Assembly: GCF_900172335.1 (NCBI RefSeq)
Contig: NZ_FWFX01000002.1
Location: 372,001 to 436,000 of the forward strand
Source: Roseovarius albus
GTDB lineage: Bacteria; Pseudomonadota; Alphaproteobacteria; Rhodobacterales; Rhodobacteraceae
Length of the DNA: 64,000 nt
Reading direction: 5' to 3'
A program made the position numbers and the translations under genes. Shown in pieces: positions 1 through 64,000 of the stretch. Each line of letters begins with the position of its first letter. Position 1 is the stretch's first letter. The notes beneath the pieces were generated by a model. It did not search any database, was not told the DNA's origin, and saw only the letters and a program-made list of their open reading frames with translations.

Positions 1-48
1 AGCCATTGTCAGGCTTGTGGCGATATAAAGGAAATTACGGCGTTGCAT
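1..48 (-). CDS. Start of a Tat-exported protein, cut by the window edge
   Basis: Reading leftward from an ATG at 48 gives 16 codons to the edge: M-Q-R-R-N-F-L-Y-I-A-T-S-L-T-M-A. This is a twin-arginine signal start (RR-x-F-L) leading into a hydrophobic stretch, so the gene probably encodes a protein exported folded to the periplasm. A weak AGG ribosome-binding element lies about 7 bases upstream. Nothing of the mature protein is inside the window, so the function cannot be named. Confidence 0.45.
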   Translation of the reverse strand, partial: MQRRNFLYIATSLTMA

Positions 49-93
49 GTTTTGCCTGTGCGTTCAGTGGTGTGTTCACCCACAGGTTATCCC

Positions 94-118
94 GCCACGT
101 TGTGCGCGACAACGTGGC
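94..118 (-). terminator. Hairpin downstream of the membrane protein gene
   Basis: A perfect 10-bp inverted repeat (GCCACGTTGT / ACAACGTGGC) encloses a 5-base loop. It sits about 20 bases past the stop of the minus-strand membrane protein gene. There is no clear T-run, so it may be a weak terminator or an mRNA-stabilising stem. Confidence 0.4.
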
Positions 119-137
119 AAATGTGCCTGACTTCAGA

Positions 138-824
138 TCAGGTGACCTTGTCGCGGTTTTGCGGCAACAGGAAGATCGATGTCGTCAGCAGGCTAAAGAT
201 CAGCTCGTAAACTTCCCACTTCCGCGACACATCGATAGAGGCGATGATTAGGCTGGCCAGAATGGCAAAGAACGTGTGGCGCATGTCGGGCACAGGCACG
301 ACAAGACGGTTGGCCAGATTGCGGATCTTTTCAAACCGTTTGTAAAGAAAAGGTAGAACTGCCAGATACAGCAAAATCACCGTGGTCAACACCGAGCCGA
401 ACAGGGTCTTGGCCAGATGCATGTCGCCAAACGGCGTTGGAATGATCATGTTGTGTAGGTTAGTCTCAAACTGCTTATTGTTCGCTTCGAAAAACTCATT
501 CGATTCCCAACCAAAGATACGCTGGCCCCAGGAAATTTCTTCGCCTGCTGCCATGAAGAACAGGAAGGCATAGAAAAGGGTCAGACCGGCCGCAAACAGG
601 CGTTTCTTGGCCGACAGACTGGCGGCGTTCTTTATCAGGACAAAGGACGAGATCAGCAAAAACACGGCTGTTCCATATTCAACGAGCTTGTCTTCGGCGG
701 CAAATGTCAGGCTAAAGTATTCCTTGTCCCAGAAGTAGACGCCCAAAGTGGCAATCAATGTCACCACAATCAGCCCCATCAGGGCCCGGTCAATTTTAAC
801 GAGGTTTGTCATCTGGGTGTCCAA
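138..824 (-). CDS. Hypothetical integral membrane protein with a GEEISWGQR motif
   Basis: The 228-residue protein has about six hydrophobic segments (roughly residues 15-32, 51-64, 77-93, 140-160, 185-200 and 205-220). A polar motif, G-E-E-I-S-W-G-Q-R, lies at residues 94-102 at the end of the third segment. Charged residues at a membrane boundary suggest a functional site such as metal or substrate binding, but I do not recognise an assigned function. It stands alone, downstream of rpsU on the same strand with a terminator between them, so it probably has its own promoter. Confidence 0.7.
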   Translation of the reverse strand: MDTQMTNLVKIDRALMGLIVVTLIATLGVYFWDKEYFSLTFAAEDKLVEYGTAVFLLISSFVLIKNAASLSAKKRLFAAGLTLFYAFLFFMAAGEEISWGQRIFGWESNEFFEANNKQFETNLHNMIIPTPFGDMHLAKTLFGSVLTTVILLYLAVLPFLYKRFEKIRNLANRLVVPVPDMRHTFFAILASLIIASIDVSRKWEVYELIFSLLTTSIFLLPQNRDKVT

Positions 825-915
825 GTCTTTGCAAAGATTGTCAGGAGATAGGCGAGGGGGGTGTTTGGTTCAAGCGGTATGGGCGAAAATTTGCATGTCC
901 GATGGTAGAAATGAC

Positions 916-941
916 AAACCCCCGAAGCGGATGCCCGGGGG
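916..941 (-). terminator. Rho-independent terminator of rpsU
   Basis: On the minus strand a CCCCCG / CGGGGG stem with an 11-base loop is followed by TTTGT. It begins about 45 bases past the rpsU stop codon, where the transcript of this strongly expressed gene should end. Confidence 0.65.
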
Positions 942-986
942 TCGTCTTATTTTGTGTTGGTCGAAACCAAGAAATGAAAGAGCTGC

Positions 987-1193
987 TTAAAGCATTCCTT
1001 CGCGCTGAGCTTTCTTACGTGCCAGTTTACGGGCACGGCGGATCGCTTCTGCTTTCTCGCGCGCTTTTTTCTCGGACGGTTTTTCGAAATGTTGCTTAAG
1101 CTTCATTTCGCGAAACACACCCTCGCGCTGCAGTTTCTTCTTCAGGGCGCGGAGCGCCTGATCGACGTTATTGTCGCGAACACTAACCTGCAT
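987..1193 (-). CDS. rpsU: 30S ribosomal protein bS21
   Basis: A 68-residue, highly basic protein with the typical S21 start ([20 protein letters not shown]) and an Arg/Lys-rich helical C-terminus ([15 protein letters not shown]). S21 binds late to the small subunit near the anti-Shine-Dalgarno region and assists initiation. The length matches the family. A strong ribosome-binding sequence (AAAGGTGG) precedes the ATG. As is usual in Rhodobacterales it is a single-gene transcript; a promoter and a terminator are both visible. Confidence 0.97.
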
Positions 1194-1247
1194 GTGGTTT
1201 TCACCACCTTTCTAAGTTTGAATTGCAAAAAATTGCAGGAACTCCGC

Positions 1248-1276
1248 TCTATACCAAGGGGAAGTTTGCTTGTCTA
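1248..1276 (-). promoter_or_regulatory. Candidate sigma-70 promoter of rpsU
   Basis: On the minus strand TAGACA (1276-1271, 5 of 6 to TTGACA) is separated by exactly 17 bases from TATAGA (1253-1248, 4 of 6 to TATAAT). The -10 lies about 55 bases upstream of the rpsU ATG. Confidence 0.5.
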
Positions 1277-1429
1277 GTGGCCGCACAGGCAGGCGAGCTC
1301 GCCTATACGAAACGTGCAACAAGCTAGTGTCATGAAGACCTTGAGGATTTTCCCGGCAGTTTGCTGCTCTGCCATTGTGCCGGCTTGGGCGATGGGCCTA
1401 GAATGGCGCAACCTTTCTGGAGGCCGGAC

Positions 1430-2122
1430 ATGAACACAGAATCAGACCTGAAGACAGAATTGCTGGACGCGGCCAAGTTGCATGTGCCGTTTGACGGGTG
1501 GAGTGCGGACTGTTTCGAAGCGGCCTGCGCGGATATAGGCGTCGATCTGGCGACCGCTCGCGGCATCTACCCGCGTGGGCCGGTTGATCTGGCACTGGCT
1601 TATCATGACGCTGGCGATGCGCAGATGGAGGCAAGGCTTGAGGCCGAAGACCTGAGCGAACTACGCTTTCGAGATCGGATCGCCGCGGCGGTGCGGTTCC
1701 GGCTGGAAGCAGTGGAAGACAAGGAATTGGTGCGGCGGGGCATGACCCTGTTTTCCCTGCCGCATCACGCGGCAGACGGGGCGCAGGCGCTGTGGCGGAC
1801 CTGTGACAAGATCTGGAACGCATTGGGCGATACCTCGGATGATTTCAATTGGTATAGTAAACGCGCGACTTTGTCGGGCGTGTATGGCTCGGTTGTCCTT
1901 TACTGGTTGGGAGATGAGAGCGAGGGCTATGAACGCACATGGGAATTTCTGGATCGCCGGATTGACGATGTGATGCAGATCGAGAAATTCAAAGCCAAGG
2001 CGCGCGAAAGCAAATTGATGTCCACCGTATTGGCCGGGCCGATGGCGGTATTAAACAAGGTCAAAGCACCGAATGCGCAACATCAGGCAGGCATGCCGGG
2101 GCGTTGGAACGGGCGGAGTTGA
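1430..2122 (+). CDS. COQ9 family protein (ubiquinone biosynthesis accessory factor)
   Basis: 230 residues resembling the COQ9/RpsU-divergent family: an N-terminal TetR-like helical part (ELLDAAKLHVPFDGWS, GVDLATARGIYPRGPVDL) and the conserved C-terminal segment with W-N-A-L-G-D-T-S-D-D-F-N-W-Y-S-K-R-A-T-L. COQ9 proteins bind lipid and present ubiquinone precursors to the COQ7-type hydroxylase. The start at 1430 is chosen for its GGAGG box; the frame is open further upstream but lacks a good ribosome-binding site. It is divergent from rpsU, the classic arrangement for this family, and runs 10 bases ahead of the quinone oxidoreductase gene, likely one operon. Confidence 0.9.
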   Translation: MNTESDLKTELLDAAKLHVPFDGWSADCFEAACADIGVDLATARGIYPRGPVDLALAYHDAGDAQMEARLEAEDLSELRFRDRIAAAVRFRLEAVEDKELVRRGMTLFSLPHHAADGAQALWRTCDKIWNALGDTSDDFNWYSKRATLSGVYGSVVLYWLGDESEGYERTWEFLDRRIDDVMQIEKFKAKARESKLMSTVLAGPMAVLNKVKAPNAQHQAGMPGRWNGRS

Positions 2123-2132
2123 GGAGAGCAGA

Positions 2133-3116
2133 ATGAGTGAGACAATGCGGGCGGTAGAGATCACCACACCGGGTGGGCCAGAGGTGCTGGCACTGACCGA
2201 GCGGCCAATGCCGCAGGCTGGCCATGGTGAGGTTGTCATTCGCGTTGCCTGGGCCGGGGTCAACCGCCCGGACGCGCTACAACGCGCTGGGCTTTATGCG
2301 CCGCCGCCAAGTGCCAGTGATCTGCCGGGGCTCGAGGCCTCGGGGGAAATTGCCGCCGTTGGGGCGGGGGTGAGCGATTGGTCCGTGGGCGATCAGGTTT
2401 GCGCTTTGCTACCCGGTGGGGGATATGCGGAATACGTGACCACGCCCGCGGCGCATTGCTTGCCAATTCCTGAAGGGTTGAGTCTCAAGGAAGCGGCTTG
2501 CTTGCCCGAGACGTTTTTCACCGTTTGGTCGAATGTGTTTGGCCGAGGTGGATTGCAGGCTGGCGAGCGGTTTTTGGTGCATGGCGGATCGTCGGGCATC
2601 GGGACAACCGCGATTCAATTGGCCAATGCCTTTGGGGCGCGGGTGTTTGCCACCGCAGGCTCGGATGAGAAATGCAAAGCTTGTGTTGATCTGGGGGCGG
2701 AGCGGGCGATCAATTATCGCGATGAGGATTTTGTCGAGGTCCTGAAGGCCGAAGGTCGCGCCAACCTGATCTTGGATATGGTCGGGGGCAGTTACTTGCC
2801 GCGCAACGTCAAGGCGTTAGCAGACGAGGGGTGCCTGGTGCAGATCGCATTCTTGCAGGGGCCAAAGGTTGAATTGAACTTTGCCCAGATCATGCTGCGC
2901 CGGTTGACGATCACCGGCAGCACGCTGCGCCCACAAAGTGATCTGATCAAGGCTCGGATTGCCGAAGACCTGCGTGCACAGGTCTGGCCGCTGATTGCAG
3001 CGGGCAAGATTACGCCGGTGATGGATTCAGAATTCCCTCTGGAAGAGGCCGCCGCTGCACACGCCCGCATGGAGAGCAGCGGTCACATCGGCAAGATCGT
3101 GTTGAAGGTGGCCTGA
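2133..3116 (+). CDS. NAD(P)H-quinone oxidoreductase, PIG3/zeta-crystallin type
   Basis: 327 residues of the medium-chain dehydrogenase/reductase superfamily without zinc ligands. The N-terminal GroES-like domain ends near residue 110, and a Rossmann nucleotide site (VHGGSSGIGTTA, residues 149-160) follows. G-L-E-A-S-G-E-I (67-74) is typical of the PIG3 branch. The expected reaction is NADPH-dependent one- or two-electron reduction of quinones in the cytoplasm. It starts 10 bases after the COQ9 gene with GAGGAG in the gap, so both probably belong to one transcript dealing with quinones. Confidence 0.9.
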   Translation: MSETMRAVEITTPGGPEVLALTERPMPQAGHGEVVIRVAWAGVNRPDALQRAGLYAPPPSASDLPGLEASGEIAAVGAGVSDWSVGDQVCALLPGGGYAEYVTTPAAHCLPIPEGLSLKEAACLPETFFTVWSNVFGRGGLQAGERFLVHGGSSGIGTTAIQLANAFGARVFATAGSDEKCKACVDLGAERAINYRDEDFVEVLKAEGRANLILDMVGGSYLPRNVKALADEGCLVQIAFLQGPKVELNFAQIMLRRLTITGSTLRPQSDLIKARIAEDLRAQVWPLIAAGKITPVMDSEFPLEEAAAAHARMESSGHIGKIVLKVA

Positions 3117-3120
3117 TCCG

Positions 3121-4242
3121 GTGGCTTTCGTGCACCTGACCCTTTCTGCGCTAGTGGTGCTGAGCCTTGTGCTCAGCGGTTGGGCAATCTGGCGCGATCA
3201 ACCACCGGTATGGCGTTTTGCAATGCCCGCCACCGTTGCCATTGAAGGTGCGCCGCTGTTTGAGCAGGTGTTGAATTACGCCGCTGCCGAAGGGCAGGCG
3301 CATTCGCCGGGGATTGTCTTGAGTGAAGATGGCTTTTCAGTGCTGTGGTTCGAGGGCTCGGAAGAGGCCCAGGCAGATGTGGATATTCACGGTGTAAAGG
3401 TACGCAAGGTTGACGGCGCATGGCAAGCCAGCGCGCCGGAACCGGTTGTGACCCGGCAGAATCTGGCAGCAGCGTTTGAACCAGGGCAGATTGTCATCAC
3501 GCTGGGCAATGTCATCGAAAATGAATCCGTTCGCGATGCGCTCTATGTCACCGCTGTTTCCGTAGGTGGTTGGGCGATGGCCTCGGTCGCGGATGTACGC
3601 ATGCAGGATGGTGTCCCCACCAAGGCGCGCAAACTGAATCTTTCTCCAGTGATCAATAGGTCTTTTCTAGTCAAATCACCAACGGTGGAAATGGCGGATG
3701 GCTCGCAGGCCTTGCCCGCCTACTTCGAGATGGGCCCCACTTATGGTGCCTTCATTCGTACGGCGGCCGATGGCCGCGTTCGCGATCAGCGGCGGATGGC
3801 GGGGCAAGGCACCAAGCCGATCCAGCCGATGGTGGTGCCGCTGAGCGAAACAATTGCAGTCGCCTTCCTGCGCGATTTTGACCGCAGTAATGTGGTGCTG
3901 ATCAGCCGGACCGAGGATGGCGGGCAAAGCTGGTCGGTGGCCGAGAAAACCAAGATCTTCAACCCGAGCGCCCCGGTTGCGGCCATGCCGGTGGGCGACG
4001 GACAGATTTTGGCGGTGATGAACAGCGATGCCGAACGTGGTAACCGGTTGCAAATGATGCTGTCGGATGATGAGGCGCGGACATGGCGTGTGATCCATGA
4101 AGTGGAAAGCGGCAAGGGCGCGGCGCGTTATCCGATGCTACGGCGGTTGCCAGACGGAGAGATTGCACTGGCTTTCTCGCATTATGACAAACGCGGCGTG
4201 CAGCTTTATATCTTCAACGAATCTTGGGTAATGGCGCAATGA
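3121..4242 (+). CDS. Membrane-anchored BNR-repeat (sialidase-like) protein
   Basis: 373 residues beginning at a GTG. Residues 5-24 form an uncleaved or signal-anchor hydrophobic helix; the rest is extracytoplasmic. Two Asp-box (BNR) repeats are visible, S-R-T-E-D-G-G-Q-S-W-S (262-272) and L-S-D-D-E-A-R-T-W (314-322), which in this family mark blades of a six-bladed sialidase propeller. It could hydrolyse or bind a sugar such as a sialic-acid-like residue. I cannot identify the arginine triad with confidence, so catalytic activity is open. It follows the quinone oxidoreductase after 4 bases and overlaps the next gene by ATGA, so translation of the pair is coupled. Confidence 0.75.
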   Translation: MAFVHLTLSALVVLSLVLSGWAIWRDQPPVWRFAMPATVAIEGAPLFEQVLNYAAAEGQAHSPGIVLSEDGFSVLWFEGSEEAQADVDIHGVKVRKVDGAWQASAPEPVVTRQNLAAAFEPGQIVITLGNVIENESVRDALYVTAVSVGGWAMASVADVRMQDGVPTKARKLNLSPVINRSFLVKSPTVEMADGSQALPAYFEMGPTYGAFIRTAADGRVRDQRRMAGQGTKPIQPMVVPLSETIAVAFLRDFDRSNVVLISRTEDGGQSWSVAEKTKIFNPSAPVAAMPVGDGQILAVMNSDAERGNRLQMMLSDDEARTWRVIHEVESGKGAARYPMLRRLPDGEIALAFSHYDKRGVQLYIFNESWVMAQ

Positions 4243-4790
4243 CCGGCATGGTGACACAGTTGTGGATGGCGGTCCTGCTGGGCTGGCTTGGATTCGTTGC
4301 GATTAGTTTTATGACCGACACACAAATGGCGGCCATCGCTGGATTAGCCTTCGGGATCTCTTGCGTTGTGATGTTACGTGAAACCGTTGTCTTGCGCGGG
4401 TTGGTGGCTGTGTTGGAGCCGGTGGGGGTGATCCTGCCCGTACTTGCGTTGCGGCATGTGGCTGGCAAGCTCGGGGTTGAGATTACCCCTCTGACCACGG
4501 TTGAGCTTTTGGTCTTTCTTGCCCTTTACATCGCGTTTCTACTGACCGCCTTCGACGTGATCCCGGTCGAGGCGTACCGGCTTGGCTATGCCCCCGTGCC
4601 AGTGGCCGTTATGGTGTTGCTGGCCTGCGCCTACGGGGCGGCGACGGGTAACTTGCTAGTGCCTTTGGTGGCCGTGGTCGGGCAGTTATTGTGGGTGTTG
4701 GGTTGGGGAAGCAGCAATTGGTTTGACCATGTGCTGCATGTGCTGCTGGTCCCGGTTATCTTTGCCACTCTGATCGGGCGACTGTTTTAG
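4239..4790 (+). CDS. Small integral membrane protein coupled to the BNR protein
   Basis: 183 residues, almost wholly hydrophobic, with five to six membrane segments (for example residues 5-24, 27-45, 60-75, 84-102, 113-135, 150-180). The start is taken as the ATG overlapping the upstream stop (ATGA at 4239-4242), as expected for translational coupling. No family recognised. The tight link to the BNR protein suggests a joint envelope role. Its stop overlaps the stop of the convergent aminotransferase gene by 4 bases. Confidence 0.7.
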   Translation: MTGMVTQLWMAVLLGWLGFVAISFMTDTQMAAIAGLAFGISCVVMLRETVVLRGLVAVLEPVGVILPVLALRHVAGKLGVEITPLTTVELLVFLALYIAFLLTAFDVIPVEAYRLGYAPVPVAVMVLLACAYGAATGNLLVPLVAVVGQLLWVLGWGSSNWFDHVLHVLLVPVIFATLIGRLF

Positions 4791-5956
4791 GTTTTGAAAC
4801 TGGGGTAATGAGCTTCGAAATGCGCGCGCATGGCAGCCAACCCATCCTCGAAGACTTGCCCGCGTCCAAAGCCGACGCGGAAGTGATTATCGGGAATGTC
4901 TGACAGTTCCGAGGCGTAGATCGATCCCGGCAGCAAGAGCACACCGCTTTCTTGTAAAATCTCGCGGCAAAAGATTTCGCCATCGCCTGGCCCGATGTAG
5001 CGTGGAAAGGCCACGCAGCCGCCCTTGGGGCGCGCCCATTCGACCAGACAGGGGAAGTCGGCAAAAAGCGATTCTAACGCGACAACGTTTTTGCTGAGCA
5101 ATTGCTGGTTTTCAGCAAGGATCTGGTCACGGGCTTTGAGGGCGATCAGCGAAAGCGTTTCGGATGGGGCTGAGTTGCAGATCGACAGGTAATGTTTATA
5201 GCGTTCAACCCTTTGCAACAGCTCCTTGTCCTGCGCTGCGATCCAGCCAACGCGCAGCCCAGGCAGGCCGTAAGCCTTGGACATGACGTTGAGCGAGATG
5301 CCACGCTCGTAGAGGTCCGCGATCTGCGGCATACGATCATCAGGGTTCAACTCCACTCCGCGATAAACCTCGTCACTCAGGATCCAGATCCCATGCTTGC
5401 GGCAAAGCGCGACCAAGGCCTCAAGATCATCACGGGCCATCAGCATGCCCGTTGGATTGTGCGGGAAGTTGAGCGACAGCAATTTGGTGTTCGGGCGAAT
5501 GGCTGCGCGCAGATCATCCAGATCCAACCGCCAACTGCCGGGCGTATTGTCCTGGCGTAGTGGCACACCGGTGACCTCGCAAACCGACAGCGGTATGGTT
5601 TCTGCGCTTTGATAGTTTGGCGTGGGGACAATGGCGTGTGATGCGGCATCCAACAAAGTCCTCGACACTGTATAGAGCCCTTCACCTGCGCCCGCGAGGC
5701 AGAGGATGTTTTGAGCGTCCATCGTGTCGTATGTGTTGGCGATTTCCGCGCGCAGCGCCGGGGCGCCCCAGGTTTCGGTATAGCCCAGCCATTGCGCCTC
5801 GTACGTTGCACGATCCTCTTCTGAGGCCAGTGCCAACAGATCGGTGGCAGAGCGGCTTTCGATATCCGAGGCGGTCATATGATGGCGGGCTTTGAATTCC
5901 CATTCAGAGAAAAACACCTCTAACCCGAAATCACGCATGGGGCGGGGATTTGTCAT
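4787..5956 (-). CDS. Aminotransferase class I/II, PLP-dependent
   Basis: 389 residues of fold-type I aminotransferases. Visible landmarks: N-F-P-H-N-P-T-G (163-170) around the PLP-ring Asn, D-E-V-Y-R-G (195-200), and the Schiff-base lysine in S-K-A-Y-G-L-P-G-L-R (K227). The D-E-V-Y and S-K-x-Y-G-L-P-G pattern resembles capreomycidine-synthase-like and alanine/aspartate-type enzymes, but the amino donor cannot be told from sequence alone. The RNase T2 gene lies upstream on the same strand across 54 bases, possibly sharing a transcript by chance. Confidence 0.88.
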   Translation of the reverse strand: MTNPRPMRDFGLEVFFSEWEFKARHHMTASDIESRSATDLLALASEEDRATYEAQWLGYTETWGAPALRAEIANTYDTMDAQNILCLAGAGEGLYTVSRTLLDAASHAIVPTPNYQSAETIPLSVCEVTGVPLRQDNTPGSWRLDLDDLRAAIRPNTKLLSLNFPHNPTGMLMARDDLEALVALCRKHGIWILSDEVYRGVELNPDDRMPQIADLYERGISLNVMSKAYGLPGLRVGWIAAQDKELLQRVERYKHYLSICNSAPSETLSLIALKARDQILAENQQLLSKNVVALESLFADFPCLVEWARPKGGCVAFPRYIGPGDGEIFCREILQESGVLLLPGSIYASELSDIPDNHFRVGFGRGQVFEDGLAAMRAHFEAHYPSFKT

Positions 5957-6010
5957 TTCTCTTACCTCTTTTGGGGCCAGCCTATAGATTGCCGTAATCT
6001 GCTAAGGAAA

Positions 6011-6646
6011 TCATCTGATGGCCGAGAAATGCGCATCTTTCAACGAGCAATCCTTGCTTGTGCCTCGACCGCATGGCACTGGCTCTAAATCTCTCGACAG
6101 ACAAATCCGAACCTCTTGAATATGGTGTTGACGGCAGGTGACAGTGATCATATCGCGTTTCAACTCCGGATTGGCTTTAACAAAGGCGTCTTCGACGACT
6201 GAAGCAGGCAGTTTAACTGGTTCTTTCAGTTTTCGAAACACACCCGGTTTTGCGATGGATTCAAACGCTCGGCGCGACAGGTCATAGTAGGTATCGGCAG
6301 GCAGATCGGTGCAGCGCCCGTGTTTCTTCCATTGGTACCAGGCGAGACCGGAAGAGCCCATGATATCCACCATGTTCCGGGTCATTGCGCGCGATGGTGG
6401 GCGCTGGGCCGTAGGGCAGAAACTGGGCCAGCCACGGTGATACTGGGGCCACAGACCATGCAAGGACCAGCCAAGGTCAGATTCACACTGCTCCGCATTG
6501 CGCGCGTCACCTTCGAGTTCGCACCAGTTCGGAGACCAGCTGAGTGCCAGAACGTAATAGTCGAATTGACCCGCCCGTTCACCATCCGCTTGGGCCGCTG
6601 ACGTTACCAAACTGGCCAATAAGGATATCAACAAAAGCACTCGCAT
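6011..6646 (-). CDS. Secreted ribonuclease of the T2 family
   Basis: 211 residues with a cleavable signal peptide (about residues 1-20, ending A-Q-A). The CAS I motif is W-S-L-H-G-L-W-P (H63 catalytic) and CAS II is Y-Q-W-K-K-H-G-R-C (104-112, H109 catalytic). T2 enzymes are periplasmic or extracellular endoribonucleases giving 2',3'-cyclic phosphates. The usual CAS II form is H-E-W-x-K-H-G-T-C; here the first His is Tyr and the Glu is Gln, so the acid that assists catalysis is altered while Lys and the second His remain. Divergent from trcR. Confidence 0.88.
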   Translation of the reverse strand: MRVLLLISLLASLVTSAAQADGERAGQFDYYVLALSWSPNWCELEGDARNAEQCESDLGWSLHGLWPQYHRGWPSFCPTAQRPPSRAMTRNMVDIMGSSGLAWYQWKKHGRCTDLPADTYYDLSRRAFESIAKPGVFRKLKEPVKLPASVVEDAFVKANPELKRDMITVTCRQHHIQEVRICLSRDLEPVPCGRGTSKDCSLKDAHFSAIR

Positions 6647-6774
6647 GTTTTATCTTTCCATTTACTCTTTGGCGCACTATATAGCGCTGAAGTTCCCCGA
6701 CAATGGTAACTCGTTCCGTGCACCGGAACCGCCGCGAGGCGACGGGGAAGATATGCGTTAAGGAGACCTGAGAG

Positions 6775-7527
6775 ATGGCAAAACCGCTTATGGCCAGAGC
6801 CACGGCTGTGTGGCTGGTGGATAACACGACAATCAGCTTCAAGCAGATCGCCGATTTTGTCGGTATGCACGAGTTGGAAATTCAGGGCATTGCAGATGGC
6901 GATGTGGCCGTTGGTGTGAAGGGCTTTGATCCGGTTGCCAACAACCAGTTGACCCAAGATGACATTGAAGCGGCGCAAGACAGCCCGTTGTTCAAGCTGA
7001 AGCTGAAGTTCAATGCTGCCGCCGTCGGTGAAGAAAAGCGTCGAGGTCCAAGGTATACGCCCCTGTCCAAGCGCCAAGACCGTCCGGCCTCGATTCTGTG
7101 GCTGGTGAAGTTCCACCCAGAACTGGCCGACAGCCAGATTTCTAAACTGGTGGGCACCACCAAGCCAACCATTCAGGCGATCCGCGAGCGGACCCATTGG
7201 AACATCGCTAACATTCAACCCATCGACCCGGTGGCACTGGGCCTGTGTAAGCAATCCGAGCTGGACACGATGGTGCAGAAAGCCGCAGCCAAACGCGCCA
7301 ACGAAGGCGGCACCATGGACGACGAAGAGCGTCGCAAACTGCTGAGCACCGAGCAGAGCCTGGGCATGGAGGCAGAGCCTCGTATTCCAACCGCGATCGA
7401 GGGTTTGGAAACCTTCAGCCTGAGCGGATCGGATGATGATGACAAAGAAGACGAGACAGGCGACATCCTAGATGCCGACAGCTTCTTCAATCTGCCAGAC
7501 AATGGCGATGAAGACGAGCAGCCTTAA
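6775..7527 (+). CDS. trcR: DUF1013 protein, cell cycle transcriptional regulator TrcR
   Basis: 250 residues matching the alphaproteobacterial DUF1013/TrcR family. Visible parts: the N-terminal MAKPLMARATAVWLVDNT, a helix-turn-helix-like stretch near residues 20-45 (ISFKQIADFVGMHELEIQGI), the R-R-G-P-R-Y-T-P-L-S-K-R-Q-D-R-P block, and a second HTH-like stretch (S-Q-I-S-K-L-V-G-T-T-K-P-T-I-Q-A-I). The last 40 residues are very acidic (DDDDKEDE, NGDEDEQ). TrcR-type proteins associate with RNA polymerase and cell-cycle transcription. An AAGGAGA box lies 8 bases upstream. Single gene followed by a strong terminator. Confidence 0.92.
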   Translation: MAKPLMARATAVWLVDNTTISFKQIADFVGMHELEIQGIADGDVAVGVKGFDPVANNQLTQDDIEAAQDSPLFKLKLKFNAAAVGEEKRRGPRYTPLSKRQDRPASILWLVKFHPELADSQISKLVGTTKPTIQAIRERTHWNIANIQPIDPVALGLCKQSELDTMVQKAAAKRANEGGTMDDEERRKLLSTEQSLGMEAEPRIPTAIEGLETFSLSGSDDDDKEDETGDILDADSFFNLPDNGDEDEQP

Positions 7528-7550
7528 GTCTATTTTCATGTGATTTGAGA

Positions 7551-7575
7551 GCCCGGGGGTTTCCCCGGGCTTTTT
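7551..7575 (+). terminator. Rho-independent terminator of trcR
   Basis: An 8-bp GC stem (GCCCGGGG / CCCCGGGC, 7551-7558 and 7563-7570) with a GTTT loop is followed by TTTTT, 24 bases past the trcR stop. The stem also separates trcR from the convergent recR. Confidence 0.9.
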
Positions 7576-7582
7576 ATTTGGA

Positions 7583-8176
7583 TCAGAGTGATTTCCGCGC
7601 TGTCAGAGCGGCGCTGATGGTGCCGTCATCCAGATAATCCAATTCACCGCCAATGGGCACACCTTGGGCCAGCGAAGTCAGCGTCACACGCTGCTCCAGC
7701 TGATCGGCGATATAATGTGCAGTGGTTTGGCCATCGATGGTGGCGTTGAGGGCCAGAATGATTTCAGTCACGTTTTCCGTGTCTACGCGAGTGATCAGTT
7801 GCGGAATGCGCAATTGTTCCGGGCCGACCTGATCAAGAGCTGAGAGCGTGCCGCCCAGTACGTGGTAGCGGCCGTGAAACACCGCCGCGCGCTCCATCGC
7901 CCAAAGATCGGCAACGTCTTCAACCACGCAGATCTGTCCGTTGCCGCGTTTTTCCGAGGTGCAAATGTCACAAACATCGGTGGTGCCAATATTGCCGCAG
8001 CGCATACATTCGCGGGCGCTGACGGCGACCTGCTGCAGCAGATCGGCCAATGGGGTCAGCAGCAGCTCGCGCTTGCGGATCATATGCAGCACTGCACGAC
8101 GCGCCGAGCGGGGGCCAAGCCCGGGCAGCTTGGCCATCATGTCGATCAGGGCGTCAATGTCGCGGGTGCTGTTCAT
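7583..8176 (-). CDS. recR: Recombination protein RecR
   Basis: 197 residues, full length for RecR. The order is an N-terminal HhH region ([13 protein letters not shown]), a C4 zinc finger (C-M-R-C-G ... C-D-I-C), and a Toprim domain ([10 protein letters not shown]). RecR works with RecO and RecF to load RecA at gapped DNA. It lies 6 bases after ybaB, the conserved ybaB-recR pair. Confidence 0.97.
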
Positions 8177-8182
8177 ACTTGA

Positions 8183-8527
8183 TCAGAACGGCAGTTTCAT
8201 GTCCTTAGGCAGGCCCAGATCTTCGGCAATTTTGCCCAGTTCTTCCTGCGAGCGTTCAGCCGCTTTGCTTTGTGCGTCTTTGATGGCAGCCAGAATCAGG
8301 TCTTCGGCAACCTCTTTGTCGTCTGGGCTGAAGATCGATGGATCAATGTCCAGGCCTTTCAGTTCGCCCTTGGCTGAGGCGGTCGCCTTAACCAGACCTG
8401 CGCCGGATTCGCCGACAATCATGATGTTGTGCAGCTCTTCTTGCATCTGACCCATCTTGGCCTGCATGTCCTGCGCTTGTTTCATCATCTTGGCCATATC
8501 GCCAAGTTGGCCCAATCCTTTAAGCAT
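8183..8527 (-). CDS. ybaB: YbaB/EbfC family nucleoid-associated protein
   Basis: 114 residues: an N-terminal glycine-methionine helix (MLKGLGQLGDMAKMMKQAQDM) followed by the dimerising beta-alpha core (A-S-A-K-G-E-L-K-G-L-D-I-D-P). YbaB/EbfC dimers bind DNA as tweezers and often accompany recR. The ATG at 8527 is preferred because GGAG stands 9 bases upstream; an in-frame start farther out would add 19 atypical residues. Confidence 0.95.
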   Translation of the reverse strand: MLKGLGQLGDMAKMMKQAQDMQAKMGQMQEELHNIMIVGESGAGLVKATASAKGELKGLDIDPSIFSPDDKEVAEDLILAAIKDAQSKAAERSQEELGKIAEDLGLPKDMKLPF

Positions 8528-8611
8528 ATCTTTACTCCGGCTCTGTTCCGTTGTGTTTGAGCCTAGATACGGGTGCGCGCGCATAAGAACAAGGTACAGC
8601 AGTGCGAATAT

Positions 8612-8637
8612 AAAAAGGGGTGGGAAAATCCCACCCC
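8612..8637 (-). terminator. Rho-independent terminator of the fasciclin gene
   Basis: A 9-bp stem (GGGGTGGGA / TCCCACCCC) with a 3-base loop, followed on the minus strand by TTTTT. It starts 31 bases past the fasciclin stop and isolates that gene from ybaB-recR. Confidence 0.85.
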
Positions 8638-8668
8638 AAGGTACGCCTTCAAGAGTAAGCCAGGTGAC

Positions 8669-9178
8669 TTACTTTGGAAGGAGCACTTTATCGATGACGT
8701 GGATCACACCATTCGATGCAATAATGTCGGCCGCTGTGACGTTGGCATCATTGACTCGCACGCCGCTACCGTATTTGCCGACACGTCCATCCACGATCAC
8801 GTTCTGACCTTGCACGGTTGGCACGCTCAGGCGCTCGCCCAGCACCTGATCGGACGTTACAGCGCCGGACAGGACGTGGTAGGTTAAGATCTCGGTCAGC
8901 TTGTCTTTGTTTTCAGGCAGCAAGAGCGACTCGACTGTGCCTGCAGGCAAGGCGGCAAAGGCATCGTTGGTTGGTGCGAAAACCGTGAAAGGCCCATCGC
9001 TTTTCAAGGTGTCGACAAGACCTGCGGCCTGCACAGCAGCCACGAGTGTTGAGAAGTCATCGTTGCTTGCAGCAATATCTACAATATCTCCCGGTCCATC
9101 TGCCTGAGAGGCGCAGCCTGCAACAAGCGCAGATAGGGCCACAGCAGCGGCAGTTTTGGCGAAAAATCGTCTATTCAT
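8669..9178 (-). CDS. Fasciclin (FAS1) domain lipoprotein
   Basis: 169 residues. A lipoprotein signal peptide ends at L-V-A-G-C, so the mature protein starts at the Cys and is lipid-anchored. One FAS1 domain follows, with its two conserved blocks: [14 protein letters not shown] (H1-like) and L-T-Y-H-V-L-S-G plus the C-terminal [15 protein letters not shown]1 domains mediate adhesion or matrix contacts. Start at 9178 is set by AAGGGGG 7 bases upstream. It interrupts the common dnaX-ybaB-recR order but has its own terminator. Confidence 0.92.
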
Positions 9179-9265
9179 AAGGTAGTCCCCCTTGATGTGA
9201 TATGCGCTGAATACGCGCCGAGAGGAGGGCTGGATCACTTTTCAAGCGTAATGGGGGATAGATGC

Positions 9266-11017
9266 TTAGTCTTCTTCGAAGGGATCCCACTCATCTTCGA
9301 CCTCTGGCAGCGCTTCAGCGAGGGCTTCGAAGGCCTGTTCTTGCGCGGTTTTCACGTCGATGATTTTGGCTTTGGGAAAGGCAGCCAAAACTGCCTGCAC
9401 CATTGGGTGTTCTGTGGCTTCGGCTTTGATGGCATTTGTGACGGCATCGCGCTTCTCGGCGATGGTTTCCGCGCCGCCTTCGTTGACTACTGAGACCGCC
9501 CAGCGATTTCCAGTCCAACGCTGCAATGCTGAGCCAAGACGTTGGGACAAGTCCGCTGGGGCATTGCTGGTTGGAACAAATTCGATACGGCCGGGTTGAT
9601 AGGCCGCAAGGCGCAAATTGGTCTCGACCTCGACCAGCAGTTTGACATCGCGATTGGAACGTATCAGCTCAACCACATGTTCGAATGTCGGGTAGTGTGC
9701 TAGCGCTGCGCCGACTTGCGGCGCCAACGCAGTTGCCTGACCAGTCGGGCCAGAACCACCAGTGGGGGCTGCCGTCGTGCTGGCGGCATAGTTTGATCCG
9801 CCTCCGGAAGGTGCCCCGTTTGGAGTGGCTGGGGTGGGGCCGGGCGCGGGTGGTGGAAGCGTATCTTGCAGCTTGCGCATCAGATCTTCGGGCGCGGGCA
9901 GGTCGGCGACATGGGTCAGGCGGATTACGGCCATTTCAGCCGCCATCATCGCATTGGGGGCGGCGGCGACCTCTTCCAGTGTTTTTAACAACATCTGCCA
10001 CATGCGGGTGAGGATCCGCATCGGCAGGGCTTCGGCCATCGACTGACCGCGCTGGCGCTCATCCGGGCTAATGGTTGGATCTTCCGACGCCTCGGGCGTG
10101 ATTTTCACCACGCTGACCCAATGGGTGATCTCGGCCAGATCGCGGAGCACCGCCAGCGGGTCAGCCCCATCGGCATATTGCGCGCCCAGTTCGGTTAGCG
10201 CCCCCGCAGCATCGCCCTTGAGGATCAGGTCAAATAGATCAAGCACGCGCCCGCGATCCGCTAGCCCCAGCATGGCCCGCACCTGATCAGCGGTGGTTTC
10301 CCCGGCACCGTGGCTGATTGCCTGATCCAACAGTGACGTCGCATCCCGGGCAGAGCCTTCGGCGGCGCGGGTGATCAGGGCGAGAGCGTCATCGGCGATT
10401 TCGGCATTTTCCGATGTAGCGATCTTGCGCAGCAGGGCAATCATCACTTCGGGTTCAATCCGGCGCAGGTCAAAACGCTGGCAGCGCGACAGCACGGTGA
10501 CCGGAACCTTGCGAATTTCTGTGGTGGCAAAGATGAACTTCACATGCGCAGGTGGTTCCTCAAGCGTCTTGAGCAGCGCGTTGAACGCGCTGGTCGAGAG
10601 CATGTGGACTTCGTCGATGATGTAAATCTTGTAGCGAGCGGAAGCCGCACGGTAATGCACCGAATCGATGATTTCGCGGATGTCATTCACACCGGTGCGA
10701 GACGCAGCGTCCATCTCCATCACGTCAACATGCCGCCCTTCCATGATGGCAGTGCAATGTTCGCACTGTCCACATGGGTCGGTGGTGGGACCGCCATTGC
10801 CATCGGGGCCGATGCAGTTCATCCCCTTGGCAATGATCCGTGCTGTGGTGGTTTTACCGGTGCCACGGATGCCGGTCATAATGAAGGCCTGCGCGATGCG
10901 ATCGGCGTCAAAGGCGTTCTTGAGCGTGCGCACCATCGCATCCTGCCCGACAAGATCAGCAAAGGTTTCCGGCCGGTATTTACGGGCAAGGACCTGATAG
11001 ACGGGCGTGTCGGACAA
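9266..11017 (-). CDS. dnaX: DNA polymerase III subunits gamma and tau
   Basis: 583 residues. The AAA+ clamp-loader ATPase has Walker A G-I-R-G-T-G-K-T-T (about residues 48-56), a C4 zinc site (C-I-G ... C-G-Q-C-E-H-C), Walker B with I-D-E-V-H-M-L, and sensor S-R-C-Q-R-F-D-L-R-R. A Pro/Ala/Gly-rich linker (near residues 390-440) leads to a tau-type C-terminal domain and an acidic tail (E-D-E-W-D-P-F-E-E-D). It loads beta clamps and couples polymerases in the replisome. I see no obvious slippery heptamer for a gamma frameshift. Upstream of the fasciclin gene on the same strand. Confidence 0.96.
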   Translation of the reverse strand: MSDTPVYQVLARKYRPETFADLVGQDAMVRTLKNAFDADRIAQAFIMTGIRGTGKTTTARIIAKGMNCIGPDGNGGPTTDPCGQCEHCTAIMEGRHVDVMEMDAASRTGVNDIREIIDSVHYRAASARYKIYIIDEVHMLSTSAFNALLKTLEEPPAHVKFIFATTEIRKVPVTVLSRCQRFDLRRIEPEVMIALLRKIATSENAEIADDALALITRAAEGSARDATSLLDQAISHGAGETTADQVRAMLGLADRGRVLDLFDLILKGDAAGALTELGAQYADGADPLAVLRDLAEITHWVSVVKITPEASEDPTISPDERQRGQSMAEALPMRILTRMWQMLLKTLEEVAAAPNAMMAAEMAVIRLTHVADLPAPEDLMRKLQDTLPPPAPGPTPATPNGAPSGGGSNYAASTTAAPTGGSGPTGQATALAPQVGAALAHYPTFEHVVELIRSNRDVKLLVEVETNLRLAAYQPGRIEFVPTSNAPADLSQRLGSALQRWTGNRWAVSVVNEGGAETIAEKRDAVTNAIKAEATEHPMVQAVLAAFPKAKIIDVKTAQEQAFEALAEALPEVEDEWDPFEED

Positions 11018-11117
11018 AGGGGCCTCCGAAGCTGTTAGAATCCGTTGTCGCCACAGTAGGCGGAGCTAGGACGGAGGTCCAGCAGGGAGATGGCGAATCC
11101 AGGGTCCGAATCTAGGG

Positions 11118-11597
11118 CTAAATATTCAAGCTGGTGTTTGTCTTAGTACGATCCATGGTGACAAAGGTTTTGAACTTGCGAATGTTGTGATTGCTGAAAA
11201 ACAAGCGCTGAGTCAGGTCTTCGTATTCAGCCATGTCACTGACAATCACAATCAGAACAAAATCTACCTCGCCGGTCACGTAATAGCATTGCTGGATTTC
11301 AGGGGCCTCAAGGAACGTCTCTTTGATCTCGTCAATTTTGCCGCCGGTTTCGGCTTTTAGTTCGATCTCGACAATGATGGTTAGGGGCAAGCCAACGCGG
11401 GCCGGGTCTACAATGGCGGCTTGTACGGCGATGACACCGTCTCGTTGCATGCGTTTGATCCGCCGCTGCACGGAGGGGGCCGATAGATTAACCTGTTCGC
11501 CGACCTCACGCTGCGGGGTGGTGCTGTCATTTTGTAAAATCCTGAGAATCGCCAGATCAAAGGAATCCAATTCGGATGAAAAAGTTGATCGCGACAT
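11118..11597 (-). CDS. Lrp/AsnC family transcriptional regulator
   Basis: 159 residues: an N-terminal HTH (L-D-S-F-D-L-A-I-L-R-I-L-Q-N, R-E-V-G-E-Q-V-N-L-S-A-P-S-V-Q-R-R-I-K-R) and a C-terminal RAM/AsnC ligand domain (Y-Y-V-T-G-E-V-D-F-V-L-I). Start at 11597 has GAGAGAT upstream; the open frame extends further but without a ribosome-binding site. It is transcribed divergently from the diaminopropionate ammonia-lyase gene across 100 bases and most likely controls it in response to an amino acid. Confidence 0.93.
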   Translation of the reverse strand: MSRSTFSSELDSFDLAILRILQNDSTTPQREVGEQVNLSAPSVQRRIKRMQRDGVIAVQAAIVDPARVGLPLTIIVEIELKAETGGKIDEIKETFLEAPEIQQCYYVTGEVDFVLIVIVSDMAEYEDLTQRLFFSNHNIRKFKTFVTMDRTKTNTSLNI

Positions 11598-11697
11598 CGA
11601 TCTCTCGTGCAAGTTTGTTTCGTTGATTGGCTGATAATAGAGCACAAATATCGAAAGTGGTGAACTATTTTTGCGCAAACTCAATCAGGAGCGCAAA

Positions 11698-12885
11698 ATG
11701 AACGCCACCTTCAAAACCACAAATGTTTCATATTTCCTAACCAAGGCAAGTTTTTCGAATGAAGGGGTGAACACCCTGCCAAGCGAAGGCTTTGATCGGG
11801 CCGAACGCGAGATCACCGGTTGGGATGGGTATGCCAAGACGCCACTGGAGTCATTGGAACGTTTGGCTGAGCAACTGAATCTCCGTGAAATCTATTACAA
11901 AGACGAAGGTCCCCGGTTTGGGCTCGGCAGCTTCAAGGCGCTCGGCGGGGCATACGCGGTGCAATGTGTTCTGGCCCGTGCGATTTCCCAGAGGGTGGGC
12001 AAAGACGTGTCTTTGGATGACATTCGCAATGGTATCTATGCAGAGCAGGCGGCGCAAATCACCGTCACCTCTGCCACCGATGGAAACCATGGCCGTTCCG
12101 TTGCCTGGGGGGCGACTCGGTTTGGGGCGCAATGCCGGATCTATATTCATGCTGAGGTCAGCGAACACCGCGCCGAGGTGATGCGCGGTCTTGGTGCCGA
12201 AGTGGTGCGTGTAGATGGCGACTATGACGCCAGTGTTGCGCAGGCCCGGAGGGAGGCCGAGGAAAACGGATGGCTGGTTGTATCAGACACCTCATGGCCC
12301 GGATACACACAGCCCCCGCTGGATGTGATGGCCGGATACGGAGTCATGGCACGCGAAATCGTGCGGGATCTGCCGACCCCACCGACACATGTATTCCTGC
12401 AAGGTGGTGTTGGCGGGCTGGCCGCCTCTGTCGCGGCAGTGTTTCAGCAGGAATGGGGGGCTAAGGCACCACAGGTGATCATTGTCGAGCCTGAGCTTGC
12501 GCCTTGTCTGTATGCCAGTGGGAAGGCAAATGCGCCGACATTGGTTGAGATTCAGGAAGAAACGCTGATGGCGGGCCTGTCCTGTGGGGAGCCATCTGAA
12601 TTGGCTTGGTCCGTACTGGCAGCGGTGTCGCGCGGGTTCATGACCATTCCTGAAAGTGTGGTTGCCCCGGCTGTGCGTTTGCTAGCCAATGGAGATGCCT
12701 CACAAAGCGCGATTAACGCAGGAGAAAGCGCTGTTGCCGGGTTGGCAGGGGTGATGTGGGCGGCCTCTGATCCTCAAGCAAGAGAGGATTTCAACCTCGG
12801 CACAGGTTCACGTGTCGTTCTGATCGGCTCTGAGGGCGTGACCGATCCGAACGTTTTTCAACAAATCATGGCAGGTGAAATCTGA
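11698..12885 (+). CDS. dpaL: Diaminopropionate ammonia-lyase
   Basis: 395 residues of PLP fold-type II. The Schiff-base lysine is in F-G-L-G-S-F-K-A-L-G-G (K80), the phosphate/substrate loop is T-S-A-T-D-G-N-H-G-R-S (125-134), and G-G-V-G-G-L binds the PLP phosphate. This set is diagnostic for the DpaL/YgeX family, which converts 2,3-diaminopropionate to pyruvate and two ammonia. The ATG at 11698 has AGGAG 8 bases upstream. Divergent from the Lrp-type regulator, which suggests substrate-controlled expression for amino acid catabolism. Confidence 0.93.
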   Translation: MNATFKTTNVSYFLTKASFSNEGVNTLPSEGFDRAEREITGWDGYAKTPLESLERLAEQLNLREIYYKDEGPRFGLGSFKALGGAYAVQCVLARAISQRVGKDVSLDDIRNGIYAEQAAQITVTSATDGNHGRSVAWGATRFGAQCRIYIHAEVSEHRAEVMRGLGAEVVRVDGDYDASVAQARREAEENGWLVVSDTSWPGYTQPPLDVMAGYGVMAREIVRDLPTPPTHVFLQGGVGGLAASVAAVFQQEWGAKAPQVIIVEPELAPCLYASGKANAPTLVEIQEETLMAGLSCGEPSELAWSVLAAVSRGFMTIPESVVAPAVRLLANGDASQSAINAGESAVAGLAGVMWAASDPQAREDFNLGTGSRVVLIGSEGVTDPNVFQQIMAGEI

Positions 12886-12904
12886 GCCCTCGTGACATCA
12901 GGCT

Positions 12905-12933
12905 TTTCCAATCCCTGCGCAGCTTGGTATAAT
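12905..12933 (+). promoter_or_regulatory. Candidate promoter of the zinc peptidase gene
   Basis: A perfect TATAAT (12928-12933) lies 17 bases after TTTCCA (12905-12910, 4 of 6 to TTGACA). It is 29 bases before the chosen ATG, with AGGAGG in the leader. Confidence 0.4.
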
Positions 12934-12961
12934 TGATCCAAGGTGTCCAGGAGGTATGAGT

Positions 12962-13795
12962 ATGAAACTGCGCGGGATTGGCCGAAGCCGCAATATCGAA
13001 GACCGCCGCGGAAGGCGCGGCGTTGGCAGGGCCAAGATTGGCGGCATTGGCCTGCTGTTGTTGCTTGCAGTTGGGTATTTCACCGGTCTGGATGTGACGC
13101 CACTTCTGGAAGAGCAGGGCGGGCAATCCAACGCCTCGCGCCCGATCTCAGCTGAAGAGGAGCGTGCTGCCGAATTCTCCGCACAGGTCCTGACCACGAC
13201 CGAGGCGGTCTGGACTCAGATCTTTGATCAGCAATTGGGGCGGCAATATCGCCCGCCGGTGATGGTGCTTTACTCGGGTGTGACACAAAGCCCTTGTGGT
13301 GGGGCATCCGGTGCAACAGGTCCGTTTTACTGCCCTGCAGATAGCAAGGCCTATCTCGATACCGAGTTTTTTACCACCCTGTCACAACAATTGGGCGCAC
13401 GCGGGGATTTCGCGGCGGCCTACGTGATTGCCCATGAGGTGGCCCACCACGTGCAGAATGAGCTTGGCATCCTGCCCGAGGTTCATCGTGCTCAGCAGAG
13501 CGCCACGCAGGTGCAGGCGAATGCTTTAGCTGTGCGATTGGAATTGCAGGCCGACTGCCTGAGCGGGGTGTGGGCCCGTGCGGTCGGTAATCTTTTGGAA
13601 CCCGGTGACCTGGAAGAGGCGGTGAATGCCGCACAGATGATCGGGGACGACCATCTGCAACGCCGCGCAGGACAAGTGCCACAACCGCATACCTTTCAAC
13701 ACGGCACATCTGAACAGCGCGCGCGCTGGTTTGCCACCGGCTACCAAAGCGGGATGGTGCAGGGCTGCGATACCTTCAACACGAACCAGCTTTGA
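12962..13795 (+). CDS. Neutral zinc metallopeptidase, YpfJ family
   Basis: 277 residues. The N-terminal K-L-R-G-I-G-R-S-R-N-I-E-D-R-R-G is the family hallmark, then one membrane helix (about 26-40), then a periplasmic domain with H-E-V-A-H (158-162) and a downstream E-L-Q-A-D-C-L-S-G-V-W-A motif that supplies the third zinc ligand region. The substrates of this family are not established. AGGAGG at 12949-12954 fits the ATG at 12962; an ATG two codons earlier is too close to it. The phosphatase gene follows with a 2-base gap. Confidence 0.92.
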   Translation: MKLRGIGRSRNIEDRRGRRGVGRAKIGGIGLLLLLAVGYFTGLDVTPLLEEQGGQSNASRPISAEEERAAEFSAQVLTTTEAVWTQIFDQQLGRQYRPPVMVLYSGVTQSPCGGASGATGPFYCPADSKAYLDTEFFTTLSQQLGARGDFAAAYVIAHEVAHHVQNELGILPEVHRAQQSATQVQANALAVRLELQADCLSGVWARAVGNLLEPGDLEEAVNAAQMIGDDHLQRRAGQVPQPHTFQHGTSEQRARWFATGYQSGMVQGCDTFNTNQL

Positions 13796-13797
13796 GT

Positions 13798-14283
13798 ATG
13801 GAACCTTTCGCAATTCATGCCTTGCCTGTTGGTATTGGGACATTGGCGCTGAGCCCCTTGCCAGGACGTACGGGTGACTACCTTGCAGATATCAAGACGC
13901 TCAAAAAGTGGCGACCCAACCTGCTGATTTCCTTGACGGAAGGCTTTGAGATGTCCCAGGCAGGGGCCTCGAGCTTAGGGCAAGACGCGCAGACCTCGAA
14001 CTGTCGGTGGGTCCACTTTCCGATCAAGGATTTCGGGACCTTCAGAGACGCGGACAAACGCACATGGGAAGAAGCGCAGCGTCTGGCTCTGGACACACTC
14101 GCCTCTGGTGGTCGTGTGCTCGCCCATTGCAGAGGGGGCTGTGGGCGCTCCGGTATGATCGTGCTGCGCTTGATGATCGCGGCGGGTGAAACCCCAAGCA
14201 AAGCACTTGCGCGATTGAGACAAGTGCGTCCCTGTGCGGTGGAAACTGAGGCGCAGTTGAATTGGGCTAATCCCGCTCAATAA
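13798..14283 (+). CDS. Cysteine-based protein (tyrosine/dual-specificity) phosphatase
   Basis: 161 residues with the P-loop signature H-C-R-G-G-C-G-R-S (110-118; catalytic C111, R117) and a candidate general acid D78 in F-P-I-K-D-F-G. This is the small DSP/PTP-like fold found in many proteobacteria; the substrate may be a phosphoprotein or phosphoinositide-like molecule. It begins 2 bases after the zinc peptidase stop, so the two are co-translated. Convergent with the next gene. Confidence 0.88.
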   Translation: MEPFAIHALPVGIGTLALSPLPGRTGDYLADIKTLKKWRPNLLISLTEGFEMSQAGASSLGQDAQTSNCRWVHFPIKDFGTFRDADKRTWEEAQRLALDTLASGGRVLAHCRGGCGRSGMIVLRLMIAAGETPSKALARLRQVRPCAVETEAQLNWANPAQ

Positions 14284-14321
14284 AATCTGCGAGGCGATGC
14301 CGTAAGGCAAGATACTGAAAC

Positions 14322-14780
14322 CTATTTGGTCCAGACACCACTATTACGGGATTCGTCGATTGTGATGGCGATCGAATCCCCAATACTCGGAGGCGTACCT
14401 TCCAAATTTTTGGTTCTCAGTTGAAGCGCTCCTTTGTTCCAATTCGCATCTACAATTTCGACTACAGATATTGACTCGGTGTTTTCATTGATCAGCGAGG
14501 CATTTGGTGGATCCGTTCGGAAATCTCCATTTTCGGCCCAGCCGTTGTCGACTGCCCGGGCTATGTCAACAATTTGCACTTCTCTGGCGGGCCGGTCTGT
14601 AAATGCAATGCCGGTTGGTCCGGTCTCTAGCGTAAAACCCTCCGTAGTTGCTGCGCTGACCGTACCATGGAGAATGATCAGCCAGCTTTCATCTTCTTCT
14701 GCAATAGCTGTCTCGGGTGCGGTCGCGATTGAGAGGAATCCTGTAACAATGATGAGTTTGAGAATCCGAATTATAGCCAT
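14322..14780 (-). CDS. Hypothetical exported protein
   Basis: 152 residues. An N-terminal hydrophobic helix (about 5-22) ending near A-I-A-E fits a Sec signal peptide; the mature part is acidic and beta-rich (G-T-V-S-A-A-T-T-E-G-F-T-L, G-A-L-Q-L-R-T-K-N-L). No family recognised. Start at 14780 is supported by GGAGA 8 bases upstream. Single gene, AT-richer than its neighbours by eye, which would fit recent acquisition. Confidence 0.65.
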   Translation of the reverse strand: MAIIRILKLIIVTGFLSIATAPETAIAEEDESWLIILHGTVSAATTEGFTLETGPTGIAFTDRPAREVQIVDIARAVDNGWAENGDFRTDPPNASLINENTESISVVEIVDANWNKGALQLRTKNLEGTPPSIGDSIAITIDESRNSGVWTK

Positions 14781-14891
14781 GAGATGTCTCCAAAAATTTT
14801 CAAAATGTATTTGGCCTGCGTCAAACGTTTGCGGATAGGACTGTAACATAAAATATGGGAAACTCGGTATTTCCAGAGGAGGGCATTGGTC

Positions 14892-15788
14892 TTAGCCCCG
14901 CCATTCTTCTTGGGGCACTTTGAGCAGCGCGTCCAAGATCCATTGCCCGGCGCGGCCTAAGGCATGCTGTTCTGTCCACACCACGTCGATGCCTTCAATC
15001 TGGTCACTGTGTTGAAAGTCGTAACGCAGTTCGGTCAGTTCTCCAGATGCAATAAGGGAGTGGACAACAGGTAACGGGAGTTCGGCCCAGCCCAAGCCAT
15101 GCAATAATAGGTCGATGATCATGCGCGGGCTTTCGGCATACCAAGGATCGGCATAGTGCAGCTCTCCTATCAGGCCGATGGTATCGCGAGAGCGGCTGCG
15201 CAGCACGATTTGGCGGTACTGGCGCAGGTCTTTGTGCGCAACTGTCGCAAGGCTGGCCAAAGGATGTGTGGCACGACAAACCGAGACCATGACTGAATGC
15301 CCAACACCGTGGAAATGAAACCCGGAGGGATAGCCTTCCTGCTCGGTCATCAACCCTAGATCGGCACGGCCCTCCTTCAAAAGAGTTGCCGTGTCATTCG
15401 GGCCGGTGGTCAGCATCTCAAGCGAGACATGAGGAAAGGTTTCAACAAACCGACCTAAGACATCGAGCACCGGGCTTTGGTTTAGGCCTTGTTCGATGGC
15501 TAATGTCAGGCTGTCTTCGATGTCTTCACTCATAGAGGTTGCCTTTGCCATGAACTCACGATTGCCCAGCAGGATTCCCTTCGCATGGGGGAGAAGGGTT
15601 TCCCCTTCTTTGGTGAGGGTGGGCGAACGGCTGCTGCGATCGAATAAGGTCAGGCCGGTGTCAATCTCAAGATTGGCGATGGCCGTGGAAATGGCGGATT
15701 GTGCCTTACCCAACTGCCGTGCTGCGGCCGAGAATGAGCCGAGCTCGGCGGAAAGGACAAAGGCTTGCAGGCTATCGTGCGATGGCAT
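14892..15788 (-). CDS. LysR family transcriptional regulator
   Basis: 298 residues. The N-terminal winged HTH reads S-L-Q-A-F-V-L-S-A-E-L-G-S-F-S-A-A-A-R-Q-L-G-K-A-Q-S-A-I-S-T-A-I, followed by a two-lobed periplasmic-binding-like effector domain. It is divergent from a PACE-family efflux gene across 85 bases, with a T-N11-A dyad in between. By analogy with AceR/AceI in Acinetobacter it probably activates the efflux gene when the substrate is present; that link is inference. Confidence 0.93.
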   Translation of the reverse strand: MPSHDSLQAFVLSAELGSFSAAARQLGKAQSAISTAIANLEIDTGLTLFDRSSRSPTLTKEGETLLPHAKGILLGNREFMAKATSMSEDIEDSLTLAIEQGLNQSPVLDVLGRFVETFPHVSLEMLTTGPNDTATLLKEGRADLGLMTEQEGYPSGFHFHGVGHSVMVSVCRATHPLASLATVAHKDLRQYRQIVLRSRSRDTIGLIGELHYADPWYAESPRMIIDLLLHGLGWAELPLPVVHSLIASGELTELRYDFQHSDQIEGIDVVWTEQHALGRAGQWILDALLKVPQEEWRG

Positions 15789-15796
15789 ACCTTACC

Positions 15797-15813
15797 TATC
15801 TGAAATTTAGATA
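15797..15813. promoter_or_regulatory. LysR-type operator between regulator and efflux gene
   Basis: TATCTGAAATTTAGATA is an interrupted dyad with 5-bp outer arms (TATCT / AGATA) and contains the LysR-type T-N11-A signature. It lies 9 bases before the LysR start and 61 bases before the PACE start, a usual position for an autoregulatory and activating site. Confidence 0.55.
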
Positions 15814-15873
15814 CTTACCAACTATTATTATCCGCTATTCGAGATATAAAGCAATGCAACGATGGAGGAAACC

Positions 15874-16329
15874 ATGTCAGAAACGGTTGCATTGAGAACG
15901 GGAAAAGACCGGATGGTCTATGCGGTATCATTCGAAGTGATCCTGATGATGCTTTTGATCCCGGCAGGTGCAATGTTCTTTAACAAGGGCTTTGCTGAAA
16001 TTGGCCTGCTGGGAGTGATCCTGTCACTCAAGGCCATGCTGATGCATCTGATCTACAACTGGGTGTTTGACCGCATTGATGCCCGTTCGGGCCGCACAGC
16101 CAGCGAACGCTCACATCTGGGACGGATCGTGCATGCCATGGGATTCGAGGTGACGTTGATGTTGACCTCACTGCCGATCCTGATGTGGTTTTTGCAGGTT
16201 ACCGTGTTGCAGGCCTTGGCGACGGATGCCGTGGTGACAACTTTTGTGGTGGGCTACACGTATGTCTTTACCTTAGTTTTTGATCGTCTGTTTCCAGTTA
16301 TCCCTAAAACTGGGGTGTGCGAGGCTTAG
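15874..16329 (+). CDS. PACE family multidrug efflux transporter
   Basis: 151 residues with four membrane helices in two repeats of the bacterial transmembrane pair domain. Each repeat starts with the family motif: R-M-V-Y-A-V-S-F-E (13-21) and R-I-V-H-A-M-G-F-E (about 86-94), where the Glu is needed for proton-coupled transport in AceI. PACE pumps export biocides such as chlorhexidine and short-chain diamines. GGAGG at 15864-15868 sets the ATG at 15874. Paired with the divergent LysR gene. Confidence 0.9.
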   Translation: MSETVALRTGKDRMVYAVSFEVILMMLLIPAGAMFFNKGFAEIGLLGVILSLKAMLMHLIYNWVFDRIDARSGRTASERSHLGRIVHAMGFEVTLMLTSLPILMWFLQVTVLQALATDAVVTTFVVGYTYVFTLVFDRLFPVIPKTGVCEA

Positions 16330-16430
16330 TTCGATCCAGTCCTGATATCGAGAATGGCTCAAGTATAGATGTTGCGAACAAGTACCACGAATAAGCTTGG
16401 GCAAATTTACGGGCATTTGGGAAAGGGATT

Positions 16431-16664
16431 TCAAGTCGGGATATGTGCCCGGTAGAATTCCCGTTGGTCGATCGTACGTCCATCGGGCAGCTGGCCATCG
16501 CTGGTCTGCCCATCTGCTGTTTCGCGGCGCACCAACGTTCCACATTGATCGACACAATAGACGGCTGCCGGATTGGCCAATTGGGCACCCTCATTGGCCC
16601 CGTGGCATCCTGACAAGGTGAGCATCGGAAATATGCGGTTGTGATTGTTCAAATCGCGGCCCAC
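16431..16664 (-). pseudogene. DUF333-like small lipoprotein, possibly decayed
   Basis: A 77-codon frame from a GTG at 16664 contains L-T-L-S-G-C, like a lipobox, then A-N-P-A-A-V-Y-C-V-D-Q-C-G-T-L and L-P-D-G-R-T-I-D-Q-R-E-F-Y-R. This matches the layout of DUF333 (N-P-A-S-x-Y-C-x-x-x-G-G-x-L ... L-P-D-G-S ... E-W-x-x-Y-R). The usual later cysteines are missing, the signal peptide is short, and no ribosome-binding site is visible, so the gene may be inactive. It is the only coding signal in 16330-16718. Confidence 0.4.
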
Positions 16665-16718
16665 AAAGATACTGGTGAGCTGTTCATTGAAGCTCGTTTT
16701 CTGTCAAGGCGAGAGGTG

Positions 16719-19490
16719 TCAAGCCTGAGCGCGCTCCGCACCCTGCATGATGGCATCACGTAGCTTCTTCTCAAGTGCTTTTTGCTTGGACTCTGAGTAG
16801 AATTTTAACCCAAACATATCCTTGACATAAAACGTATCGACTACCTGCTCGCCGTAGGTCGCGATGACGGCGGAGTTGATGTAGACGTTGTTATTCGCGA
16901 GCGTGCGAGTCAGATCATAGAGCAGGCCTGGGCGGTCGCGTGTGTCGACCTCGATCAGCGTGTAGATTTCCGAACCCTCGTTATCAAAAGTGATATGCGT
17001 CGGTACGCGGAAGGCGCGTTCGCGTTTTTTGATCTTGTCGCGGCTTTGCATCGCGTCACGAGCGACGACCTCACCTTTGAGGGTCTTGTTGATCATCTGG
17101 CTCAGGCGGGGCAGGCGCTCTGCCTCGTAGGGGTGGCCATCGGCGTCCTGTATCCAGAACACTGCCGTGGCATAGCCGTCCTTTGAGGTATAAGTGCGCG
17201 CATCAACCACATTAGCCCCAACCAAGGCCAGCGCCCCGGCCAGACGCGAGAAAATGCCGGGGTGATCCGCCAGCGCAAAACAGGCGCGGGTGGCGTCGCG
17301 GTCTTCGTCAATGGCGAGATCCATGCCAACCGAATTTGGCTTCAGATCACGCAGTAATCGGGCAAATATGATGTGAGCAGTGACATGCAAACCCTGCCAA
17401 TAAGGCGGGTAATGACGGGCGGTTTCAACCTTCAGGTTCTTTGCGTCCCAATCCTTTAGCGCTTCGCGGAGGTTGCGCTTGGCATCTGACCCCCGCTGCT
17501 CGCGATTGAGCGCTTCCAGCCCACCTTCAAGTGCCCTGCGTGTCTGCGCATAAAGCGAGCGAAGAAGTGTGGCTTTCCAATTGTTCCAAGTGTTTGGGCC
17601 AACACCGCGAATGTCACACACGGTCAATACGCACAGCAGATCCAGCCGCTCTTTTGTTTGCACTGCCTTGGCAAAATCCCGCACCGTGCGGGGGTCTGCG
17701 ATATCGCGTTTTTGCGCCATATCTGACATCAGTAGGTGGTAACGCACCAACCATTCAGCGGTGTCGACTTCGGCGGGTTTTAATCCCAAACGGGGGGCCA
17801 CCTTGCGGGTGATTTTTGCGCCAAGAATCGAATGGTCTTCCTGTCGCCCTTTGCCGATGTCATGCAATAGTAGCGCGACATACAGAATGCGCCGGTTTAC
17901 GCCGTCATCTAGAATCGAGGAGGCGATTGGCAATTCCTCGATCAACTCGTGGCGCTCGATCTGGGCCAGATTGCTGATGCACTGGATAGTGTGCTCATCA
18001 ACGGTATAGTGGTGATACATATTGAATTGCATCATCGCCACGATCAGTTCAAACTCGGGGATAAAGGCCGAAAGCACCCCGAGTTCATTCATCCGGCGCA
18101 GGGCCCGTTCGGGGTTGCCATGTTTGAGCAGCAGGTCCAGGAACAGCTTTTGCGCCTGTGCATCATTTCGTAGTTCATCGTCGATCAGATGGAGATTGGC
18201 CGTGACCAAACGCATCGCATCTGGATGGATCAGCAGACCCGTGCGCAGCCCTTCCTCAAAAAGGCGCAACAGGTTTAAACGGTCTTGTAAAAACGTGTCC
18301 GGATCTGCAATGGCGATGCGGCCATGCACCTCGGCATAACCGGGTTTTAAGCGGCGTTTGCGGGTTAGTAACCGCTGTAGGATGGGTTGTGATTTGGCGT
18401 GCGTGGCTTCCAACTTGGTCAGGAAGATGCGTGTCAGATCGCCCACTGATGTGGCGTGGCGGAAATAATCCTGCATGAAATGCTCGACCGCCCGCCGCCC
18501 AGCAATATCCAGATACCCCATGCGGTCGGCGACCTCGACTTGGAGGTCAAAGTTGAGCTGTTCGCTTGGCCGGTTGGTGAGCAGATGTAGATGGCAACGT
18601 GCTGCCCAGAGGAAGTTCTCAGCGCGCGTAAAGGTATCAAACTCTTCTTCGGTGAAAAGGCCGAGCGCAACCAATTCGGCAATGTCGTCGACGCGATAAA
18701 GATACTTGGCGATCCAATAAAGCGACTGCAGATCACGCAACCCACCTTTGCTCTCTTTCACGTTGGGCTCAACCATGTAGCGCTGGCCGCCCTGCTTTTC
18801 GTGGCGGGCTTCGCGCTCTTCCAGCTTGGCCTCAATAAACTCGCGCTCAGTGCCGGTAAATAGCTCTTCACGCAAACGCGCACGCATGGTTTCGGCAAGG
18901 TCAACATCGCCGAACAGGAAACGTTTTTCTAACAAGGCGGTGCGAATGGTAAAATCACTTTCCGCGAGGCGCAGGCACTCTTTCGTGGAACGGCAGGAAT
19001 GCCCGACCTTAAGCCGCAAGTCCCACAGGATATAGAGCGTGCTTTCAATCACGCTTTCTACCCAGGGGGTAACTTTGTAGGGCACCAAGAACAACAAATC
19101 GACATCCGACTGCGGCGCCATTTCCCCGCGACCATAACCGCCCACAGCGTAAACCGCGATGTGTTCGGCTTCGGTCGGGTTCGGATTTGGATGCAGATGT
19201 CTGGTGACGTAATCAAGCGTGGTCAGTAAAATACAATCGGTCAACCAGCAATAGGATCGCACTACCGGGCGTGCGGCAAGCGGGTGCATTTTGAGGGCCT
19301 CACTGATCGCCTTGCGCCCAGTTTTGAGCTGGGTCGCGAGTATGCCAGTCAGAGCATTGCGTTGCGCCCCGGCATCGTTCCCTGCAGCCTGCAAGGCTTC
19401 TTTGATTTGTGAATGTACGACATCGGCATCGAAAATATCTCCGGCCGGACAAATCAGATCATCCGGTCGGGGCAGGAGCGTTTGCAACAA
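16719..19490 (-). CDS. glnD: [Protein-PII] uridylyltransferase / uridylyl-removing enzyme
   Basis: 923 residues, full length. The nucleotidyltransferase domain has G-G-Y-G-R-G-E-M-A-P-Q-S-D-V-D-L (about residues 112-127), the HD hydrolase domain has L-L-L-H-D-I-G-K-G, and two C-terminal ACT domains are visible (D-H-P-G-I-F-S-R-L-A-G-A-L; D-T-R-D-R-P-G-L-L-Y-D-L-T). GlnD senses glutamine and toggles uridylylation of PII, controlling nitrogen assimilation. The PBP-activator gene lies 18 bases upstream on the same strand, so the two may be co-transcribed. Confidence 0.96.
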   Translation of the reverse strand: MLQTLLPRPDDLICPAGDIFDADVVHSQIKEALQAAGNDAGAQRNALTGILATQLKTGRKAISEALKMHPLAARPVVRSYCWLTDCILLTTLDYVTRHLHPNPNPTEAEHIAVYAVGGYGRGEMAPQSDVDLLFLVPYKVTPWVESVIESTLYILWDLRLKVGHSCRSTKECLRLAESDFTIRTALLEKRFLFGDVDLAETMRARLREELFTGTEREFIEAKLEEREARHEKQGGQRYMVEPNVKESKGGLRDLQSLYWIAKYLYRVDDIAELVALGLFTEEEFDTFTRAENFLWAARCHLHLLTNRPSEQLNFDLQVEVADRMGYLDIAGRRAVEHFMQDYFRHATSVGDLTRIFLTKLEATHAKSQPILQRLLTRKRRLKPGYAEVHGRIAIADPDTFLQDRLNLLRLFEEGLRTGLLIHPDAMRLVTANLHLIDDELRNDAQAQKLFLDLLLKHGNPERALRRMNELGVLSAFIPEFELIVAMMQFNMYHHYTVDEHTIQCISNLAQIERHELIEELPIASSILDDGVNRRILYVALLLHDIGKGRQEDHSILGAKITRKVAPRLGLKPAEVDTAEWLVRYHLLMSDMAQKRDIADPRTVRDFAKAVQTKERLDLLCVLTVCDIRGVGPNTWNNWKATLLRSLYAQTRRALEGGLEALNREQRGSDAKRNLREALKDWDAKNLKVETARHYPPYWQGLHVTAHIIFARLLRDLKPNSVGMDLAIDEDRDATRACFALADHPGIFSRLAGALALVGANVVDARTYTSKDGYATAVFWIQDADGHPYEAERLPRLSQMINKTLKGEVVARDAMQSRDKIKKRERAFRVPTHITFDNEGSEIYTLIEVDTRDRPGLLYDLTRTLANNNVYINSAVIATYGEQVVDTFYVKDMFGLKFYSESKQKALEKKLRDAIMQGAERAQA

Positions 19491-19508
19491 TTGTCAGACC
19501 TTCTGTCT

Positions 19509-20687
19509 TTAGAATCCAGCACCGCTGAAGCTGCGTGGCGCAGGTGAGACGACGACGACTTGGTTATTGCGGACGGTCGCCACTGCAAGGCCGCGCTCGT
19601 TGGTGCCATCTTTCAGCAGGCGAAACACGCCTGTGACCCCTTGGAAGCCAGCACCCTGTGTCAAGGCCGAGGTGGTCAACGCATCGCGCTTGCCAGATTT
19701 GACCAATGCACCAACTGCGGCAACCCCATCATAGGCAAGGCCACTGATGGCATGAGGTGTGTTGCCGTAGGCGGCTTCAAATCGGCTGCGATATTGTGCG
19801 GTGCGAGATGGATCAGGCATCGCAAACCAACCGTTTTGGACCCCGGACAGAGACAGAGTCTGTCGTGGCGTATCCCAGCGGGACAAGCCGATATATTGCA
19901 TCGCGTCAGGGCCAAGACCGGCTTCGGGCAACATTTCTGAGAACAATGGCAACGCACCAGCGGCATTTGCAGTGGTAAAGATAGCATTCGTCTGGTTGCT
20001 CTGGACGGCTTGTTTAATCGCGGGGACTGCCGAAACCACGCCGGATTCAGAGAATTCATACTGAACAGCGCCTGCAGCTGTCGCTCCGTTGCTGGCAATT
20101 GCTTGTGCGATTGCATCGCGGCCCAGTTGCCCAGCTAAATTGTTCGCGTAGACTGTCATGATCCGGGATTTGCCTTGGCTTACGGAAAAATCCACCAAGC
20201 GATCAGCGGTGTTCTCGAATGTCTGACCCAGAACAAAAAGGTTGCCGCCAGCAATGGTTGGGTTGTTTGAGAACGCCAAAACATTAACGTCTTTATTTGC
20301 GACAGCCACCGCAACCGCGTTCGCGGAAGATGCGTGCAGTGGGCCAATGATGATTTTGGCGCCCTCATCAATGGCACGCAACGCGACCTGCTGTGCAAGT
20401 CCAGCCTGACCCGCGGTTCCGTAGACGCGCAAGTCTATTTTCACGCCGCTCAGATCTGAAACGGCCAATCGCGCGGCGTTCTCAAGGTCTTTGGCGAGAA
20501 AGGCCTCGTTCGACACGGCCGAGCCATGCGGCACCAAAAGGGCGACTGCAACAGGGGCATTCGGGTCAATCGAAGGGCCGTTGTTGCTTCCGACGCCAGC
20601 AGTTTGGCAGGCCGCCAATACAAAAGCAGGCAACAGCAGCGCGATTCGGCGCAACATCTTGCGCCCGGTTGTGAAAACAGCAAACAT
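19509..20687 (-). CDS. Penicillin-binding protein activator (LpoA-like) lipoprotein
   Basis: 392 residues. A lipoprotein signal (L-L-L-P-A-F-V-L-A-A-C) precedes a periplasmic-binding-protein fold of the Leu/Ile/Val type (I-I-I-G-P-L-H-A-S-S-A-N-A-V). Homologues in alphaproteobacteria are the C-terminal-domain-only LpoA relatives that stimulate class A penicillin-binding proteins. Two starts are possible: 20687 with AAGGG 7 bases upstream, and 20657, which gives a tidier signal peptide. Divergent from rsmI, a conserved order in this group. Confidence 0.88.
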   Translation of the reverse strand: MFAVFTTGRKMLRRIALLLPAFVLAACQTAGVGSNNGPSIDPNAPVAVALLVPHGSAVSNEAFLAKDLENAARLAVSDLSGVKIDLRVYGTAGQAGLAQQVALRAIDEGAKIIIGPLHASSANAVAVAVANKDVNVLAFSNNPTIAGGNLFVLGQTFENTADRLVDFSVSQGKSRIMTVYANNLAGQLGRDAIAQAIASNGATAAGAVQYEFSESGVVSAVPAIKQAVQSNQTNAIFTTANAAGALPLFSEMLPEAGLGPDAMQYIGLSRWDTPRQTLSLSGVQNGWFAMPDPSRTAQYRSRFEAAYGNTPHAISGLAYDGVAAVGALVKSGKRDALTTSALTQGAGFQGVTGVFRLLKDGTNERGLAVATVRNNQVVVVSPAPRSFSGAGF

Positions 20688-20777
20688 AAGACCCTTGAAA
20701 CTCCCTCGTGGTGGCAGGCGTACATTTTCCTGCTTATCTGAGGCTAATAATAAACGTCATAGAAGGCGGGTCCAGTG

Positions 20778-21638
20778 ATGAATCCCGAAAGTAGAAAACT
20801 GGCGTCAGGTTTGTACCTGATTGCCACGCCGATTGGTACGGCGCGCGACATCACGCTGCGTGCGCTCGATATTCTGACCTCTGCAGACTTGCTTGTGGCG
20901 GAGGATACGCGCAGCCTGCGCAAGCTCATGGAGATTCACGGAATACCACTTAGGGACCGCAGAGTTTTGGCCTATCATGACCACAATGGGGATAAGGTGC
21001 GGCCACGCCTCATCCAAGCATTGGGACAAGGAAAATCAGTAGTTTACGCCTCCGAGGCGGGGACGCCCATGGTCGCCGACCCGGGGTTTGATCTTGCGCG
21101 TTCTGTTGTGGCTGAAGGTCATTCTTTGATCTCTGCACCGGGTCCGTCTGCCGTGATCACGGCGCTGACACTTGCTGGCTTGCCGACGGACCGGTTTTTC
21201 TTTGGCGGGTTCCTGCCCACGGCTTCGGGCAAGCGCAAGACTGCGCTGGCAGAACTGGCGCCGGTCACCGCCACACTTGTGTTTTACGAATCACCCAAGC
21301 GTGTTGCCGCCATGCTGTCGGACGCGGCTCAGGCGCTGGGCCCAACACGGCGGGCGGTTGTGTGCCGCGAATTGACCAAGAAGTTCGAAGAGGTGATGCG
21401 CGGGACTTTGGGTGAGCTTGCCGAGCTTTGCTCTGAGCGACCATTGAAGGGTGAGATCGTGGTCTTGATTGATCGCGGGGATAAAGAAGTTGTTAGTGAT
21501 TCTGATTTAGAAACAGCCCTGCGTATGGCATTGCAAACCCTGTCGGTTCGTGATGCTGCGAATCAGGTGTCTGCGCAGTACTCTTTGCCGCGCCGGAAGG
21601 TGTACCAGCAGGCGCTGGCCATGTCGAAGGAGGCGTAA
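20778..21638 (+). CDS. rsmI: 16S rRNA (cytidine(1402)-2'-O)-methyltransferase
   Basis: 286 residues of the tetrapyrrole-methylase fold. L-Y-L-I-A-T-P-I-G near the N-terminus, V-A-E-D-T-R, V-V-Y-A-S-E-A-G-T-P-M-V-A-D-P-G, and F-F-G-G-F-L-P are the RsmI landmarks. It methylates the ribose of C1402 in the decoding centre. The ATG at 20778 directly follows an in-frame GTG, which is the alternative start. The yraN gene overlaps its stop by one base. Confidence 0.96.
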   Translation: MNPESRKLASGLYLIATPIGTARDITLRALDILTSADLLVAEDTRSLRKLMEIHGIPLRDRRVLAYHDHNGDKVRPRLIQALGQGKSVVYASEAGTPMVADPGFDLARSVVAEGHSLISAPGPSAVITALTLAGLPTDRFFFGGFLPTASGKRKTALAELAPVTATLVFYESPKRVAAMLSDAAQALGPTRRAVVCRELTKKFEEVMRGTLGELAELCSERPLKGEIVVLIDRGDKEVVSDSDLETALRMALQTLSVRDAANQVSAQYSLPRRKVYQQALAMSKEA

Positions 21639-22048
21639 TGCCGAAAAGTCAGCCAAAGCCAAATTGCGCGACCATAGAAGCGCGCGCCCAACGCACCGGC
21701 GCGACGGCGTTTCTCGCGGGGTTCACGGCAGAGGATCAGGTTGCCGCAGTCTATCAACGGCGTGGCGCGACAATACAAAAGAGGCGTTGGCAAGGGCAGG
21801 GTGGCGAGATTGATCTTATTGTGCAAGAGGGTGACGTTTTTGTATTTGTCGAAGTGAAGAAGGCGCGAAGCTTTCAAGCTGCCGCAGCGCGTTTGCATCC
21901 CAGACAGATGCGACGCATTTACGGGGCCGCCTCCGAATATCTTGAGCTTTTACCCAAGGGCGAGCTGACATCCTCACGGTTCGATTGTGCCGTGGTCGAT
22001 GTTCAGGGACACATCAAAGTGATCGAAAACGCGTTCGGACATTTCTGA
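21638..22048 (+). CDS. yraN: YraN family protein (UPF0102), putative endonuclease fold
   Basis: 136 residues. The restriction-endonuclease-like core is visible: Q-G-Q-G-G-E-I-D-L-I-V-Q-E-G ... V-F-V-E-V-K, matching the G-E-I-D-L-I and V-F-V-E-V-K motifs of the family. Function is not established; a role in DNA uptake or repair has been proposed because of the fold. The ATG uses the last base of the rsmI stop (TAATG), so translation is coupled. The N-terminal 20 residues are longer and more basic than usual. Confidence 0.9.
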   Translation: MPKSQPKPNCATIEARAQRTGATAFLAGFTAEDQVAAVYQRRGATIQKRRWQGQGGEIDLIVQEGDVFVFVEVKKARSFQAAAARLHPRQMRRIYGAASEYLELLPKGELTSSRFDCAVVDVQGHIKVIENAFGHF

Positions 22049-22111
22049 TTTGCACTCGGGCCGTGGATGCCTCATGTAAAGCGGGCAAGACTTCAAGCCC
22101 GGGGGCCGCCT

Positions 22112-23047
22112 ATGAAAATCGCCTTTCAAATGGATCCGATTGAATCGGTCGATATCAATGCCGACAGCAGCTTTCGTCTGGCTGAAGAAGCGCAAGCGCG
22201 CGGGCATGAACTGTTTTACTACACGCCTGACAAGTTGTCCTATCAGGCAGGCCGGATCACTGCGCGGGGTTACCCAATGACGGTGCAGCGCGTTCAGGGA
22301 GATCACGTTCACTTGGACGGAGAGGCCGAGGTGGATCTGACTGACTTTGACGTGGTCTGGCTGCGTCAGGATCCGCCGTTTGACATGTTCTATATCACGA
22401 CCACCCACCTGCTGGACCGTATTCACCCCGAAACACTGGTGGTGAATGATCCGTTTTGGGTGCGCAATTACCCTGAAAAACTGCTGGTATTGGATTTTCC
22501 GGACCTAACACCGCCGACGACAATCGCGCGTGATCTCGACACAATCAAGGCATTCAAAGAGGAGCATGGAGATGTCATCCTCAAGCCGCTATATGGCAAT
22601 GGCGGTGCAGGCGTATTCCGTTTGACCCCAGAGGACCGAAATCTGAGTTCTCTGCATGAGCTGTTCACCGGATTCAGCCGAGAGCCATTGATCGTGCAGA
22701 AGTTCCTGCCCGATGTCTCGAACGGCGACAAGCGGGTTATTCTGATTGATGGCGAGCCGGTGGGGGCGATCAACCGCGTACCGGCCAAGGGTGAAACCCG
22801 CTCGAATATGCACGTTGGTGGCCGCCCGGAAAAGATCGAACTCAGCGCGCGTGACCGTGAAATCTGCGACCGTATTGGTCCGCTGCTGAAGGAGAAAGGT
22901 CAGGTCTTTGTCGGCATCGATGTGATCGGCGATTACCTGACCGAGATCAACGTAACTTCCCCCACCGGTATTCAGGAACTGGAGCGCTTTGACGGAATCA
23001 ATGTCGCCGCACGTATTTGGGAGGCGATTGAGGCCAAGCGTACATGA
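22112..23047 (+). CDS. gshB: Glutathione synthetase
   Basis: 311 residues. The N-terminal [13 protein letters not shown] is typical, and the ATP-grasp domain has G-N-G-G-A-G-V-F-R and the C-terminal [12 protein letters not shown]. It joins gamma-glutamylcysteine and glycine. The ATG at 22112 is chosen because the homologous N-terminus begins there; the frame is open upstream. In the order rsmI-yraN-gshB common to Rhodobacterales. The esterase gene overlaps its stop by ATGA. Confidence 0.96.
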
Positions 23048-23961
23048 GCCTGATGCGGCCTATCTTAAATGGTTTGCTCAAGACGTGCGCAAAGCCATAC
23101 CTGAGATGGGAGCAAAACTTGCATCGCCTCGCGCGCTCATTCGAGTGGCAGGCAAGCTTTTTGTTTCCAACTCCTCGCGGCGTTCAATGCGAAAGCAAGT
23201 CACTTCAATACGATGGACGGCAATTGGAGGCGACGCATGTAGGTGTTGACAGAGAGCAATCAGGTCCGCTCATTTTGTATATCCATGGCGGGGCATTCGT
23301 TTGCGGATCGGCCATTACACATCAATCTATGGTTTCTCACATTTGCCTAAAAGCTGGTGCGCAGGCTTGTTTGCCCAATTATAGGCTCGCAACCGCCGCC
23401 CCATTTCCCGCCGCTGTGGATGATGTGATTTTGGCATATACGGCTGTAATGGCCCATCCCGGAGGTGTTGTTTTAGGTGGCGATAGCGCCGGTGGAAATT
23501 TGGCGCTTGTACTCTTAGGAGAGATCCTGAGACAAAAATTACCGAAACCTTTGGGGTGTTTTTGTTTTTCCCCAGTTACTGATTTAGCATTTTCTGGTGA
23601 AAGCTTCTCAAGCAATGCGTCTTCGGATTCATTGATTCCAATAACGCGTGCGGAGGATATGCTTAATCTTTACGTCGGGACATTTGATCCGAACTTGCCA
23701 ACACTGTCGCCTCTTCAGGCCGATTTCAAAGGGGCACCGCCGGTTTGGTTAGCAGTCTCGGATCAAGAAGTTCTGCTAGACGACACGCTTCGAATGGCAC
23801 AAAAATTGCGAGCTGAAGGTGTGAATGTGACCGAAATTGTCGAACGAGGTCTGCCGCATGTTTGGCCTATTTTCCAAGCTTTTTTACCAGAAGGGCGCGC
23901 GACTTTGCAGGTGGTTGCGGATTGGATCAATTCTCTTTCATCGCCGAAATCCGATAGCTAA
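23044..23961 (+). CDS. Alpha/beta hydrolase, hormone-sensitive-lipase type esterase
   Basis: 305 residues. The oxyanion-hole motif is Y-I-H-G-G-A-F and the nucleophile elbow is G-G-D-S-A-G-G-N, both typical of the HSL/BD-FAE family; a C-terminal Asp (V-L-L-D-D) and His (G-L-P-H-V-W-P) complete the triad. It likely hydrolyses short-chain esters. The gene overlaps gshB by 4 bases (ATGA) and its end overlaps the convergent comM by 35 bases. Its DNA is visibly AT-richer than gshB and comM, which suggests insertion of a foreign gene between them. Confidence 0.85.
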
Positions 23962-25441
23962 TCGCCTCGGCCACGTGCTGTTTCCGGACATCCACGGATT
24001 GATCTAGATCGGCGATGGTGCGCGCCACGCGCAATACACGATGATATCCCCGCGCGGACAGGCCAAATCGCTCTGCAGCCTTGGTTATCAGGTCTCGGCC
24101 TTCAGGATCAGGTGTTGCGATTTCATCCAATGCGTTGCCTTCGACGTCGGCATTGAGGCGCGTGCCCTGAAAGCCATCAAAGCGTTCCTCTTGGACCGCT
24201 CGCGCTGCGGCCACGCGCGCGGCAATGTCTGTGCTGTGATCGCCCGATGGAGGCAAATCCAGATCCGCAAAGGCCACGGGAGGTACTTCAATGCGTAGAT
24301 CGAACCGGTCCATCAAGGGCCCGGAAATACGACCCATGTAGTCCTCGCCGCACATTGGAACCCGGGCGCAGGCGCGCGCGGGGTCAGACAGGTAGCCGCA
24401 TTTGCAGGGATTTGCAGCCGCCACCAACAAGAAACGACAAGGGTATTTCACGTGGGCATTGGCCCGGGCAACGATCACCTCGCCGGTTTCAATCGGCTGT
24501 CGCAAGGTTTCGAGCACGGGGCGGGAAAACTCTGGAAATTCATCCATGAACAGCACACCATTGTGAGTTAGGCTGATTTCGCCCGGACCGGCCCGGCGCC
24601 CGCCACCGACAATGGCGGCCATCGAGGCCGTGTGGTGCGGCTCGCGAAACGGGCGCGTGCGGTTGATTCCGCCTTCATCAATGAGTCCTGCCAACGAGTG
24701 TATCATCGAGGTTTCCAAGGCCTCTGCGGCGTTAAGCGGTGGCAAGATGCCCGGCAGCCGGGCCGCCAGCATGGATTTGCCCGAGCCGGGAGCTCCAACC
24801 ATCATCAGATGGTGCCGTCCTGCTGCGGCGATTTCGAGCACGCGCTTGGCACGCTCCTGACCTTTAACATCGCGCAGATCCCTGCCCGCATCGTCTTGGA
24901 CAACTTCACCGGGCGTCGAGGGGGGGAGAGGGGATTGCCCGGTGTAATGCCGGATGACATCCGCCAAATTCATGGCTCCAATCACCTGTGCCGCGTCAAC
25001 CCAGGCGGCCTCGGCGCCCGACGCTTTGGGGCAAAGCAAAGTCCGGTCTTCCTGTGCCGCGGCAAGGGCGGCGGGCAATGCGCCAATCACGGGGATCAAA
25101 GTGCCGTCGAGTGACAGCTCGCCCAGCGAGGTTGTGCTTTCAACCGCATCCATAGGGATGATTTCAAGCGCAGCCAGCAGCGACAGAGCGATGGGAAGGT
25201 CAAAGTGGCTGCCCACTTTGGGCAGGTCAGCAGGACTTAGATTGATGGTGATGCGTTTAGAAGGCAGGGCGATGGCCATGGAGTTCAACGCCGTGCGCAC
25301 CCGATCACGCGCTTCGGATACGGCCTTGTCTGGAAGGCCAACCAATGAAAAGGCGGGCAGGCCGGGGGTGACGGCGCATTGCACCTCGACCTGTCGGGCC
25401 TCGACCCCCTCGAAGGCGACTGTATAAGCGCGTGCAACCAT
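23927..25441 (-). CDS. comM: YifB/ComM family Mg-chelatase-like AAA+ ATPase
   Basis: 504 residues: an N-terminal ChlI-type domain (S-L-V-G-L-P-D-K-A-V-S-E-A-R-D-R-V), a Walker A in G-A-P-G-S-G-K-S, the G-V-L-F-M-D-E-F-P-E-F Walker B, and a C-terminal domain ending with R-G-Y-H-R-V-L-R-V-A-R-T-I-A-D-L. ComM is a hexameric helicase that extends branch migration during natural transformation. Start at 25441 has GGTGGGG just upstream. Cysteines in C-K-C-G-Y-L ... C-A-R-V-P-M-C form the usual zinc site. Confidence 0.94.
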   Translation of the reverse strand: MVARAYTVAFEGVEARQVEVQCAVTPGLPAFSLVGLPDKAVSEARDRVRTALNSMAIALPSKRITINLSPADLPKVGSHFDLPIALSLLAALEIIPMDAVESTTSLGELSLDGTLIPVIGALPAALAAAQEDRTLLCPKASGAEAAWVDAAQVIGAMNLADVIRHYTGQSPLPPSTPGEVVQDDAGRDLRDVKGQERAKRVLEIAAAGRHHLMMVGAPGSGKSMLAARLPGILPPLNAAEALETSMIHSLAGLIDEGGINRTRPFREPHHTASMAAIVGGGRRAGPGEISLTHNGVLFMDEFPEFSRPVLETLRQPIETGEVIVARANAHVKYPCRFLLVAAANPCKCGYLSDPARACARVPMCGEDYMGRISGPLMDRFDLRIEVPPVAFADLDLPPSGDHSTDIAARVAAARAVQEERFDGFQGTRLNADVEGNALDEIATPDPEGRDLITKAAERFGLSARGYHRVLRVARTIADLDQSVDVRKQHVAEAISYRISAMKEN

Positions 25442-25518
25442 CACCCCACCTGCCTCGTTCAACGTGGTTAATGCTAGAACGGTAGGGTTTATGAATGGTT
25501 AATATTCGTGCTCAATAA

Positions 25519-26361
25519 CTAGATGGCAATATTGTCTATCAGGCGCACACCTGCCAACCAAGCAGCGGCAAAAAGCCGTGCAGGGTGAGTTGGCGCGGAC
25601 AGTAAACGCAGGTCATCATTGGCGCGGATTTCAAGGTATTCTACTTTGTTGAACCCGGCGTTCTGCAGTCGGTTGATCGCCCGCTCTTGCAGATCGACAA
25701 ATTCCTGACCAGCCTGTACGCCCTCAACAATGTTTTCCATTTCTTCAAAAAGAAGCGGCGCTTTGACACGCGCACGGTCCGACAGCAAAAGGTTACGAGA
25801 CGACATCGCCAACCCGTCAATTTCACGGATGGTCGGGCAGCCATGTACGGTGATCGGAATATCCAGGTCTCGCGCCATACGACGCACGATCTGAAGCTGC
25901 TGGAAGTCTTTTTCACCGAAGAAAGTGTCTGTCGCCGAAGTTTGTCGGAACAGCTTGCTGACCACCGTGGCAACACCGTCAAAATGCCCCGGACGCATGA
26001 CGCCATCCATCACATCAGTCAGGCCAGAAACCGAGACCGTTGTTGAAAACCCTTCGGGATAAATCTGATCCACATCTGGGACATAAACAGCATCAATGTT
26101 GAAACGCGCCAGTTTGCGGGCGTCATCCTCTTCGGTCCGCGGATAATTCTTCAGATCATCTGGGTTGTTGAACTGTTTGGGGTTCACAAAAATTGTGGTG
26201 ATCACCCTATCACAGGTTTCTTTCGCCGCTTTGACCAAAGACAAGTGCCCATCGTGCAATGCGCCCATTGTGGGAACCACACCGATGGTTTCCCCGGCGT
26301 TTTGCCATTCCGAAGTGACCGCGCGCAGCGCGGGCAAAGTGCGCAAAATTGGTGGTGTCAT
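25519..26361 (-). CDS. panC: Pantoate--beta-alanine ligase
   Basis: 280 residues. [13 protein letters not shown] is the HIGH-type nucleotide motif, and [10 protein letters not shown] plus M-S-S-R-N are the other family signatures. It condenses pantoate with beta-alanine using ATP in the CoA pathway. It overlaps the end of panB by 4 bases (ATGA), so panB-panC is one operon. Confidence 0.97.
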
Positions 26362-27185
26362 TTGCCGGGGGCCTTATCCGCAAAGGTATGTTCGGGAGCG
26401 GGGAAGCTGCGCGCGCGCACTTCCGTGGCGTAGGTTTTTATAGCCTCTTCGCCTGCAGTACCAAATTCGGCATAGCGTTTGACGAATTTGGGTTTGAAAG
26501 TTGTGAACAGGCCCAGCATGTCATCGACAACCAGAATTTGCCCGTCACAGCCCGCCGAGGCCCCTATGCCGATGGTTGGAATGGCAATCTCGGCGGTGAT
26601 CTGATCAGCCAGTGCCGCCGGGACCTTCTCTAGAACCACGGAAAACGCGCCAGCCTCAGTTACCGCCCGCGCATCCGCCAACAAAGCCCCAGCTTGGCCA
26701 TCGCGGCCCTGCACCTTGTAGCCGCCCAAGGTGTTGATCGACTGCGGAGTCAGTCCAATATGCGCCATCACCGGAATGCCGCGTGCCACCAGAAAAGCGA
26801 TGGTCTCGGCCATGTGCTGACCACCTTCTAGTTTTATCGCGGCCGCCCCGGTTTCACGCATAATGCGCGCAGCGCTCCGAAACGCCTGAGTCGGGCTTTC
26901 CTCGTAGCTACCAAATGGCATGTCGATCACTAGCATGGATTTGTCCAATCCACGTGCCACTGCCTGTCCGTGCATAATCATCATTTCAAGGGTCACACCC
27001 AACGTAGAGGGCAGCCCATGCAACACCATACCGACACTGTCACCGACCAAGACAAAGTCGCAATGCCCATCCATCATCCGTGCCATGGGTGTGGTATAGG
27101 CGGTCAGGCTGACCAAAGGCGTGCCCCCTTTGGCGGCCCGGATGTCCTCGGGCAGGGGGGCAGTTTTGCGGGCCGTGGCGCTCAT
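26358..27185 (-). CDS. panB: 3-methyl-2-oxobutanoate hydroxymethyltransferase
   Basis: 275 residues. [12 protein letters not shown] (metal and substrate site), M-P-F-G-S-Y, K-L-E-G-G, and [10 protein letters not shown] are visible. It makes ketopantoate from alpha-ketoisovalerate and methylene-THF, the first committed step toward pantothenate. Upstream member of panB-panC. Confidence 0.97.
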
Positions 27186-27392
27186 GTTAAATCACCGTCT
27201 GATGCTGCGTTGCAGCGTTAAATAGCAAGTCCTGAACAGGAAATCTATGACGGAGTTGATTTTCCAGCCAGACGTTAATCCAATTTTTAGTGCGTAATTT
27301 TTCAGAGGACGTTTTCACTTGCTTGAAGCCGGCTAATCTTGTTGCATCATGTTTTATCAAGGACTTTGTCTCGGGATCTGGAAGGACCTAAT

Positions 27393-28163
27393 TTGAAGAC
27401 ATTAGTAATTGCGCTGCTTTGCTGTCTGGCTGTTCCGCTGTGGGCGCAAACCGTCGAAGTCAAGAAAACCGACGTGGAAAGGCTGCTTTTGGAATGGCAG
27501 GCCAACGTGCCGATTCGAGATGAGCTTATTGCGCTAGGATTTTCTGGGGAAAATCTTGATCTTGCCTCTGCTCACATTAAAAATATCAACAGCGACCCTT
27601 TGATCATCAGCCATATTGCTGACCTGGTGATCTCAGCTTATCAGAATCCTGAACAAATCGTCGTGCAACCTGATGGGTTTATTCTGCCTCTCGTTGATCA
27701 AGGCATGGGGCATCTAACCACGACTGAGTTGGTCTATTTTTATAAAGTTGAGCAGGCGATTCTGAATGCATTGCCTCGTCGCACTTGTGGGCGATTGGTC
27801 ACCGGTAGACTATCTGCAGAACATTACAATAGATCAGTTGCAACGACTGCGGCGCGTTTGAACACAGCTGCGCTTAGGGAGTATTATCGCTTACAACACA
27901 AGGCAGCACGATTGGGCGTGTCGCACAGCCCCGTAATTTTGACGGATCAGCGTCGCGCGCAGATTGAGGGGAATATCAGGCAAGGTGTCGAAACCCGCCT
28001 TGTCGGGCGCAAAGACGAGAAAAAATTGAAGCGCGGGCTGAATGACCCGAAAAGTGCGAGCATTTCACAGGCCTGTGTATTGGCGCGCCTCTACATCCAA
28101 GAGGCCTTATCGCAGACCGGAAATGATTTGAGGGACGCTATGATGTTTCTGAGTTTGCCATGA
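27393..28163 (+). CDS. Hypothetical exported protein
   Basis: 256 residues from a TTG start at 27393; AAGGA stands 6 bases before it and the start gives a proper signal peptide (L-K-T-L-V-I-A-L-L-C-C-L-A-V-P-L-W-A-Q). An ATG 54 bases upstream would place a charged stretch before the signal and has no good ribosome-binding site. The mature part is mainly helical, with a basic middle (K-D-E-K-K-L-K-R-G-L). No family recognised. It overlaps the YcaQ-like gene by 4 bases. Confidence 0.65.
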   Translation: MKTLVIALLCCLAVPLWAQTVEVKKTDVERLLLEWQANVPIRDELIALGFSGENLDLASAHIKNINSDPLIISHIADLVISAYQNPEQIVVQPDGFILPLVDQGMGHLTTTELVYFYKVEQAILNALPRRTCGRLVTGRLSAEHYNRSVATTAARLNTAALREYYRLQHKAARLGVSHSPVILTDQRRAQIEGNIRQGVETRLVGRKDEKKLKRGLNDPKSASISQACVLARLYIQEALSQTGNDLRDAMMFLSLP

Positions 28164-29350
28164 CTGCTAGGTTACGCATACCAAACAAACAGGCGAGGCA
28201 CTTGTGGCTTTGGACTAACGGCCTTGCAGGCACACCGGTTGGGCCCTTGGATGTCATGGGCATCGTTCGCGATTTGGGTTTTGTTCAGATTGATACCATC
28301 CGGAATATAACGCGCGCGCACAATCATATCATCTGGTCGCGCAATCAGAATTACCGCGAAGGTATGCTATGGGATCTGCTGGCCAAGCGTGAATTGTTTG
28401 AACATTTCACCCATGATGCCTCACTCATTCCAATGGATTTCCTGCCGGTCTGGCAGCGGCAGTTTCGTAGGTTGGGCGCGAAGGTGGCGCAGAGCGATTG
28501 GTATCAATCAGGCCTAGGGCAGTCAGAAATACAATCCATACGGAAGCGTATCGAAAGGGAAGGTGCCTTATCAACCCACGCCTTTGAAACCAAGGTTGAT
28601 CGGCGTGAAATGTGGGCCCGCCCGCCGCATAAAAAGGCATTGGATCAGATGTGGTACGCGGGTGAGCTCGCCACTTGCTATCGCGAAAATTTTGTGAAGT
28701 TCTATAATCTGGCAGAGCGGGTTTTCGCTCCACTCCCTGAAGACGTGGGATGTGATGCTGATCACATACTTTCCCTTTGTAATCATGCGATTGATAGGCT
28801 CAGCATAGCATCAACGGGCGAAGTACAACGCTTTTGGGAGGCGATGTCGGCGCAAGAGGCCAAGGCTTGGGCATTGCAGCAAAGTCTCGTACCTGCATTG
28901 GTGCAGGGGGCAGATGGACAGTACCGTGAAACATGGGCTGCACAAGATATCGAAACGCGCCTTGAAAACTTGCCAACCCCAACCATACGCTTGCGTATAT
29001 TGAATCCATTTGACCCTGCCATACGTGACCGCAATCGTCTTGAACGCCTGTTTGGATTTGCCTATCGCAACGAAATGTTCGTGCCCAAATCTAAACGCCA
29101 GTGGGGTTACTACGTATATCCTCTGCTCGAAGGGGGGCGCTTTGTCGGACGGATCGAACTAAAGGCGGACCGTGCGCAAAACTGGATGAGGGTGATCGGC
29201 TTCTGGCCCGAGGCGGGGGTGAGTTGGGGTGCAGCCCGGTTGGATAAGCTTGATGCGGAACTGCGTCGTTTCGCGCGCCTCGCAAGTATTTCCGAAATCG
29301 ATTGGGCGGTCCCCCGCCCCAAACAGAAAGGGCAGGTGTCATGCGCCTGA
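28160..29350 (+). CDS. YcaQ/AZL-like winged-helix DNA glycosylase
   Basis: 396 residues of the HTH_42 (formerly DUF1006) family. N-terminal K-Q-A-R-H-L-W-L and D-L-G-F-V-Q-I-D-T-I-R-N-I contain the Q-x-D position reported as catalytic in E. coli YcaQ, which unhooks interstrand crosslinks. The central L-L-A-K-R-E-L-F-E-H-F-T-H-D-A-S-L and C-terminal P-F-D-P-A-I-R-D-R ... G-G-R-F-V-G-R-I-E-L-K-A-D-R blocks also match. ATGA overlap with the preceding gene; the SDR gene starts inside its last 10 bases. Confidence 0.9.
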   Translation: MTARLRIPNKQARHLWLWTNGLAGTPVGPLDVMGIVRDLGFVQIDTIRNITRAHNHIIWSRNQNYREGMLWDLLAKRELFEHFTHDASLIPMDFLPVWQRQFRRLGAKVAQSDWYQSGLGQSEIQSIRKRIEREGALSTHAFETKVDRREMWARPPHKKALDQMWYAGELATCYRENFVKFYNLAERVFAPLPEDVGCDADHILSLCNHAIDRLSIASTGEVQRFWEAMSAQEAKAWALQQSLVPALVQGADGQYRETWAAQDIETRLENLPTPTIRLRILNPFDPAIRDRNRLERLFGFAYRNEMFVPKSKRQWGYYVYPLLEGGRFVGRIELKADRAQNWMRVIGFWPEAGVSWGAARLDKLDAELRRFARLASISEIDWAVPRPKQKGQVSCA

Positions 29351-30081
29351 ACGGAAAAACGGCCGTTGTGACTGGCGGTGCCAGTGGCTTTGGCGAGGGT
29401 ATCGTACGCAAATTTCTGAACGAGGGAGCGGAGGTTGTCATCGCGGATATCAACGGCGATGACGCGAGAGCCAAAGCGGAGGAGCTCAACACCCAGCACT
29501 GTCAGGTGGATGTCTCAAACTCCGACAGCATGGCCGCCATGGCTGATTATCTGAGGGAACATTGTGGTGTGCCCGACATTGTGGTGAACAATGCTGGCGT
29601 TACCCATCTTCCGCAACCGATGGAAGAAGTCAGCGCAGAAGACTTTGACCGCGTTTTCGCGGTCAACTGCAAATCCGTCTTTTTGGCTGCACAGCTATTT
29701 GTTCCGGTAATGAAAGCCCGCAAGAGCGGCGTGTTCCTTAATATGGCTTCCACTGCAGGGGTCAGCCCGCGTCCCAATCTGAACTGGTACAATGCCTCAA
29801 AGGGATGGATGATCACCGCCACCCGCGCGATGGCCGTGGAACTGGCGCCCTTTGGCATCCGTGTAAACGCGCTCAATCCGGTTGCCGGGGAAACGCCGCT
29901 TTTGGCATCCTTCATGGGGAAAGACACCCCAGAAATGCGCGCGAAGTTCCTGTCGACAATCCCCATTGGGCGGTTTTCCACTCCGAACGACATGGGCAGC
30001 GCTGCTGCCTTTCTCTGCAGCGACGAGGCGGATATGATCACGGGCGTCTGTCTTGAGGTGGATGGGGGACGTTGCATTTGA
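29341..30081 (+). CDS. Short-chain dehydrogenase/reductase
   Basis: 246 residues. Nucleotide motif T-G-G-A-S-G-F-G-E-G (11-20), N-N-A-G (83-86), and catalytic S137, Y150, K154 (Y-N-A-S-K) are all present. The C-terminal C-L-E-V-D-G-G-R-C-I is typical of FabG-like SDRs. D37 after the second strand (V-I-A-D-I) favours NAD. Substrate unknown. The ATG at 29341 lies within the end of the YcaQ-like gene, preceded by AAAGGG, so the three genes 27393-30081 are probably one transcript. Confidence 0.9.
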   Translation: MRLNGKTAVVTGGASGFGEGIVRKFLNEGAEVVIADINGDDARAKAEELNTQHCQVDVSNSDSMAAMADYLREHCGVPDIVVNNAGVTHLPQPMEEVSAEDFDRVFAVNCKSVFLAAQLFVPVMKARKSGVFLNMASTAGVSPRPNLNWYNASKGWMITATRAMAVELAPFGIRVNALNPVAGETPLLASFMGKDTPEMRAKFLSTIPIGRFSTPNDMGSAAAFLCSDEADMITGVCLEVDGGRCI

Positions 30082-30160
30082 TGAAAACGGCCTGTTCATT
30101 CATGAGCGAAAGCATTAAGGCGGAATTAGGAACAAATTTGACCGTGTTGAGGGAAAACAA

Positions 30161-31201
30161 GTGAAAACAGCTCTGATTACTGGTGTTACAGGACAGGACG
30201 GGGCGTACCTGTCGGAATTTCTGTTGAATAAAGGCTATCAGGTACATGGCATCAAACGCCGAACCTCTTTGTTCAACACACAACGTATTGATCACCTGTT
30301 CGAAGGCGAGCCAGGTAAATCTGGCCAGTTTCAGCTGCATCATGGTGACATGACAGATAGTTCCTCGTTGACCAACGTGATCAACAAGGTTCAACCAGAC
30401 GAGGTTTATAACCTCGCGGCGCAAAGCCATGTCGCCGTGTCATTTGAAGAGCCTGAATATACTGCTAACTCCGACGCGATCGGCGCATTGCGAATTCTTG
30501 AAGCAATCCGCTTCCTCGGCCTGGGTGAGAAGACCAAGTTTTATCAGGCTTCTACATCCGAGCTGTATGGTCTGGTGCAGGAAATTCCACAACGTGAAAC
30601 CACGCCATTCTATCCGCGCTCTCCCTATGCTGTTGCGAAGCTCTACGCCTACTGGATCACCGTCAACTACCGCGAATCCTACGATCTTTATGCCTGCAAC
30701 GGCATCTTGTTTAATCACGAAAGTCCGATTCGTGGCGAAACCTTCGTGACCCGTAAAATTACACGCGCTCTGGCCCGTATCAAACTGGGCCTGCAGGAAG
30801 AGCTGTTGTTGGGCAACATGGACGCCCTGCGCGACTGGGGACATGCCCGCGATTATGTACAGATGATGTGGCTGATGCTGCAACAAGACACACCAGAGGA
30901 TTTCGTCATCGCCACCGGCCAACAATATTCCGTTCGCGAATTCGTGACCCGAGCCGCCGAAGCGCTGGACATGAAGTTGACGTTCGAGGGCGAAGGTGTC
31001 GATGAAGTTGCGCGCGACGAAAACGGCAAGGTCGTGGTCAAGGTCGATCCGCAATACTTCCGCCCTGCCGAGGTGGAAACCCTGCTGGGTGATGCCACCA
31101 AAGCACGGGAAAAGCTGGGTTGGACGCCTGAGACCCCTTTCGAAGAACTGGTGCGAGAAATGGTTGAATCCGATCTGGCAGAGGCAAAACGCTTTGGCTG
31201 A
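30161..31201 (+). CDS. gmd: GDP-mannose 4,6-dehydratase
   Basis: 346 residues from a GTG. N-terminal [11 protein letters not shown] binds [25 protein letters not shown], and [10 protein letters not shown] (catalytic Tyr/Lys) are visible, as is F-N-H-E-S-P-I-R-G. It converts GDP-mannose to GDP-4-keto-6-deoxymannose. The fcl gene begins in its last codons. No glycosyltransferase or flippase genes are next to this pair. Confidence 0.96.
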
Positions 31202-32147
31202 TCGTCTGTATTCGCTCGAAGGTAAACGGGTTTATGTGGCCGGCCATCGCGGGATGGTCGGCTCTGCCATTGTACGTCGATTGGAGCAGATGAATTGCGA
31301 AATTCTGACCGCCACTCGTGCAGATGTTGACCTGATCCGCCAATCAGAGGTTGAAGCCTGGTTTGAAGTTCAAAAACCAGATGCCGTATTTCTGGCAGCG
31401 GCCAAAGTTGGCGGCATTCTGGCCAATAACAGTTTTCCTGCTGATTTCCTCTATGACAACCTGATGATTGAGAGCAATATCATCCGTTCCGCGTTCGACA
31501 GCGGCGTGGAAAAACTGATGTTCCTTGGGTCCTCCTGTATATATCCTAAGCTGGCTGAACAGCCGATGCGCGAAGATGCGCTTTTGACTGGCCCGCTCGA
31601 GCCGACCAATGAATGGTATGCGATTGCCAAAATTGCCGGTATTAAACTGTGTCAAGCGTATCGTAAGCAGCACGGCGTTGATTACATCTCGGCCATGCCA
31701 ACGAACCTTTATGGCACCGGCGACAACTACAATCTGGAAACCAGCCACGTATTGCCCGCACTTGTGCGCAAGGTGATCGAAGCCCGCGAAGCTGGTGACA
31801 AAGAGATTGTCATGTGGGGCACGGGCAGCCCGTTGCGCGAATTCATGCACGCCGATGATCTGGCGGACGCACTGATCTTCCTGATGGAACGCTATTCGGA
31901 TGCGCCGCACGTCAACGTCGGATCTGGTCAAGAGGTTTCAATCAAGGAACTTGCGGAACTGATTGTTGAGCAGGTTGGCTTCAAAGGCGAGATCGTGCAC
32001 GACACGACCAAACCCGACGGCACCCCGCGCAAGTTGATGGATAGCGCGCAGCTGCTGGGCATGGGGTGGGAGCCGAAAATCCCGATGGCCGAAGGTCTTG
32101 CTAAAACCGTGCGCGAGTATGAAGAGATCGCGAGCCGATCTGAATAA
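31194..32147 (+). CDS. fcl: GDP-L-fucose synthase
   Basis: 317 residues. [12 protein letters not shown] is the nucleotide site, and [11 protein letters not shown] has the catalytic Tyr/Lys; L-G-S-S-C-I-Y-P is typical. It epimerises and reduces the Gmd product to GDP-L-fucose. The start is taken as the TTG at 31194, overlapping the gmd stop by 8 bases, with GAGG 9 bases upstream and homology beginning there; an ATG farther upstream in this frame only reads gmd out of frame. Confidence 0.93.
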
Positions 32148-32163
32148 GGCCACATCGGGAATG

Positions 32164-32201
32164 AAATTCCGGCGCAGGCTTTACAGTTGTCGCCGGAATT
32201 T
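32164..32201. terminator. Hairpin between convergent fcl and meaB
   Basis: An 11-bp perfect inverted repeat (AAATTCCGGCG / CGCCGGAATTT, 32164-32174 and 32191-32201) with a 16-base loop. T-rich arm ends on each strand suit termination in both directions. Confidence 0.65.
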
Positions 32202-32205
32202 TCGA

Positions 32206-33180
32206 CTAGCCTTGCAACTCTCGAAGCACATCTTGGGCGGCGACCGTTGGCGTTTTTAAACCTTTGGTCACCTTATCCGAGGCGGTTAACAGTATGTCTT
32301 TAGCCTCAGGTGTTTGCAGCAACGCAAGTAGGCTGTGGCGAACCTCTTCCTCGAACCAATACCGAGCTTGCTGGGCGCGGCGGCCCCCAAAGTGACCGGT
32401 TTCGTGGCGCCAATCGGTGAGCGTGGTCATTTCGTCCCAGACGGTCTTTAGTCCCTGTTCTTCGAGTGCAGACACCATCATTGCTTTGGGGAAATCTTCG
32501 GGATCCTGCGGGCGTTTACGCAATAGACGCAAAGCGCCGGCATAGTCCGAACATGTGCGCGTGGCCGCAGGTTTTAGATCGCCATCGGCCTTGTTCACAA
32601 GGATAATATCGGCCATTTCCATAATGCCTCGCTTGACGCCCTGCAGTTCATCGCCGCCGGCTGGGGCGAGTAAGAGCACGAAGAGATCGGAGATTTCGGC
32701 GACTACAGTTTCAGATTGGCCGACGCCAACGGTTTCGATAAGGATGACATCAAATCCGGCGGCTTCACAGAGGGAAACGGCCTCGCGCGTGCGACGGGCT
32801 ACACCACCTAGATGCGATTGACTGGGCGAAGGGCGTATATAGGCATTAGGTTCTCGGCTAAGGCGATCCATGCGGGTTTTGTCACCGAGAATCGAGCCTC
32901 CCGAGCGCGAGGAACTTGGATCAACGGCCAAAACGGCCACACGCAGATCCAAACTGGTGAGCATCATGCCGAAGCTCTCAATAAAGGTCGACTTGCCCAC
33001 ACCGGGCGTGCCGGATAGGCCAATTCGGATGGCCTGACGACCAGAGTCTTTTAAGGTTTCGATGAGTTCGCCAGCCTGAGCGCGATGATCCGGGCGGGCG
33101 CTTTCAACCAGCGTGATCGCACGAGCCAGTGCACGGCGGTCGCCGTTGAGGATTTTGCTGCTCAGCTCGGGAATGTTCAT
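32206..33180 (-). CDS. meaB: Methylmalonyl-CoA mutase-associated GTPase MeaB
   Basis: 324 residues. Walker A G-T-P-G-V-G-K-S-T, the A-V-D-P-S-S-S-R-S-G-G-S-I-L-G-D-K-T-R-M stretch (typical of MeaB/ArgK), E-T-V-G-V-G-Q-S-E, and N-K-A-D are all visible. It protects and loads B12 into methylmalonyl-CoA or ethylmalonyl-CoA mutase. No mutase gene is adjacent. Divergent from hrpB over 120 bases. Confidence 0.95.
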   Translation of the reverse strand: MNIPELSSKILNGDRRALARAITLVESARPDHRAQAGELIETLKDSGRQAIRIGLSGTPGVGKSTFIESFGMMLTSLDLRVAVLAVDPSSSRSGGSILGDKTRMDRLSREPNAYIRPSPSQSHLGGVARRTREAVSLCEAAGFDVILIETVGVGQSETVVAEISDLFVLLLAPAGGDELQGVKRGIMEMADIILVNKADGDLKPAATRTCSDYAGALRLLRKRPQDPEDFPKAMMVSALEEQGLKTVWDEMTTLTDWRHETGHFGGRRAQQARYWFEEEVRHSLLALLQTPEAKDILLTASDKVTKGLKTPTVAAQDVLRELQG

Positions 33181-33300
33181 GCCTGCGACCCATCGTCAGA
33201 ATTGTTCCGTCTTATTGCCTTGGGGCTTGGGTCTTTGTCCAGTGGGATAATTGTCCTGAACCTCTGGTATTGGGGGCATCTATCCCGGATAAGTCGGGGT

Positions 33301-35751
33301 ATGATCGAAACCCTACCCATCCATGATGTCCTTGATCCGTTGATCGATTCGCTGCGCGCCAGTGGGCGTGCCGTTCTGCAAGCCCCACCGGGAGCAGGCA
33401 AAACTACTGTTGTGCCGCTTGCCATCTTGCAGGCCAAGGTGTCAGACGGGTTGATCGTTATGCTGGAGCCACGCCGTCTGGCTGCCCGTGCTGCCGCCGA
33501 GCGTATGGCACAGACCTTGGGTGAGCAGATCGGAGATACAGTTGGTTACCGGATTCGTGGAGAGGCGAAGGTTTCGAATAAAACACGTATCGTTGTGGTT
33601 ACTGAGGGAATTCTGACCCGGATGATCCAATCTGATCCCGAACTAAGCAGGGTCGGGACAGTGATCTTTGACGAATTTCACGAACGCTCTTTGAATGCGG
33701 ATCTGGGACTGGCTCTCTGTCTGGAAATCACTGATGCCCTGAGAGAGGATCTGAAACTGCTGGTCATGTCCGCAACCTTGGATGCTGAACCTGTAGCCCG
33801 ATTGCTGGGTGATGCACCTGTAATTGCATCGGATGGGCGCAGTTTTCCTGTTCAAACGCAATGGCTTGAACGACCGTCTCGAAAAGAGACGCGGTTTGAA
33901 AACGCCGTCGCCGATCTGGTGCATCGGGCTGTGCACGAAACGGAGGGCGGCATTTTGGTATTTCTGCCCGGAGAAGGCGAAATCAGACGGGTTGAAGCGC
34001 TGTTGAAAGGCCGGTTGCCAAATGAGGTGGCTTTGCGCCCTCTTTTTGGGGCGATGGATTTCGCCGCTCAGCGCGCTGCGATCACGCCAGCGCAATCCGG
34101 TCGCAAGGTGGTCTTGGCGACCTCCATTGCTGAGACGTCGTTGACCATTCAGGATATTCGCGTGGTCGTTGATGGAGGGAAATCCCGAAGGGCGCGGTTC
34201 GATCCGGCCTCGGGTATGTCTCGACTGGTGACCGAGTCTGTAACACGCGCGGAAGCGACGCAACGCGCCGGCCGCGCCGGCCGCGTGGTGGAAGGAACGT
34301 GTTATCGGTTGTGGAGCAAGGGCGAAGAGGGGGCCTTGCAGGCATTTCCCCCGGCAGAGATCGAAACGGCCGACTTGGCAGGTTTGGCGTTGGAATTGGC
34401 GGCTTGGGGAGCAGGACCAGAGGAATTAGCCTTCCTTACCCCACCTAACCCGGGCAGCTATGCCGAAGCGCAGGATTTGTTACGCCATTTGAATGCATTG
34501 GATGTGGATGGGCGCATTACGGAGCATGGGAAAGTTCTTTCCGCTTTACCGTTGCACCCGCGTTTGGGGCATATGCTGGTGGTGGCCGGACCTGAGGCGG
34601 CGCCGTTGGCGGCGTTGTTGGCGGATCGCGATCCATTGGGTCGGGGGGCACCGGTGGATTTGGCGCTTCGCTTGTTGGCGGTGCGGGATTTCAGAGGGTT
34701 TTCAGACCGTCATTCGTATCTTGCCAATCGGGGTGGTGTCGAGCGAATCAAGCAGGAAGCGAAGCGTTTAGTTAAACAGTCTAAATCAGCTGTAAAACAA
34801 GAGCTTAGCGATGCGGAAATGGCAGCGCTGGCTTATCCGGATCGCATCGGATTACGCCGCAAGGGTGATGCTCCTCGTTATGTTATGTCAGGTGGAAAAG
34901 GCGCGATAATACCGGATGGAGACCCCTTGTGTGGGGCTCGGTTGATCGTGGTGACGGAGCTGGATGGCAATGTGCGTGAGGCGAGGATCAGGCAGGCGAT
35001 CCAAATTTCTGAATCCGAAGTGCGCAGCCTGTTTGGAGAACAGATCGTCTGGAATGAGGTCTGCGAATGGTCCAAACGGGACCGGCAAGTTATTGCACGT
35101 AAACAGGAAGCTCTGGGGGCGGTGGTTCTGGCCGATCAACATTGGCGCGATGTACCCAGTGATGTGATGGCACAGTCGATGCTGGCGGGCGTTAAGGAAT
35201 TAGGGCTGAGTTGGAGTGCAGCGGCGGAGCGATTTGCCAAGCGGGTCGAGCTTGTGCGTGAGGGCGGTGAAGACCTGCCAGAGATGACCGAGGCGGCCCT
35301 GTTGGAGACGCTGGAGGATTGGCTGCTTCCGTACCTTGAGGGCGTGAAAACCGCGCAAGATTGGAAGCGGTTTGATATGCTGGAGGCGCTGCGTGGACGG
35401 CTGTCGTGGGAGCAGATGCAACGATTAGATCAAGCGGCCCCGGCGCATTTTACTACACCGTTGGGGCGTAAAATACCGATTGAATACGGTGGGGTAGATC
35501 CGGAGATCAGTCTGCGCCTGCAAGAGATGTTTGGCCAGACCACACACCCGGTGGTGGGGAAAACACCCCTGCGGGTAACGCTGTTATCTCCCGCCGGACG
35601 GCCGGTGCAGACCACGATGGACATCCCCGGGTTCTGGGCCAGCAGCTATGCGGATGTGCGCAAGGACATGCGCGGGCGATATCCCAAACACCCCTGGCCC
35701 GAGGACCCGACACATGCCGATCCGACCCTGCGGGCGAAACGGCGGAGATGA
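33301..35751 (+). CDS. hrpB: ATP-dependent helicase HrpB
   Basis: 816 residues. Motif I P-P-G-A-G-K-T-T, motif II D-E-F-H-E-R-S, motif III S-A-T-L-D, and motif VI Q-R-A-G-R-A-G-R are present, then the HrpB-specific C-terminal domain. It is a DEAH/RHA-type superfamily 2 helicase of unsettled cellular role. The ATG at 33301 has GGGG at about 5-8 bases upstream and gives the homologous N-terminus; the frame is open further left into the divergent meaB region. Confidence 0.93.
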   Translation: MIETLPIHDVLDPLIDSLRASGRAVLQAPPGAGKTTVVPLAILQAKVSDGLIVMLEPRRLAARAAAERMAQTLGEQIGDTVGYRIRGEAKVSNKTRIVVVTEGILTRMIQSDPELSRVGTVIFDEFHERSLNADLGLALCLEITDALREDLKLLVMSATLDAEPVARLLGDAPVIASDGRSFPVQTQWLERPSRKETRFENAVADLVHRAVHETEGGILVFLPGEGEIRRVEALLKGRLPNEVALRPLFGAMDFAAQRAAITPAQSGRKVVLATSIAETSLTIQDIRVVVDGGKSRRARFDPASGMSRLVTESVTRAEATQRAGRAGRVVEGTCYRLWSKGEEGALQAFPPAEIETADLAGLALELAAWGAGPEELAFLTPPNPGSYAEAQDLLRHLNALDVDGRITEHGKVLSALPLHPRLGHMLVVAGPEAAPLAALLADRDPLGRGAPVDLALRLLAVRDFRGFSDRHSYLANRGGVERIKQEAKRLVKQSKSAVKQELSDAEMAALAYPDRIGLRRKGDAPRYVMSGGKGAIIPDGDPLCGARLIVVTELDGNVREARIRQAIQISESEVRSLFGEQIVWNEVCEWSKRDRQVIARKQEALGAVVLADQHWRDVPSDVMAQSMLAGVKELGLSWSAAAERFAKRVELVREGGEDLPEMTEAALLETLEDWLLPYLEGVKTAQDWKRFDMLEALRGRLSWEQMQRLDQAAPAHFTTPLGRKIPIEYGGVDPEISLRLQEMFGQTTHPVVGKTPLRVTLLSPAGRPVQTTMDIPGFWASSYADVRKDMRGRYPKHPWPEDPTHADPTLRAKRRR

Positions 35752-35872
35752 TGGGGAAAGTTCGTACGACTTGTACAAGTTGTACGGGGGGTTTGTACAA
35801 AACTCCCGTGGCTATGTTGGGAACTGTTAAACTGTGCGCCTGCGGCGCGCAGGTTTTCTCGTTGTCTGCTTT

Positions 35873-35932
35873 TGGCCTCCGCCTCGGGTTTGCCCCCGGC
35901 GGAGGTATTTATGGTCAGATGAAACGGGCGGG
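35873..35932. repeat. Candidate dispersed intergenic repeat, first unit
   Basis: An inverted repeat C-C-T-C-C-G-C-C / G-G-C-G-G-A-G-G (35877-35884 and 35898-35905) is followed by TATTTATGGTCAGATGAA. From memory, this hairpin plus TATTT and AGATGAA layout recurs between genes in Rhodobacteraceae. Only one copy is seen in the window, so its repeat status rests on that knowledge. Confidence 0.45.
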
Positions 35933-36328
35933 ATGAGAGGTGTTTATCGGTCGGGGAAAAACCCACCACCTTTGTGCGGAGGGCAGGTGTTGGATGGTGG
36001 GTTGAAAACCCACCCTACGGCGTGATGAGTTCATGAACTTGCCAATTTGCACAGGGCGATTGATAATATCAGTCCTGCGGTAAGAGATGACCGTTTCGCC
36101 ATCAAGCGTGTACCATGAGGCCGAGAACCTGGCGTGCGAGGCGATGGCCAGCTTGTCTTCGGTTTCTTCCATGCGATCCGAAGATTGCTGAAAAATCGCC
36201 GTGCCGATTTGGGAATCTATTTCATCAAATCTTTTATCAGAAATCTTGCGTTGATCATCAAATTCATGACGGTTGTATGAATCCAGTGAGAGAAGCGCGT
36301 GCAGAACGTCCTGTTTCGTTACACTCAT
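35915..36328 (-). pseudogene. Truncated lipase-like (alpha/beta hydrolase) gene
   Basis: A 137-codon frame. Residues 1-88 look like the start of a lipase-type hydrolase: L-H-A-L-L-S-L-D-S-Y-N-R and S-A-S-W-Y-T-L-D-G-E-T-V-I-S-Y-R-R-T-D, where intact members have S-Y-R-G-T-D. The nucleophile, acid and His regions are absent. From about residue 104 the frame reads through an intergenic repeat (35996-36014), giving an unrelated tail. It starts 2 bases after the lipoprotein stop, so the pair was probably a functional operon before truncation. Confidence 0.55.
35996..36014. repeat. Dispersed palindromic element (GGTGGGTT hairpin)
   Basis: GGTGGGTT-GAA-AACCCACC is a perfect 8-bp hairpin followed by CTACGG. 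From memory, the GTAGGGTGGGTTTTCAACCCACC pattern occurs as a short interspersed repeat in many proteobacteria. A related GGGAAAAACCCACC stretch lies about 45 bases to the left. The element has entered the 3' part of the truncated lipase-like frame. Confidence 0.5.
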
Positions 36329-36330
36329 AT

Positions 36331-37092
36331 CTAATAACCTTTCATGTAAAATACACGTTCTGAGAACTTCTGCGGGAAGGCATATTCAAAATCCGGTATG
36401 AGACCGTTTTCATCTTTGTTGCTCGGGAAAGCTGTATAAAAACTCTTGTTCGGCGTCAGTGCGACGGGCAGGCGCACGGGTATATGCCGGGTGGGGTCAT
36501 CTCCTGTAAACTCGAACCACATGCCGACATAGCGCACATCAGCGCCAAAAACCTCGGGGAACGCTTCAGGTTTGACCTGATACATTGTTTCAAGTTTGCT
36601 TTCATCTTCAAAGGCTACCATTACCGGCAAGGCTGTTGGCCCCCCCGGATGCGCTTTGACGGTGTAACGCCCTTCGAGCGTCCGCAGCATGGGAAAATCT
36701 TCCAACCTGCCATTTGCGTTCATTCCAAACGTTTCAAGAAGTTGGGCAGGCCAAACGCCACCATTTGGGCGCCCATTAGAGCCGATCCAAGCATTCAACA
36801 CATACACCGTCCCGCGCCCGGGTAGATCTAGAATCACCGCCTCTGCGTTGCTTTTGATGTACATCTGGCCACTGTGTCCGGGTATCCACCGGATCCCCAT
36901 CACCGCGGAACCTTCAACAATCTCACCGGCCACATCGGCCTGAATGGTCACCCGGATATTGCGGGTGACCGTTTTAGAGAACGGCCAACACCCGGCAAGA
37001 AGTGTCGCCATACCGGCGGCTGACCCACCCAGAACCATACGACGAGTCGGTCGCGTCCAGTCACGGCGCACGATGGGTGATTCAGAAGTCAT
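36331..37092 (-). CDS. Tat-type lipoprotein of unknown function
   Basis: 253 residues. The N-terminus T-R-P-T-R-R-M-V-L-G-G-S-A-A-G-M-A-T-L-L-A-G-C combines a twin-arginine motif with a lipobox, so the protein should be exported folded and lipid-anchored. The rest is beta-rich without a motif I recognise. The start at 37092 places the RR at the usual position; the frame is open into gndA upstream. It lies 22 bases from the gndA stop and just ahead of the truncated lipase-like gene, with which it likely worked. Confidence 0.7.
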   Translation of the reverse strand: MTSESPIVRRDWTRPTRRMVLGGSAAGMATLLAGCWPFSKTVTRNIRVTIQADVAGEIVEGSAVMGIRWIPGHSGQMYIKSNAEAVILDLPGRGTVYVLNAWIGSNGRPNGGVWPAQLLETFGMNANGRLEDFPMLRTLEGRYTVKAHPGGPTALPVMVAFEDESKLETMYQVKPEAFPEVFGADVRYVGMWFEFTGDDPTRHIPVRLPVALTPNKSFYTAFPSNKDENGLIPDFEYAFPQKFSERVFYMKGY

Positions 37093-37114
37093 GAAGTCCG
37101 AGCATTTGACAATA

Positions 37115-38515
37115 TCAGTCCCACCATGGACCGTGGTGTTGGCCGTCTTCGCCCAAGCGTTCAAAGCCGTGGTAGCCGAAGAAATCGCGCTGGGCCTGGA
37201 TGATATTGGCGGTGCCAAAGCCTTGGCGCATGGTGTCGAACCAGTTGAGGGCGGATGAGAGCGCCGGGATGGCGTGGCCGCCAGTGACAGCGGCGCTTAC
37301 CACCGTGCGCAGGGCGGGGATGGTGCGGGCGAGGGTCTCGGTGAATTTGGGCGAGAGGATCAACTGGCTGTGTGGGGGCTGATCGGCAAAGGCCTCGGAA
37401 ATATCATCGAGCAGGGCCGAGCGGATGATACAGCCTGCGCGCCAGATCTCGGCAATGCGGCCCATGTCGAGCGCCCAGTCGTATTCTTTTGAAGCGGCAT
37501 CAAGAATGCGAAAGCCTTGCGCATAACACAGGATACGGGCAGCGAGGAAGGCATCTGCGAGCACTCCGGGATCAACGGTGAACCAGTCGCGTGCGCCGCC
37601 GAAATGGTTTTGCATCTCTTGTCGGGTCTCTTTTTCCGCAGACCACGCGCGGGCGCCGACGGCAGCCTCGATCATATTTGTGCTCTGACCCATGCGCACC
37701 GCCTCGACCACGGTCCAGCGACCAGTGCCTTTTTGCCCGGCGGCGTCTTTGATGACATCGACTACTGCGTGACCGCTGAACGGGTCAGTGTATTGCAGGA
37801 CCTTGCCGGTGATTTCGACCAAATAGGATTTTAACGGGCCCTTATCCCATTCCTCAAACAACTTGCCGATGTCCGAGGGCGGCCAAGCCGACCCGTAGCG
37901 CAGAAGACCGTAGAGCTCGGCGATGACCTGCATGTCAGCGTATTCGACGCCGTTATGCACAGTCTTCACAAAATGACCCGCGCCATCGGGGCCGAGGTGA
38001 TCGACGCAAGGGTTATCCTGATAGGTGGCGGCGATAGCGCGCAGGATGGGCCGGAGCTGGTGCCAGCTGTGCTCGGTTCCACCCACCATCATTGAAGGGC
38101 CGTGGCGCGCACCTTTTTCTCCACCGGAGACGCCCATGCCGACAAAGTGAATGTCTTTGTCTTTCAATGTCTTTGATCTGCGTCGGGTGTCGTGGAAATT
38201 GGCGTTGCCGCCGTCGATGATGGTGTCGCCGGATTCAAGCAGGGGCGTGATCTGATCGATCATCATGTCCATTGGTGCGCCTGACGGAATCATGAACAGG
38301 ATCACGCGCGGGGTTTTGAGGTCAGCGACGAAGTCTGCGAGCTTGTTATGCGGATGCAGGCGCGCGGCAAGATCGCCTGCGTCAGCTATGAACGGCGCGA
38401 TCCAGTCTATCTCTCGGTTGGTGACGGCCACTTCAAAGCCATGACCCGCCATGTTCAGTGCCAGTGCGCTGCCCATTGTTCCCAATCCGTACACACCGAT
38501 CTGCGCTTGTGTCAT
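37115..38515 (-). CDS. gndA: 6-phosphogluconate dehydrogenase (NADP, decarboxylating)
   Basis: 466 residues. N-terminal G-V-Y-G-L-G-T-M-G-S-A-L-A-L-N dinucleotide site, I-I-D-G-G-N-A-N-F, G-M-G-V-S-G-G-E-K-G-A-R-H-G-P-S-M, and the catalytic lysine in H-F-V-K-T-V-H-N-G-V-E-Y are all visible. It makes ribulose-5-phosphate and NADPH in the pentose phosphate pathway. Full length. The Tat lipoprotein gene is downstream on the same strand. Confidence 0.96.
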   Translation of the reverse strand: MTQAQIGVYGLGTMGSALALNMAGHGFEVAVTNREIDWIAPFIADAGDLAARLHPHNKLADFVADLKTPRVILFMIPSGAPMDMMIDQITPLLESGDTIIDGGNANFHDTRRRSKTLKDKDIHFVGMGVSGGEKGARHGPSMMVGGTEHSWHQLRPILRAIAATYQDNPCVDHLGPDGAGHFVKTVHNGVEYADMQVIAELYGLLRYGSAWPPSDIGKLFEEWDKGPLKSYLVEITGKVLQYTDPFSGHAVVDVIKDAAGQKGTGRWTVVEAVRMGQSTNMIEAAVGARAWSAEKETRQEMQNHFGGARDWFTVDPGVLADAFLAARILCYAQGFRILDAASKEYDWALDMGRIAEIWRAGCIIRSALLDDISEAFADQPPHSQLILSPKFTETLARTIPALRTVVSAAVTGGHAIPALSSALNWFDTMRQGFGTANIIQAQRDFFGYHGFERLGEDGQHHGPWWD

Positions 38516-38754
38516 GACCCCTCCGACACTTGATACCGAGATCGCAGGCTACGCGTTGAGGCGGGATTTGCAAGGGCTGTGCGTCAGGTTCACAAGCGGT
38601 GTCCATCGGACTATTGGAACAAGCGGATTTTTGAGTATCCGACGTAGAGCGACTTGGAATTCACACAAGCAGCAATAAATTGTGATCGCCTTATAGCGAG
38701 GTGTGAGGCGGAAACGGGATTGTCCCGGGCGGTTGACTGAGGTTTACTTAGGGC

Positions 38755-40248
38755 ATGGCAAGAAATCTTTCACGGCGATTTGTTTTGGCCGGACTGCTTG
38801 GCAGTGCCGGATCCATGGCGATGGGCGAAGCCCCTGCAACATCCTTACGACCGCAATTGCGGCCAAAAATTCGAGCGCGGCGACCAAAGGCCAGTGCGAT
38901 CGAAGAGATTATTTCGAGCGCCAAGCTGGGCGGGCAGGTGTCTTGTTCGGTTGTTGATGTGGAAACTGGTTTGGTCCTAGAGGGGCATGACGCCAAACTG
39001 GCGCAGCCTCCGGCGAGTGTGACTAAGGCCGTTACAGCGCTCTATGCCTTGGACGTGCTGGGTGCGGGGTATCGGTTTGAAACGCAACTGGTGGCATTAG
39101 GCCCGGTTGAGGCGGGCGTGATCAAAGGCGATCTGGTTCTGGCTGGCTCCGGGGATCCGGTGCTTGATACAGATGCATTGGCGCGGATGGCGACCAACCT
39201 GAAGGAAGCCGGAGTGCATGCGGTGGAAGGAGATCTGCGTATTTGGGATGCAGGCATCCCGTATAAGGCGATGATCGATCCTGAACAGCCAATAGAGGTG
39301 GGTTACAACCCGGCTGTTTCTGGCCTGAACCTTAATTTCAACCGCGTTCATTTTGAGTGGAAGCGTAGCGGCAATGGTTATGCGATCACGATGGATGCGC
39401 GATCAGGTAAGTACAGACCGGATGTTTTATCGGCGCGAATGAGTCTTTCGGACCGCAAAGGGCCGATTTATGCCTATTCGGACGGCGGCACCTACGACAG
39501 CTGGAGTGTGGCGCGCCGTGCACTGGGAAATGGTGGTGCACGGTGGATCCCGATGCGCAAGCCGAGAATTTACTCGGCTGAGGTGTTTTCACATTTTGCC
39601 CGGTCTCATGGGATTGTGCTGAAGATGGGTGCGCCGTTGGAACAGCCGCCTGACGGCACGGTTCTAGTGCGTGAGCGCAGTGAGCAGTTGCTGGAAATCC
39701 TACGTGACATGCTGAAGTACTCAACAAATCTGACGGCCGAGATGGTAGGCATGGTCGCTACAGCCAAGCGCGTAGGGCATCCGCTGGACCTGCAGTCCTC
39801 GGCACGAGAAATGAGCCTGTGGGCCGAGGAAGAATTAGGAATGGAGGGGACCGATCTGTTGGATCACTCTGGCCTCAATCCGAACTCGCATCTGACGGCG
39901 CAAGGGCTGGCGCGTGCGCTTGCACATGTGAAGGAAGAAACTCAACTGGTGCCAATTTTGAAGAAATACACGATGCGGGATGCCAATGGCGCAAAGGTCG
40001 CCTCACATCCCATCAAAGTGGTGGCTAAAACCGGGACGTTGTATTTTGTAAGCTCTTTGGCTGGCTACATGACGGCGCCGGATGGGCGGGAGATGAGTTT
40101 TGCGATTTTCACCGCGAACGAAGAGAAACGCAGCCAGTTCGACCTGTCGGTCGGCACACGCCCGCCGGGAGCGTCAAGCTGGAACGGGCGTTCAAAACGA
40201 TTGCAGCAGAAGTTGATCAACCGCTGGGGTGCGGTTTATGGGAGTTAA
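38755..40248 (+). CDS. dacB: D-alanyl-D-alanine carboxypeptidase/endopeptidase (PBP4)
   Basis: 497 residues of the peptidase S13 family. S-x-x-K is P-A-S-V-T-K (S88, K91), S-x-N is Y-S-T-N-L-T, and K-T-G is V-A-K-T-G-T. The long inserts between the first two motifs are normal for DacB. The N-terminus (N-L-S-R-R-F-V-L-A-G-L-L-G-S-A-G-S) resembles a Tat signal rather than a Sec signal, which is unusual for PBP4. It trims or cuts peptidoglycan cross-bridges in the periplasm. Single gene with a terminator after it. Confidence 0.93.
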   Translation: MARNLSRRFVLAGLLGSAGSMAMGEAPATSLRPQLRPKIRARRPKASAIEEIISSAKLGGQVSCSVVDVETGLVLEGHDAKLAQPPASVTKAVTALYALDVLGAGYRFETQLVALGPVEAGVIKGDLVLAGSGDPVLDTDALARMATNLKEAGVHAVEGDLRIWDAGIPYKAMIDPEQPIEVGYNPAVSGLNLNFNRVHFEWKRSGNGYAITMDARSGKYRPDVLSARMSLSDRKGPIYAYSDGGTYDSWSVARRALGNGGARWIPMRKPRIYSAEVFSHFARSHGIVLKMGAPLEQPPDGTVLVRERSEQLLEILRDMLKYSTNLTAEMVGMVATAKRVGHPLDLQSSAREMSLWAEEELGMEGTDLLDHSGLNPNSHLTAQGLARALAHVKEETQLVPILKKYTMRDANGAKVASHPIKVVAKTGTLYFVSSLAGYMTAPDGREMSFAIFTANEEKRSQFDLSVGTRPPGASSWNGRSKRLQQKLINRWGAVYGS

Positions 40249-40252
40249 AGGG

Positions 40253-40297
40253 CTGGCTTAAAGCGTCGAGAATGGAGGAGTTAAGCCAGAGGTTTTT
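40253..40297. terminator. Terminator after dacB, shared with the small convergent gene
   Basis: A 9-bp stem (CTGGCTTAA / TTAAGCCAG, 40253-40261 and 40281-40289) is followed by AGGTTTTT. It begins 4 bases past the dacB stop and ends before the convergent small gene, so it can serve both. Confidence 0.7.
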
Positions 40298-40303
40298 GTC
40301 GGT

Positions 40304-40501
40304 TCAGTTGGGTTTGACAGCCACCAGAACGACATCGAGCTCGTCTTCCAGAGCTTGCAGTTTTTCGAGCTTGTCTTTGGAGAGAGACACGGAATCTGCG
40401 TCAACACTTGCCAGTGCCACGACCGGGCTGCCGATTTCCTTTTCAAGGCTTTGAATGGCATCGAGTTTATCGGCTTCGAGCGAGGCGATAGGGTAGAGCA
40501 T
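40304..40501 (-). CDS. Small cytoplasmic protein of unknown function
   Basis: 65 residues, no signal peptide or membrane helix. It is acidic and helical (L-E-A-D-K-L-D-A-I-Q-S-L-E-K-E-I; S-K-D-K-L-E-K-L-Q-A-L-E-D-E-L), with two similar amphipathic K-L-x-x-I/L-Q-x-L-E segments that could form a coiled coil. A clean AAGGAG lies 6 bases before the ATG, supporting real translation. No family recognised. Confidence 0.6.
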   Translation of the reverse strand: MLYPIASLEADKLDAIQSLEKEIGSPVVALASVDADSVSLSKDKLEKLQALEDELDVVLVAVKPN

Positions 40502-40655
40502 GGCGTTCTCCTTTTTGCAGATGTCTTAGAGTATAAACAACTTTTCAGTCGTTTGTCACATTTGACCCTGCCATAGCTATGTGAATGGCAGATGTCATCT
40601 GAACGTAGGCTGAGTTCGTGTTTTTGAAATGCGTAAAATTAGTCGTTGTGTTGGG

Positions 40656-41732
40656 TTAATCAGCAGCGTGTAAATAGTTGGCAAAACACAAGCTCAACGG
40701 ACGACTTTCTTCGGGAGATCGATTGGAGCGCAGGAGCCGGTGACGCATGTCTTTGGTATAGCGCGCACTGGCGCGATAGTCGGATGTGCTGATGAAGGCT
40801 TCAATCGGGCTGTGGGTTTCGTGCCAGAATTGGGTGTATCCGATGACATATGCTTTGAGGGCGATGGTGCAGGGTATCGGCTCTTCGGGGCACACTCTTT
40901 CGCAAAGGTCGCGGACCGGGGCCAATCTGACGTCAGTTTGCGCGAGGTGCATGAGCCTTTGGTGAAGAGGCGCATCTTGCAAGATAGAAGCCGGATAGGT
41001 TGGATGTTTGCCGTTTTTGTGGCCGCTGAGGAAATTCGACGGCCTTCCCCAATCGACAAATTCCTGTTCGGTTTCTGAGAAAATCGGGGCGTCGATCAAG
41101 GCATATTCTTGAGCAAGTGGCCCATTTGCCCCGCCGGGAATGATATCGTCTGTTGATTGGTGTTGTTGAAGTAACGCGCTGGAGCGCAAGTACATGGCGA
41201 CCCACGGTTTCAGTGCTGCGTTGACCTGCCCCTTCTCCGCGAAATGGAAGATTGTGGCCCAGTCGCTCTTGTTCAACAGTTTGATATACCCGTGGCCCTG
41301 CATGTAAGTTTCGCCATGGTTCATAAAGTATGTCAGCGCTTCGCGGTAGTTTTCTTCGTGGTAGGTATTGGACAATGCCCAGGCTAGCGGGTGGCGATCT
41401 TGTGCGACGGAGAGCCAGCTTTTGCCAAGCTTTCTCCCTTTCTTTGGGGCCCGCAAAGCAAGGCGTTCCTCCCTGCTCAGATCGAAAAGCGTATGGGGCG
41501 CGTAACCTGACAATTGACCAAGAAAGATCTGCGCCGCGAGGTGACCATTTTGAGCAAGGTCTGCGAGGTCCCTGAGGGCTGGTTTTTCATCACCGTTAAG
41601 CCAGTCTTTGAGAAGTGATCGAAATGTTGGGTCATTCGCACCATCGATTTTGATCTCTTGAGCTTGGATCGAAGGGCTGAGTGTGAAGATCAGGACGCAG
41701 AAAATCACAAGTATTTGTTTCATAAAATTCAT
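40656..41732 (-). CDS. Hypothetical exported protein with weak Sel1-like N-terminal part
   Basis: 358 residues. A signal peptide (F-V-L... L-S-P-S-I-Q-A-Q, cleavage near residue 24) precedes a helical region with L-A-D-L-A-Q-N-G-H-L-A-A-Q-I-F-L-G, which resembles one Sel1/TPR-like unit. The rest has no motif I recognise. Three cysteines cluster at L-C-E-R-V-C-P-E-E-P-I-P-C. There is no obvious ribosome-binding site, and an ATG three codons in is an alternative start. It follows the AsnC-type gene by 10 bases on the same strand. Confidence 0.65.
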   Translation of the reverse strand: MNFMKQILVIFCVLIFTLSPSIQAQEIKIDGANDPTFRSLLKDWLNGDEKPALRDLADLAQNGHLAAQIFLGQLSGYAPHTLFDLSREERLALRAPKKGRKLGKSWLSVAQDRHPLAWALSNTYHEENYREALTYFMNHGETYMQGHGYIKLLNKSDWATIFHFAEKGQVNAALKPWVAMYLRSSALLQQHQSTDDIIPGGANGPLAQEYALIDAPIFSETEQEFVDWGRPSNFLSGHKNGKHPTYPASILQDAPLHQRLMHLAQTDVRLAPVRDLCERVCPEEPIPCTIALKAYVIGYTQFWHETHSPIEAFISTSDYRASARYTKDMRHRLLRSNRSPEESRPLSLCFANYLHAAD

Positions 41733-41742
41733 TGGGAGCGTC

Positions 41743-42177
41743 TTATCTGTGGCGATTAATTCGCGTTGACAGGTGGATCAGGCTCTCAGAACTTTTCACG
41801 CCTTTGGTTTCGCCGATCTGATCGAGGGTTTTATCCAGATCTTCAGTGGTTTGGGCCTCGAGCTCGACAATCATGTCGAAGCGGCCTGAGGTGGTGTAAA
41901 CGGCCATCACGTTCGAGTGGGTATCGAGTTTGGCCAGAACGGCGGGGGCGCTGCGGGGCTCGATCGCCAGAAGGACGGTGGCGCGCAGAGGGGCGCGCAT
42001 GTTCTGGTTCAAGCGCACGGCGTAGCCCTGAATGATGCCGCTTTGCTCTAGCCGGTCCAATCGCGCCTGCACCGTGGTACGGGCCAGATCCAGACGTTTG
42101 GCCAGTTTGGTCACGGGCATGCGTGCGTTTTCCTGCAGCAGCGCGATGAGGGTGCGATCAGTTTCGTCTATTTGCAT
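41743..42177 (-). CDS. Lrp/AsnC family transcriptional regulator
   Basis: 144 residues: HTH (D-E-T-D-R-T-L-I-A-L-L-Q-E-N-A-R, K-L-A-K-R-L-D-L-A-R-T-T-V-Q-A-R-L) and AsnC ligand domain (Y-T-T-S-G-R-F-D-M-I-V-E-L). Divergent from the ornithine-type decarboxylase gene over 112 bases, so it probably regulates that gene in response to ornithine, lysine or a related amino acid. Confidence 0.92.
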   Translation of the reverse strand: MQIDETDRTLIALLQENARMPVTKLAKRLDLARTTVQARLDRLEQSGIIQGYAVRLNQNMRAPLRATVLLAIEPRSAPAVLAKLDTHSNVMAVYTTSGRFDMIVELEAQTTEDLDKTLDQIGETKGVKSSESLIHLSTRINRHR

Positions 42178-42289
42178 GTTTGCGCCTTCATTATGCCGAT
42201 GTTGCGCATCATATTATGCAGCCTGCCGGGAGAAATCGACCCCAAATTTCCCGACACTGGGAGTGAGGCAAGCAAAAAGGTTGTTAACG

Positions 42290-43426
42290 ATGCGCGATAT
42301 TCCCCATTGGCCGGACCCGATTTCCCATTTGAAACGGCAGCAGCCGGATGAGGTTGCATTGTATTTCAGCCCGGCGCAGTTGCAGGCGACAGCGCAGAGA
42401 TTTTTACAAGGCTTTGACGGCTTGGTGACCTATGCGGTCAAGGCCAATCCGGGGGAAGAAGTGCTGGCCAATCTGGTGGCGGCCGGGGTGAAGGCCTTTG
42501 ATGTGGCGAGCCCCGAAGAAATGCGTGCAGTGCGTCGGGTCAATCCGACTGCGATTTTGCATTATAACAACCCGGTCAGATCACCAAAAGAAGTGGCTTT
42601 GGCCGCTGAATTGGAGGTGGCGTCATATTCAGTGGATTGTGAACGCGAATTAGACAAGATTGCTGCGGTTGCGCCGGGTGTAGAAATTTCGGTTCGTTTG
42701 GCGTTGCCGATCAAGGGTGCTGTTTATGATTTCGGTGAGAAATTTGGTGTCGGGCCTGAGCGGGCTGCTGCCTTGCTAAGCCGTGTGGTGGAGTTAGGCT
42801 TTGTTCCCGCGGTGACTTTTCATCCGGGGACACAATGCGCCAACCCGGAGGCCTGGGGGCAATATATTTCGGTTGTGGCAAAAGTGGCTGCGCAGGCAGG
42901 GGTGAAATTGGCAAGGCTGAATGTCGGTGGTGGATTTGCGGCGCACCGTGTTGGCGATGCACCTGATCTGGAGGCCATCTTTGACCATGTTAGCGCTGAA
43001 GTGGACCGCTGTTTCGGTGCGGATGCGCCAATGCTGGTCTGCGAGCCGGGGCGGGCGATGGTGGCCGAGGCCTTTACGCTGGCAACGCGGGTGAAAGCCA
43101 TTCGGGACGGCGGAGCCGTGTTCATCAACGACGGCATTTATGGCGGCTTGAGTGAAGGGCGTGACATGATGATGGTGGACCGCATTCGTGTGGTGAGACC
43201 TGACGGTGCTTTGCGCAAGGGTTCGCGTGAGGGCCGCGTCGTCTATGGGCCAACCTGTGACAGCATTGACCGATTGCCGGATCCGGTGCTGTTGCCCGAA
43301 GACATTGCCGAAGAGGATTACATCCTGTTTGACGGCATGGGGGCCTATTCCAAGGCGATTGGCACAAGCTTCAACGGCTATGGCCTAAGCGAGCCGGTGA
43401 CGGTGGTAAATTTGCAAAGGCACTGA
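42290..43426 (+). CDS. Ornithine-type decarboxylase (PLP fold type III)
   Basis: 378 residues. PLP-lysine in T-Y-A-V-K-A-N-P (K51), a PLP-phosphate loop in N-V-G-G-G-F, E-P-G-R, and the catalytic Cys in Y-G-P-T-C-D-S-I-D (C323) are hallmarks of ornithine/lysine decarboxylases in this fold. It would give putrescine or cadaverine. The start is set by homology at the ATG 42290; the frame is open far upstream through the regulator region, which is not coding here. Confidence 0.9.
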   Translation: MRDIPHWPDPISHLKRQQPDEVALYFSPAQLQATAQRFLQGFDGLVTYAVKANPGEEVLANLVAAGVKAFDVASPEEMRAVRRVNPTAILHYNNPVRSPKEVALAAELEVASYSVDCERELDKIAAVAPGVEISVRLALPIKGAVYDFGEKFGVGPERAAALLSRVVELGFVPAVTFHPGTQCANPEAWGQYISVVAKVAAQAGVKLARLNVGGGFAAHRVGDAPDLEAIFDHVSAEVDRCFGADAPMLVCEPGRAMVAEAFTLATRVKAIRDGGAVFINDGIYGGLSEGRDMMMVDRIRVVRPDGALRKGSREGRVVYGPTCDSIDRLPDPVLLPEDIAEEDYILFDGMGAYSKAIGTSFNGYGLSEPVTVVNLQRH

Positions 43427-43607
43427 CAAACGCGCGTACGCGGCGATCACATTCTGTAAAGTTCTGTCATATATCGTGCATCTATGAGGCCTTGAAACGA
43501 TTGCTCACGGCAAGTTTCATAGTGCGTGTAGTGCATAGGCCCTCTTTCGTCCTTATTTCTATGGTAGGATGAATTTTGCGATTGAATGAACATGAAAGGT
43601 GCTGCGT

Positions 43608-44669
43608 ATGACCTGGCGCCAGTGGTCAAAAACCATACTGGATGTATTCCGCCCCGGACGGCGGCGGGGGCAGAGCGCTTATGCGCGCTCACGCGGACAG
43701 GTCAGCCATGTCATTATTCTTGATGGGACGATGTCCAGTCTGAGCACAGGCTGCGAAAGCAATGCGGGGCTGGCGTATAAGCTGCTGAGTACAGTCGCTG
43801 GAGCAGAGTTGTCGCTATACTATGAAGCCGGCATTCAGTGGTGCGATTGGCGTCGCGCCCCGGATGTGATCACCGGCAAGGGCATCAACCGGCAGATCCG
43901 GCGTGCCTATGGCTATCTGGCCAGCCGCTACCGTCCGGGGGACAAGATTTATCTGATGGGGTATTCGCGCGGGGCCTTTGCCGTGCGGTCCTTGGCCGGG
44001 GTGATTGACCGGGTCGGGCTGCTGCGCGCAGAAGAGGCGACAGAGCGGAATATTCGAACCGCTTACCGCCATTACCAGGCGGGGGCGGGCAGCGCGGTGA
44101 CGGCGGAGTTTGCCGAGGCGCATTGTCATGAGGCAATTGAGATCGAGATGATTGGTGTGTGGGACACGGTCAAGGCGCTGGGCTTTCGGATGCCAATAGC
44201 CTGGCGCTGGATGGCCGAGGCGCATGCCTTCCATGACCACCGGTTGGGGGCCTCGGTCCGGCATGGCTATCATGCGCTGGCGTTGGATGAGACACGACGG
44301 GCGTTCGAGCCAGTCTTGTGGGAAACCGCGCCGGGATTCGAAGGCAAGGTTGAGCAGGTCTGGTTTCGGGGCACGCATGGTGATGTCGGCGGCCAGCTCG
44401 GTGGGTTTGATCGGGCGCGACCTTTGTCGAATATCTCTTTCGTCTGGATGATGGAACGTGCTGAAAGTTGTGGGGTGGCTTTACCCGAGGGTTGGAAGGC
44501 GTATTACGAGATCGATGCGCAGGCCCCTTCGGTGGGCACATGGCGCGGCTGGGGCAAGATCTTCTGGTTTAGAAAAGCGCGTGATATTGGGGGGGATTCC
44601 TCGGAATCTGTGCACCCAAGTGCAAGCCAATATGACGAGAGATTGTTTAACGCCGAGATTGCCAGTTGA
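43608..44669 (+). CDS. DUF2235 domain hydrolase (Tle1-like)
   Basis: 353 residues. An alpha/beta hydrolase core with the nucleophile elbow G-Y-S-R-G-A-F (G118-S120-G122), G-V-W-D-T-V-K-A-L-G, and F-R-G-T-H-G-D-V-G-G near the C-terminus are the DUF2235 signatures. Members include the Tle1 phospholipase effectors of type VI secretion, but many stand alone in alphaproteobacteria. No secretion gene, immunity gene or VgrG is nearby, and there is no signal peptide, so an intracellular esterase role is equally likely. AAGGTG precedes the ATG. Confidence 0.88.
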   Translation: MTWRQWSKTILDVFRPGRRRGQSAYARSRGQVSHVIILDGTMSSLSTGCESNAGLAYKLLSTVAGAELSLYYEAGIQWCDWRRAPDVITGKGINRQIRRAYGYLASRYRPGDKIYLMGYSRGAFAVRSLAGVIDRVGLLRAEEATERNIRTAYRHYQAGAGSAVTAEFAEAHCHEAIEIEMIGVWDTVKALGFRMPIAWRWMAEAHAFHDHRLGASVRHGYHALALDETRRAFEPVLWETAPGFEGKVEQVWFRGTHGDVGGQLGGFDRARPLSNISFVWMMERAESCGVALPEGWKAYYEIDAQAPSVGTWRGWGKIFWFRKARDIGGDSSESVHPSASQYDERLFNAEIAS

Positions 44670-44683
44670 CCGGGCTAAAACCC

Positions 44684-44713
44684 CAACCGCAGTGCGTGGA
44701 TGCATCGCGGTTG
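44684..44713. terminator. Possible terminator between DUF2235 gene and metF
   Basis: A 7-bp stem (CAACCGC / GCGGTTG, 44684-44690 and 44707-44713) sits between the two convergent genes, with GGTCTTTG on the right side. Modest stem and T-run. Confidence 0.4.
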
Positions 44714-44741
44714 AGGTCTTTGTTCCACTGGGAAGCTTAGC

Positions 44742-45608
44742 TTAAGCGACGTGGCGGAGAGCTTGCTGTGTTTTCAGGCCCAATGCGAGACAGATATTGC
44801 GCGTCAGTTCTGGGCGATTGAGGGTATAGAAGTGCAGTTGCTCCACACCGCCTTCGATCAGATCAGTGCATAGCTCGGTTGCGACCGAAGTGGCCAGAAG
44901 CTGTTCGCGATCATCACGCAACGCCTTGTCGAACGCTTGATCCAGCCAGTCCGGGATTGACGCGCCGCATCTTTGCGAAAAGGCACGGGCGTTTTTCCAG
45001 TTCTCAATCGGCAGAATGCCCGGAAGGATTGGCACAGTGATCCCGGCTTTGTCGCAAGCATCACGGAAGCGAAAGAACACGTCTGCTTCAAAGAAAAACT
45101 GGGTAATGATTTCCGATGCCCCGGCATCGATTTTGCGTTTGAGCCAGTCAATGTCGGCAGCCTGATTGGCGGCTTCAGGGTGCACCTCGGGGTAGGCGCC
45201 GACGCGGATCTTGAAGTTGCCGGTGCGGGCCAGCGCGTCAACCAACTCGCAACTGTTGGCAAAGCCATCTTTGCGCGCCTGGAACGGGCCAGTGCCCGCG
45301 GGTGGATCGCCACGCAGAGCTGTGATTTCTGTCACTCCTTCGCGGGCAAACTGCTTGGCAATCTCAAGTGTTTCTTCGCGGGAGGCATCGACACAAGTGA
45401 GATGTGCAGCAACGTTCAGGTCTGTGGTGTTGTGCAAAGCGCTGACGGTTTCCTGCGTCAATTTGCGGGTGGTTCCGCCGGCGCCATAGGTGACCGACAC
45501 GAAGTCGGGTGAGAATGGAGCCAGAGCCATCGCCGTATCCCACAAGCGAAAAGAAGCCTCGAGCGAGCGAGGCGGGAAAAATTCGAACGAGATCTTAGGG
45601 GTCGTCAT
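44742..45608 (-). CDS. metF: Methylenetetrahydrofolate reductase
   Basis: 288 residues. K-I-S-F-E-F-F-P-P-R at the N-terminus, V-T-Y-G-A-G-G-T-T-R, A-L-R-G-D-P-P, and I-T-Q-F-F-F are the MetF landmarks; FAD-dependent reduction supplies 5-methyl-THF for methionine synthesis. Start at 45608 puts the conserved F-E-F-F-P-P near residue 6. Divergent from the MetR-like regulator, with an inverted repeat between them. Confidence 0.95.
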   Translation of the reverse strand: MTTPKISFEFFPPRSLEASFRLWDTAMALAPFSPDFVSVTYGAGGTTRKLTQETVSALHNTTDLNVAAHLTCVDASREETLEIAKQFAREGVTEITALRGDPPAGTGPFQARKDGFANSCELVDALARTGNFKIRVGAYPEVHPEAANQAADIDWLKRKIDAGASEIITQFFFEADVFFRFRDACDKAGITVPILPGILPIENWKNARAFSQRCGASIPDWLDQAFDKALRDDREQLLATSVATELCTDLIEGGVEQLHFYTLNRPELTRNICLALGLKTQQALRHVA

Positions 45609-45656
45609 TTGTCTTATCCTGCTTGAGATTGGCGATGTGCCTCTTGTTGCAGGCGA

Positions 45657-45676
45657 TGAAGTGTGAGACAACTTCA
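45657..45676. promoter_or_regulatory. Candidate MetR operator between metF and metR
   Basis: TGAAGT-N8-ACTTCA is a perfect 6-bp dyad (45657-45662 and 45671-45676). It has the TGAA ... TTCA ends of MetR boxes, though with a longer spacer than the enterobacterial consensus. It lies 49 bases from the metF start and 34 from the regulator start. Confidence 0.55.
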
Positions 45677-45709
45677 TAATATTCACAATCTAAATGAAGA
45701 TATCTAATA

Positions 45710-46615
45710 ATGCATATCGAGTTTCGGCATCTCAAAACCATTCGTGCCATCCATCAGGCCGGTGGGTTGGCGCGTGCGGCTGATCAGATGCACATCACCC
45801 AGTCCGCCTTGAGCCACCAGATTAAAGGCCTGGAGGATCAGGCCGGGGTGGAATTATTTGTGCGCCGGTCCAAACCGCTTAAGTTATCAGCCGCAGGTCT
45901 GCGCCTGCTGCGTCTTGCTGAAAAGATCCTGCCCGAAGTGGAAGCGATGGAGGCGGAGTTTTCGGGCTTACGCGAGGGCAGCACCGGGCGGATGCACATT
46001 GCGATTGAATGTCATGCATGTTTCGAGTGGCTGTTTCCGGTGTTGGAAGAGTTCCGCAAGTCCTGGGGTGATGTGGATGTAGATATCCGCCCCGGTTTGG
46101 CGTTTGATGCGTTGCCTGCCTTGCAAAAGGAAGAGGTGGATCTGGTGGTCTCCTCTGATCCCGAAGATCTGCCGGGGGTAATTTTCAAGCCTTTGTTTGA
46201 TTACGAGCCGGTGTTCGTGGCGGCGGGACAGCATCCGCTGGCGCAAAAGGAATTCGTGGTCGCTGAGGATTTTCGCAACGAGACGCTGATCACCTATCCG
46301 GTGGACCGGGCGCGGCTGGATGTGTTTACACAATTGTTGAGTCCGGCCAAAGTGGAGCCGCGCGCAGTGCGGCAGGTGGAACTGACGGCGGTCATTTTGC
46401 TACTGGTGGCGTCCAATCGCGGGGTGGCGGTTCTGCCGGATTGGGTGGTGCGAGAGCTGCGCAAGAGCGATGACTATGTCACCCGGCCGATTACGGAGAA
46501 GGGGGTGACGCGTCGATTGTATGCGGCCATCCGCGAAGAAGACGCGCACAAGCCATTTATGGCGCACCTGCTGAAACTGGCACGAGACATTCCGGTGAAG
46601 ATGCAAAGAGGATGA
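45710..46615 (+). CDS. metR: LysR family regulator, MetR-like
   Basis: 301 residues. N-terminal HTH (A-A-D-Q-M-H-I-T-Q-S-A-L-S-H-Q-I) and the effector-domain segment I-E-C-H-A-C-F-E-W-L-F-P, which is characteristic of MetR (homocysteine-responsive activator of methionine genes). Divergence from metF supports the assignment. The start ATG is 101 bases from the metF start. Confidence 0.85.
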   Translation: MHIEFRHLKTIRAIHQAGGLARAADQMHITQSALSHQIKGLEDQAGVELFVRRSKPLKLSAAGLRLLRLAEKILPEVEAMEAEFSGLREGSTGRMHIAIECHACFEWLFPVLEEFRKSWGDVDVDIRPGLAFDALPALQKEEVDLVVSSDPEDLPGVIFKPLFDYEPVFVAAGQHPLAQKEFVVAEDFRNETLITYPVDRARLDVFTQLLSPAKVEPRAVRQVELTAVILLLVASNRGVAVLPDWVVRELRKSDDYVTRPITEKGVTRRLYAAIREEDAHKPFMAHLLKLARDIPVKMQRG

Positions 46616-46635
46616 CGTAAAGTTCAGGGGGAGCT

Positions 46636-47001
46636 ATGCAGTTTTACAAGTTGTATTCCGACGTCGATGGGGAAAGCCACTGGGAGGATGTTGCTGTTTA
46701 TTTGGAAGAAAAAACCTTTGCGCCACCGGCCAATGCGATTGAGGTCTCAGAATCCGAGCCGGTCAAGCAGTTCTTGTTTCTCAGGTTAAAAGCTGGATGG
46801 GATGAGCCTATCCATCCAACGCCGGTTGCCCAGAAATTGATCTGCTTGGCGGGTGCCGTTCGCGTCACGGCCAGTGATGGCGAATACCGGGATATCAAAA
46901 AGGGCGATGTTTGGCATATGGAAGACAAGACCGGAAAAGGACATCACACCAAAGTCACGAGTGACGATGATTTTGAGGCTGTTATCATTCAATATGAGTG
47001 A
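46636..47001 (+). CDS. Small cupin domain protein
   Basis: 121 residues. A single cupin barrel is suggested by H-P-T-P-V-A-Q-K-L-I-C-L-A-G-A-V-R-V and G-D-V-W-H-M-E-D-K-T-G-K-G-H-H-T-K-V. One His comes early and two or three late, which could hold a metal. Cytoplasmic, no signal peptide. AGGGGGA precedes the ATG. It follows the metR gene by 20 bases, but its role is unknown. Confidence 0.7.
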   Translation: MQFYKLYSDVDGESHWEDVAVYLEEKTFAPPANAIEVSESEPVKQFLFLRLKAGWDEPIHPTPVAQKLICLAGAVRVTASDGEYRDIKKGDVWHMEDKTGKGHHTKVTSDDDFEAVIIQYE

Positions 47002-47131
47002 GGGATGACTTTGGGCGCCGCGAACTTCTGCTCATTTTCAGAATATCGAGACATGCTTGGATGCTGACAGGCCTTGCGCTTGGGAGCTGTAGGTATTGTT
47101 ATGACGAACCAAACCACAGGGGAAGTGCGCA

Positions 47132-48616
47132 ATGACTTATGTGCTGGCAATCGATCAGGGAACAACCTCGAGCCGGGCGATTGTGTTTGATCAGGCGTTG
47201 AAGCCTGTTGCCAGTGCGCAGGAGGAGTTTGCGCAGCATTTCCCGCAATCGGGCTGGGTAGAACATGACCCGGCAGACATCTGGGCGACGGTTTGCCGGA
47301 CCTGTCAGGCTGCAGTGGAAAAGGCCGGCATTGCGGGGTCCGAGATTGCCGGGGTCGGGATCACCAACCAACGTGAAACCACGGTGTTGTGGGATCGGGA
47401 CACCGGCGAGCCGGTGCACAATGCGATTGTCTGGCAGGATCGGCGCACAGCGGACCTATGTCATGCTTTGCGTGAGGCTGGACACGAGGAGATGATCAGC
47501 CGTGCCACGGGCTTGTTGCTGGATCCGTATTTCTCGGGCACAAAGATCAAGTGGATTTTGGACAATCTCGAGGGCGCGCGGGCCAAGGCCGAGGCGGGAC
47601 AGCTGCTGTTTGGCACCATCGATTGTTATCTGATCTGGAAGCTGACCGGTGGGGCGGTGCACGCCACCGACGCCACCAATGCAGCGCGCACGTTGGTTTA
47701 TGACATTCGCAAAGGGGAGTGGAGCGCAGAGATCTGCGCTTTGCTGGATATCCCGATGACGATGTTGCCAGATGTGCGGGATTGCGCGGGTGATTTTGGC
47801 GCGGTTCAGGCCGATCTGCTGGGCGCGGAAGTACCAATTCTTGGTGTTGCAGGCGACCAACAGGCGGCAACGATCGGGCAGGCCTGTTTCCAGCCGGGCA
47901 TGATGAAGTCGACCTATGGCACTGGGTGTTTCGCGTTGTTGAACACAGGTGATGTACCCGTGGCCTCCAAAAATCGGTTGCTCACCACAATCGCCTATCA
48001 ATTGGACGGCAAGCCGACCTATGCGCTGGAAGGATCGATTTTCATTGCCGGTGCTGTGGTGCAATGGCTGCGCGATGGGCTGCAGATCATAGAAAGTGCC
48101 GGAGAAACACAAGCGTTGGCTGAGATAGCGGACCCGCATCAAAACGTGGTCATTGTGCCAGCATTTACCGGATTAGGCGCACCTTATTGGAATGCACACT
48201 GCCGGGGGGCGGTGTTTGGCCTGACGCGCAGTTCTGGCCCCGCCGAGGTGTCGCGCGCGGCGCTGGAAAGCGTTGGTTATCAGACACGCGACCTGCTGGA
48301 AGCGATGCGTGCGGATTGGGGCGGCGAAAGTGAATCCGTGCTTAGGGTTGATGGCGGTATGACTGCCTCTGATTGGGCAATGCAGTTTCTGGCTGACATC
48401 AACGGTGTGCCGGTGGACCGCCCGCCGGTTCTGGAAACCACGGCGCTGGGGGCGGCGTGGCTGGCAGGGATGCAGGCCGGGGTTTACCCCGAGCGGGAAG
48501 AGTTCGCTGCAAGCTGGGCCAAGGAACGGACGTTCACACCTGCGATGGACCAAGACACCCGCGATGCACGCTATGCGCAGTGGCAAAAGGCGGTGACAGC
48601 TGCGCAGGGGTTTTAA
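47132..48616 (+). CDS. glpK: Glycerol kinase
   Basis: 494 residues. N-terminal [11 protein letters not shown], the D-R-R-T-A region, S-G-T-K-I-K-W-I-L, and G-G-M-T-A-S-D-W are FGGY-type glycerol kinase landmarks. It phosphorylates glycerol to sn-glycerol-3-phosphate. No glpD, glpF or glycerol ABC transporter is adjacent; instead a glycosyltransferase starts 3 bases after its stop, so the pair is co-transcribed. Confidence 0.95.
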
Positions 48617-48619
48617 GGT

Positions 48620-49741
48620 ATGAGCGATCTGATCTCGGTCATTGTTCCGGCGCGTAACGAAGCCGCGACCATCGTGCGTGTTGTGGAAACGCTGCATGAC
48701 ATGCTCTGGGTTGATGAGATTGTTGTCATCGACAACGGCTCCGACGATGGCACCGGGGATCTGGCCCTGCAAGCCGGGGCGACAGTGGTGTTTGAACCAA
48801 CGCCGGGCATGGGCGAGGCGGTGCGTGCGGGGCTGAAAGCGGCGCGCAATGATTGGGTGATGAAACTGGACGCTGATCTGGACAAGTTCCAGACCGCGCT
48901 TTTTGCCCGCATGGCCAAGGCGCGGGCACCGGGCATTGGGCTGGTCAAAGGCGCGTGGAATGACCCGCGTGACAATATGCCGATGACGCGCCTGCTGGTG
49001 GGCCCGGCGATCCGGCAGTTGTTTCCGCAGATGCCGGATCTGCGTGCGCCCAACACGGGCATCTATCTGGCCAATCGCAGCCTGATCGCGCATCAGGAAA
49101 TCGTCGGCAATTACGCCGCCGATCTGGATGTAATGGTGCGGGTGCATGCGGCAGGGGCCGGGATTGCTGAGGTCGATATCGGACGGCTTGAAAACAACCC
49201 GCGTGATGTCGGGCATTACAACACGATGGCCGAGACGATTTTGGCGTTTTTTCTGCAGCTGCAAGAGCGCAATATCGGGGAGGAGTTGGCAGTGTTTGCT
49301 GATACCGGGCTTCAGGTAGCAAATTATTGCCTCAGCTGGGTCGCGGCTCATGCCCGCGCCGGAGGGAGGGTGAACCTCTACCTTGGGGTCGAGGATCGGG
49401 CTGTAGGCGTTATGCGGAATCTGTTGAGGGAATATCCGACCGTACGGTTTCATTCGTTGAGCAAAGGTGCAAAGGCGCAAGATCCCGGGGTAGGGTCAAT
49501 GCAGCGCATCATTGCACCCTATGGAGAAAGCCCTGCGTCTAAACTGGCTGTGGCCTATGCCCGTGATCAGCACGCTGATGTGTTGAGCATGCCCTGTCAG
49601 CAGCAAGGCTTTGCCGCGAATTTCGGGGTGGCCCGCGTAGAGGGGCAAAGAATCAAAGCCCGTGCGTTAGACGAATTGGGGTTGAAGGCGGCTGAACAAC
49701 AAGCAGCAGAGCGCGAGGTCTTTCAGATCCTCGCGCAATGA
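48620..49741 (+). CDS. GT2-type glycosyltransferase with an extra C-terminal domain
   Basis: 373 residues. Residues 1-220 are a GT-A fold: V-I-V-P-A-R-N-E-A-A-T-I, D-N-G-S-D-D-G-T (38-45), and the D-A-D metal motif at 84-86 (K-L-D-A-D-L-D-K-F). The sugar donor and acceptor are unknown. Residues about 225-373 form an additional domain with N-L-Y-L-G-V-E-D-R-A-V-G-V-M-R and P-Y-G-E-S-P-A-S-K-L-A-V-A-Y-A-R that I do not recognise. No membrane segments. Tight coupling to glpK (3-base gap) hints at glycerol or glycerol phosphate as part of the substrate, which is inference. Confidence 0.8.
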   Translation: MSDLISVIVPARNEAATIVRVVETLHDMLWVDEIVVIDNGSDDGTGDLALQAGATVVFEPTPGMGEAVRAGLKAARNDWVMKLDADLDKFQTALFARMAKARAPGIGLVKGAWNDPRDNMPMTRLLVGPAIRQLFPQMPDLRAPNTGIYLANRSLIAHQEIVGNYAADLDVMVRVHAAGAGIAEVDIGRLENNPRDVGHYNTMAETILAFFLQLQERNIGEELAVFADTGLQVANYCLSWVAAHARAGGRVNLYLGVEDRAVGVMRNLLREYPTVRFHSLSKGAKAQDPGVGSMQRIIAPYGESPASKLAVAYARDQHADVLSMPCQQQGFAANFGVARVEGQRIKARALDELGLKAAEQQAAEREVFQILAQ

Positions 49742-49870
49742 GGTGCTGTGTTTGAGAAGGCGTAATTCGTATTAAAAACAGTATCTAAGTTAAATTTGGT
49801 GAAAGAAAACCTGCTTGCGAGGCAAATGCAGCGCGGGTCGCAGCTTTGTGAGTAAAAAATTAGTTGGATA

Positions 49871-49886
49871 TTGGATACAAAATAAC
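49871..49886. promoter_or_regulatory. Candidate GntR operator before the hydroxyproline operon
   Basis: TTGGATACAAAATAAC contains the GGATACAA half-site shared with the sites at 54255-54264 and 55019-55033. It lies about 100 bases upstream of the first cluster gene, in a 243-base gap that otherwise shows no gene. Confidence 0.5.
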
Positions 49887-49984
49887 GTAACAACGTTTTA
49901 AGAGCATTTCGTCTGGTCATTTGCGACCTTTTTCTGGCGAAGGCTAGCATCATAAAGTTAAACTCTGGACCGAAGAGAGATACC

Positions 49985-50944
49985 ATGACTGACAACGTTT
50001 TCACCGGTACGATGCCGGCCCTGATGACCCCCTGTAAAGCAGACCGGACACCGGATTTTGACGCGCTTGTGAAAAAGGGCAAAGAGATGATCGCCGCGGG
50101 CATGTCCGCCGTGGTTTATTGCGGCTCGATGGGTGACTGGCCGCTGCTAAGCGATGCCGAGCGTATGGAAGGTGTGGAGCGTTTGGTTGATGCGGGCCTG
50201 CCTGTGGTTGTTGGCACCGGTGCGATCAACTCCAAATCTGCCGTGGCACTGGCAGCGCATGCGCAAAAGGTGGGTGCAGTGGGCCTGATGGTGATCCCGC
50301 GCGTCCTGTCGCGTGGTACGTCGATGGCCGCGCAAAAGAATCACTTCAAGGCGATCTTGTCTGCCGCACCTGATGTGCCCGCGATTATCTACAACAGTCC
50401 GGTCTACGGTTTTGCGACAAAGGCTGACTTGTTCTTTGCCCTGCGCGCCGAGCATCCGAATCTAATTGGTTTTAAAGAGTTCGGCGGCAAGGATGACCTG
50501 CGCTATGCGGCTGAGCAGATCACTAGCCAGGATGACGATGTCACGCTGATGGTTGGTGTCGATACCGAGGTGTACCACGGCTTTGTTAACTGTGGTGCAA
50601 CCGGCTCGATCACCGGTATTGGCACTGCCCTGCCAACAGAGGCGCTGCTGCTGGCGGCTCTTTCCAAGAAAGCTGCTGAAGGTAATGCTGAGGCCCGCAA
50701 ACGCGCGCTGGAACTGGAAGAGGCGTTTGGCGTTCTGGCCAGCTTTGATGAGGGCACCGATCTGGTTCTCTACTACAAGCATCTGTTGGTTCTGAACGGC
50801 GAGGAAGAGTACCGCCTGCAATTTAATGAGACCGACGAGTTGAGCGCTGCGCAACGCAACTATTGCGAACAGCAATATGCGCTGTTTAATGCGTGGTTCG
50901 CTGATTGGTCCAAACAAGGCGGGATCATCGCTGAATGCATGTGA
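49985..50944 (+). CDS. DHDPS family enzyme, probable 1-pyrroline-4-hydroxy-2-carboxylate deaminase
   Basis: 319 residues. Schiff-base lysine in I-G-F-K-E-F-G-G (K164) and catalytic Tyr in I-I-Y-N-S-P (Y136). In hydroxyproline pathways this family (HypD) converts pyrroline-4-hydroxy-2-carboxylate to alpha-ketoglutarate semialdehyde and ammonia. The assignment comes from the family plus the neighbours, as DHDPS-family activity is not told by sequence alone. It overlaps the next gene by 10 bases. Confidence 0.85.
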   Translation: MTDNVFTGTMPALMTPCKADRTPDFDALVKKGKEMIAAGMSAVVYCGSMGDWPLLSDAERMEGVERLVDAGLPVVVGTGAINSKSAVALAAHAQKVGAVGLMVIPRVLSRGTSMAAQKNHFKAILSAAPDVPAIIYNSPVYGFATKADLFFALRAEHPNLIGFKEFGGKDDLRYAAEQITSQDDDVTLMVGVDTEVYHGFVNCGATGSITGIGTALPTEALLLAALSKKAAEGNAEARKRALELEEAFGVLASFDEGTDLVLYYKHLLVLNGEEEYRLQFNETDELSAAQRNYCEQQYALFNAWFADWSKQGGIIAECM

Positions 50945-51867
50945 TCAACAGCCATACCGGCGGGATGCCCACGCGGGTGATCCTTGACGGCAGCCCGGAT
51001 CTTGGATCCGGGCCTTTGGCCGAACGGGCAAGGTGTTTGGCCGCGGACCACAAGGTGTTCTATAAATCGATCCTGCTGGAGCCACGCGGCCAACCCGGAA
51101 TGGTCGGGGCCTTGCTGGTAGAGCCAGTTGACCCGGACTGTGTGACCGGGGTGATCTATTTTGACGCCGATGCGGTGTTGGGCATGTGCGGGCATGGCAC
51201 CATCGGGTTGGCGGTGACGCTGGCCGAATTGGGGCTCATCGATGTGGGCACGCATAAGATCGAAACACCGGCAGGTGAGGTGACGATTGCCCTGCAGGAT
51301 GCCAATACGGTTACAGTGACGAATATCGAAAGCCGCCGGGTGGCCCCCGCGGTCTCGGTTGAAGTTGAGGGCTATGGCACCGTGACCGGGGATGTGGCCT
51401 ATGGTGGCAACTGGTTCTTTATCGTCGATCCCAGTCCGATCCCGGTGACCACGGGCAATATCGCCAAGATGACTGCCATGACCATTGCGATCCGCGAAGC
51501 CTGCATTGCGCAGGGTGTGGGCGGTGAGCAGGGTGAACCGATCGATCACGTGATTTTTCAGGGGGCGGCGGGAGCGGGCGGCGTGCATAGCCGCAACTTT
51601 GTTCTGTGCCCTGATGACACCTATGATCGTTCGCCCTGTGGGACCGGCAGTTCGGCACGACTGGCCTGTTTGGCGGCGGCGGGAACACTGGCCCCCGGTG
51701 TGGAAATTATCCAGAAAAGCGTGATCGGCAGCCCGTATCGCCTGTCCTATCAGCCGGGGCCAAATGGCGGGGTCATCCCCTCGCTGACCGGTCAGGCCCA
51801 TATTATGGGCGAAAGCACATTGCGCTTCGCCGAGGGTGATCCGTTTAAGGGCGGGATTTACCTCTGA
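50935..51867 (+). CDS. 4-hydroxyproline 2-epimerase (proline racemase family)
   Basis: 310 residues. Both catalytic cysteines are present: M-C-G-H-G-T-I (C85) and S-P-C-G-T-G-S-S-A (C235), the Cys/Cys pair of proline racemases and 4-hydroxyproline epimerases. The operon context favours epimerisation of trans-4-hydroxy-L-proline to cis-4-hydroxy-D-proline. Starts inside the last codons of the DHDPS-family gene. Confidence 0.88.
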   Translation: MHVINSHTGGMPTRVILDGSPDLGSGPLAERARCLAADHKVFYKSILLEPRGQPGMVGALLVEPVDPDCVTGVIYFDADAVLGMCGHGTIGLAVTLAELGLIDVGTHKIETPAGEVTIALQDANTVTVTNIESRRVAPAVSVEVEGYGTVTGDVAYGGNWFFIVDPSPIPVTTGNIAKMTAMTIAIREACIAQGVGGEQGEPIDHVIFQGAAGAGGVHSRNFVLCPDDTYDRSPCGTGSSARLACLAAAGTLAPGVEIIQKSVIGSPYRLSYQPGPNGGVIPSLTGQAHIMGESTLRFAEGDPFKGGIYL

Positions 51868-51933
51868 TATTCTCGGACGGGCGCGGTGGTGCCCGCCTGA
51901 AACACGATTCAGTTCTATTTGAGCGAGGCCGAA

Positions 51934-53172
51934 ATGGCGCAAGATGTCATTGTGATCGGAGCCGGGGTGGTTGGCGTCAGCGTCGCGCTGGAGCTGATCC
52001 GGCAAGGCCTTTCTGTCCGGGTGATTGACCGCGAGGGTGTGGCGGCGCAGGCCTCAATGGGTAATGCAGGGGCCTTTGCCTTTACCGATATCGTGCCGCT
52101 GGCCACGCCGGGCATCATGCGCAAGGCTCCCAGGTGGTTGCTGGACCCCTTGGGGCCGTTGTCGGTGCCTCCCCGCTATGCGCTCAAGATCGCACCGTGG
52201 ATGCTGCAGTTCTGGCGGGCGAGCTGGCGGGATCGGTACGAGCATTCATTGAAGGCTCAAACCACGCTGAATGGACTGGCGCGGGAAGCGTTGGGACGGC
52301 AGATTGCGGCGACTGATGGCGAACGTCTCATCCGGCGCGAGGGGCAGATGCAGCTCTTTGAAGGCGAACGCGAGTTTCAGGCCAGTCAAGAGGCTTGGGA
52401 TCTGCGCCGCGCGCATGGCATCGAGTTTGAGCTGCTCGAAAATGCAGGAGCCATTGCGGAGATCCAGCCGGGCATCGATCCGCGTTTTACCCATGCCGGA
52501 TATACGCCGCAGTGGATGAATACAGTGGACCCGAAAACCTGGGTCGAACACTTAGCGCAGGCCTTTGTGACGCAGGGTGGGGTGATTGAGACAGGCGATG
52601 TGTACGCGCTGGAGAACACTGCCGATGGTGTGAGTCTGAAGATCACTGATGGAGAGATCAACGCTCGCAAGGTCGTCGTGGCTTGCGGGGCGTGGTCTCA
52701 CCATCTGGCGCGCACTGTGGGCGATCGTATCCCGTTGGAGACCGAGCGTGGCTATAACACCACATTGCCAGCCGGGGCTTTTGATCTGCGCACGCATCTG
52801 ACCTTTGGCGGCCATGGGTTTGTGGTCAGCAAAATCAATGACGGCGTCCGGGTTGGTGGCGCGGTGGAGTTGGGTGGGCTCAAGTTGGCGCCCAATTACA
52901 AGCGTGCGGATATCCTGTTGAACAAGGCGGCGCAGTTCCTACCCGGGCTCAAGACCGAAGGCGGCAAACAATGGATGGGTTTCCGCCCGTCGATGCCGGA
53001 CAGCCTGCCGGTGATCGGGGCATCGGAACGCGCAGGCAATGTGATTTACGCCTTTGGTCATGGTCATTTGGGCTTGACCCAATCAGCGGCAACGGCAGAA
53101 CTGGTGGCATCGATTGTGAAAGATAAAGTGGCGTCAATTTCGATGACGCCGTATGCTCCAACCCGTTTCTGA
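51934..53172 (+). CDS. FAD-dependent oxidoreductase, probable D-hydroxyproline dehydrogenase
   Basis: 412 residues of the DAO/GOX family. V-I-V-I-G-A-G-V-V-G-V-S (FAD, near residues 5-16) and the C-terminal M-G-F-R-P-S-M-P-D-S-L-P-V-I-G are family landmarks. D-amino-acid dehydrogenase DadA-like proteins in this position oxidise cis-4-hydroxy-D-proline to the pyrroline. The ATG at 51934 gives a normal FAD start; an in-frame TTG 15 bases upstream is the alternative. Between the two proline-racemase-family genes. Confidence 0.85.
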   Translation: MAQDVIVIGAGVVGVSVALELIRQGLSVRVIDREGVAAQASMGNAGAFAFTDIVPLATPGIMRKAPRWLLDPLGPLSVPPRYALKIAPWMLQFWRASWRDRYEHSLKAQTTLNGLAREALGRQIAATDGERLIRREGQMQLFEGEREFQASQEAWDLRRAHGIEFELLENAGAIAEIQPGIDPRFTHAGYTPQWMNTVDPKTWVEHLAQAFVTQGGVIETGDVYALENTADGVSLKITDGEINARKVVVACGAWSHHLARTVGDRIPLETERGYNTTLPAGAFDLRTHLTFGGHGFVVSKINDGVRVGGAVELGGLKLAPNYKRADILLNKAAQFLPGLKTEGGKQWMGFRPSMPDSLPVIGASERAGNVIYAFGHGHLGLTQSAATAELVASIVKDKVASISMTPYAPTRF

Positions 53173-53183
53173 AGGGATAGCCC

Positions 53184-54209
53184 ATGCGCAGTAGCAAGGT
53201 CGTTCATGTCATCTCGGCCCATGCCGAGGGTGAAGTGGGGGATGTCATCGTTGGTGGGGTCACACCGCCACCGGGAGAGACCCTGTGGGAGCAGCGTAGT
53301 TTCATTGCCAAGGATGAGACCTTGCGCAATTTTGTTCTGAATGAACCGCGTGGCGGGGTGTTTCGCCATGTGAACCTGCTGGTGCCGCCCAAGCATCCCG
53401 AGGCTGATGCCGCTTTTATCATCATGGAGCCGGAAGATACGCCGCCGATGTCGGGGTCTAACTCAATCTGCGTCTCAACCGTGGTGCTGGATGCCGGTCT
53501 GGTTGAAATGCAAGAGCCGGTGACCGAGATGCTGCTCGAGGCCCCCGGTGGGCTGGTCAAAGTGCGAGCCGAGTGCAAGGGCGGCAAGGCCGAGCGGATT
53601 TTTGTACAGAACCTGCCCAGCTTTGCCGACAAGATCGGCGTGCCACTGGAGGTACCGGGGCTTGGAACAATCACCGTTGATACCGCCTATGGCGGAGATA
53701 GTTTTGTGGTGGTGGATGCGGCATCTCTGGGCTTCGAGATCGTTGAATCCGAGGCCAAAGACATTGCCCGCCTGGGTGTGAACATCACCAATGCCGCGAA
53801 TGAGCAGCTTGGCTTTACCCATCCGGAAAACCCGGATTGGGATCATATTTCATTCTGTGCTTTTTGTGGCCCGTTGAGCGAAACCGAGACCGGCCTGACC
53901 GGCAAATCGGCTGTGGCCATTCAACCGGGCAAGGTGGATCGCTCGCCGACTGGCACGGCGGTGTCAGCACGGATGGCGCTGATGGCGGCCAAGAGACAGA
54001 TGCAGCAAGGCCAGACATTCGAGGCGGTGTCGATCATCGGGTCGCGTTTCACCGGACGGATCGTGGAAGAAGTACAGGTTGGAGGCTTTCCGGCCATCGT
54101 GCCTGAAATCAGCGGGCGTGGTTGGATCACTGGCACGCATCAACATATGCTGGACCCGTCTGACCCCTGGCCCGAGGGGTATCGCCTGAGCGACACTTGG
54201 GGCGCGTGA
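53184..54209 (+). CDS. Proline racemase superfamily protein with Ser/Thr catalytic pair
   Basis: 341 residues. The fold landmarks match the epimerase two genes upstream, but the first active-site position is M-S-G-S-N-S-I (S90, and the usual His is Asn) and the second is S-P-T-G-T-A-V-S-A (T256). Cys/Cys members racemise, Cys/Thr members dehydrate trans-3-hydroxy-L-proline, and Ser/Cys members epimerise. This Ser/Thr pair lacks both thiols, so a dehydratase or another reaction on a related substrate is likely, but unproven. It starts 11 bases after the FAD enzyme. Confidence 0.8.
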
Positions 54210-54254
54210 GGTGGAAATGCTGCCCCACTCAATGGCTTCCAATGTTTGGAGGCT

Positions 54255-54264
54255 TATTGTATCC
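54255..54264. promoter_or_regulatory. Candidate GntR operator before the regulator gene
   Basis: TATTGTATCC is the exact reverse complement of GGATACAATA, found at 55021-55030. It lies 30 bases before the GntR start, which would allow autoregulation. Confidence 0.45.
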
Positions 54265-54293
54265 CCAGCATCAACTTAGGCATGGGGTATGAT

Positions 54294-54974
54294 ATGGCAG
54301 GTAAACGTGCGGTGGCGAAGCAAAGCTTGCCAGAAATCATTGCGAATGACCTGCGCGAACGTATCTTGAGCGGAGAAATGGCTGAGGGGGAAACCATCCG
54401 TCAGGAGGCATTAGCGGAAGAATACGACGTATCGCGCATGCCTGTCCGTGAAGCGCTGAAACGCCTGAATGCCGAAGGGTTGGTGCAATGGGCCAACAAT
54501 CGCGGTGGGTCGGTCACCAAGCATTCGCTACACGAAATCGGAGAAATCTTTGATCTGCGGACTTTGATCGAGGTCGATATGTTTCGACGTTCCATTCCGA
54601 ATATGACGGATACTGACTTTAAGCAGTGCAGAGACATTTTGGAGCGGATGGAAACCTCTTATGATCAGGATGATGTGTCTGAGTGGGGTGCGTTGAATGA
54701 CGATTATCATTCGGCGTTGTGTGCGGCGTCGGGGTTGAAGATGACCGCCGAGATTCTGAACCGCCTGAGTGTGCAATCTGACCGCTATGTTCGTATGCAC
54801 CTGAGCGTGATGCAGCAGCGGGATCAGGCAAAGGAAGAGCATGGTGAACTGCTGCGGTTGGCCATGGCTGGCAAGGTCGAGGAGGCCTGCTCCTTGTTGA
54901 CCCGCCATGTTCAACGGACAAAAGATGAGCTGCTTGAACTGATTGCCGCGAAGCGGGCCGCAGAAGAAAGCTGA
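54294..54974 (+). CDS. GntR (FadR subfamily) transcriptional regulator
   Basis: 226 residues. N-terminal winged HTH (P-E-I-I-A-N-D-L-R-E-R-I-L-S-G ... S-R-M-P-V-R-E-A-L-K-R-L) and an all-helical FCD ligand domain with the metal-binding pattern ending E-E-H-G-E-L-L-R ... L-L-T-R-H-V. The ATG at 54294 has GGGG 7 bases upstream; another ATG at 54282 is possible. It sits inside the hydroxyproline cluster and likely represses it, with a hydroxyproline intermediate as inducer. Confidence 0.92.
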   Translation: MAGKRAVAKQSLPEIIANDLRERILSGEMAEGETIRQEALAEEYDVSRMPVREALKRLNAEGLVQWANNRGGSVTKHSLHEIGEIFDLRTLIEVDMFRRSIPNMTDTDFKQCRDILERMETSYDQDDVSEWGALNDDYHSALCAASGLKMTAEILNRLSVQSDRYVRMHLSVMQQRDQAKEEHGELLRLAMAGKVEEACSLLTRHVQRTKDELLELIAAKRAAEES

Positions 54975-55018
54975 TTGCAAGGCAGTGAATTTCGAAAAGC
55001 TTGCATGTCGATTTAAAT

Positions 55019-55033
55019 TGGATACAATATCCA
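55019..55033. promoter_or_regulatory. Candidate GntR operator before the aldehyde dehydrogenase gene
   Basis: TGGATACAATATCCA has 6-bp arms TGGATA / TATCCA around CAA, the most complete of the three related sites. It lies 33 bases before the dehydrogenase ATG, where bound repressor would block transcription. Confidence 0.6.
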
Positions 55034-55065
55034 TAAATTGAAATTCGCATAGAATCGAGACTGCA

Positions 55066-56580
55066 ATGACATTTGTCCCTCATGGAAAACACCTGATTGC
55101 TGGCGAATGGTTGGCAAGTGACAACACCTTTGTCTCAGCGCCAGCGCATGGACCAGAGCATCACTATTCAGTGGGGCGTGTCTCGGACGTTGATTCTGCC
55201 ACATCAGATGCTGAAGAGGCATTTTGGAGTTATGGCTATTCGTCACGTGAAGAGCGCGCCGCTTTCCTGAATGCGGTTGCGGATGAGATCGAGGCGCGTG
55301 CAGTTGCAATCACGCTAATCGGGATGCAGGAAACCGGTTTGCCAGAGGCGCGCCTGCAGGGCGAGCGGGGCCGTACCACTGGACAGATCCGCCTGTTTGC
55401 AGATCACATACTGGCAGGAAAATATCTGGACATGCGCCACGATGTGGCCCTGCCTGATCGCCAGCCGCTGCCGCGCCCTGACCTGAAAATGGTCCAACGC
55501 CCCATCGGCCCTGTCGCTGTATTCGGAGCATCGAACTTTCCGTTGGCCTTTTCGACGGCAGGCGGTGACACCGCCGCGGCATTGGCCGCCGGTTGTCCGG
55601 TTGTCGTCAAAGGCCACAGCGCCCATCCCGGAACCAGCGAGATCGTGGCCGAAGCTATTTATGCTGCGATTAAGAAATGCGACATTCATCCCGGCGTGTT
55701 TAGCCTGATTCAAGGGGGTGATCGTCGGGTCGGGGCCGCTTTGGTGCAGCACCCGTTGATCAAGGCTGTTGGCTTTACTGGTTCTCTTGCGGGTGGTCGG
55801 GCGTTATTTGACCTGTGCGCGGCGCGCCCTGAACCTATCCCATTCTTTGGCGAGCTGGGTTCTGTTAACCCAATGTTCATTCTCGATGGGGCTTTGAACA
55901 GCAGGGGTGACGACATTGCCACAGGTTGGGCCGGATCACTGACCATGGGCGCGGGGCAGTTTTGCACCAATCCCGGTATCGCAATTGTTCAGGCGGGTGA
56001 GGCAGGAGATCAGTTCGCAAAAACCGCGCAGGACGCCCTTGCCAGTGTTCCGGCGCAAACCATGCTGACAGATGGCATTGCAGCGGCCTATCGCGATGGC
56101 AAACGTCGAATTGCGGAAACAGACGGCGTGCAGGAACTGTTAAACACGTCATGTGATCAGCGCAAGGCCACGCCCTATCTGTATCGCACCACGGCGCAGA
56201 ACTGGCTGGCGAATGAATCCTTGGCCGAAGAGGTCTTTGGCCCACTTGGGGTGATCATCACTGCGGAAACCACAGATGAAATGCTCGAGATCGCTCTGGC
56301 ATTGCAGGGTCAGCTGACCTGTACCCTGCATATGGATGATGGCGATATTGATGCAGCCCGTGCCCTGATGCCGATTATTGAGCGCAAGGCAGGCCGGGTC
56401 TTGGCCAACGGGTTCCCCACCGGGGTCGAAGTGTCAGACGCCATGGTTCATGGCGGGCCCTATCCGGCCTCAACCAACTTTGGCGCTACGTCGGTGGGCA
56501 CTCTGTCGATCCGCCGCTTCCTGCGCCCGGTTTGCTATCAGAACTTGCCCGATGCGTTGTTACCAGCACAGTTCAGCTAA
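55066..56580 (+). CDS. Aldehyde dehydrogenase, probable alpha-ketoglutarate semialdehyde dehydrogenase
   Basis: 504 residues. NAD(P) site in F-G-A-S-N-F-P-L-A-F-S, E263 in G-E-L-G-S-V-N-P, and the catalytic Cys in G-A-G-Q-F-C-T-N-P-G (C300). The F-S-T-A-G-G-D-T-A-A-A-L-A-A-G-C segment is typical of the KGSADH branch that finishes hydroxyproline and pentose pathways with alpha-ketoglutarate. It follows gntR by 91 bases and has its own likely operator. Confidence 0.9.
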   Translation: MTFVPHGKHLIAGEWLASDNTFVSAPAHGPEHHYSVGRVSDVDSATSDAEEAFWSYGYSSREERAAFLNAVADEIEARAVAITLIGMQETGLPEARLQGERGRTTGQIRLFADHILAGKYLDMRHDVALPDRQPLPRPDLKMVQRPIGPVAVFGASNFPLAFSTAGGDTAAALAAGCPVVVKGHSAHPGTSEIVAEAIYAAIKKCDIHPGVFSLIQGGDRRVGAALVQHPLIKAVGFTGSLAGGRALFDLCAARPEPIPFFGELGSVNPMFILDGALNSRGDDIATGWAGSLTMGAGQFCTNPGIAIVQAGEAGDQFAKTAQDALASVPAQTMLTDGIAAAYRDGKRRIAETDGVQELLNTSCDQRKATPYLYRTTAQNWLANESLAEEVFGPLGVIITAETTDEMLEIALALQGQLTCTLHMDDGDIDAARALMPIIERKAGRVLANGFPTGVEVSDAMVHGGPYPASTNFGATSVGTLSIRRFLRPVCYQNLPDALLPAQFS

Positions 56581-56603
56581 TCTGAATTGAATACGGAAAT
56601 TGC

Positions 56604-56620
56604 AGGGGCCTCAAGCCCCT
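56604..56620. terminator. Terminator after the aldehyde dehydrogenase, overlapping the next gene's end
   Basis: A 6-bp GC stem (AGGGGC / GCCCCT) with a 5-base loop, 24 bases past the dehydrogenase stop. It overlaps the last codon of the convergent transporter gene, so termination of both strands may use it. Only a short T-run. Confidence 0.55.
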
Positions 56621-57672
56621 TTGAAATTCATTCTGCCTTCTTGTTCCAGCGCGCGGTCCAATTTGGATTTGGCGCGCTGTTCTTCTTCTTCACGCTGCTT
56701 TTTCAGACGCGTGCCCCTGATCCGGCCAAACTGTCCCACACCAATGGCGGCCAGAATGATCAACCCACCGGGGATCAACCCGGGACCAGGGTCTTCGCCC
56801 AGCAGCACCATGGCAATGATCAAGGCTGCAACCGGTGAAAACGAGGTGGCCAGTGAAACATCTCCCGCACGCGCATTCTTGAGCCCGATATTCCATGCAA
56901 ACTGCCCGATGATGATGACGATGATGGCGTAGACCCAAACCCATTTCCACAGAACAGCGGTGAAAAGATCCTGAAAATGGTTGGGCCCATAGAGGTAAAG
57001 CGCCAGAAAATAATAGATGATGGTGCCCAGCACCGTGCGGTAAATCGAAAAGATCCCTAGGGGCACGTTCTTCAACCCCACCCGAGTCACGATGGTCGAG
57101 GCGATGAACGATAGAGTCGCAAAGACTGTGGCTATCTCACCCTTGCCAAAGGTAAAGGCTGCGTCTGAGCCATTCATTGCGATCATGACCATTGCGCCTA
57201 GCAGCGCAATCACACCCGCGCCAAAGGCCCAAGGGTCCAGTGGCTCCTTTAGAACAAAGAAGGTGGCGAGCAGGAACAAGGGCGGCTCGATCCGACCGAT
57301 CAAGACCACATTGGTGACGGTGGTGTAATCCAAGGCAATGAAAAACAGCGCAGGTGTGAGCGCCGAGGAGAGCACGGCAGATAGTGTCAGAACCGCCCAA
57401 TCCTTACGGCTCAGCTTGCGCAGGTTTTCGCGGGTCCAGTCCTTGTGGAACATGAACACCATTGGCACCAATGAGATCAGGGACCCCAGAAACAACAAGT
57501 TGCACAGTGACACCGCATTACGCCCCATCACCGGATGTTGCCGGCCAATGTCAGCCAGCAGGGAGACGATGGAGTTTGACGAAGCGTAGATAAAGACCGC
57601 CAACCAAACCAGCCCGATACCCAAAAGGGCCTTGGAGGGCGCAGAAGCGATGTTTGTATCAGTCTTGGCCAT
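56611..57672 (-). CDS. DMT superfamily transporter (EamA)
   Basis: 353 residues with about ten membrane helices in two EamA halves, for example residues 13-33, 48-68, 86-106, and a second half starting near residue 200. A charged C-terminal tail (K-K-Q-R-E-E-E-E-Q-R-A-K-S-K) is longer than usual. Substrates of this superfamily include amino acids and metabolites. It is convergent with the hydroxyproline cluster, not part of it. Confidence 0.88.
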   Translation of the reverse strand: MAKTDTNIASAPSKALLGIGLVWLAVFIYASSNSIVSLLADIGRQHPVMGRNAVSLCNLLFLGSLISLVPMVFMFHKDWTRENLRKLSRKDWAVLTLSAVLSSALTPALFFIALDYTTVTNVVLIGRIEPPLFLLATFFVLKEPLDPWAFGAGVIALLGAMVMIAMNGSDAAFTFGKGEIATVFATLSFIASTIVTRVGLKNVPLGIFSIYRTVLGTIIYYFLALYLYGPNHFQDLFTAVLWKWVWVYAIIVIIIGQFAWNIGLKNARAGDVSLATSFSPVAALIIAMVLLGEDPGPGLIPGGLIILAAIGVGQFGRIRGTRLKKQREEEEQRAKSKLDRALEQEGRMNFKGA

Positions 57673-57825
57673 GGGGTGAATCCTTGCCTGTGGCTAACTA
57701 TGCGTTATTTCGCAGGTTTCTAGACGTTCTGGCAAGGGGGATGGCTGTAATCCCGGTCACGTTGCGGTCAGTCGGCGAAACATTGTTTCAGGAATTGCAG
57801 ATATTTAGCATCTTCTTCACGTGAT

Positions 57826-57863
57826 GGTTCCCAAGTGAAACATAAGGTTCCTAAATGACACAT
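57826..57863. promoter_or_regulatory. Two 18-bp direct repeats with 20-bp spacing
   Basis: GGTTCCCAAGTGAAACAT (57826-57843) and GGTTCCTAAATGACACAT (57846-57863) agree at 15 of 18 positions and start exactly 20 bases apart, about two helical turns. They lie 42 bases before the methyltransferase start, so they look like a tandem binding site for an activator such as an AraC-type protein. Confidence 0.5.
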
Positions 57864-57904
57864 CCTATGCCAAGTAGGGAACAGTGAAGACAGCGGAGCA
57901 TGCC

Positions 57905-58780
57905 ATGATTGAAGAGCAGGATGGACAAGGTCGCAAACTGGTGACCATCTATGATGACATTTACAATCTTGCCGACAGCCGCGCTTACTTTCAGGCGATG
58001 CATCATGCCGGGTTTCGCACGGCGCATCATGCTGTGGCTGGCTTCAAGGCCGTTCTAGCGGAGTTGCGCCATTTGCGCGGGCTGCACCGGGCCAACATTG
58101 TTGACTTTGCCAGCGGGTATGGCATTGCTGCCGAATTGCTGCGCCATAATCTGACACTCGATGATGTGTTGGCGCGCTATCAGGAAGGTTGGTGCGACAC
58201 CGCCACTGTAGCCGAGACCATTGCCAACGATCGCGACTGGCTGACGGGCAATCGCGCGCCAGACAATATTAATCGGTTCATTGGCATTGATGTGGCCGAC
58301 AAGGCATTGGCCTATGGACGGGATGTTGGCGTTTTTGATGCGATCTATGCCGAGAATCTTGAGGACAATTTGCCCAGTGAGGCGCTGGCGCAGGATCTAT
58401 CCACCTGTGACCTGATCGTGGAATGCGGTAGTATCGCCCATATGTTGCCTCGCGCGCTGGACCGTGTCTTGAGCGCCGCCAAGGCCCGCCGCCCGTGGAT
58501 CGCCACTGCCCCCATTCGCGGAAATGATACCGCAGAAGCCATCGAGGTGATGCGTGATCATGGTTATGTGGTTGAATCAATTGCAGTACCGCCCTTCCGC
58601 CATCGCCGCTTTGCTGATCCCGAGGAACAGGAACGCGCCATCGCCAATGCCAAGGGCCGCGGGCATGACACCGACGGGGTGGAGACAACGGGATTCTTTC
58701 ACGCTCAGATCTTTTTGGCGCGCCCGCCTGAGGAACTGACACCAGTTGCGGATTGGCCAATTTCACCTGAGGCCGCGTAG
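57905..58780 (+). CDS. Class I SAM-dependent methyltransferase-like protein
   Basis: 291 residues. The SAM motif I region is N-I-V-D-F-A-S-G-Y-G (about 64-73), followed by F-I-G-I-D-V-A-D-K-A-L and L-I-V-E-C-G-S-I-A-H-M-L-P in the expected order. Acceptor unknown. The ATG at 57905 has GGAG 7 bases upstream; a GTG at 57884 with AGGGAA before it is the alternative. Convergent with the AraC-type gene. A tandem repeat lies in its promoter region. Confidence 0.8.
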   Translation: MIEEQDGQGRKLVTIYDDIYNLADSRAYFQAMHHAGFRTAHHAVAGFKAVLAELRHLRGLHRANIVDFASGYGIAAELLRHNLTLDDVLARYQEGWCDTATVAETIANDRDWLTGNRAPDNINRFIGIDVADKALAYGRDVGVFDAIYAENLEDNLPSEALAQDLSTCDLIVECGSIAHMLPRALDRVLSAAKARRPWIATAPIRGNDTAEAIEVMRDHGYVVESIAVPPFRHRRFADPEEQERAIANAKGRGHDTDGVETTGFFHAQIFLARPPEELTPVADWPISPEAA

Positions 58781-58786
58781 CGCGGC

Positions 58787-59542
58787 CTACACCCCGGCCA
58801 TGAACTGTCGGGGTGTTTGTCCGATAATGGTGCGGAAGGCGTGAATAAAGGCGCTTGGGGTTTCAAATCCCACATCATACGCCACCTGCGTGACAGATTG
58901 CCCTGCGGAAAGCCTATCCAACGCCACCAGAACCCGGGTCAGGCGCCTGAGTTCTCGAAACGTCATGCCTGTCTCTGATCGGATGTGACGGATCAGGTTG
59001 CGCTCAGAATACCCCAGATGTTTTGCCCAAGCGGGAAGGGGCGTCTGATCTGCGGGATTGGCTTGCAGTTGATTGGATAGCTTCGCGATACGTGAATCCG
59101 CTGGGATGGGTAGGCTCAAGGGCTCCAACACGCCGTCTGAGATTTCCGCAAGCAAAACCTCTGCCAGTGCTAGATTCAAACCAGCTTCGTCGCATGTAGC
59201 GAGCCGGACCAGTATCTCGCGCATCAGTCCAGAGACAGCGATAACAAGCACACCAGAGTGCGGTGCTGCGTAGGCCTCGCTCAGATAGGCGGTACGCATT
59301 TCGACGAGACCAATACAGCGGATTGCATGCTCGGTTTGGGCTGGCACCCATAGGGCACGCCCAGGCGGTACAAACCATATCCGATCCAGCACCATCACCC
59401 GCATCGTGCCCGAAATGGCATGCACGATCTGATGCGCCTTATGGGCATGCGGTTCAATCAGCGTGCCCGCTTCATAGGAGGAGGCCAGTCCGGTGAGATC
59501 CGGCTTGGTGGGGTTTGGCATATTTGGCGTATTAATTGGCAT
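58787..59542 (-). CDS. AraC family transcriptional regulator with cupin domain
   Basis: 251 residues. The N-terminal cupin part has E-P-H-A-H-K-A-H-Q-I-V-H-A-I-S-G; the C-terminal two-HTH domain has S-V-T-Q-V-A-Y-D-V-G-F-E-T-P-S-A-F-I-H-A-F and T-P-R-Q-F. Divergent from an MFS transporter over 70 bases, which it probably controls. This AraC_binding plus HTH_18 layout is typical of regulators of drug or metabolite exporters. Confidence 0.92.
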   Translation of the reverse strand: MPINTPNMPNPTKPDLTGLASSYEAGTLIEPHAHKAHQIVHAISGTMRVMVLDRIWFVPPGRALWVPAQTEHAIRCIGLVEMRTAYLSEAYAAPHSGVLVIAVSGLMREILVRLATCDEAGLNLALAEVLLAEISDGVLEPLSLPIPADSRIAKLSNQLQANPADQTPLPAWAKHLGYSERNLIRHIRSETGMTFRELRRLTRVLVALDRLSAGQSVTQVAYDVGFETPSAFIHAFRTIIGQTPRQFMAGV

Positions 59543-59612
59543 TATGTCGACAGATGCTAATGCAGTTCTCTGCTAGAGATCAAGCCAAAGCCTGTTCATT
59601 TAGGAAAAGCAT

Positions 59613-60800
59613 ATGACACGCACTGAGGCCCTACATTTCATTAATGTCGCCCACTTCATGGATCATTTCTTTTTGTTGATTTTTCCAACTGCCGCGATTG
59701 CCATTGCGCCCACCTGGGGGATGAACTTTGCTGACGTGCTGCTGTTTGGCAGCCCGCTTTATATAATGTTTGCACTGGGGACCTTGCCGTCTGGATGGTT
59801 GGGGGATCGATATGACCGGCTGATGCTAATCACAGTGTTCTTTATCGGTTGCGGGGCTTCCAGCCTGTGGATTGCTCTGGCATCGGGGCCTGTCGCCTTG
59901 ATGATTGGCCTTGGGGCACTTGGGGCGTTTGCGTCGATCTATCACCCTGTCGGGCTGGCGCATGTTACGCAGATTGGATTGCGGTCGGGCCGGGCGTTAG
60001 CCATCAACGGGGTGTTTGGCAACATGGGGCTTGCGGCGGCCACGATCACCACGGGTGTGCTGGCGCAGACGATGGGATGGCAAAGCGCCTTCGCCGTGCC
60101 GGGTGCTTTGTCGATTGCCATCGGTGCCGCCTTGTTTTTGCGGAGTCGCGATGCCCGTGCGCTATCTGCCCCAATGCAAACCAGAGATGTCAAACCTTCG
60201 CCCTCCTATGACCAACGCACGCAGTGGGTGGTCTTTGCTGTGATCTGCATCGCTGCTCTTTTTGGGGGGATGGTGTTCAACATGGTCACAATATCACTGC
60301 CGAAATTCCTTGAGGAACGCTTGATCAGCGGGAATGCCGATCTGTTGTGGATTGGGGCGTCAGCCGGGGTAATCTTTGCCATCGCCGCCTTTGCGCAACT
60401 ACCGGTGGGGGAACTGCTCGACCGAATGGGTGCCCGTCCGATCCTGCTATCCCTAATGATGGGCGAGGCGGTCTTGTTCTTGATCCTGACACAGGCCGCT
60501 GGCTGGCTCGCCTTTGGTGCGACGCTGGCCGCTGTCACGTTGGTTTTTGCAGGCATCCCCATTACCACATGGCTGGTTGGGCATTACCTGAATGCGGGTA
60601 TCCGATCACGCGCGGTGTCGGTGGAATACGTCCTGTCGCTAGGGGTGGGGTCAGCGGCGGTGCCGCTGATCGCAATGCTGCAAAGACTTGGGCTGGGATT
60701 TGAGGTCCAGTTTGCAGGGTTGGCGATGGCATCGGTCGCCATATTTACCGCGGCGTGGTTCTTGCCAAAAACGTCCACCAAGCAGGAAGTGACGATATGA
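59613..60800 (+). CDS. Major facilitator superfamily transporter
   Basis: 395 residues, about 12 membrane helices. The loop 2-3 motif G-W-L-G-D-R-Y-D-R-L (MFS signature A) is clear, and a second relaxed copy, G-E-L-L-D-R-M-G-A-R-P, lies in the second half. Early H-F-M-D-H-F-F resembles fosmidomycin-resistance-type exporters. Likely a drug or metabolite exporter under the divergent AraC-type regulator. Confidence 0.9.
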   Translation: MTRTEALHFINVAHFMDHFFLLIFPTAAIAIAPTWGMNFADVLLFGSPLYIMFALGTLPSGWLGDRYDRLMLITVFFIGCGASSLWIALASGPVALMIGLGALGAFASIYHPVGLAHVTQIGLRSGRALAINGVFGNMGLAAATITTGVLAQTMGWQSAFAVPGALSIAIGAALFLRSRDARALSAPMQTRDVKPSPSYDQRTQWVVFAVICIAALFGGMVFNMVTISLPKFLEERLISGNADLLWIGASAGVIFAIAAFAQLPVGELLDRMGARPILLSLMMGEAVLFLILTQAAGWLAFGATLAAVTLVFAGIPITTWLVGHYLNAGIRSRAVSVEYVLSLGVGSAAVPLIAMLQRLGLGFEVQFAGLAMASVAIFTAAWFLPKTSTKQEVTI

Positions 60801-60965
60801 CATTGGGTTTCAAAACGGCTCAAAGAGATGTTGGCGTATTGGCCCTCTCAACATTTTTGCGCTGATCTGCTCGACTCGCCTTGAAGGCGACTTATTTTGC
60901 GGGTTTCATTCGAGTTGTTTCACAGTGCAGATTCTGCATGCCATATCAACAATACAGAGAGTAAC

Positions 60966-61754
60966 ATGGCCGTAAATTCCGTTTCATCGCTTGGCGAACC
61001 ATTGGGTGTCGGCAGCATTATCGGTGAAAGCTTCACCATTTTTTTTCGAAAGTTCTTCACCGTTTTGATTTTGGCCTTCGTGCCGACCTTGATCGGTTTG
61101 GTGGTAACCGGTCAGTTGGTCGGCTGGGGCCTGGCTATGGGGGACGATACAAATATATCTCTGGAGGCTTTTTCTGGCATGGGGTTTGCCTTGTCGATGG
61201 TGATTCAGTTCGCCGTATATGGCCTGTCAACAGCGCTTCTGGTTCAGATGGCATATGATTCAAAGCTGGGCCGTCCCGCAAACGTTGCCGCGTATTTTTC
61301 GCGAGCAGTTCAATCCATCGTCCCAATTACCCTTCTGTCCATCGTGGCCGGGATCCTGATTGGTTTGGCTTCGCTTGCATTGGTCGTGCCAGGTTTGTGG
61401 CTTTATGCTGTGTTCTCAGTTCTGGTTCCAGCTGTCGTGATTGACCGCGCTGGATTTGGAGCGTTGGGGCGCAGCACCAGCCTGACCAAGGAATATCGGT
61501 GGCCGGTCTTGGGGTCACTTATCTTGATTGGAATTTGTTCGTGGGCGTTGAGTTTTGCCCTGACGTTCGTTCTGGGCTTGGTCGGCATCGGTTTCGGGGG
61601 CGCCGCAGTGGGTGCCGTTTCCATCGTCCTATTTGCGGCGATCACGGGGGTCTCCTATGGCCTTTCGGCAGTTGCTATCTCGTTGATCTATGCCCGCCTG
61701 CGCGAGATCAAAGAGGGGACCAGCATGAATGATCTCGCCTCGGTATTCGAGTAG
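60966..61754 (+). CDS. Integral membrane protein, YciC/DUF-type
   Basis: 262 residues with six membrane helices (for example about 30-52, 66-84, 118-140, 146-165, 186-210, 220-245). A cytoplasmic N-terminal G-E-P-L-G-V-G-S-I-I-G-E-S-F-T-I-F-F-R-K-F and the central Y-A-V-F-S-V-L-V-P-A-V-V-I-D-R-A-G-F-G-A-L-G-R-S resemble the glycerophosphodiesterase-membrane-domain/YciC group. Function unknown. The ATG at 60966 is set by AGAGAG upstream. Confidence 0.75.
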   Translation: MAVNSVSSLGEPLGVGSIIGESFTIFFRKFFTVLILAFVPTLIGLVVTGQLVGWGLAMGDDTNISLEAFSGMGFALSMVIQFAVYGLSTALLVQMAYDSKLGRPANVAAYFSRAVQSIVPITLLSIVAGILIGLASLALVVPGLWLYAVFSVLVPAVVIDRAGFGALGRSTSLTKEYRWPVLGSLILIGICSWALSFALTFVLGLVGIGFGGAAVGAVSIVLFAAITGVSYGLSAVAISLIYARLREIKEGTSMNDLASVFE

Positions 61755-61769
61755 TTCTTCTCAAAGACA

Positions 61770-61795
61770 GTCAGCTCAGGATGACCTGAGCTGAC
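61770..61795. terminator. Bidirectional terminator hairpin
   Basis: A perfect 11-bp stem (GTCAGCTCAGG / CCTGAGCTGAC) with a 4-base loop between two convergent genes. On the minus strand it is followed by TGTCTTTG. Confidence 0.7.
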
Positions 61796-61815
61796 GATAA
61801 AAACAGTGCCGGATT

Positions 61816-62499
61816 TCACGGCTTATCCGGTAATTGCAACTCTGCCTCAACCGCATCCCAATCCTGCGCAAAGACAACGCTGCAAGGCTGGGCGATGTTC
61901 CGCGTCCAAGCAAAAAGTGACAAGAACGGAATATCGTAGACCCGCGTCGCATGCACGATATTGGGCGCGTTGTAAATAATCTCGCCCGCATCGTGATCAC
62001 GCCAATCGCCCGCTCCAAATCGCCACCCGTTCGGCCCGGTCAGTGGCATGTATACCTCTGGCGCAAGATGCTTGTGATCCCGGTAAAGCGTCCTTGGAGC
62101 CAGCAGGAAGAAACCGAGCAAGAAATCATTGGCATGAAACAGACTGTTTTGTGGCCCGACCAAAAGTGCATGCATGTTGCCTGTTCGATACCCTTCGCCA
62201 ACATCAGCCCCATTTGCGTAATATTCGCCGTCATCCACGCGCCAATGCAGGTGATGATGTGCATGCGTTAATGCGAGTTTCAGTTTGCTGAGTGGCCCGT
62301 CAGGAATTTGCGAAATGGTGTCGCACAGCAGATCCGCATGCGCGGGGATCGTGCCGGACAGACAATCATTGGCCGTCTCTGACCGGCCAATGGTGTTCAG
62401 GTCGTGTAGCATATCCTTGGTGTCAGGATTGCAGCCGCAAGCCCGTTCGAGACAGGCCCGTGCCTCTTCAAAAATACTGATCTGGTGCGCATAGGACAT
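61816..62499 (-). CDS. DMSP lyase family cupin (DddQ/DddL-like)
   Basis: 227 residues. Residues Y139, H142, H144, E148 and Y150 in L-Y-R-D-H-K-H-L-A-P-E-V-Y, with H183 in N-I-V-H-A-T, reproduce the spacing of the metal and catalytic set I recall for DddQ. The lead-in N-M-H-A-L-L-V-G-P and L-L-G-F-F-L-L-A-P-R are also family-like. DMSP lyases release dimethyl sulfide and acrylate. No acrylate genes (acuI, prpE) or DMSP transporter are adjacent, so a different substrate is possible. No signal peptide. Confidence 0.75.
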   Translation of the reverse strand: MSYAHQISIFEEARACLERACGCNPDTKDMLHDLNTIGRSETANDCLSGTIPAHADLLCDTISQIPDGPLSKLKLALTHAHHHLHWRVDDGEYYANGADVGEGYRTGNMHALLVGPQNSLFHANDFLLGFFLLAPRTLYRDHKHLAPEVYMPLTGPNGWRFGAGDWRDHDAGEIIYNAPNIVHATRVYDIPFLSLFAWTRNIAQPCSVVFAQDWDAVEAELQLPDKP

Positions 62500-62553
62500 C
62501 CAAGAACCGCCGACATGTTGCCCACCTACATTCGATAGGAATAGGGTCTGTCG

Positions 62554-64000
62554 TCAAGCGGCTTGCGGTTTGGTAGCGATTTTTGTCTTGGGCCGCTCGG
62601 TCGTGGCAGTGACATGCGCAGTTCCCCCCATCAGCGTCCGCCAATGACGGCTGGCCTTCATGATCTGGGGTGGGGTGATGTCATCCGGCGTGCTCATGAT
62701 CCAGCGCGGTAGCAGCCCGCCCCTCGGGCGCAATCCGCTAAGGGCGGAGAGTGGCACCGAGAGCAGCAGGCTCAAACCAATAGGCAACAGCCAGATTGAG
62801 ACAATGCCCAAGCCCATCCCGGCGATGATCAACGTGCCAAACAGTGTTTCCAGCGCATGGAATTTGAACAGAGTCAGAACCGAATACTGCCCGCCCTGCC
62901 GCTGTTGCGGGGCCCATTTGGCGGGGATGCCGATGAAGGCGCGAATAACGGCGATGCTTTGCTGGATCATCAGGATCGGTGCATAGGCGATCGAACAGGC
63001 GACTTCTGTCAGGAAAGACAGGCCCAACCGCATTGGCCCACCGAAGCCACTTACGGCGCCCGGGGTCAGTGCGCAGGTGATGATTCCCAGCAACTTGGGC
63101 AGCAGCAGCATCGAATACATGAACAGCAGCAACCCGAAGGAGTTGACCATGCTATTTTCCGGCCACATTGGATAGAGCGGGTTTTGCGCGCTGAAATAAG
63201 TGATCGGGTTGGCCTCGGGCGTACGGCCCAACAGAACCCAGATGATCAGCAGCAGAAACCAGACGGGAGACATCAAATAACCCATAGCACCGTGTAACAG
63301 ATGAAAGCGCGACACCCAGTGCAGGCCCTTGCTGCCAAGGATGCGCATGTGTTGCATGTTGCCATAGCACCAGCGGCGGTCGCGAATGGCGAAGTCCACC
63401 AGATTTGCAGGTGCTTCTTCATAACTGCCCTTAATCTCCGGCAGGAAGCGCACCGACCAGCCTCCGCGACGCAGCAGGGCGGCCTCAACAATATCATGGC
63501 TCAGGATCAGGGTTTCGCGGCTGCGCAGGCCCCGGATCTTGGGCAGACCTGCGGTTTCAGCAAAGGCGCGGGTGCGGATAATCGCGTTATGACCCCAGAA
63601 ATTGCCCTCTTTCCCAGACCACAGCGATAGGCCCTTGGCGAGGATGAAACCGTAAGCTGCCCCGGCAAACTGCTGCGTGCGTGCAAACAGGCTTTGCCCG
63701 GCATAAAGCTGCGGTTGCGATTGCACCAGTCCGGCACGCGGATCCGACGCCATGGCATCCGTTAATCGGGTCACGGCGCTGGCCGACATCAGGCTGTCTG
63801 CATCCAGCACCAGCATGGCGTCATAGGCACCACCCCAATTGGTCAGCCAATCGGCGATATTACCACTTTTCTTATCTTTGTTGACCTCGCGGCGGCGGTA
63901 GTAGGCGTTGATGCCATGGGGCAGGAAGCTGCAGAACCGATCAAATACGACACGTTCCTGCTTGCCTGACTCGGCATCCTGCGTATCGCTGAGGAAAAAG
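62554..64000 (-). CDS. opgH: Glucans biosynthesis glucosyltransferase, C-terminal part
   Basis: The reading frame is open to the right edge, giving about 482 residues of the C-terminal portion. It begins with L-S-D-T-Q-D and Y-Y-R-R-R, includes the GT2 metal site V-L-D-A-D-S-L-M-S, H-N-A-I-I-R, and R-D-R-R-W-C-Y-G-N-M-Q-H (QRRW-like), then several membrane helices. OpgH (MdoH) polymerises UDP-glucose into periplasmic glucans. The start lies outside the window. Confidence 0.92.
   Translation of the reverse strand, partial: FFLSDTQDAESGKQERVVFDRFCSFLPHGINAYYRRREVNKDKKSGNIADWLTNWGGAYDAMLVLDADSLMSASAVTRLTDAMASDPRAGLVQSQPQLYAGQSLFARTQQFAGAAYGFILAKGLSLWSGKEGNFWGHNAIIRTRAFAETAGLPKIRGLRSRETLILSHDIVEAALLRRGGWSVRFLPEIKGSYEEAPANLVDFAIRDRRWCYGNMQHMRILGSKGLHWVSRFHLLHGAMGYLMSPVWFLLLIIWVLLGRTPEANPITYFSAQNPLYPMWPENSMVNSFGLLLFMYSMLLLPKLLGIITCALTPGAVSGFGGPMRLGLSFLTEVACSIAYAPILMIQQSIAVIRAFIGIPAKWAPQQRQGGQYSVLTLFKFHALETLFGTLIIAGMGLGIVSIWLLPIGLSLLLSVPLSALSGLRPRGGLLPRWIMSTPDDITPPQIMKASRHWRTLMGGTAHVTATTERPKTKIATKPQAA

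Follow-up and report, generated by a model that had tools for sequence, protein, structure and literature searches.

Gene content of the hydroxyproline cluster

The window, by which we mean the whole 64,000-nucleotide stretch of Roseovarius albus DNA analysed here, contains a cluster with the gene order DHDPS-family protein, Cys/Cys epimerase, FAD oxidoreductase, Ser/Thr protein, GntR regulator and aldehyde dehydrogenase (Table 1).

Table 1. Genes of the cluster, with positions in the window
Feature	Position	Strand	Basis
DHDPS-family protein	49985..50944	+	Pfam DHDPS; PDB matches 2hmc, 4mpq, 5czj
Cys85/Cys235 4-hydroxyproline 2-epimerase (paralogue)	50935..51867	+	NF052296, 541 bits, cut-off 450
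FAD-dependent D-amino-acid oxidoreductase, predicted cis-4-hydroxy-D-proline dehydrogenase	51919..53172	+	Pfam DAO, 199 bits
Ser/Thr proline racemase superfamily gene	53184..54209	+	Frame open, 341 aa, intact
GntR/FCD regulator	54246..54974	+	Pfam GntR and FCD
Aldehyde dehydrogenase, predicted alpha-ketoglutarate semialdehyde dehydrogenase	55066..56580	+	Pfam Aldedh

The three PDB matches of the DHDPS-family protein score 511-526 bits, the next match reaching 77 bits; one of the three, 5czj, we take to be S. meliloti HypD. The Cys/Cys paralogue (281 bits with Pfam Pro_racemase) reads MCGH from residue 84 and SPCGT from residue 233, which places its thiols at Cys85 and Cys235. The predicted function of the FAD oxidoreductase is named from its cluster position; among the 25 matches listed for it no NCBIfam model is above cut-off, and the same holds for the 25 listed for the aldehyde dehydrogenase, whose top PDB match (3v4c, 796 bits) is titled only Aldehyde dehydrogenase (NADP+). 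The GntR regulator probably starts at a later ATG, since its homologue in a relative begins further in. Judged by sequence, the window neighbours are consistent with a 4-hydroxyproline route, the setting in which the original prediction had placed the Ser/Thr gene: the DHDPS-family protein, the NF052296 epimerase, the FAD oxidoreductase and the aldehyde dehydrogenase all fit it.

The Ser/Thr protein and its characterised relatives

The Ser/Thr product matches Pfam Pro_racemase over residues 9-334 (443 bits) and shares 93% identity with the homologue from the nearest of 60 searched genomes of the genus, so the frame can be taken as a real gene. It is 27% identical to the upstream paralogue. The motif MSGSN from residue 89 and SPTGT from residue 254 give Ser90 and Thr256, Ser92 occupies the position of His in MCGH of the paralogue, and Asn93 is also present. 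The motif positions thus bear out the residues and numbering previously proposed (S90/T256 against C85/C235 upstream), together with the claim that both thiols and the adjacent His have been lost.

The protein scores 636.1 bits with NF047722 T3LHypDht (cut-off 550), a match that covers residues 1-340 of 341. Five further matching models all stay under their own cut-offs; three 4-hydroxyproline epimerase (4HypE) models give 219, 142.9 and 85.5 bits (cut-offs 376, 450 and 442, respectively), and NF045511, presumably the model of T3LHypD Type I, gives 211 bits against a cut-off of 540. Where Type I (Cys/Thr) enzymes have a first-face catalytic Cys the protein has Ser90, and where Cys/Cys 4-hydroxyproline 2-epimerases have two catalytic Cys it has Ser90 and Thr256. 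Its location in a 4-hydroxyproline operon would suit a second 4-hydroxyproline epimerase, but both thiols are absent, a Cys/Cys epimerase adjoins it and the three 4HypE models are under cut-off, so that we consider this assignment exceedingly improbable.

The best three PDB sequences, 4k8l, 1tm0 and 4k7g, all carry MSGSNS and SPTGT, as does the Ser/Thr protein, and the alignment with 4K7G is gap-free with 226 of 341 positions identical (66%). The 4K7G protein, B9K4G4, was solved with pyrrole-2-carboxylate and seen by NMR to dehydrate trans-3-hydroxyproline (t3Hyp) (eLife 2014, PMC4113996). In the account given there, Ser90 is catalytic and positioned by Asn93, with the same numbering as in the window protein, the usual His is replaced by Ser, and Thr256 adopts a non-catalytic orientation. 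One sentence of the same paper lists B9K4G4 as an orange-cluster 4HypE; we take it as a t3Hyp dehydratase (t3HypD), a reading shared by the figure legend, the PDB title and the section devoted to the t3HypD structure. The Ser-Thr type has also been designated T3LHypD ‘Type II’ (PLoS One 2015, PMC4364671).

Compared with 4K7G, which belongs to cluster 3 of Zhao et al. 2014, the window protein has Ser90, Ser92, Asn93, Asp252 and Thr256 at identically numbered positions; it differs at residues 226-229 (AFCG against QMTT in 4K7G) and has A259 and V260 where 4K7G has G259 and C260. Type I T3LHypD, comprising the Cys/Thr enzymes of humans and bacteria, shares the predicted reaction and a Thr on the second face (PMC4113996) but has a catalytic Cys where the window protein has Ser, and its ligand-binding sites 1, 2, 4 and 5 are described as entirely different from those of Type II (PMC4364671). 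The Ser/Cys 4-hydroxyproline epimerase B9JQV3 (PDB 4LB0) has the first-face Ser/Asn motif of the window protein but, unlike it, a second-face Cys that enables epimerisation (PMC4113996).

Homologue survey and phylogeny

We surveyed 91 regions with a homologue at least 57% identical, out of 97 scanned (six at 48.2%-51.0% were excluded). The 91 include the window itself, four hand-picked plasmid records and one genome, G110, twice; short fragment matches (e.g. G271, G005, G150, G154 and G174) were left out. Neighbours were identified by tblastn with few query proteins in flanks of at most ~9-10 kb, a procedure that divergent genes may escape.

Ser90, Ser92, Asn93 and Asp252 are kept in all 91 regions. 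Residue 256 is Thr in 81 and Cys in ten (L113, L124, L126, L129, L130, L135, L136, L137, L174 and L176), the latter scattered over the tree. In a quick, midpoint-rooted tree of 103 rows, a 94-row clade with SH-aLRT 100 unites the window protein with 4k7g and 4k8l, and the Ser/Cys structures 4lb0 and 4q2h fall outside it; 11 of the clade's 94 rows are themselves Ser/Cys and nested inside. A Ser/Cys pair is also that of LhpL. Thr/Cys at position 256 changes eight times over the 103-row tree, with four changes forced by well-supported branches, and eight changes are again obtained when the columns around residue 256 are omitted. Residue 256 has switched between Thr and Cys repeatedly, which provides natural protein pairs for a one-residue comparison of epimerase and dehydratase.

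The original prediction had named tight clustering with an already characterised Ser/Thr group as the outcome speaking against it, and the window protein does cluster with such a group (the clade of 4K7G and 4K8L). The prediction had also given Cys/Cys, Ser/Cys and Cys/Thr as the known pairs of the family; these pairs do occur, but the list was incomplete, the Ser/Thr pair having been published since 2014 (PMC4113996, PMC4364671). The pair is not new, and loss of the thiols and His, previously called unusual, is normal for the characterised Ser/Thr group. Ser90 and Thr256 are the normal residues of one characterised group of bacterial t3Hyp dehydratases, and the window protein is most likely an ordinary member of this group. 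The earlier suggestion of an enzyme for another hydroxyproline isomer, or of a dehydratase, gains support from NF047722 and the 4K7G protein, both of which stand for t3Hyp dehydratase. The result is mainly one of annotation: a t3Hyp dehydratase can be assigned to a Roseobacter-type operon, and the Ser/Thr pair is not unexplained. A literature search combining hydroxyproline, Roseobacter and proline racemase found no paper.

Genomic context of Ser/Thr genes in relatives

Ruegeria sp. TM1040 has the first four cluster genes in window order, after a TRAP transporter. On a Sulfitobacter indolifex plasmid the genes for 4HypE, an aconitase-family protein and the Ser/Thr protein are consecutive; at the edge there is an Ldh family gene. 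S. meliloti 2011 has a homologue with 75% identity to the window protein and, as in the latter, the Ser/Thr pair and A259; its gene, like the window gene, adjoins those of 4HypE and an FAD oxidoreductase. The S. meliloti cluster additionally holds genes for an Ldh family reductase, aconitase X and an ABC transporter for amino acids. Aconitase X of P. aeruginosa is reported to be a cis-3-hydroxyproline dehydratase (PMC5144071), and 3-hydroxyproline genes accompany the Ser/Thr gene in some related operons. On the Ruegeria pomeroyi megaplasmid, the replicon covered by the search, 4-hydroxyproline genes are present but the 19 kb examined contain no Ser/Thr gene, and the query matches the megaplasmid once, at the epimerase; the 4-hydroxyproline route thus seems independent of the Ser/Thr gene.

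Across the survey, aconitase X was found in 25 of the 81 Thr256 regions, an Ldh_2 homologue in 13 and an OCD gene in two, and none of the three in the ten Cys256 regions. The Ldh_2 match lies ~1 kb downstream of the Ser/Thr gene in six of the 81, that of L141 being partial. Among regions flanked by 6 kb or more on each side, 33 of 67 Thr256 regions and one of six Cys256 regions contain one or more of the pathway neighbours searched for, and 34 of the 67 contain none of them. A second proline racemase gene is present in 34/81 Thr and 1/10 Cys regions; a tie between Thr256 and such a gene nearby was tested and found no support (30/67 versus 1/6 with flanks of at least 6 kb, Fisher P-value 0.23), nor did tree-aware pairs link the two.

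Variation around the active site could point to a different substrate, for example a proline analogue derived from peptides or some other isomer of hydroxyproline, accommodated through the changes at residues 226-229 and 259-260. Among the 81 Thr256 members 60 have L226 and 11 have A226, and 69 have A259, so that most depart from Q226 and G259 of 4K7G; many of their genes are without visible hydroxyproline neighbours, as in Phaeobacter inhibens, where the Ser/Thr gene stands alone, next to M24 peptidase and oligopeptide transporter genes. However, S. meliloti 1021 uses t3Hyp for growth (PMC4113996, Table 3), the S. meliloti 2011 homologue has A259, and the window and S. meliloti genes both lie within hydroxyproline clusters. 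We regard a changed substrate as very unlikely.

Predicted reaction

We favour, with a probability of roughly 0.86, a Ser/Thr-type (Type II) trans-3-hydroxyproline dehydratase whose product would be reduced by an unlinked reductase. Structure, residue roles and dehydration have been reported for B9K4G4 (4K7G; PMC4113996), and from these we predict, by analogy, what the window protein catalyses. Ser90, held by Asn93, would remove the alpha-proton of trans-3-hydroxy-L-proline, and protonated Ser90 would then assist departure of the 3-hydroxyl from the same face, a syn elimination. Because Thr256 would be in no position to serve as acid/base for the second face, hardly any epimer, if any, would be expected. 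The dehydration product would give pyrroline-2-carboxylate, and its reduction to L-proline would fall to a ketimine reductase whose gene lies elsewhere in the genome. Adjacent 4HypE and t3HypD, with both substrates used, are described for several species in the Discussion of PMC4113996, and this is the arrangement that we propose for the window. The assignment draws on NF047722, the shared motifs, the identity with 4K7G, the residues kept in 91 of 91 regions and the aconitase X and Ldh_2 neighbours; weighed against it were the heterogeneity of cluster 3, the lack of a ketimine reductase in the cluster, the differences at 226-229 and 259-260, the 34 of 67 Thr256 regions without pathway neighbours and the occurrence of OCD in only two of 81.

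The same enzyme might be promiscuous, combining t3Hyp dehydration with a physiologically useful epimerisation of 3- or 4-hydroxyproline. PMC4113996 portrays cluster 3 as functionally mixed: some of its members show both 4HypE and t3HypD activity, and one, D0B556, epimerised 3Hyp, so a side epimerase activity is conceivable. Yet epimerisation requires a second-face acid/base, Thr256 is in a non-catalytic orientation in 4K7G (PMC4113996), and a dedicated Cys/Cys epimerase is already encoded in the window cluster. A promiscuous enzyme of this kind seems unlikely.

Predicted ketimine reduction and a possible Thr/Cys switch

The window cluster contains no ketimine reductase gene; such a gene is present in 14 of the 81 Thr256 regions, including that of the closest relative. 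A neighbouring ketimine reductase supports the assignment by context but does not define the dehydratase. In that relative (L140, with the 93%-identical homologue) an Ldh_2 ketimine-reductase-like gene (10029-11048, minus strand) lies between the Ser/Thr and GntR genes, on the opposite strand and ending two bases past the Ser/Thr stop; its best PDB match is a delta1-piperideine-2-carboxylate reductase (202.7 bits). In the window 36 bases separate the Ser/Thr stop from the GntR frame (54209-54246).

Two Ldh_2 proteins are encoded in the window genome, with 36% and 31% identity to that of L140; the one on contig C11 (71521-72435) matches the piperideine reductase at 268.7 bits, better than the L140 protein does. 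Of six OCD matches in the genome, four score above the thresholds of models built for other functions (two for EutC, one each for BhcD and ornithine cyclodeaminase). One of the remaining two has as its best model a pyrroline/piperideine-2-carboxylate reductase, below cut-off (241 bits against 322), and a relative of it lies ~1 kb from aconitase X in L097; the other has a pyrroline-2-carboxylate reductase, 6t3e, as its best PDB match (97 bits). Because the genome has these Ldh_2 proteins and two candidate OCD proteins (C11 137381-138115 and C16 4463-5356), a reductase encoded elsewhere may plausibly serve the Ser/Thr enzyme.

A wider scheme, which we put forward only tentatively and hold to be rather doubtful, would have Thr256 in the Ser90 clade mark a committed dehydratase and Cys256 a dual epimerase/dehydratase, with repeated flips that residue 259 follows and with a rewired pathway in the organism of the window. 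Within this scheme the rewiring would consist either in the loss of a neighbouring ketimine reductase and its replacement by an unlinked enzyme or in the diversion of pyrroline-2-carboxylate to another use. A259 occurs in none of the ten Cys256 homologues (P-value 1e-7 against the 69 of 81, on raw counts); with four independent pairs on supported branches and a median P-value of 0.5, the link between Thr256 and Ala259 may reflect shared descent.

Further family members

Two more Ser-type members were seen in the same genome. A second hydroxyproline-like cluster on contig C9 (L187, 3142-6402) has an FAD oxidoreductase gene and a Ser/Cys superfamily gene, with, judged by eye, a DHDPS-like gene too. 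A third Ser-type member, also Ser/Cys, lies on contig C27 (L186, 9001-10074), where by eye a peptide-binding protein gene is nearby and an integrase gene further away. On contig C29 of the same genome (G000, 37642-38609) a divergent proline racemase-like match falls into two overlapping stretches, one with a stop, and is possibly broken. In one fragmented assembly (L026 and L111) a Ser/Thr homologue has an in-frame TAG directly after Asn93, reflecting either decay or sequencing error.
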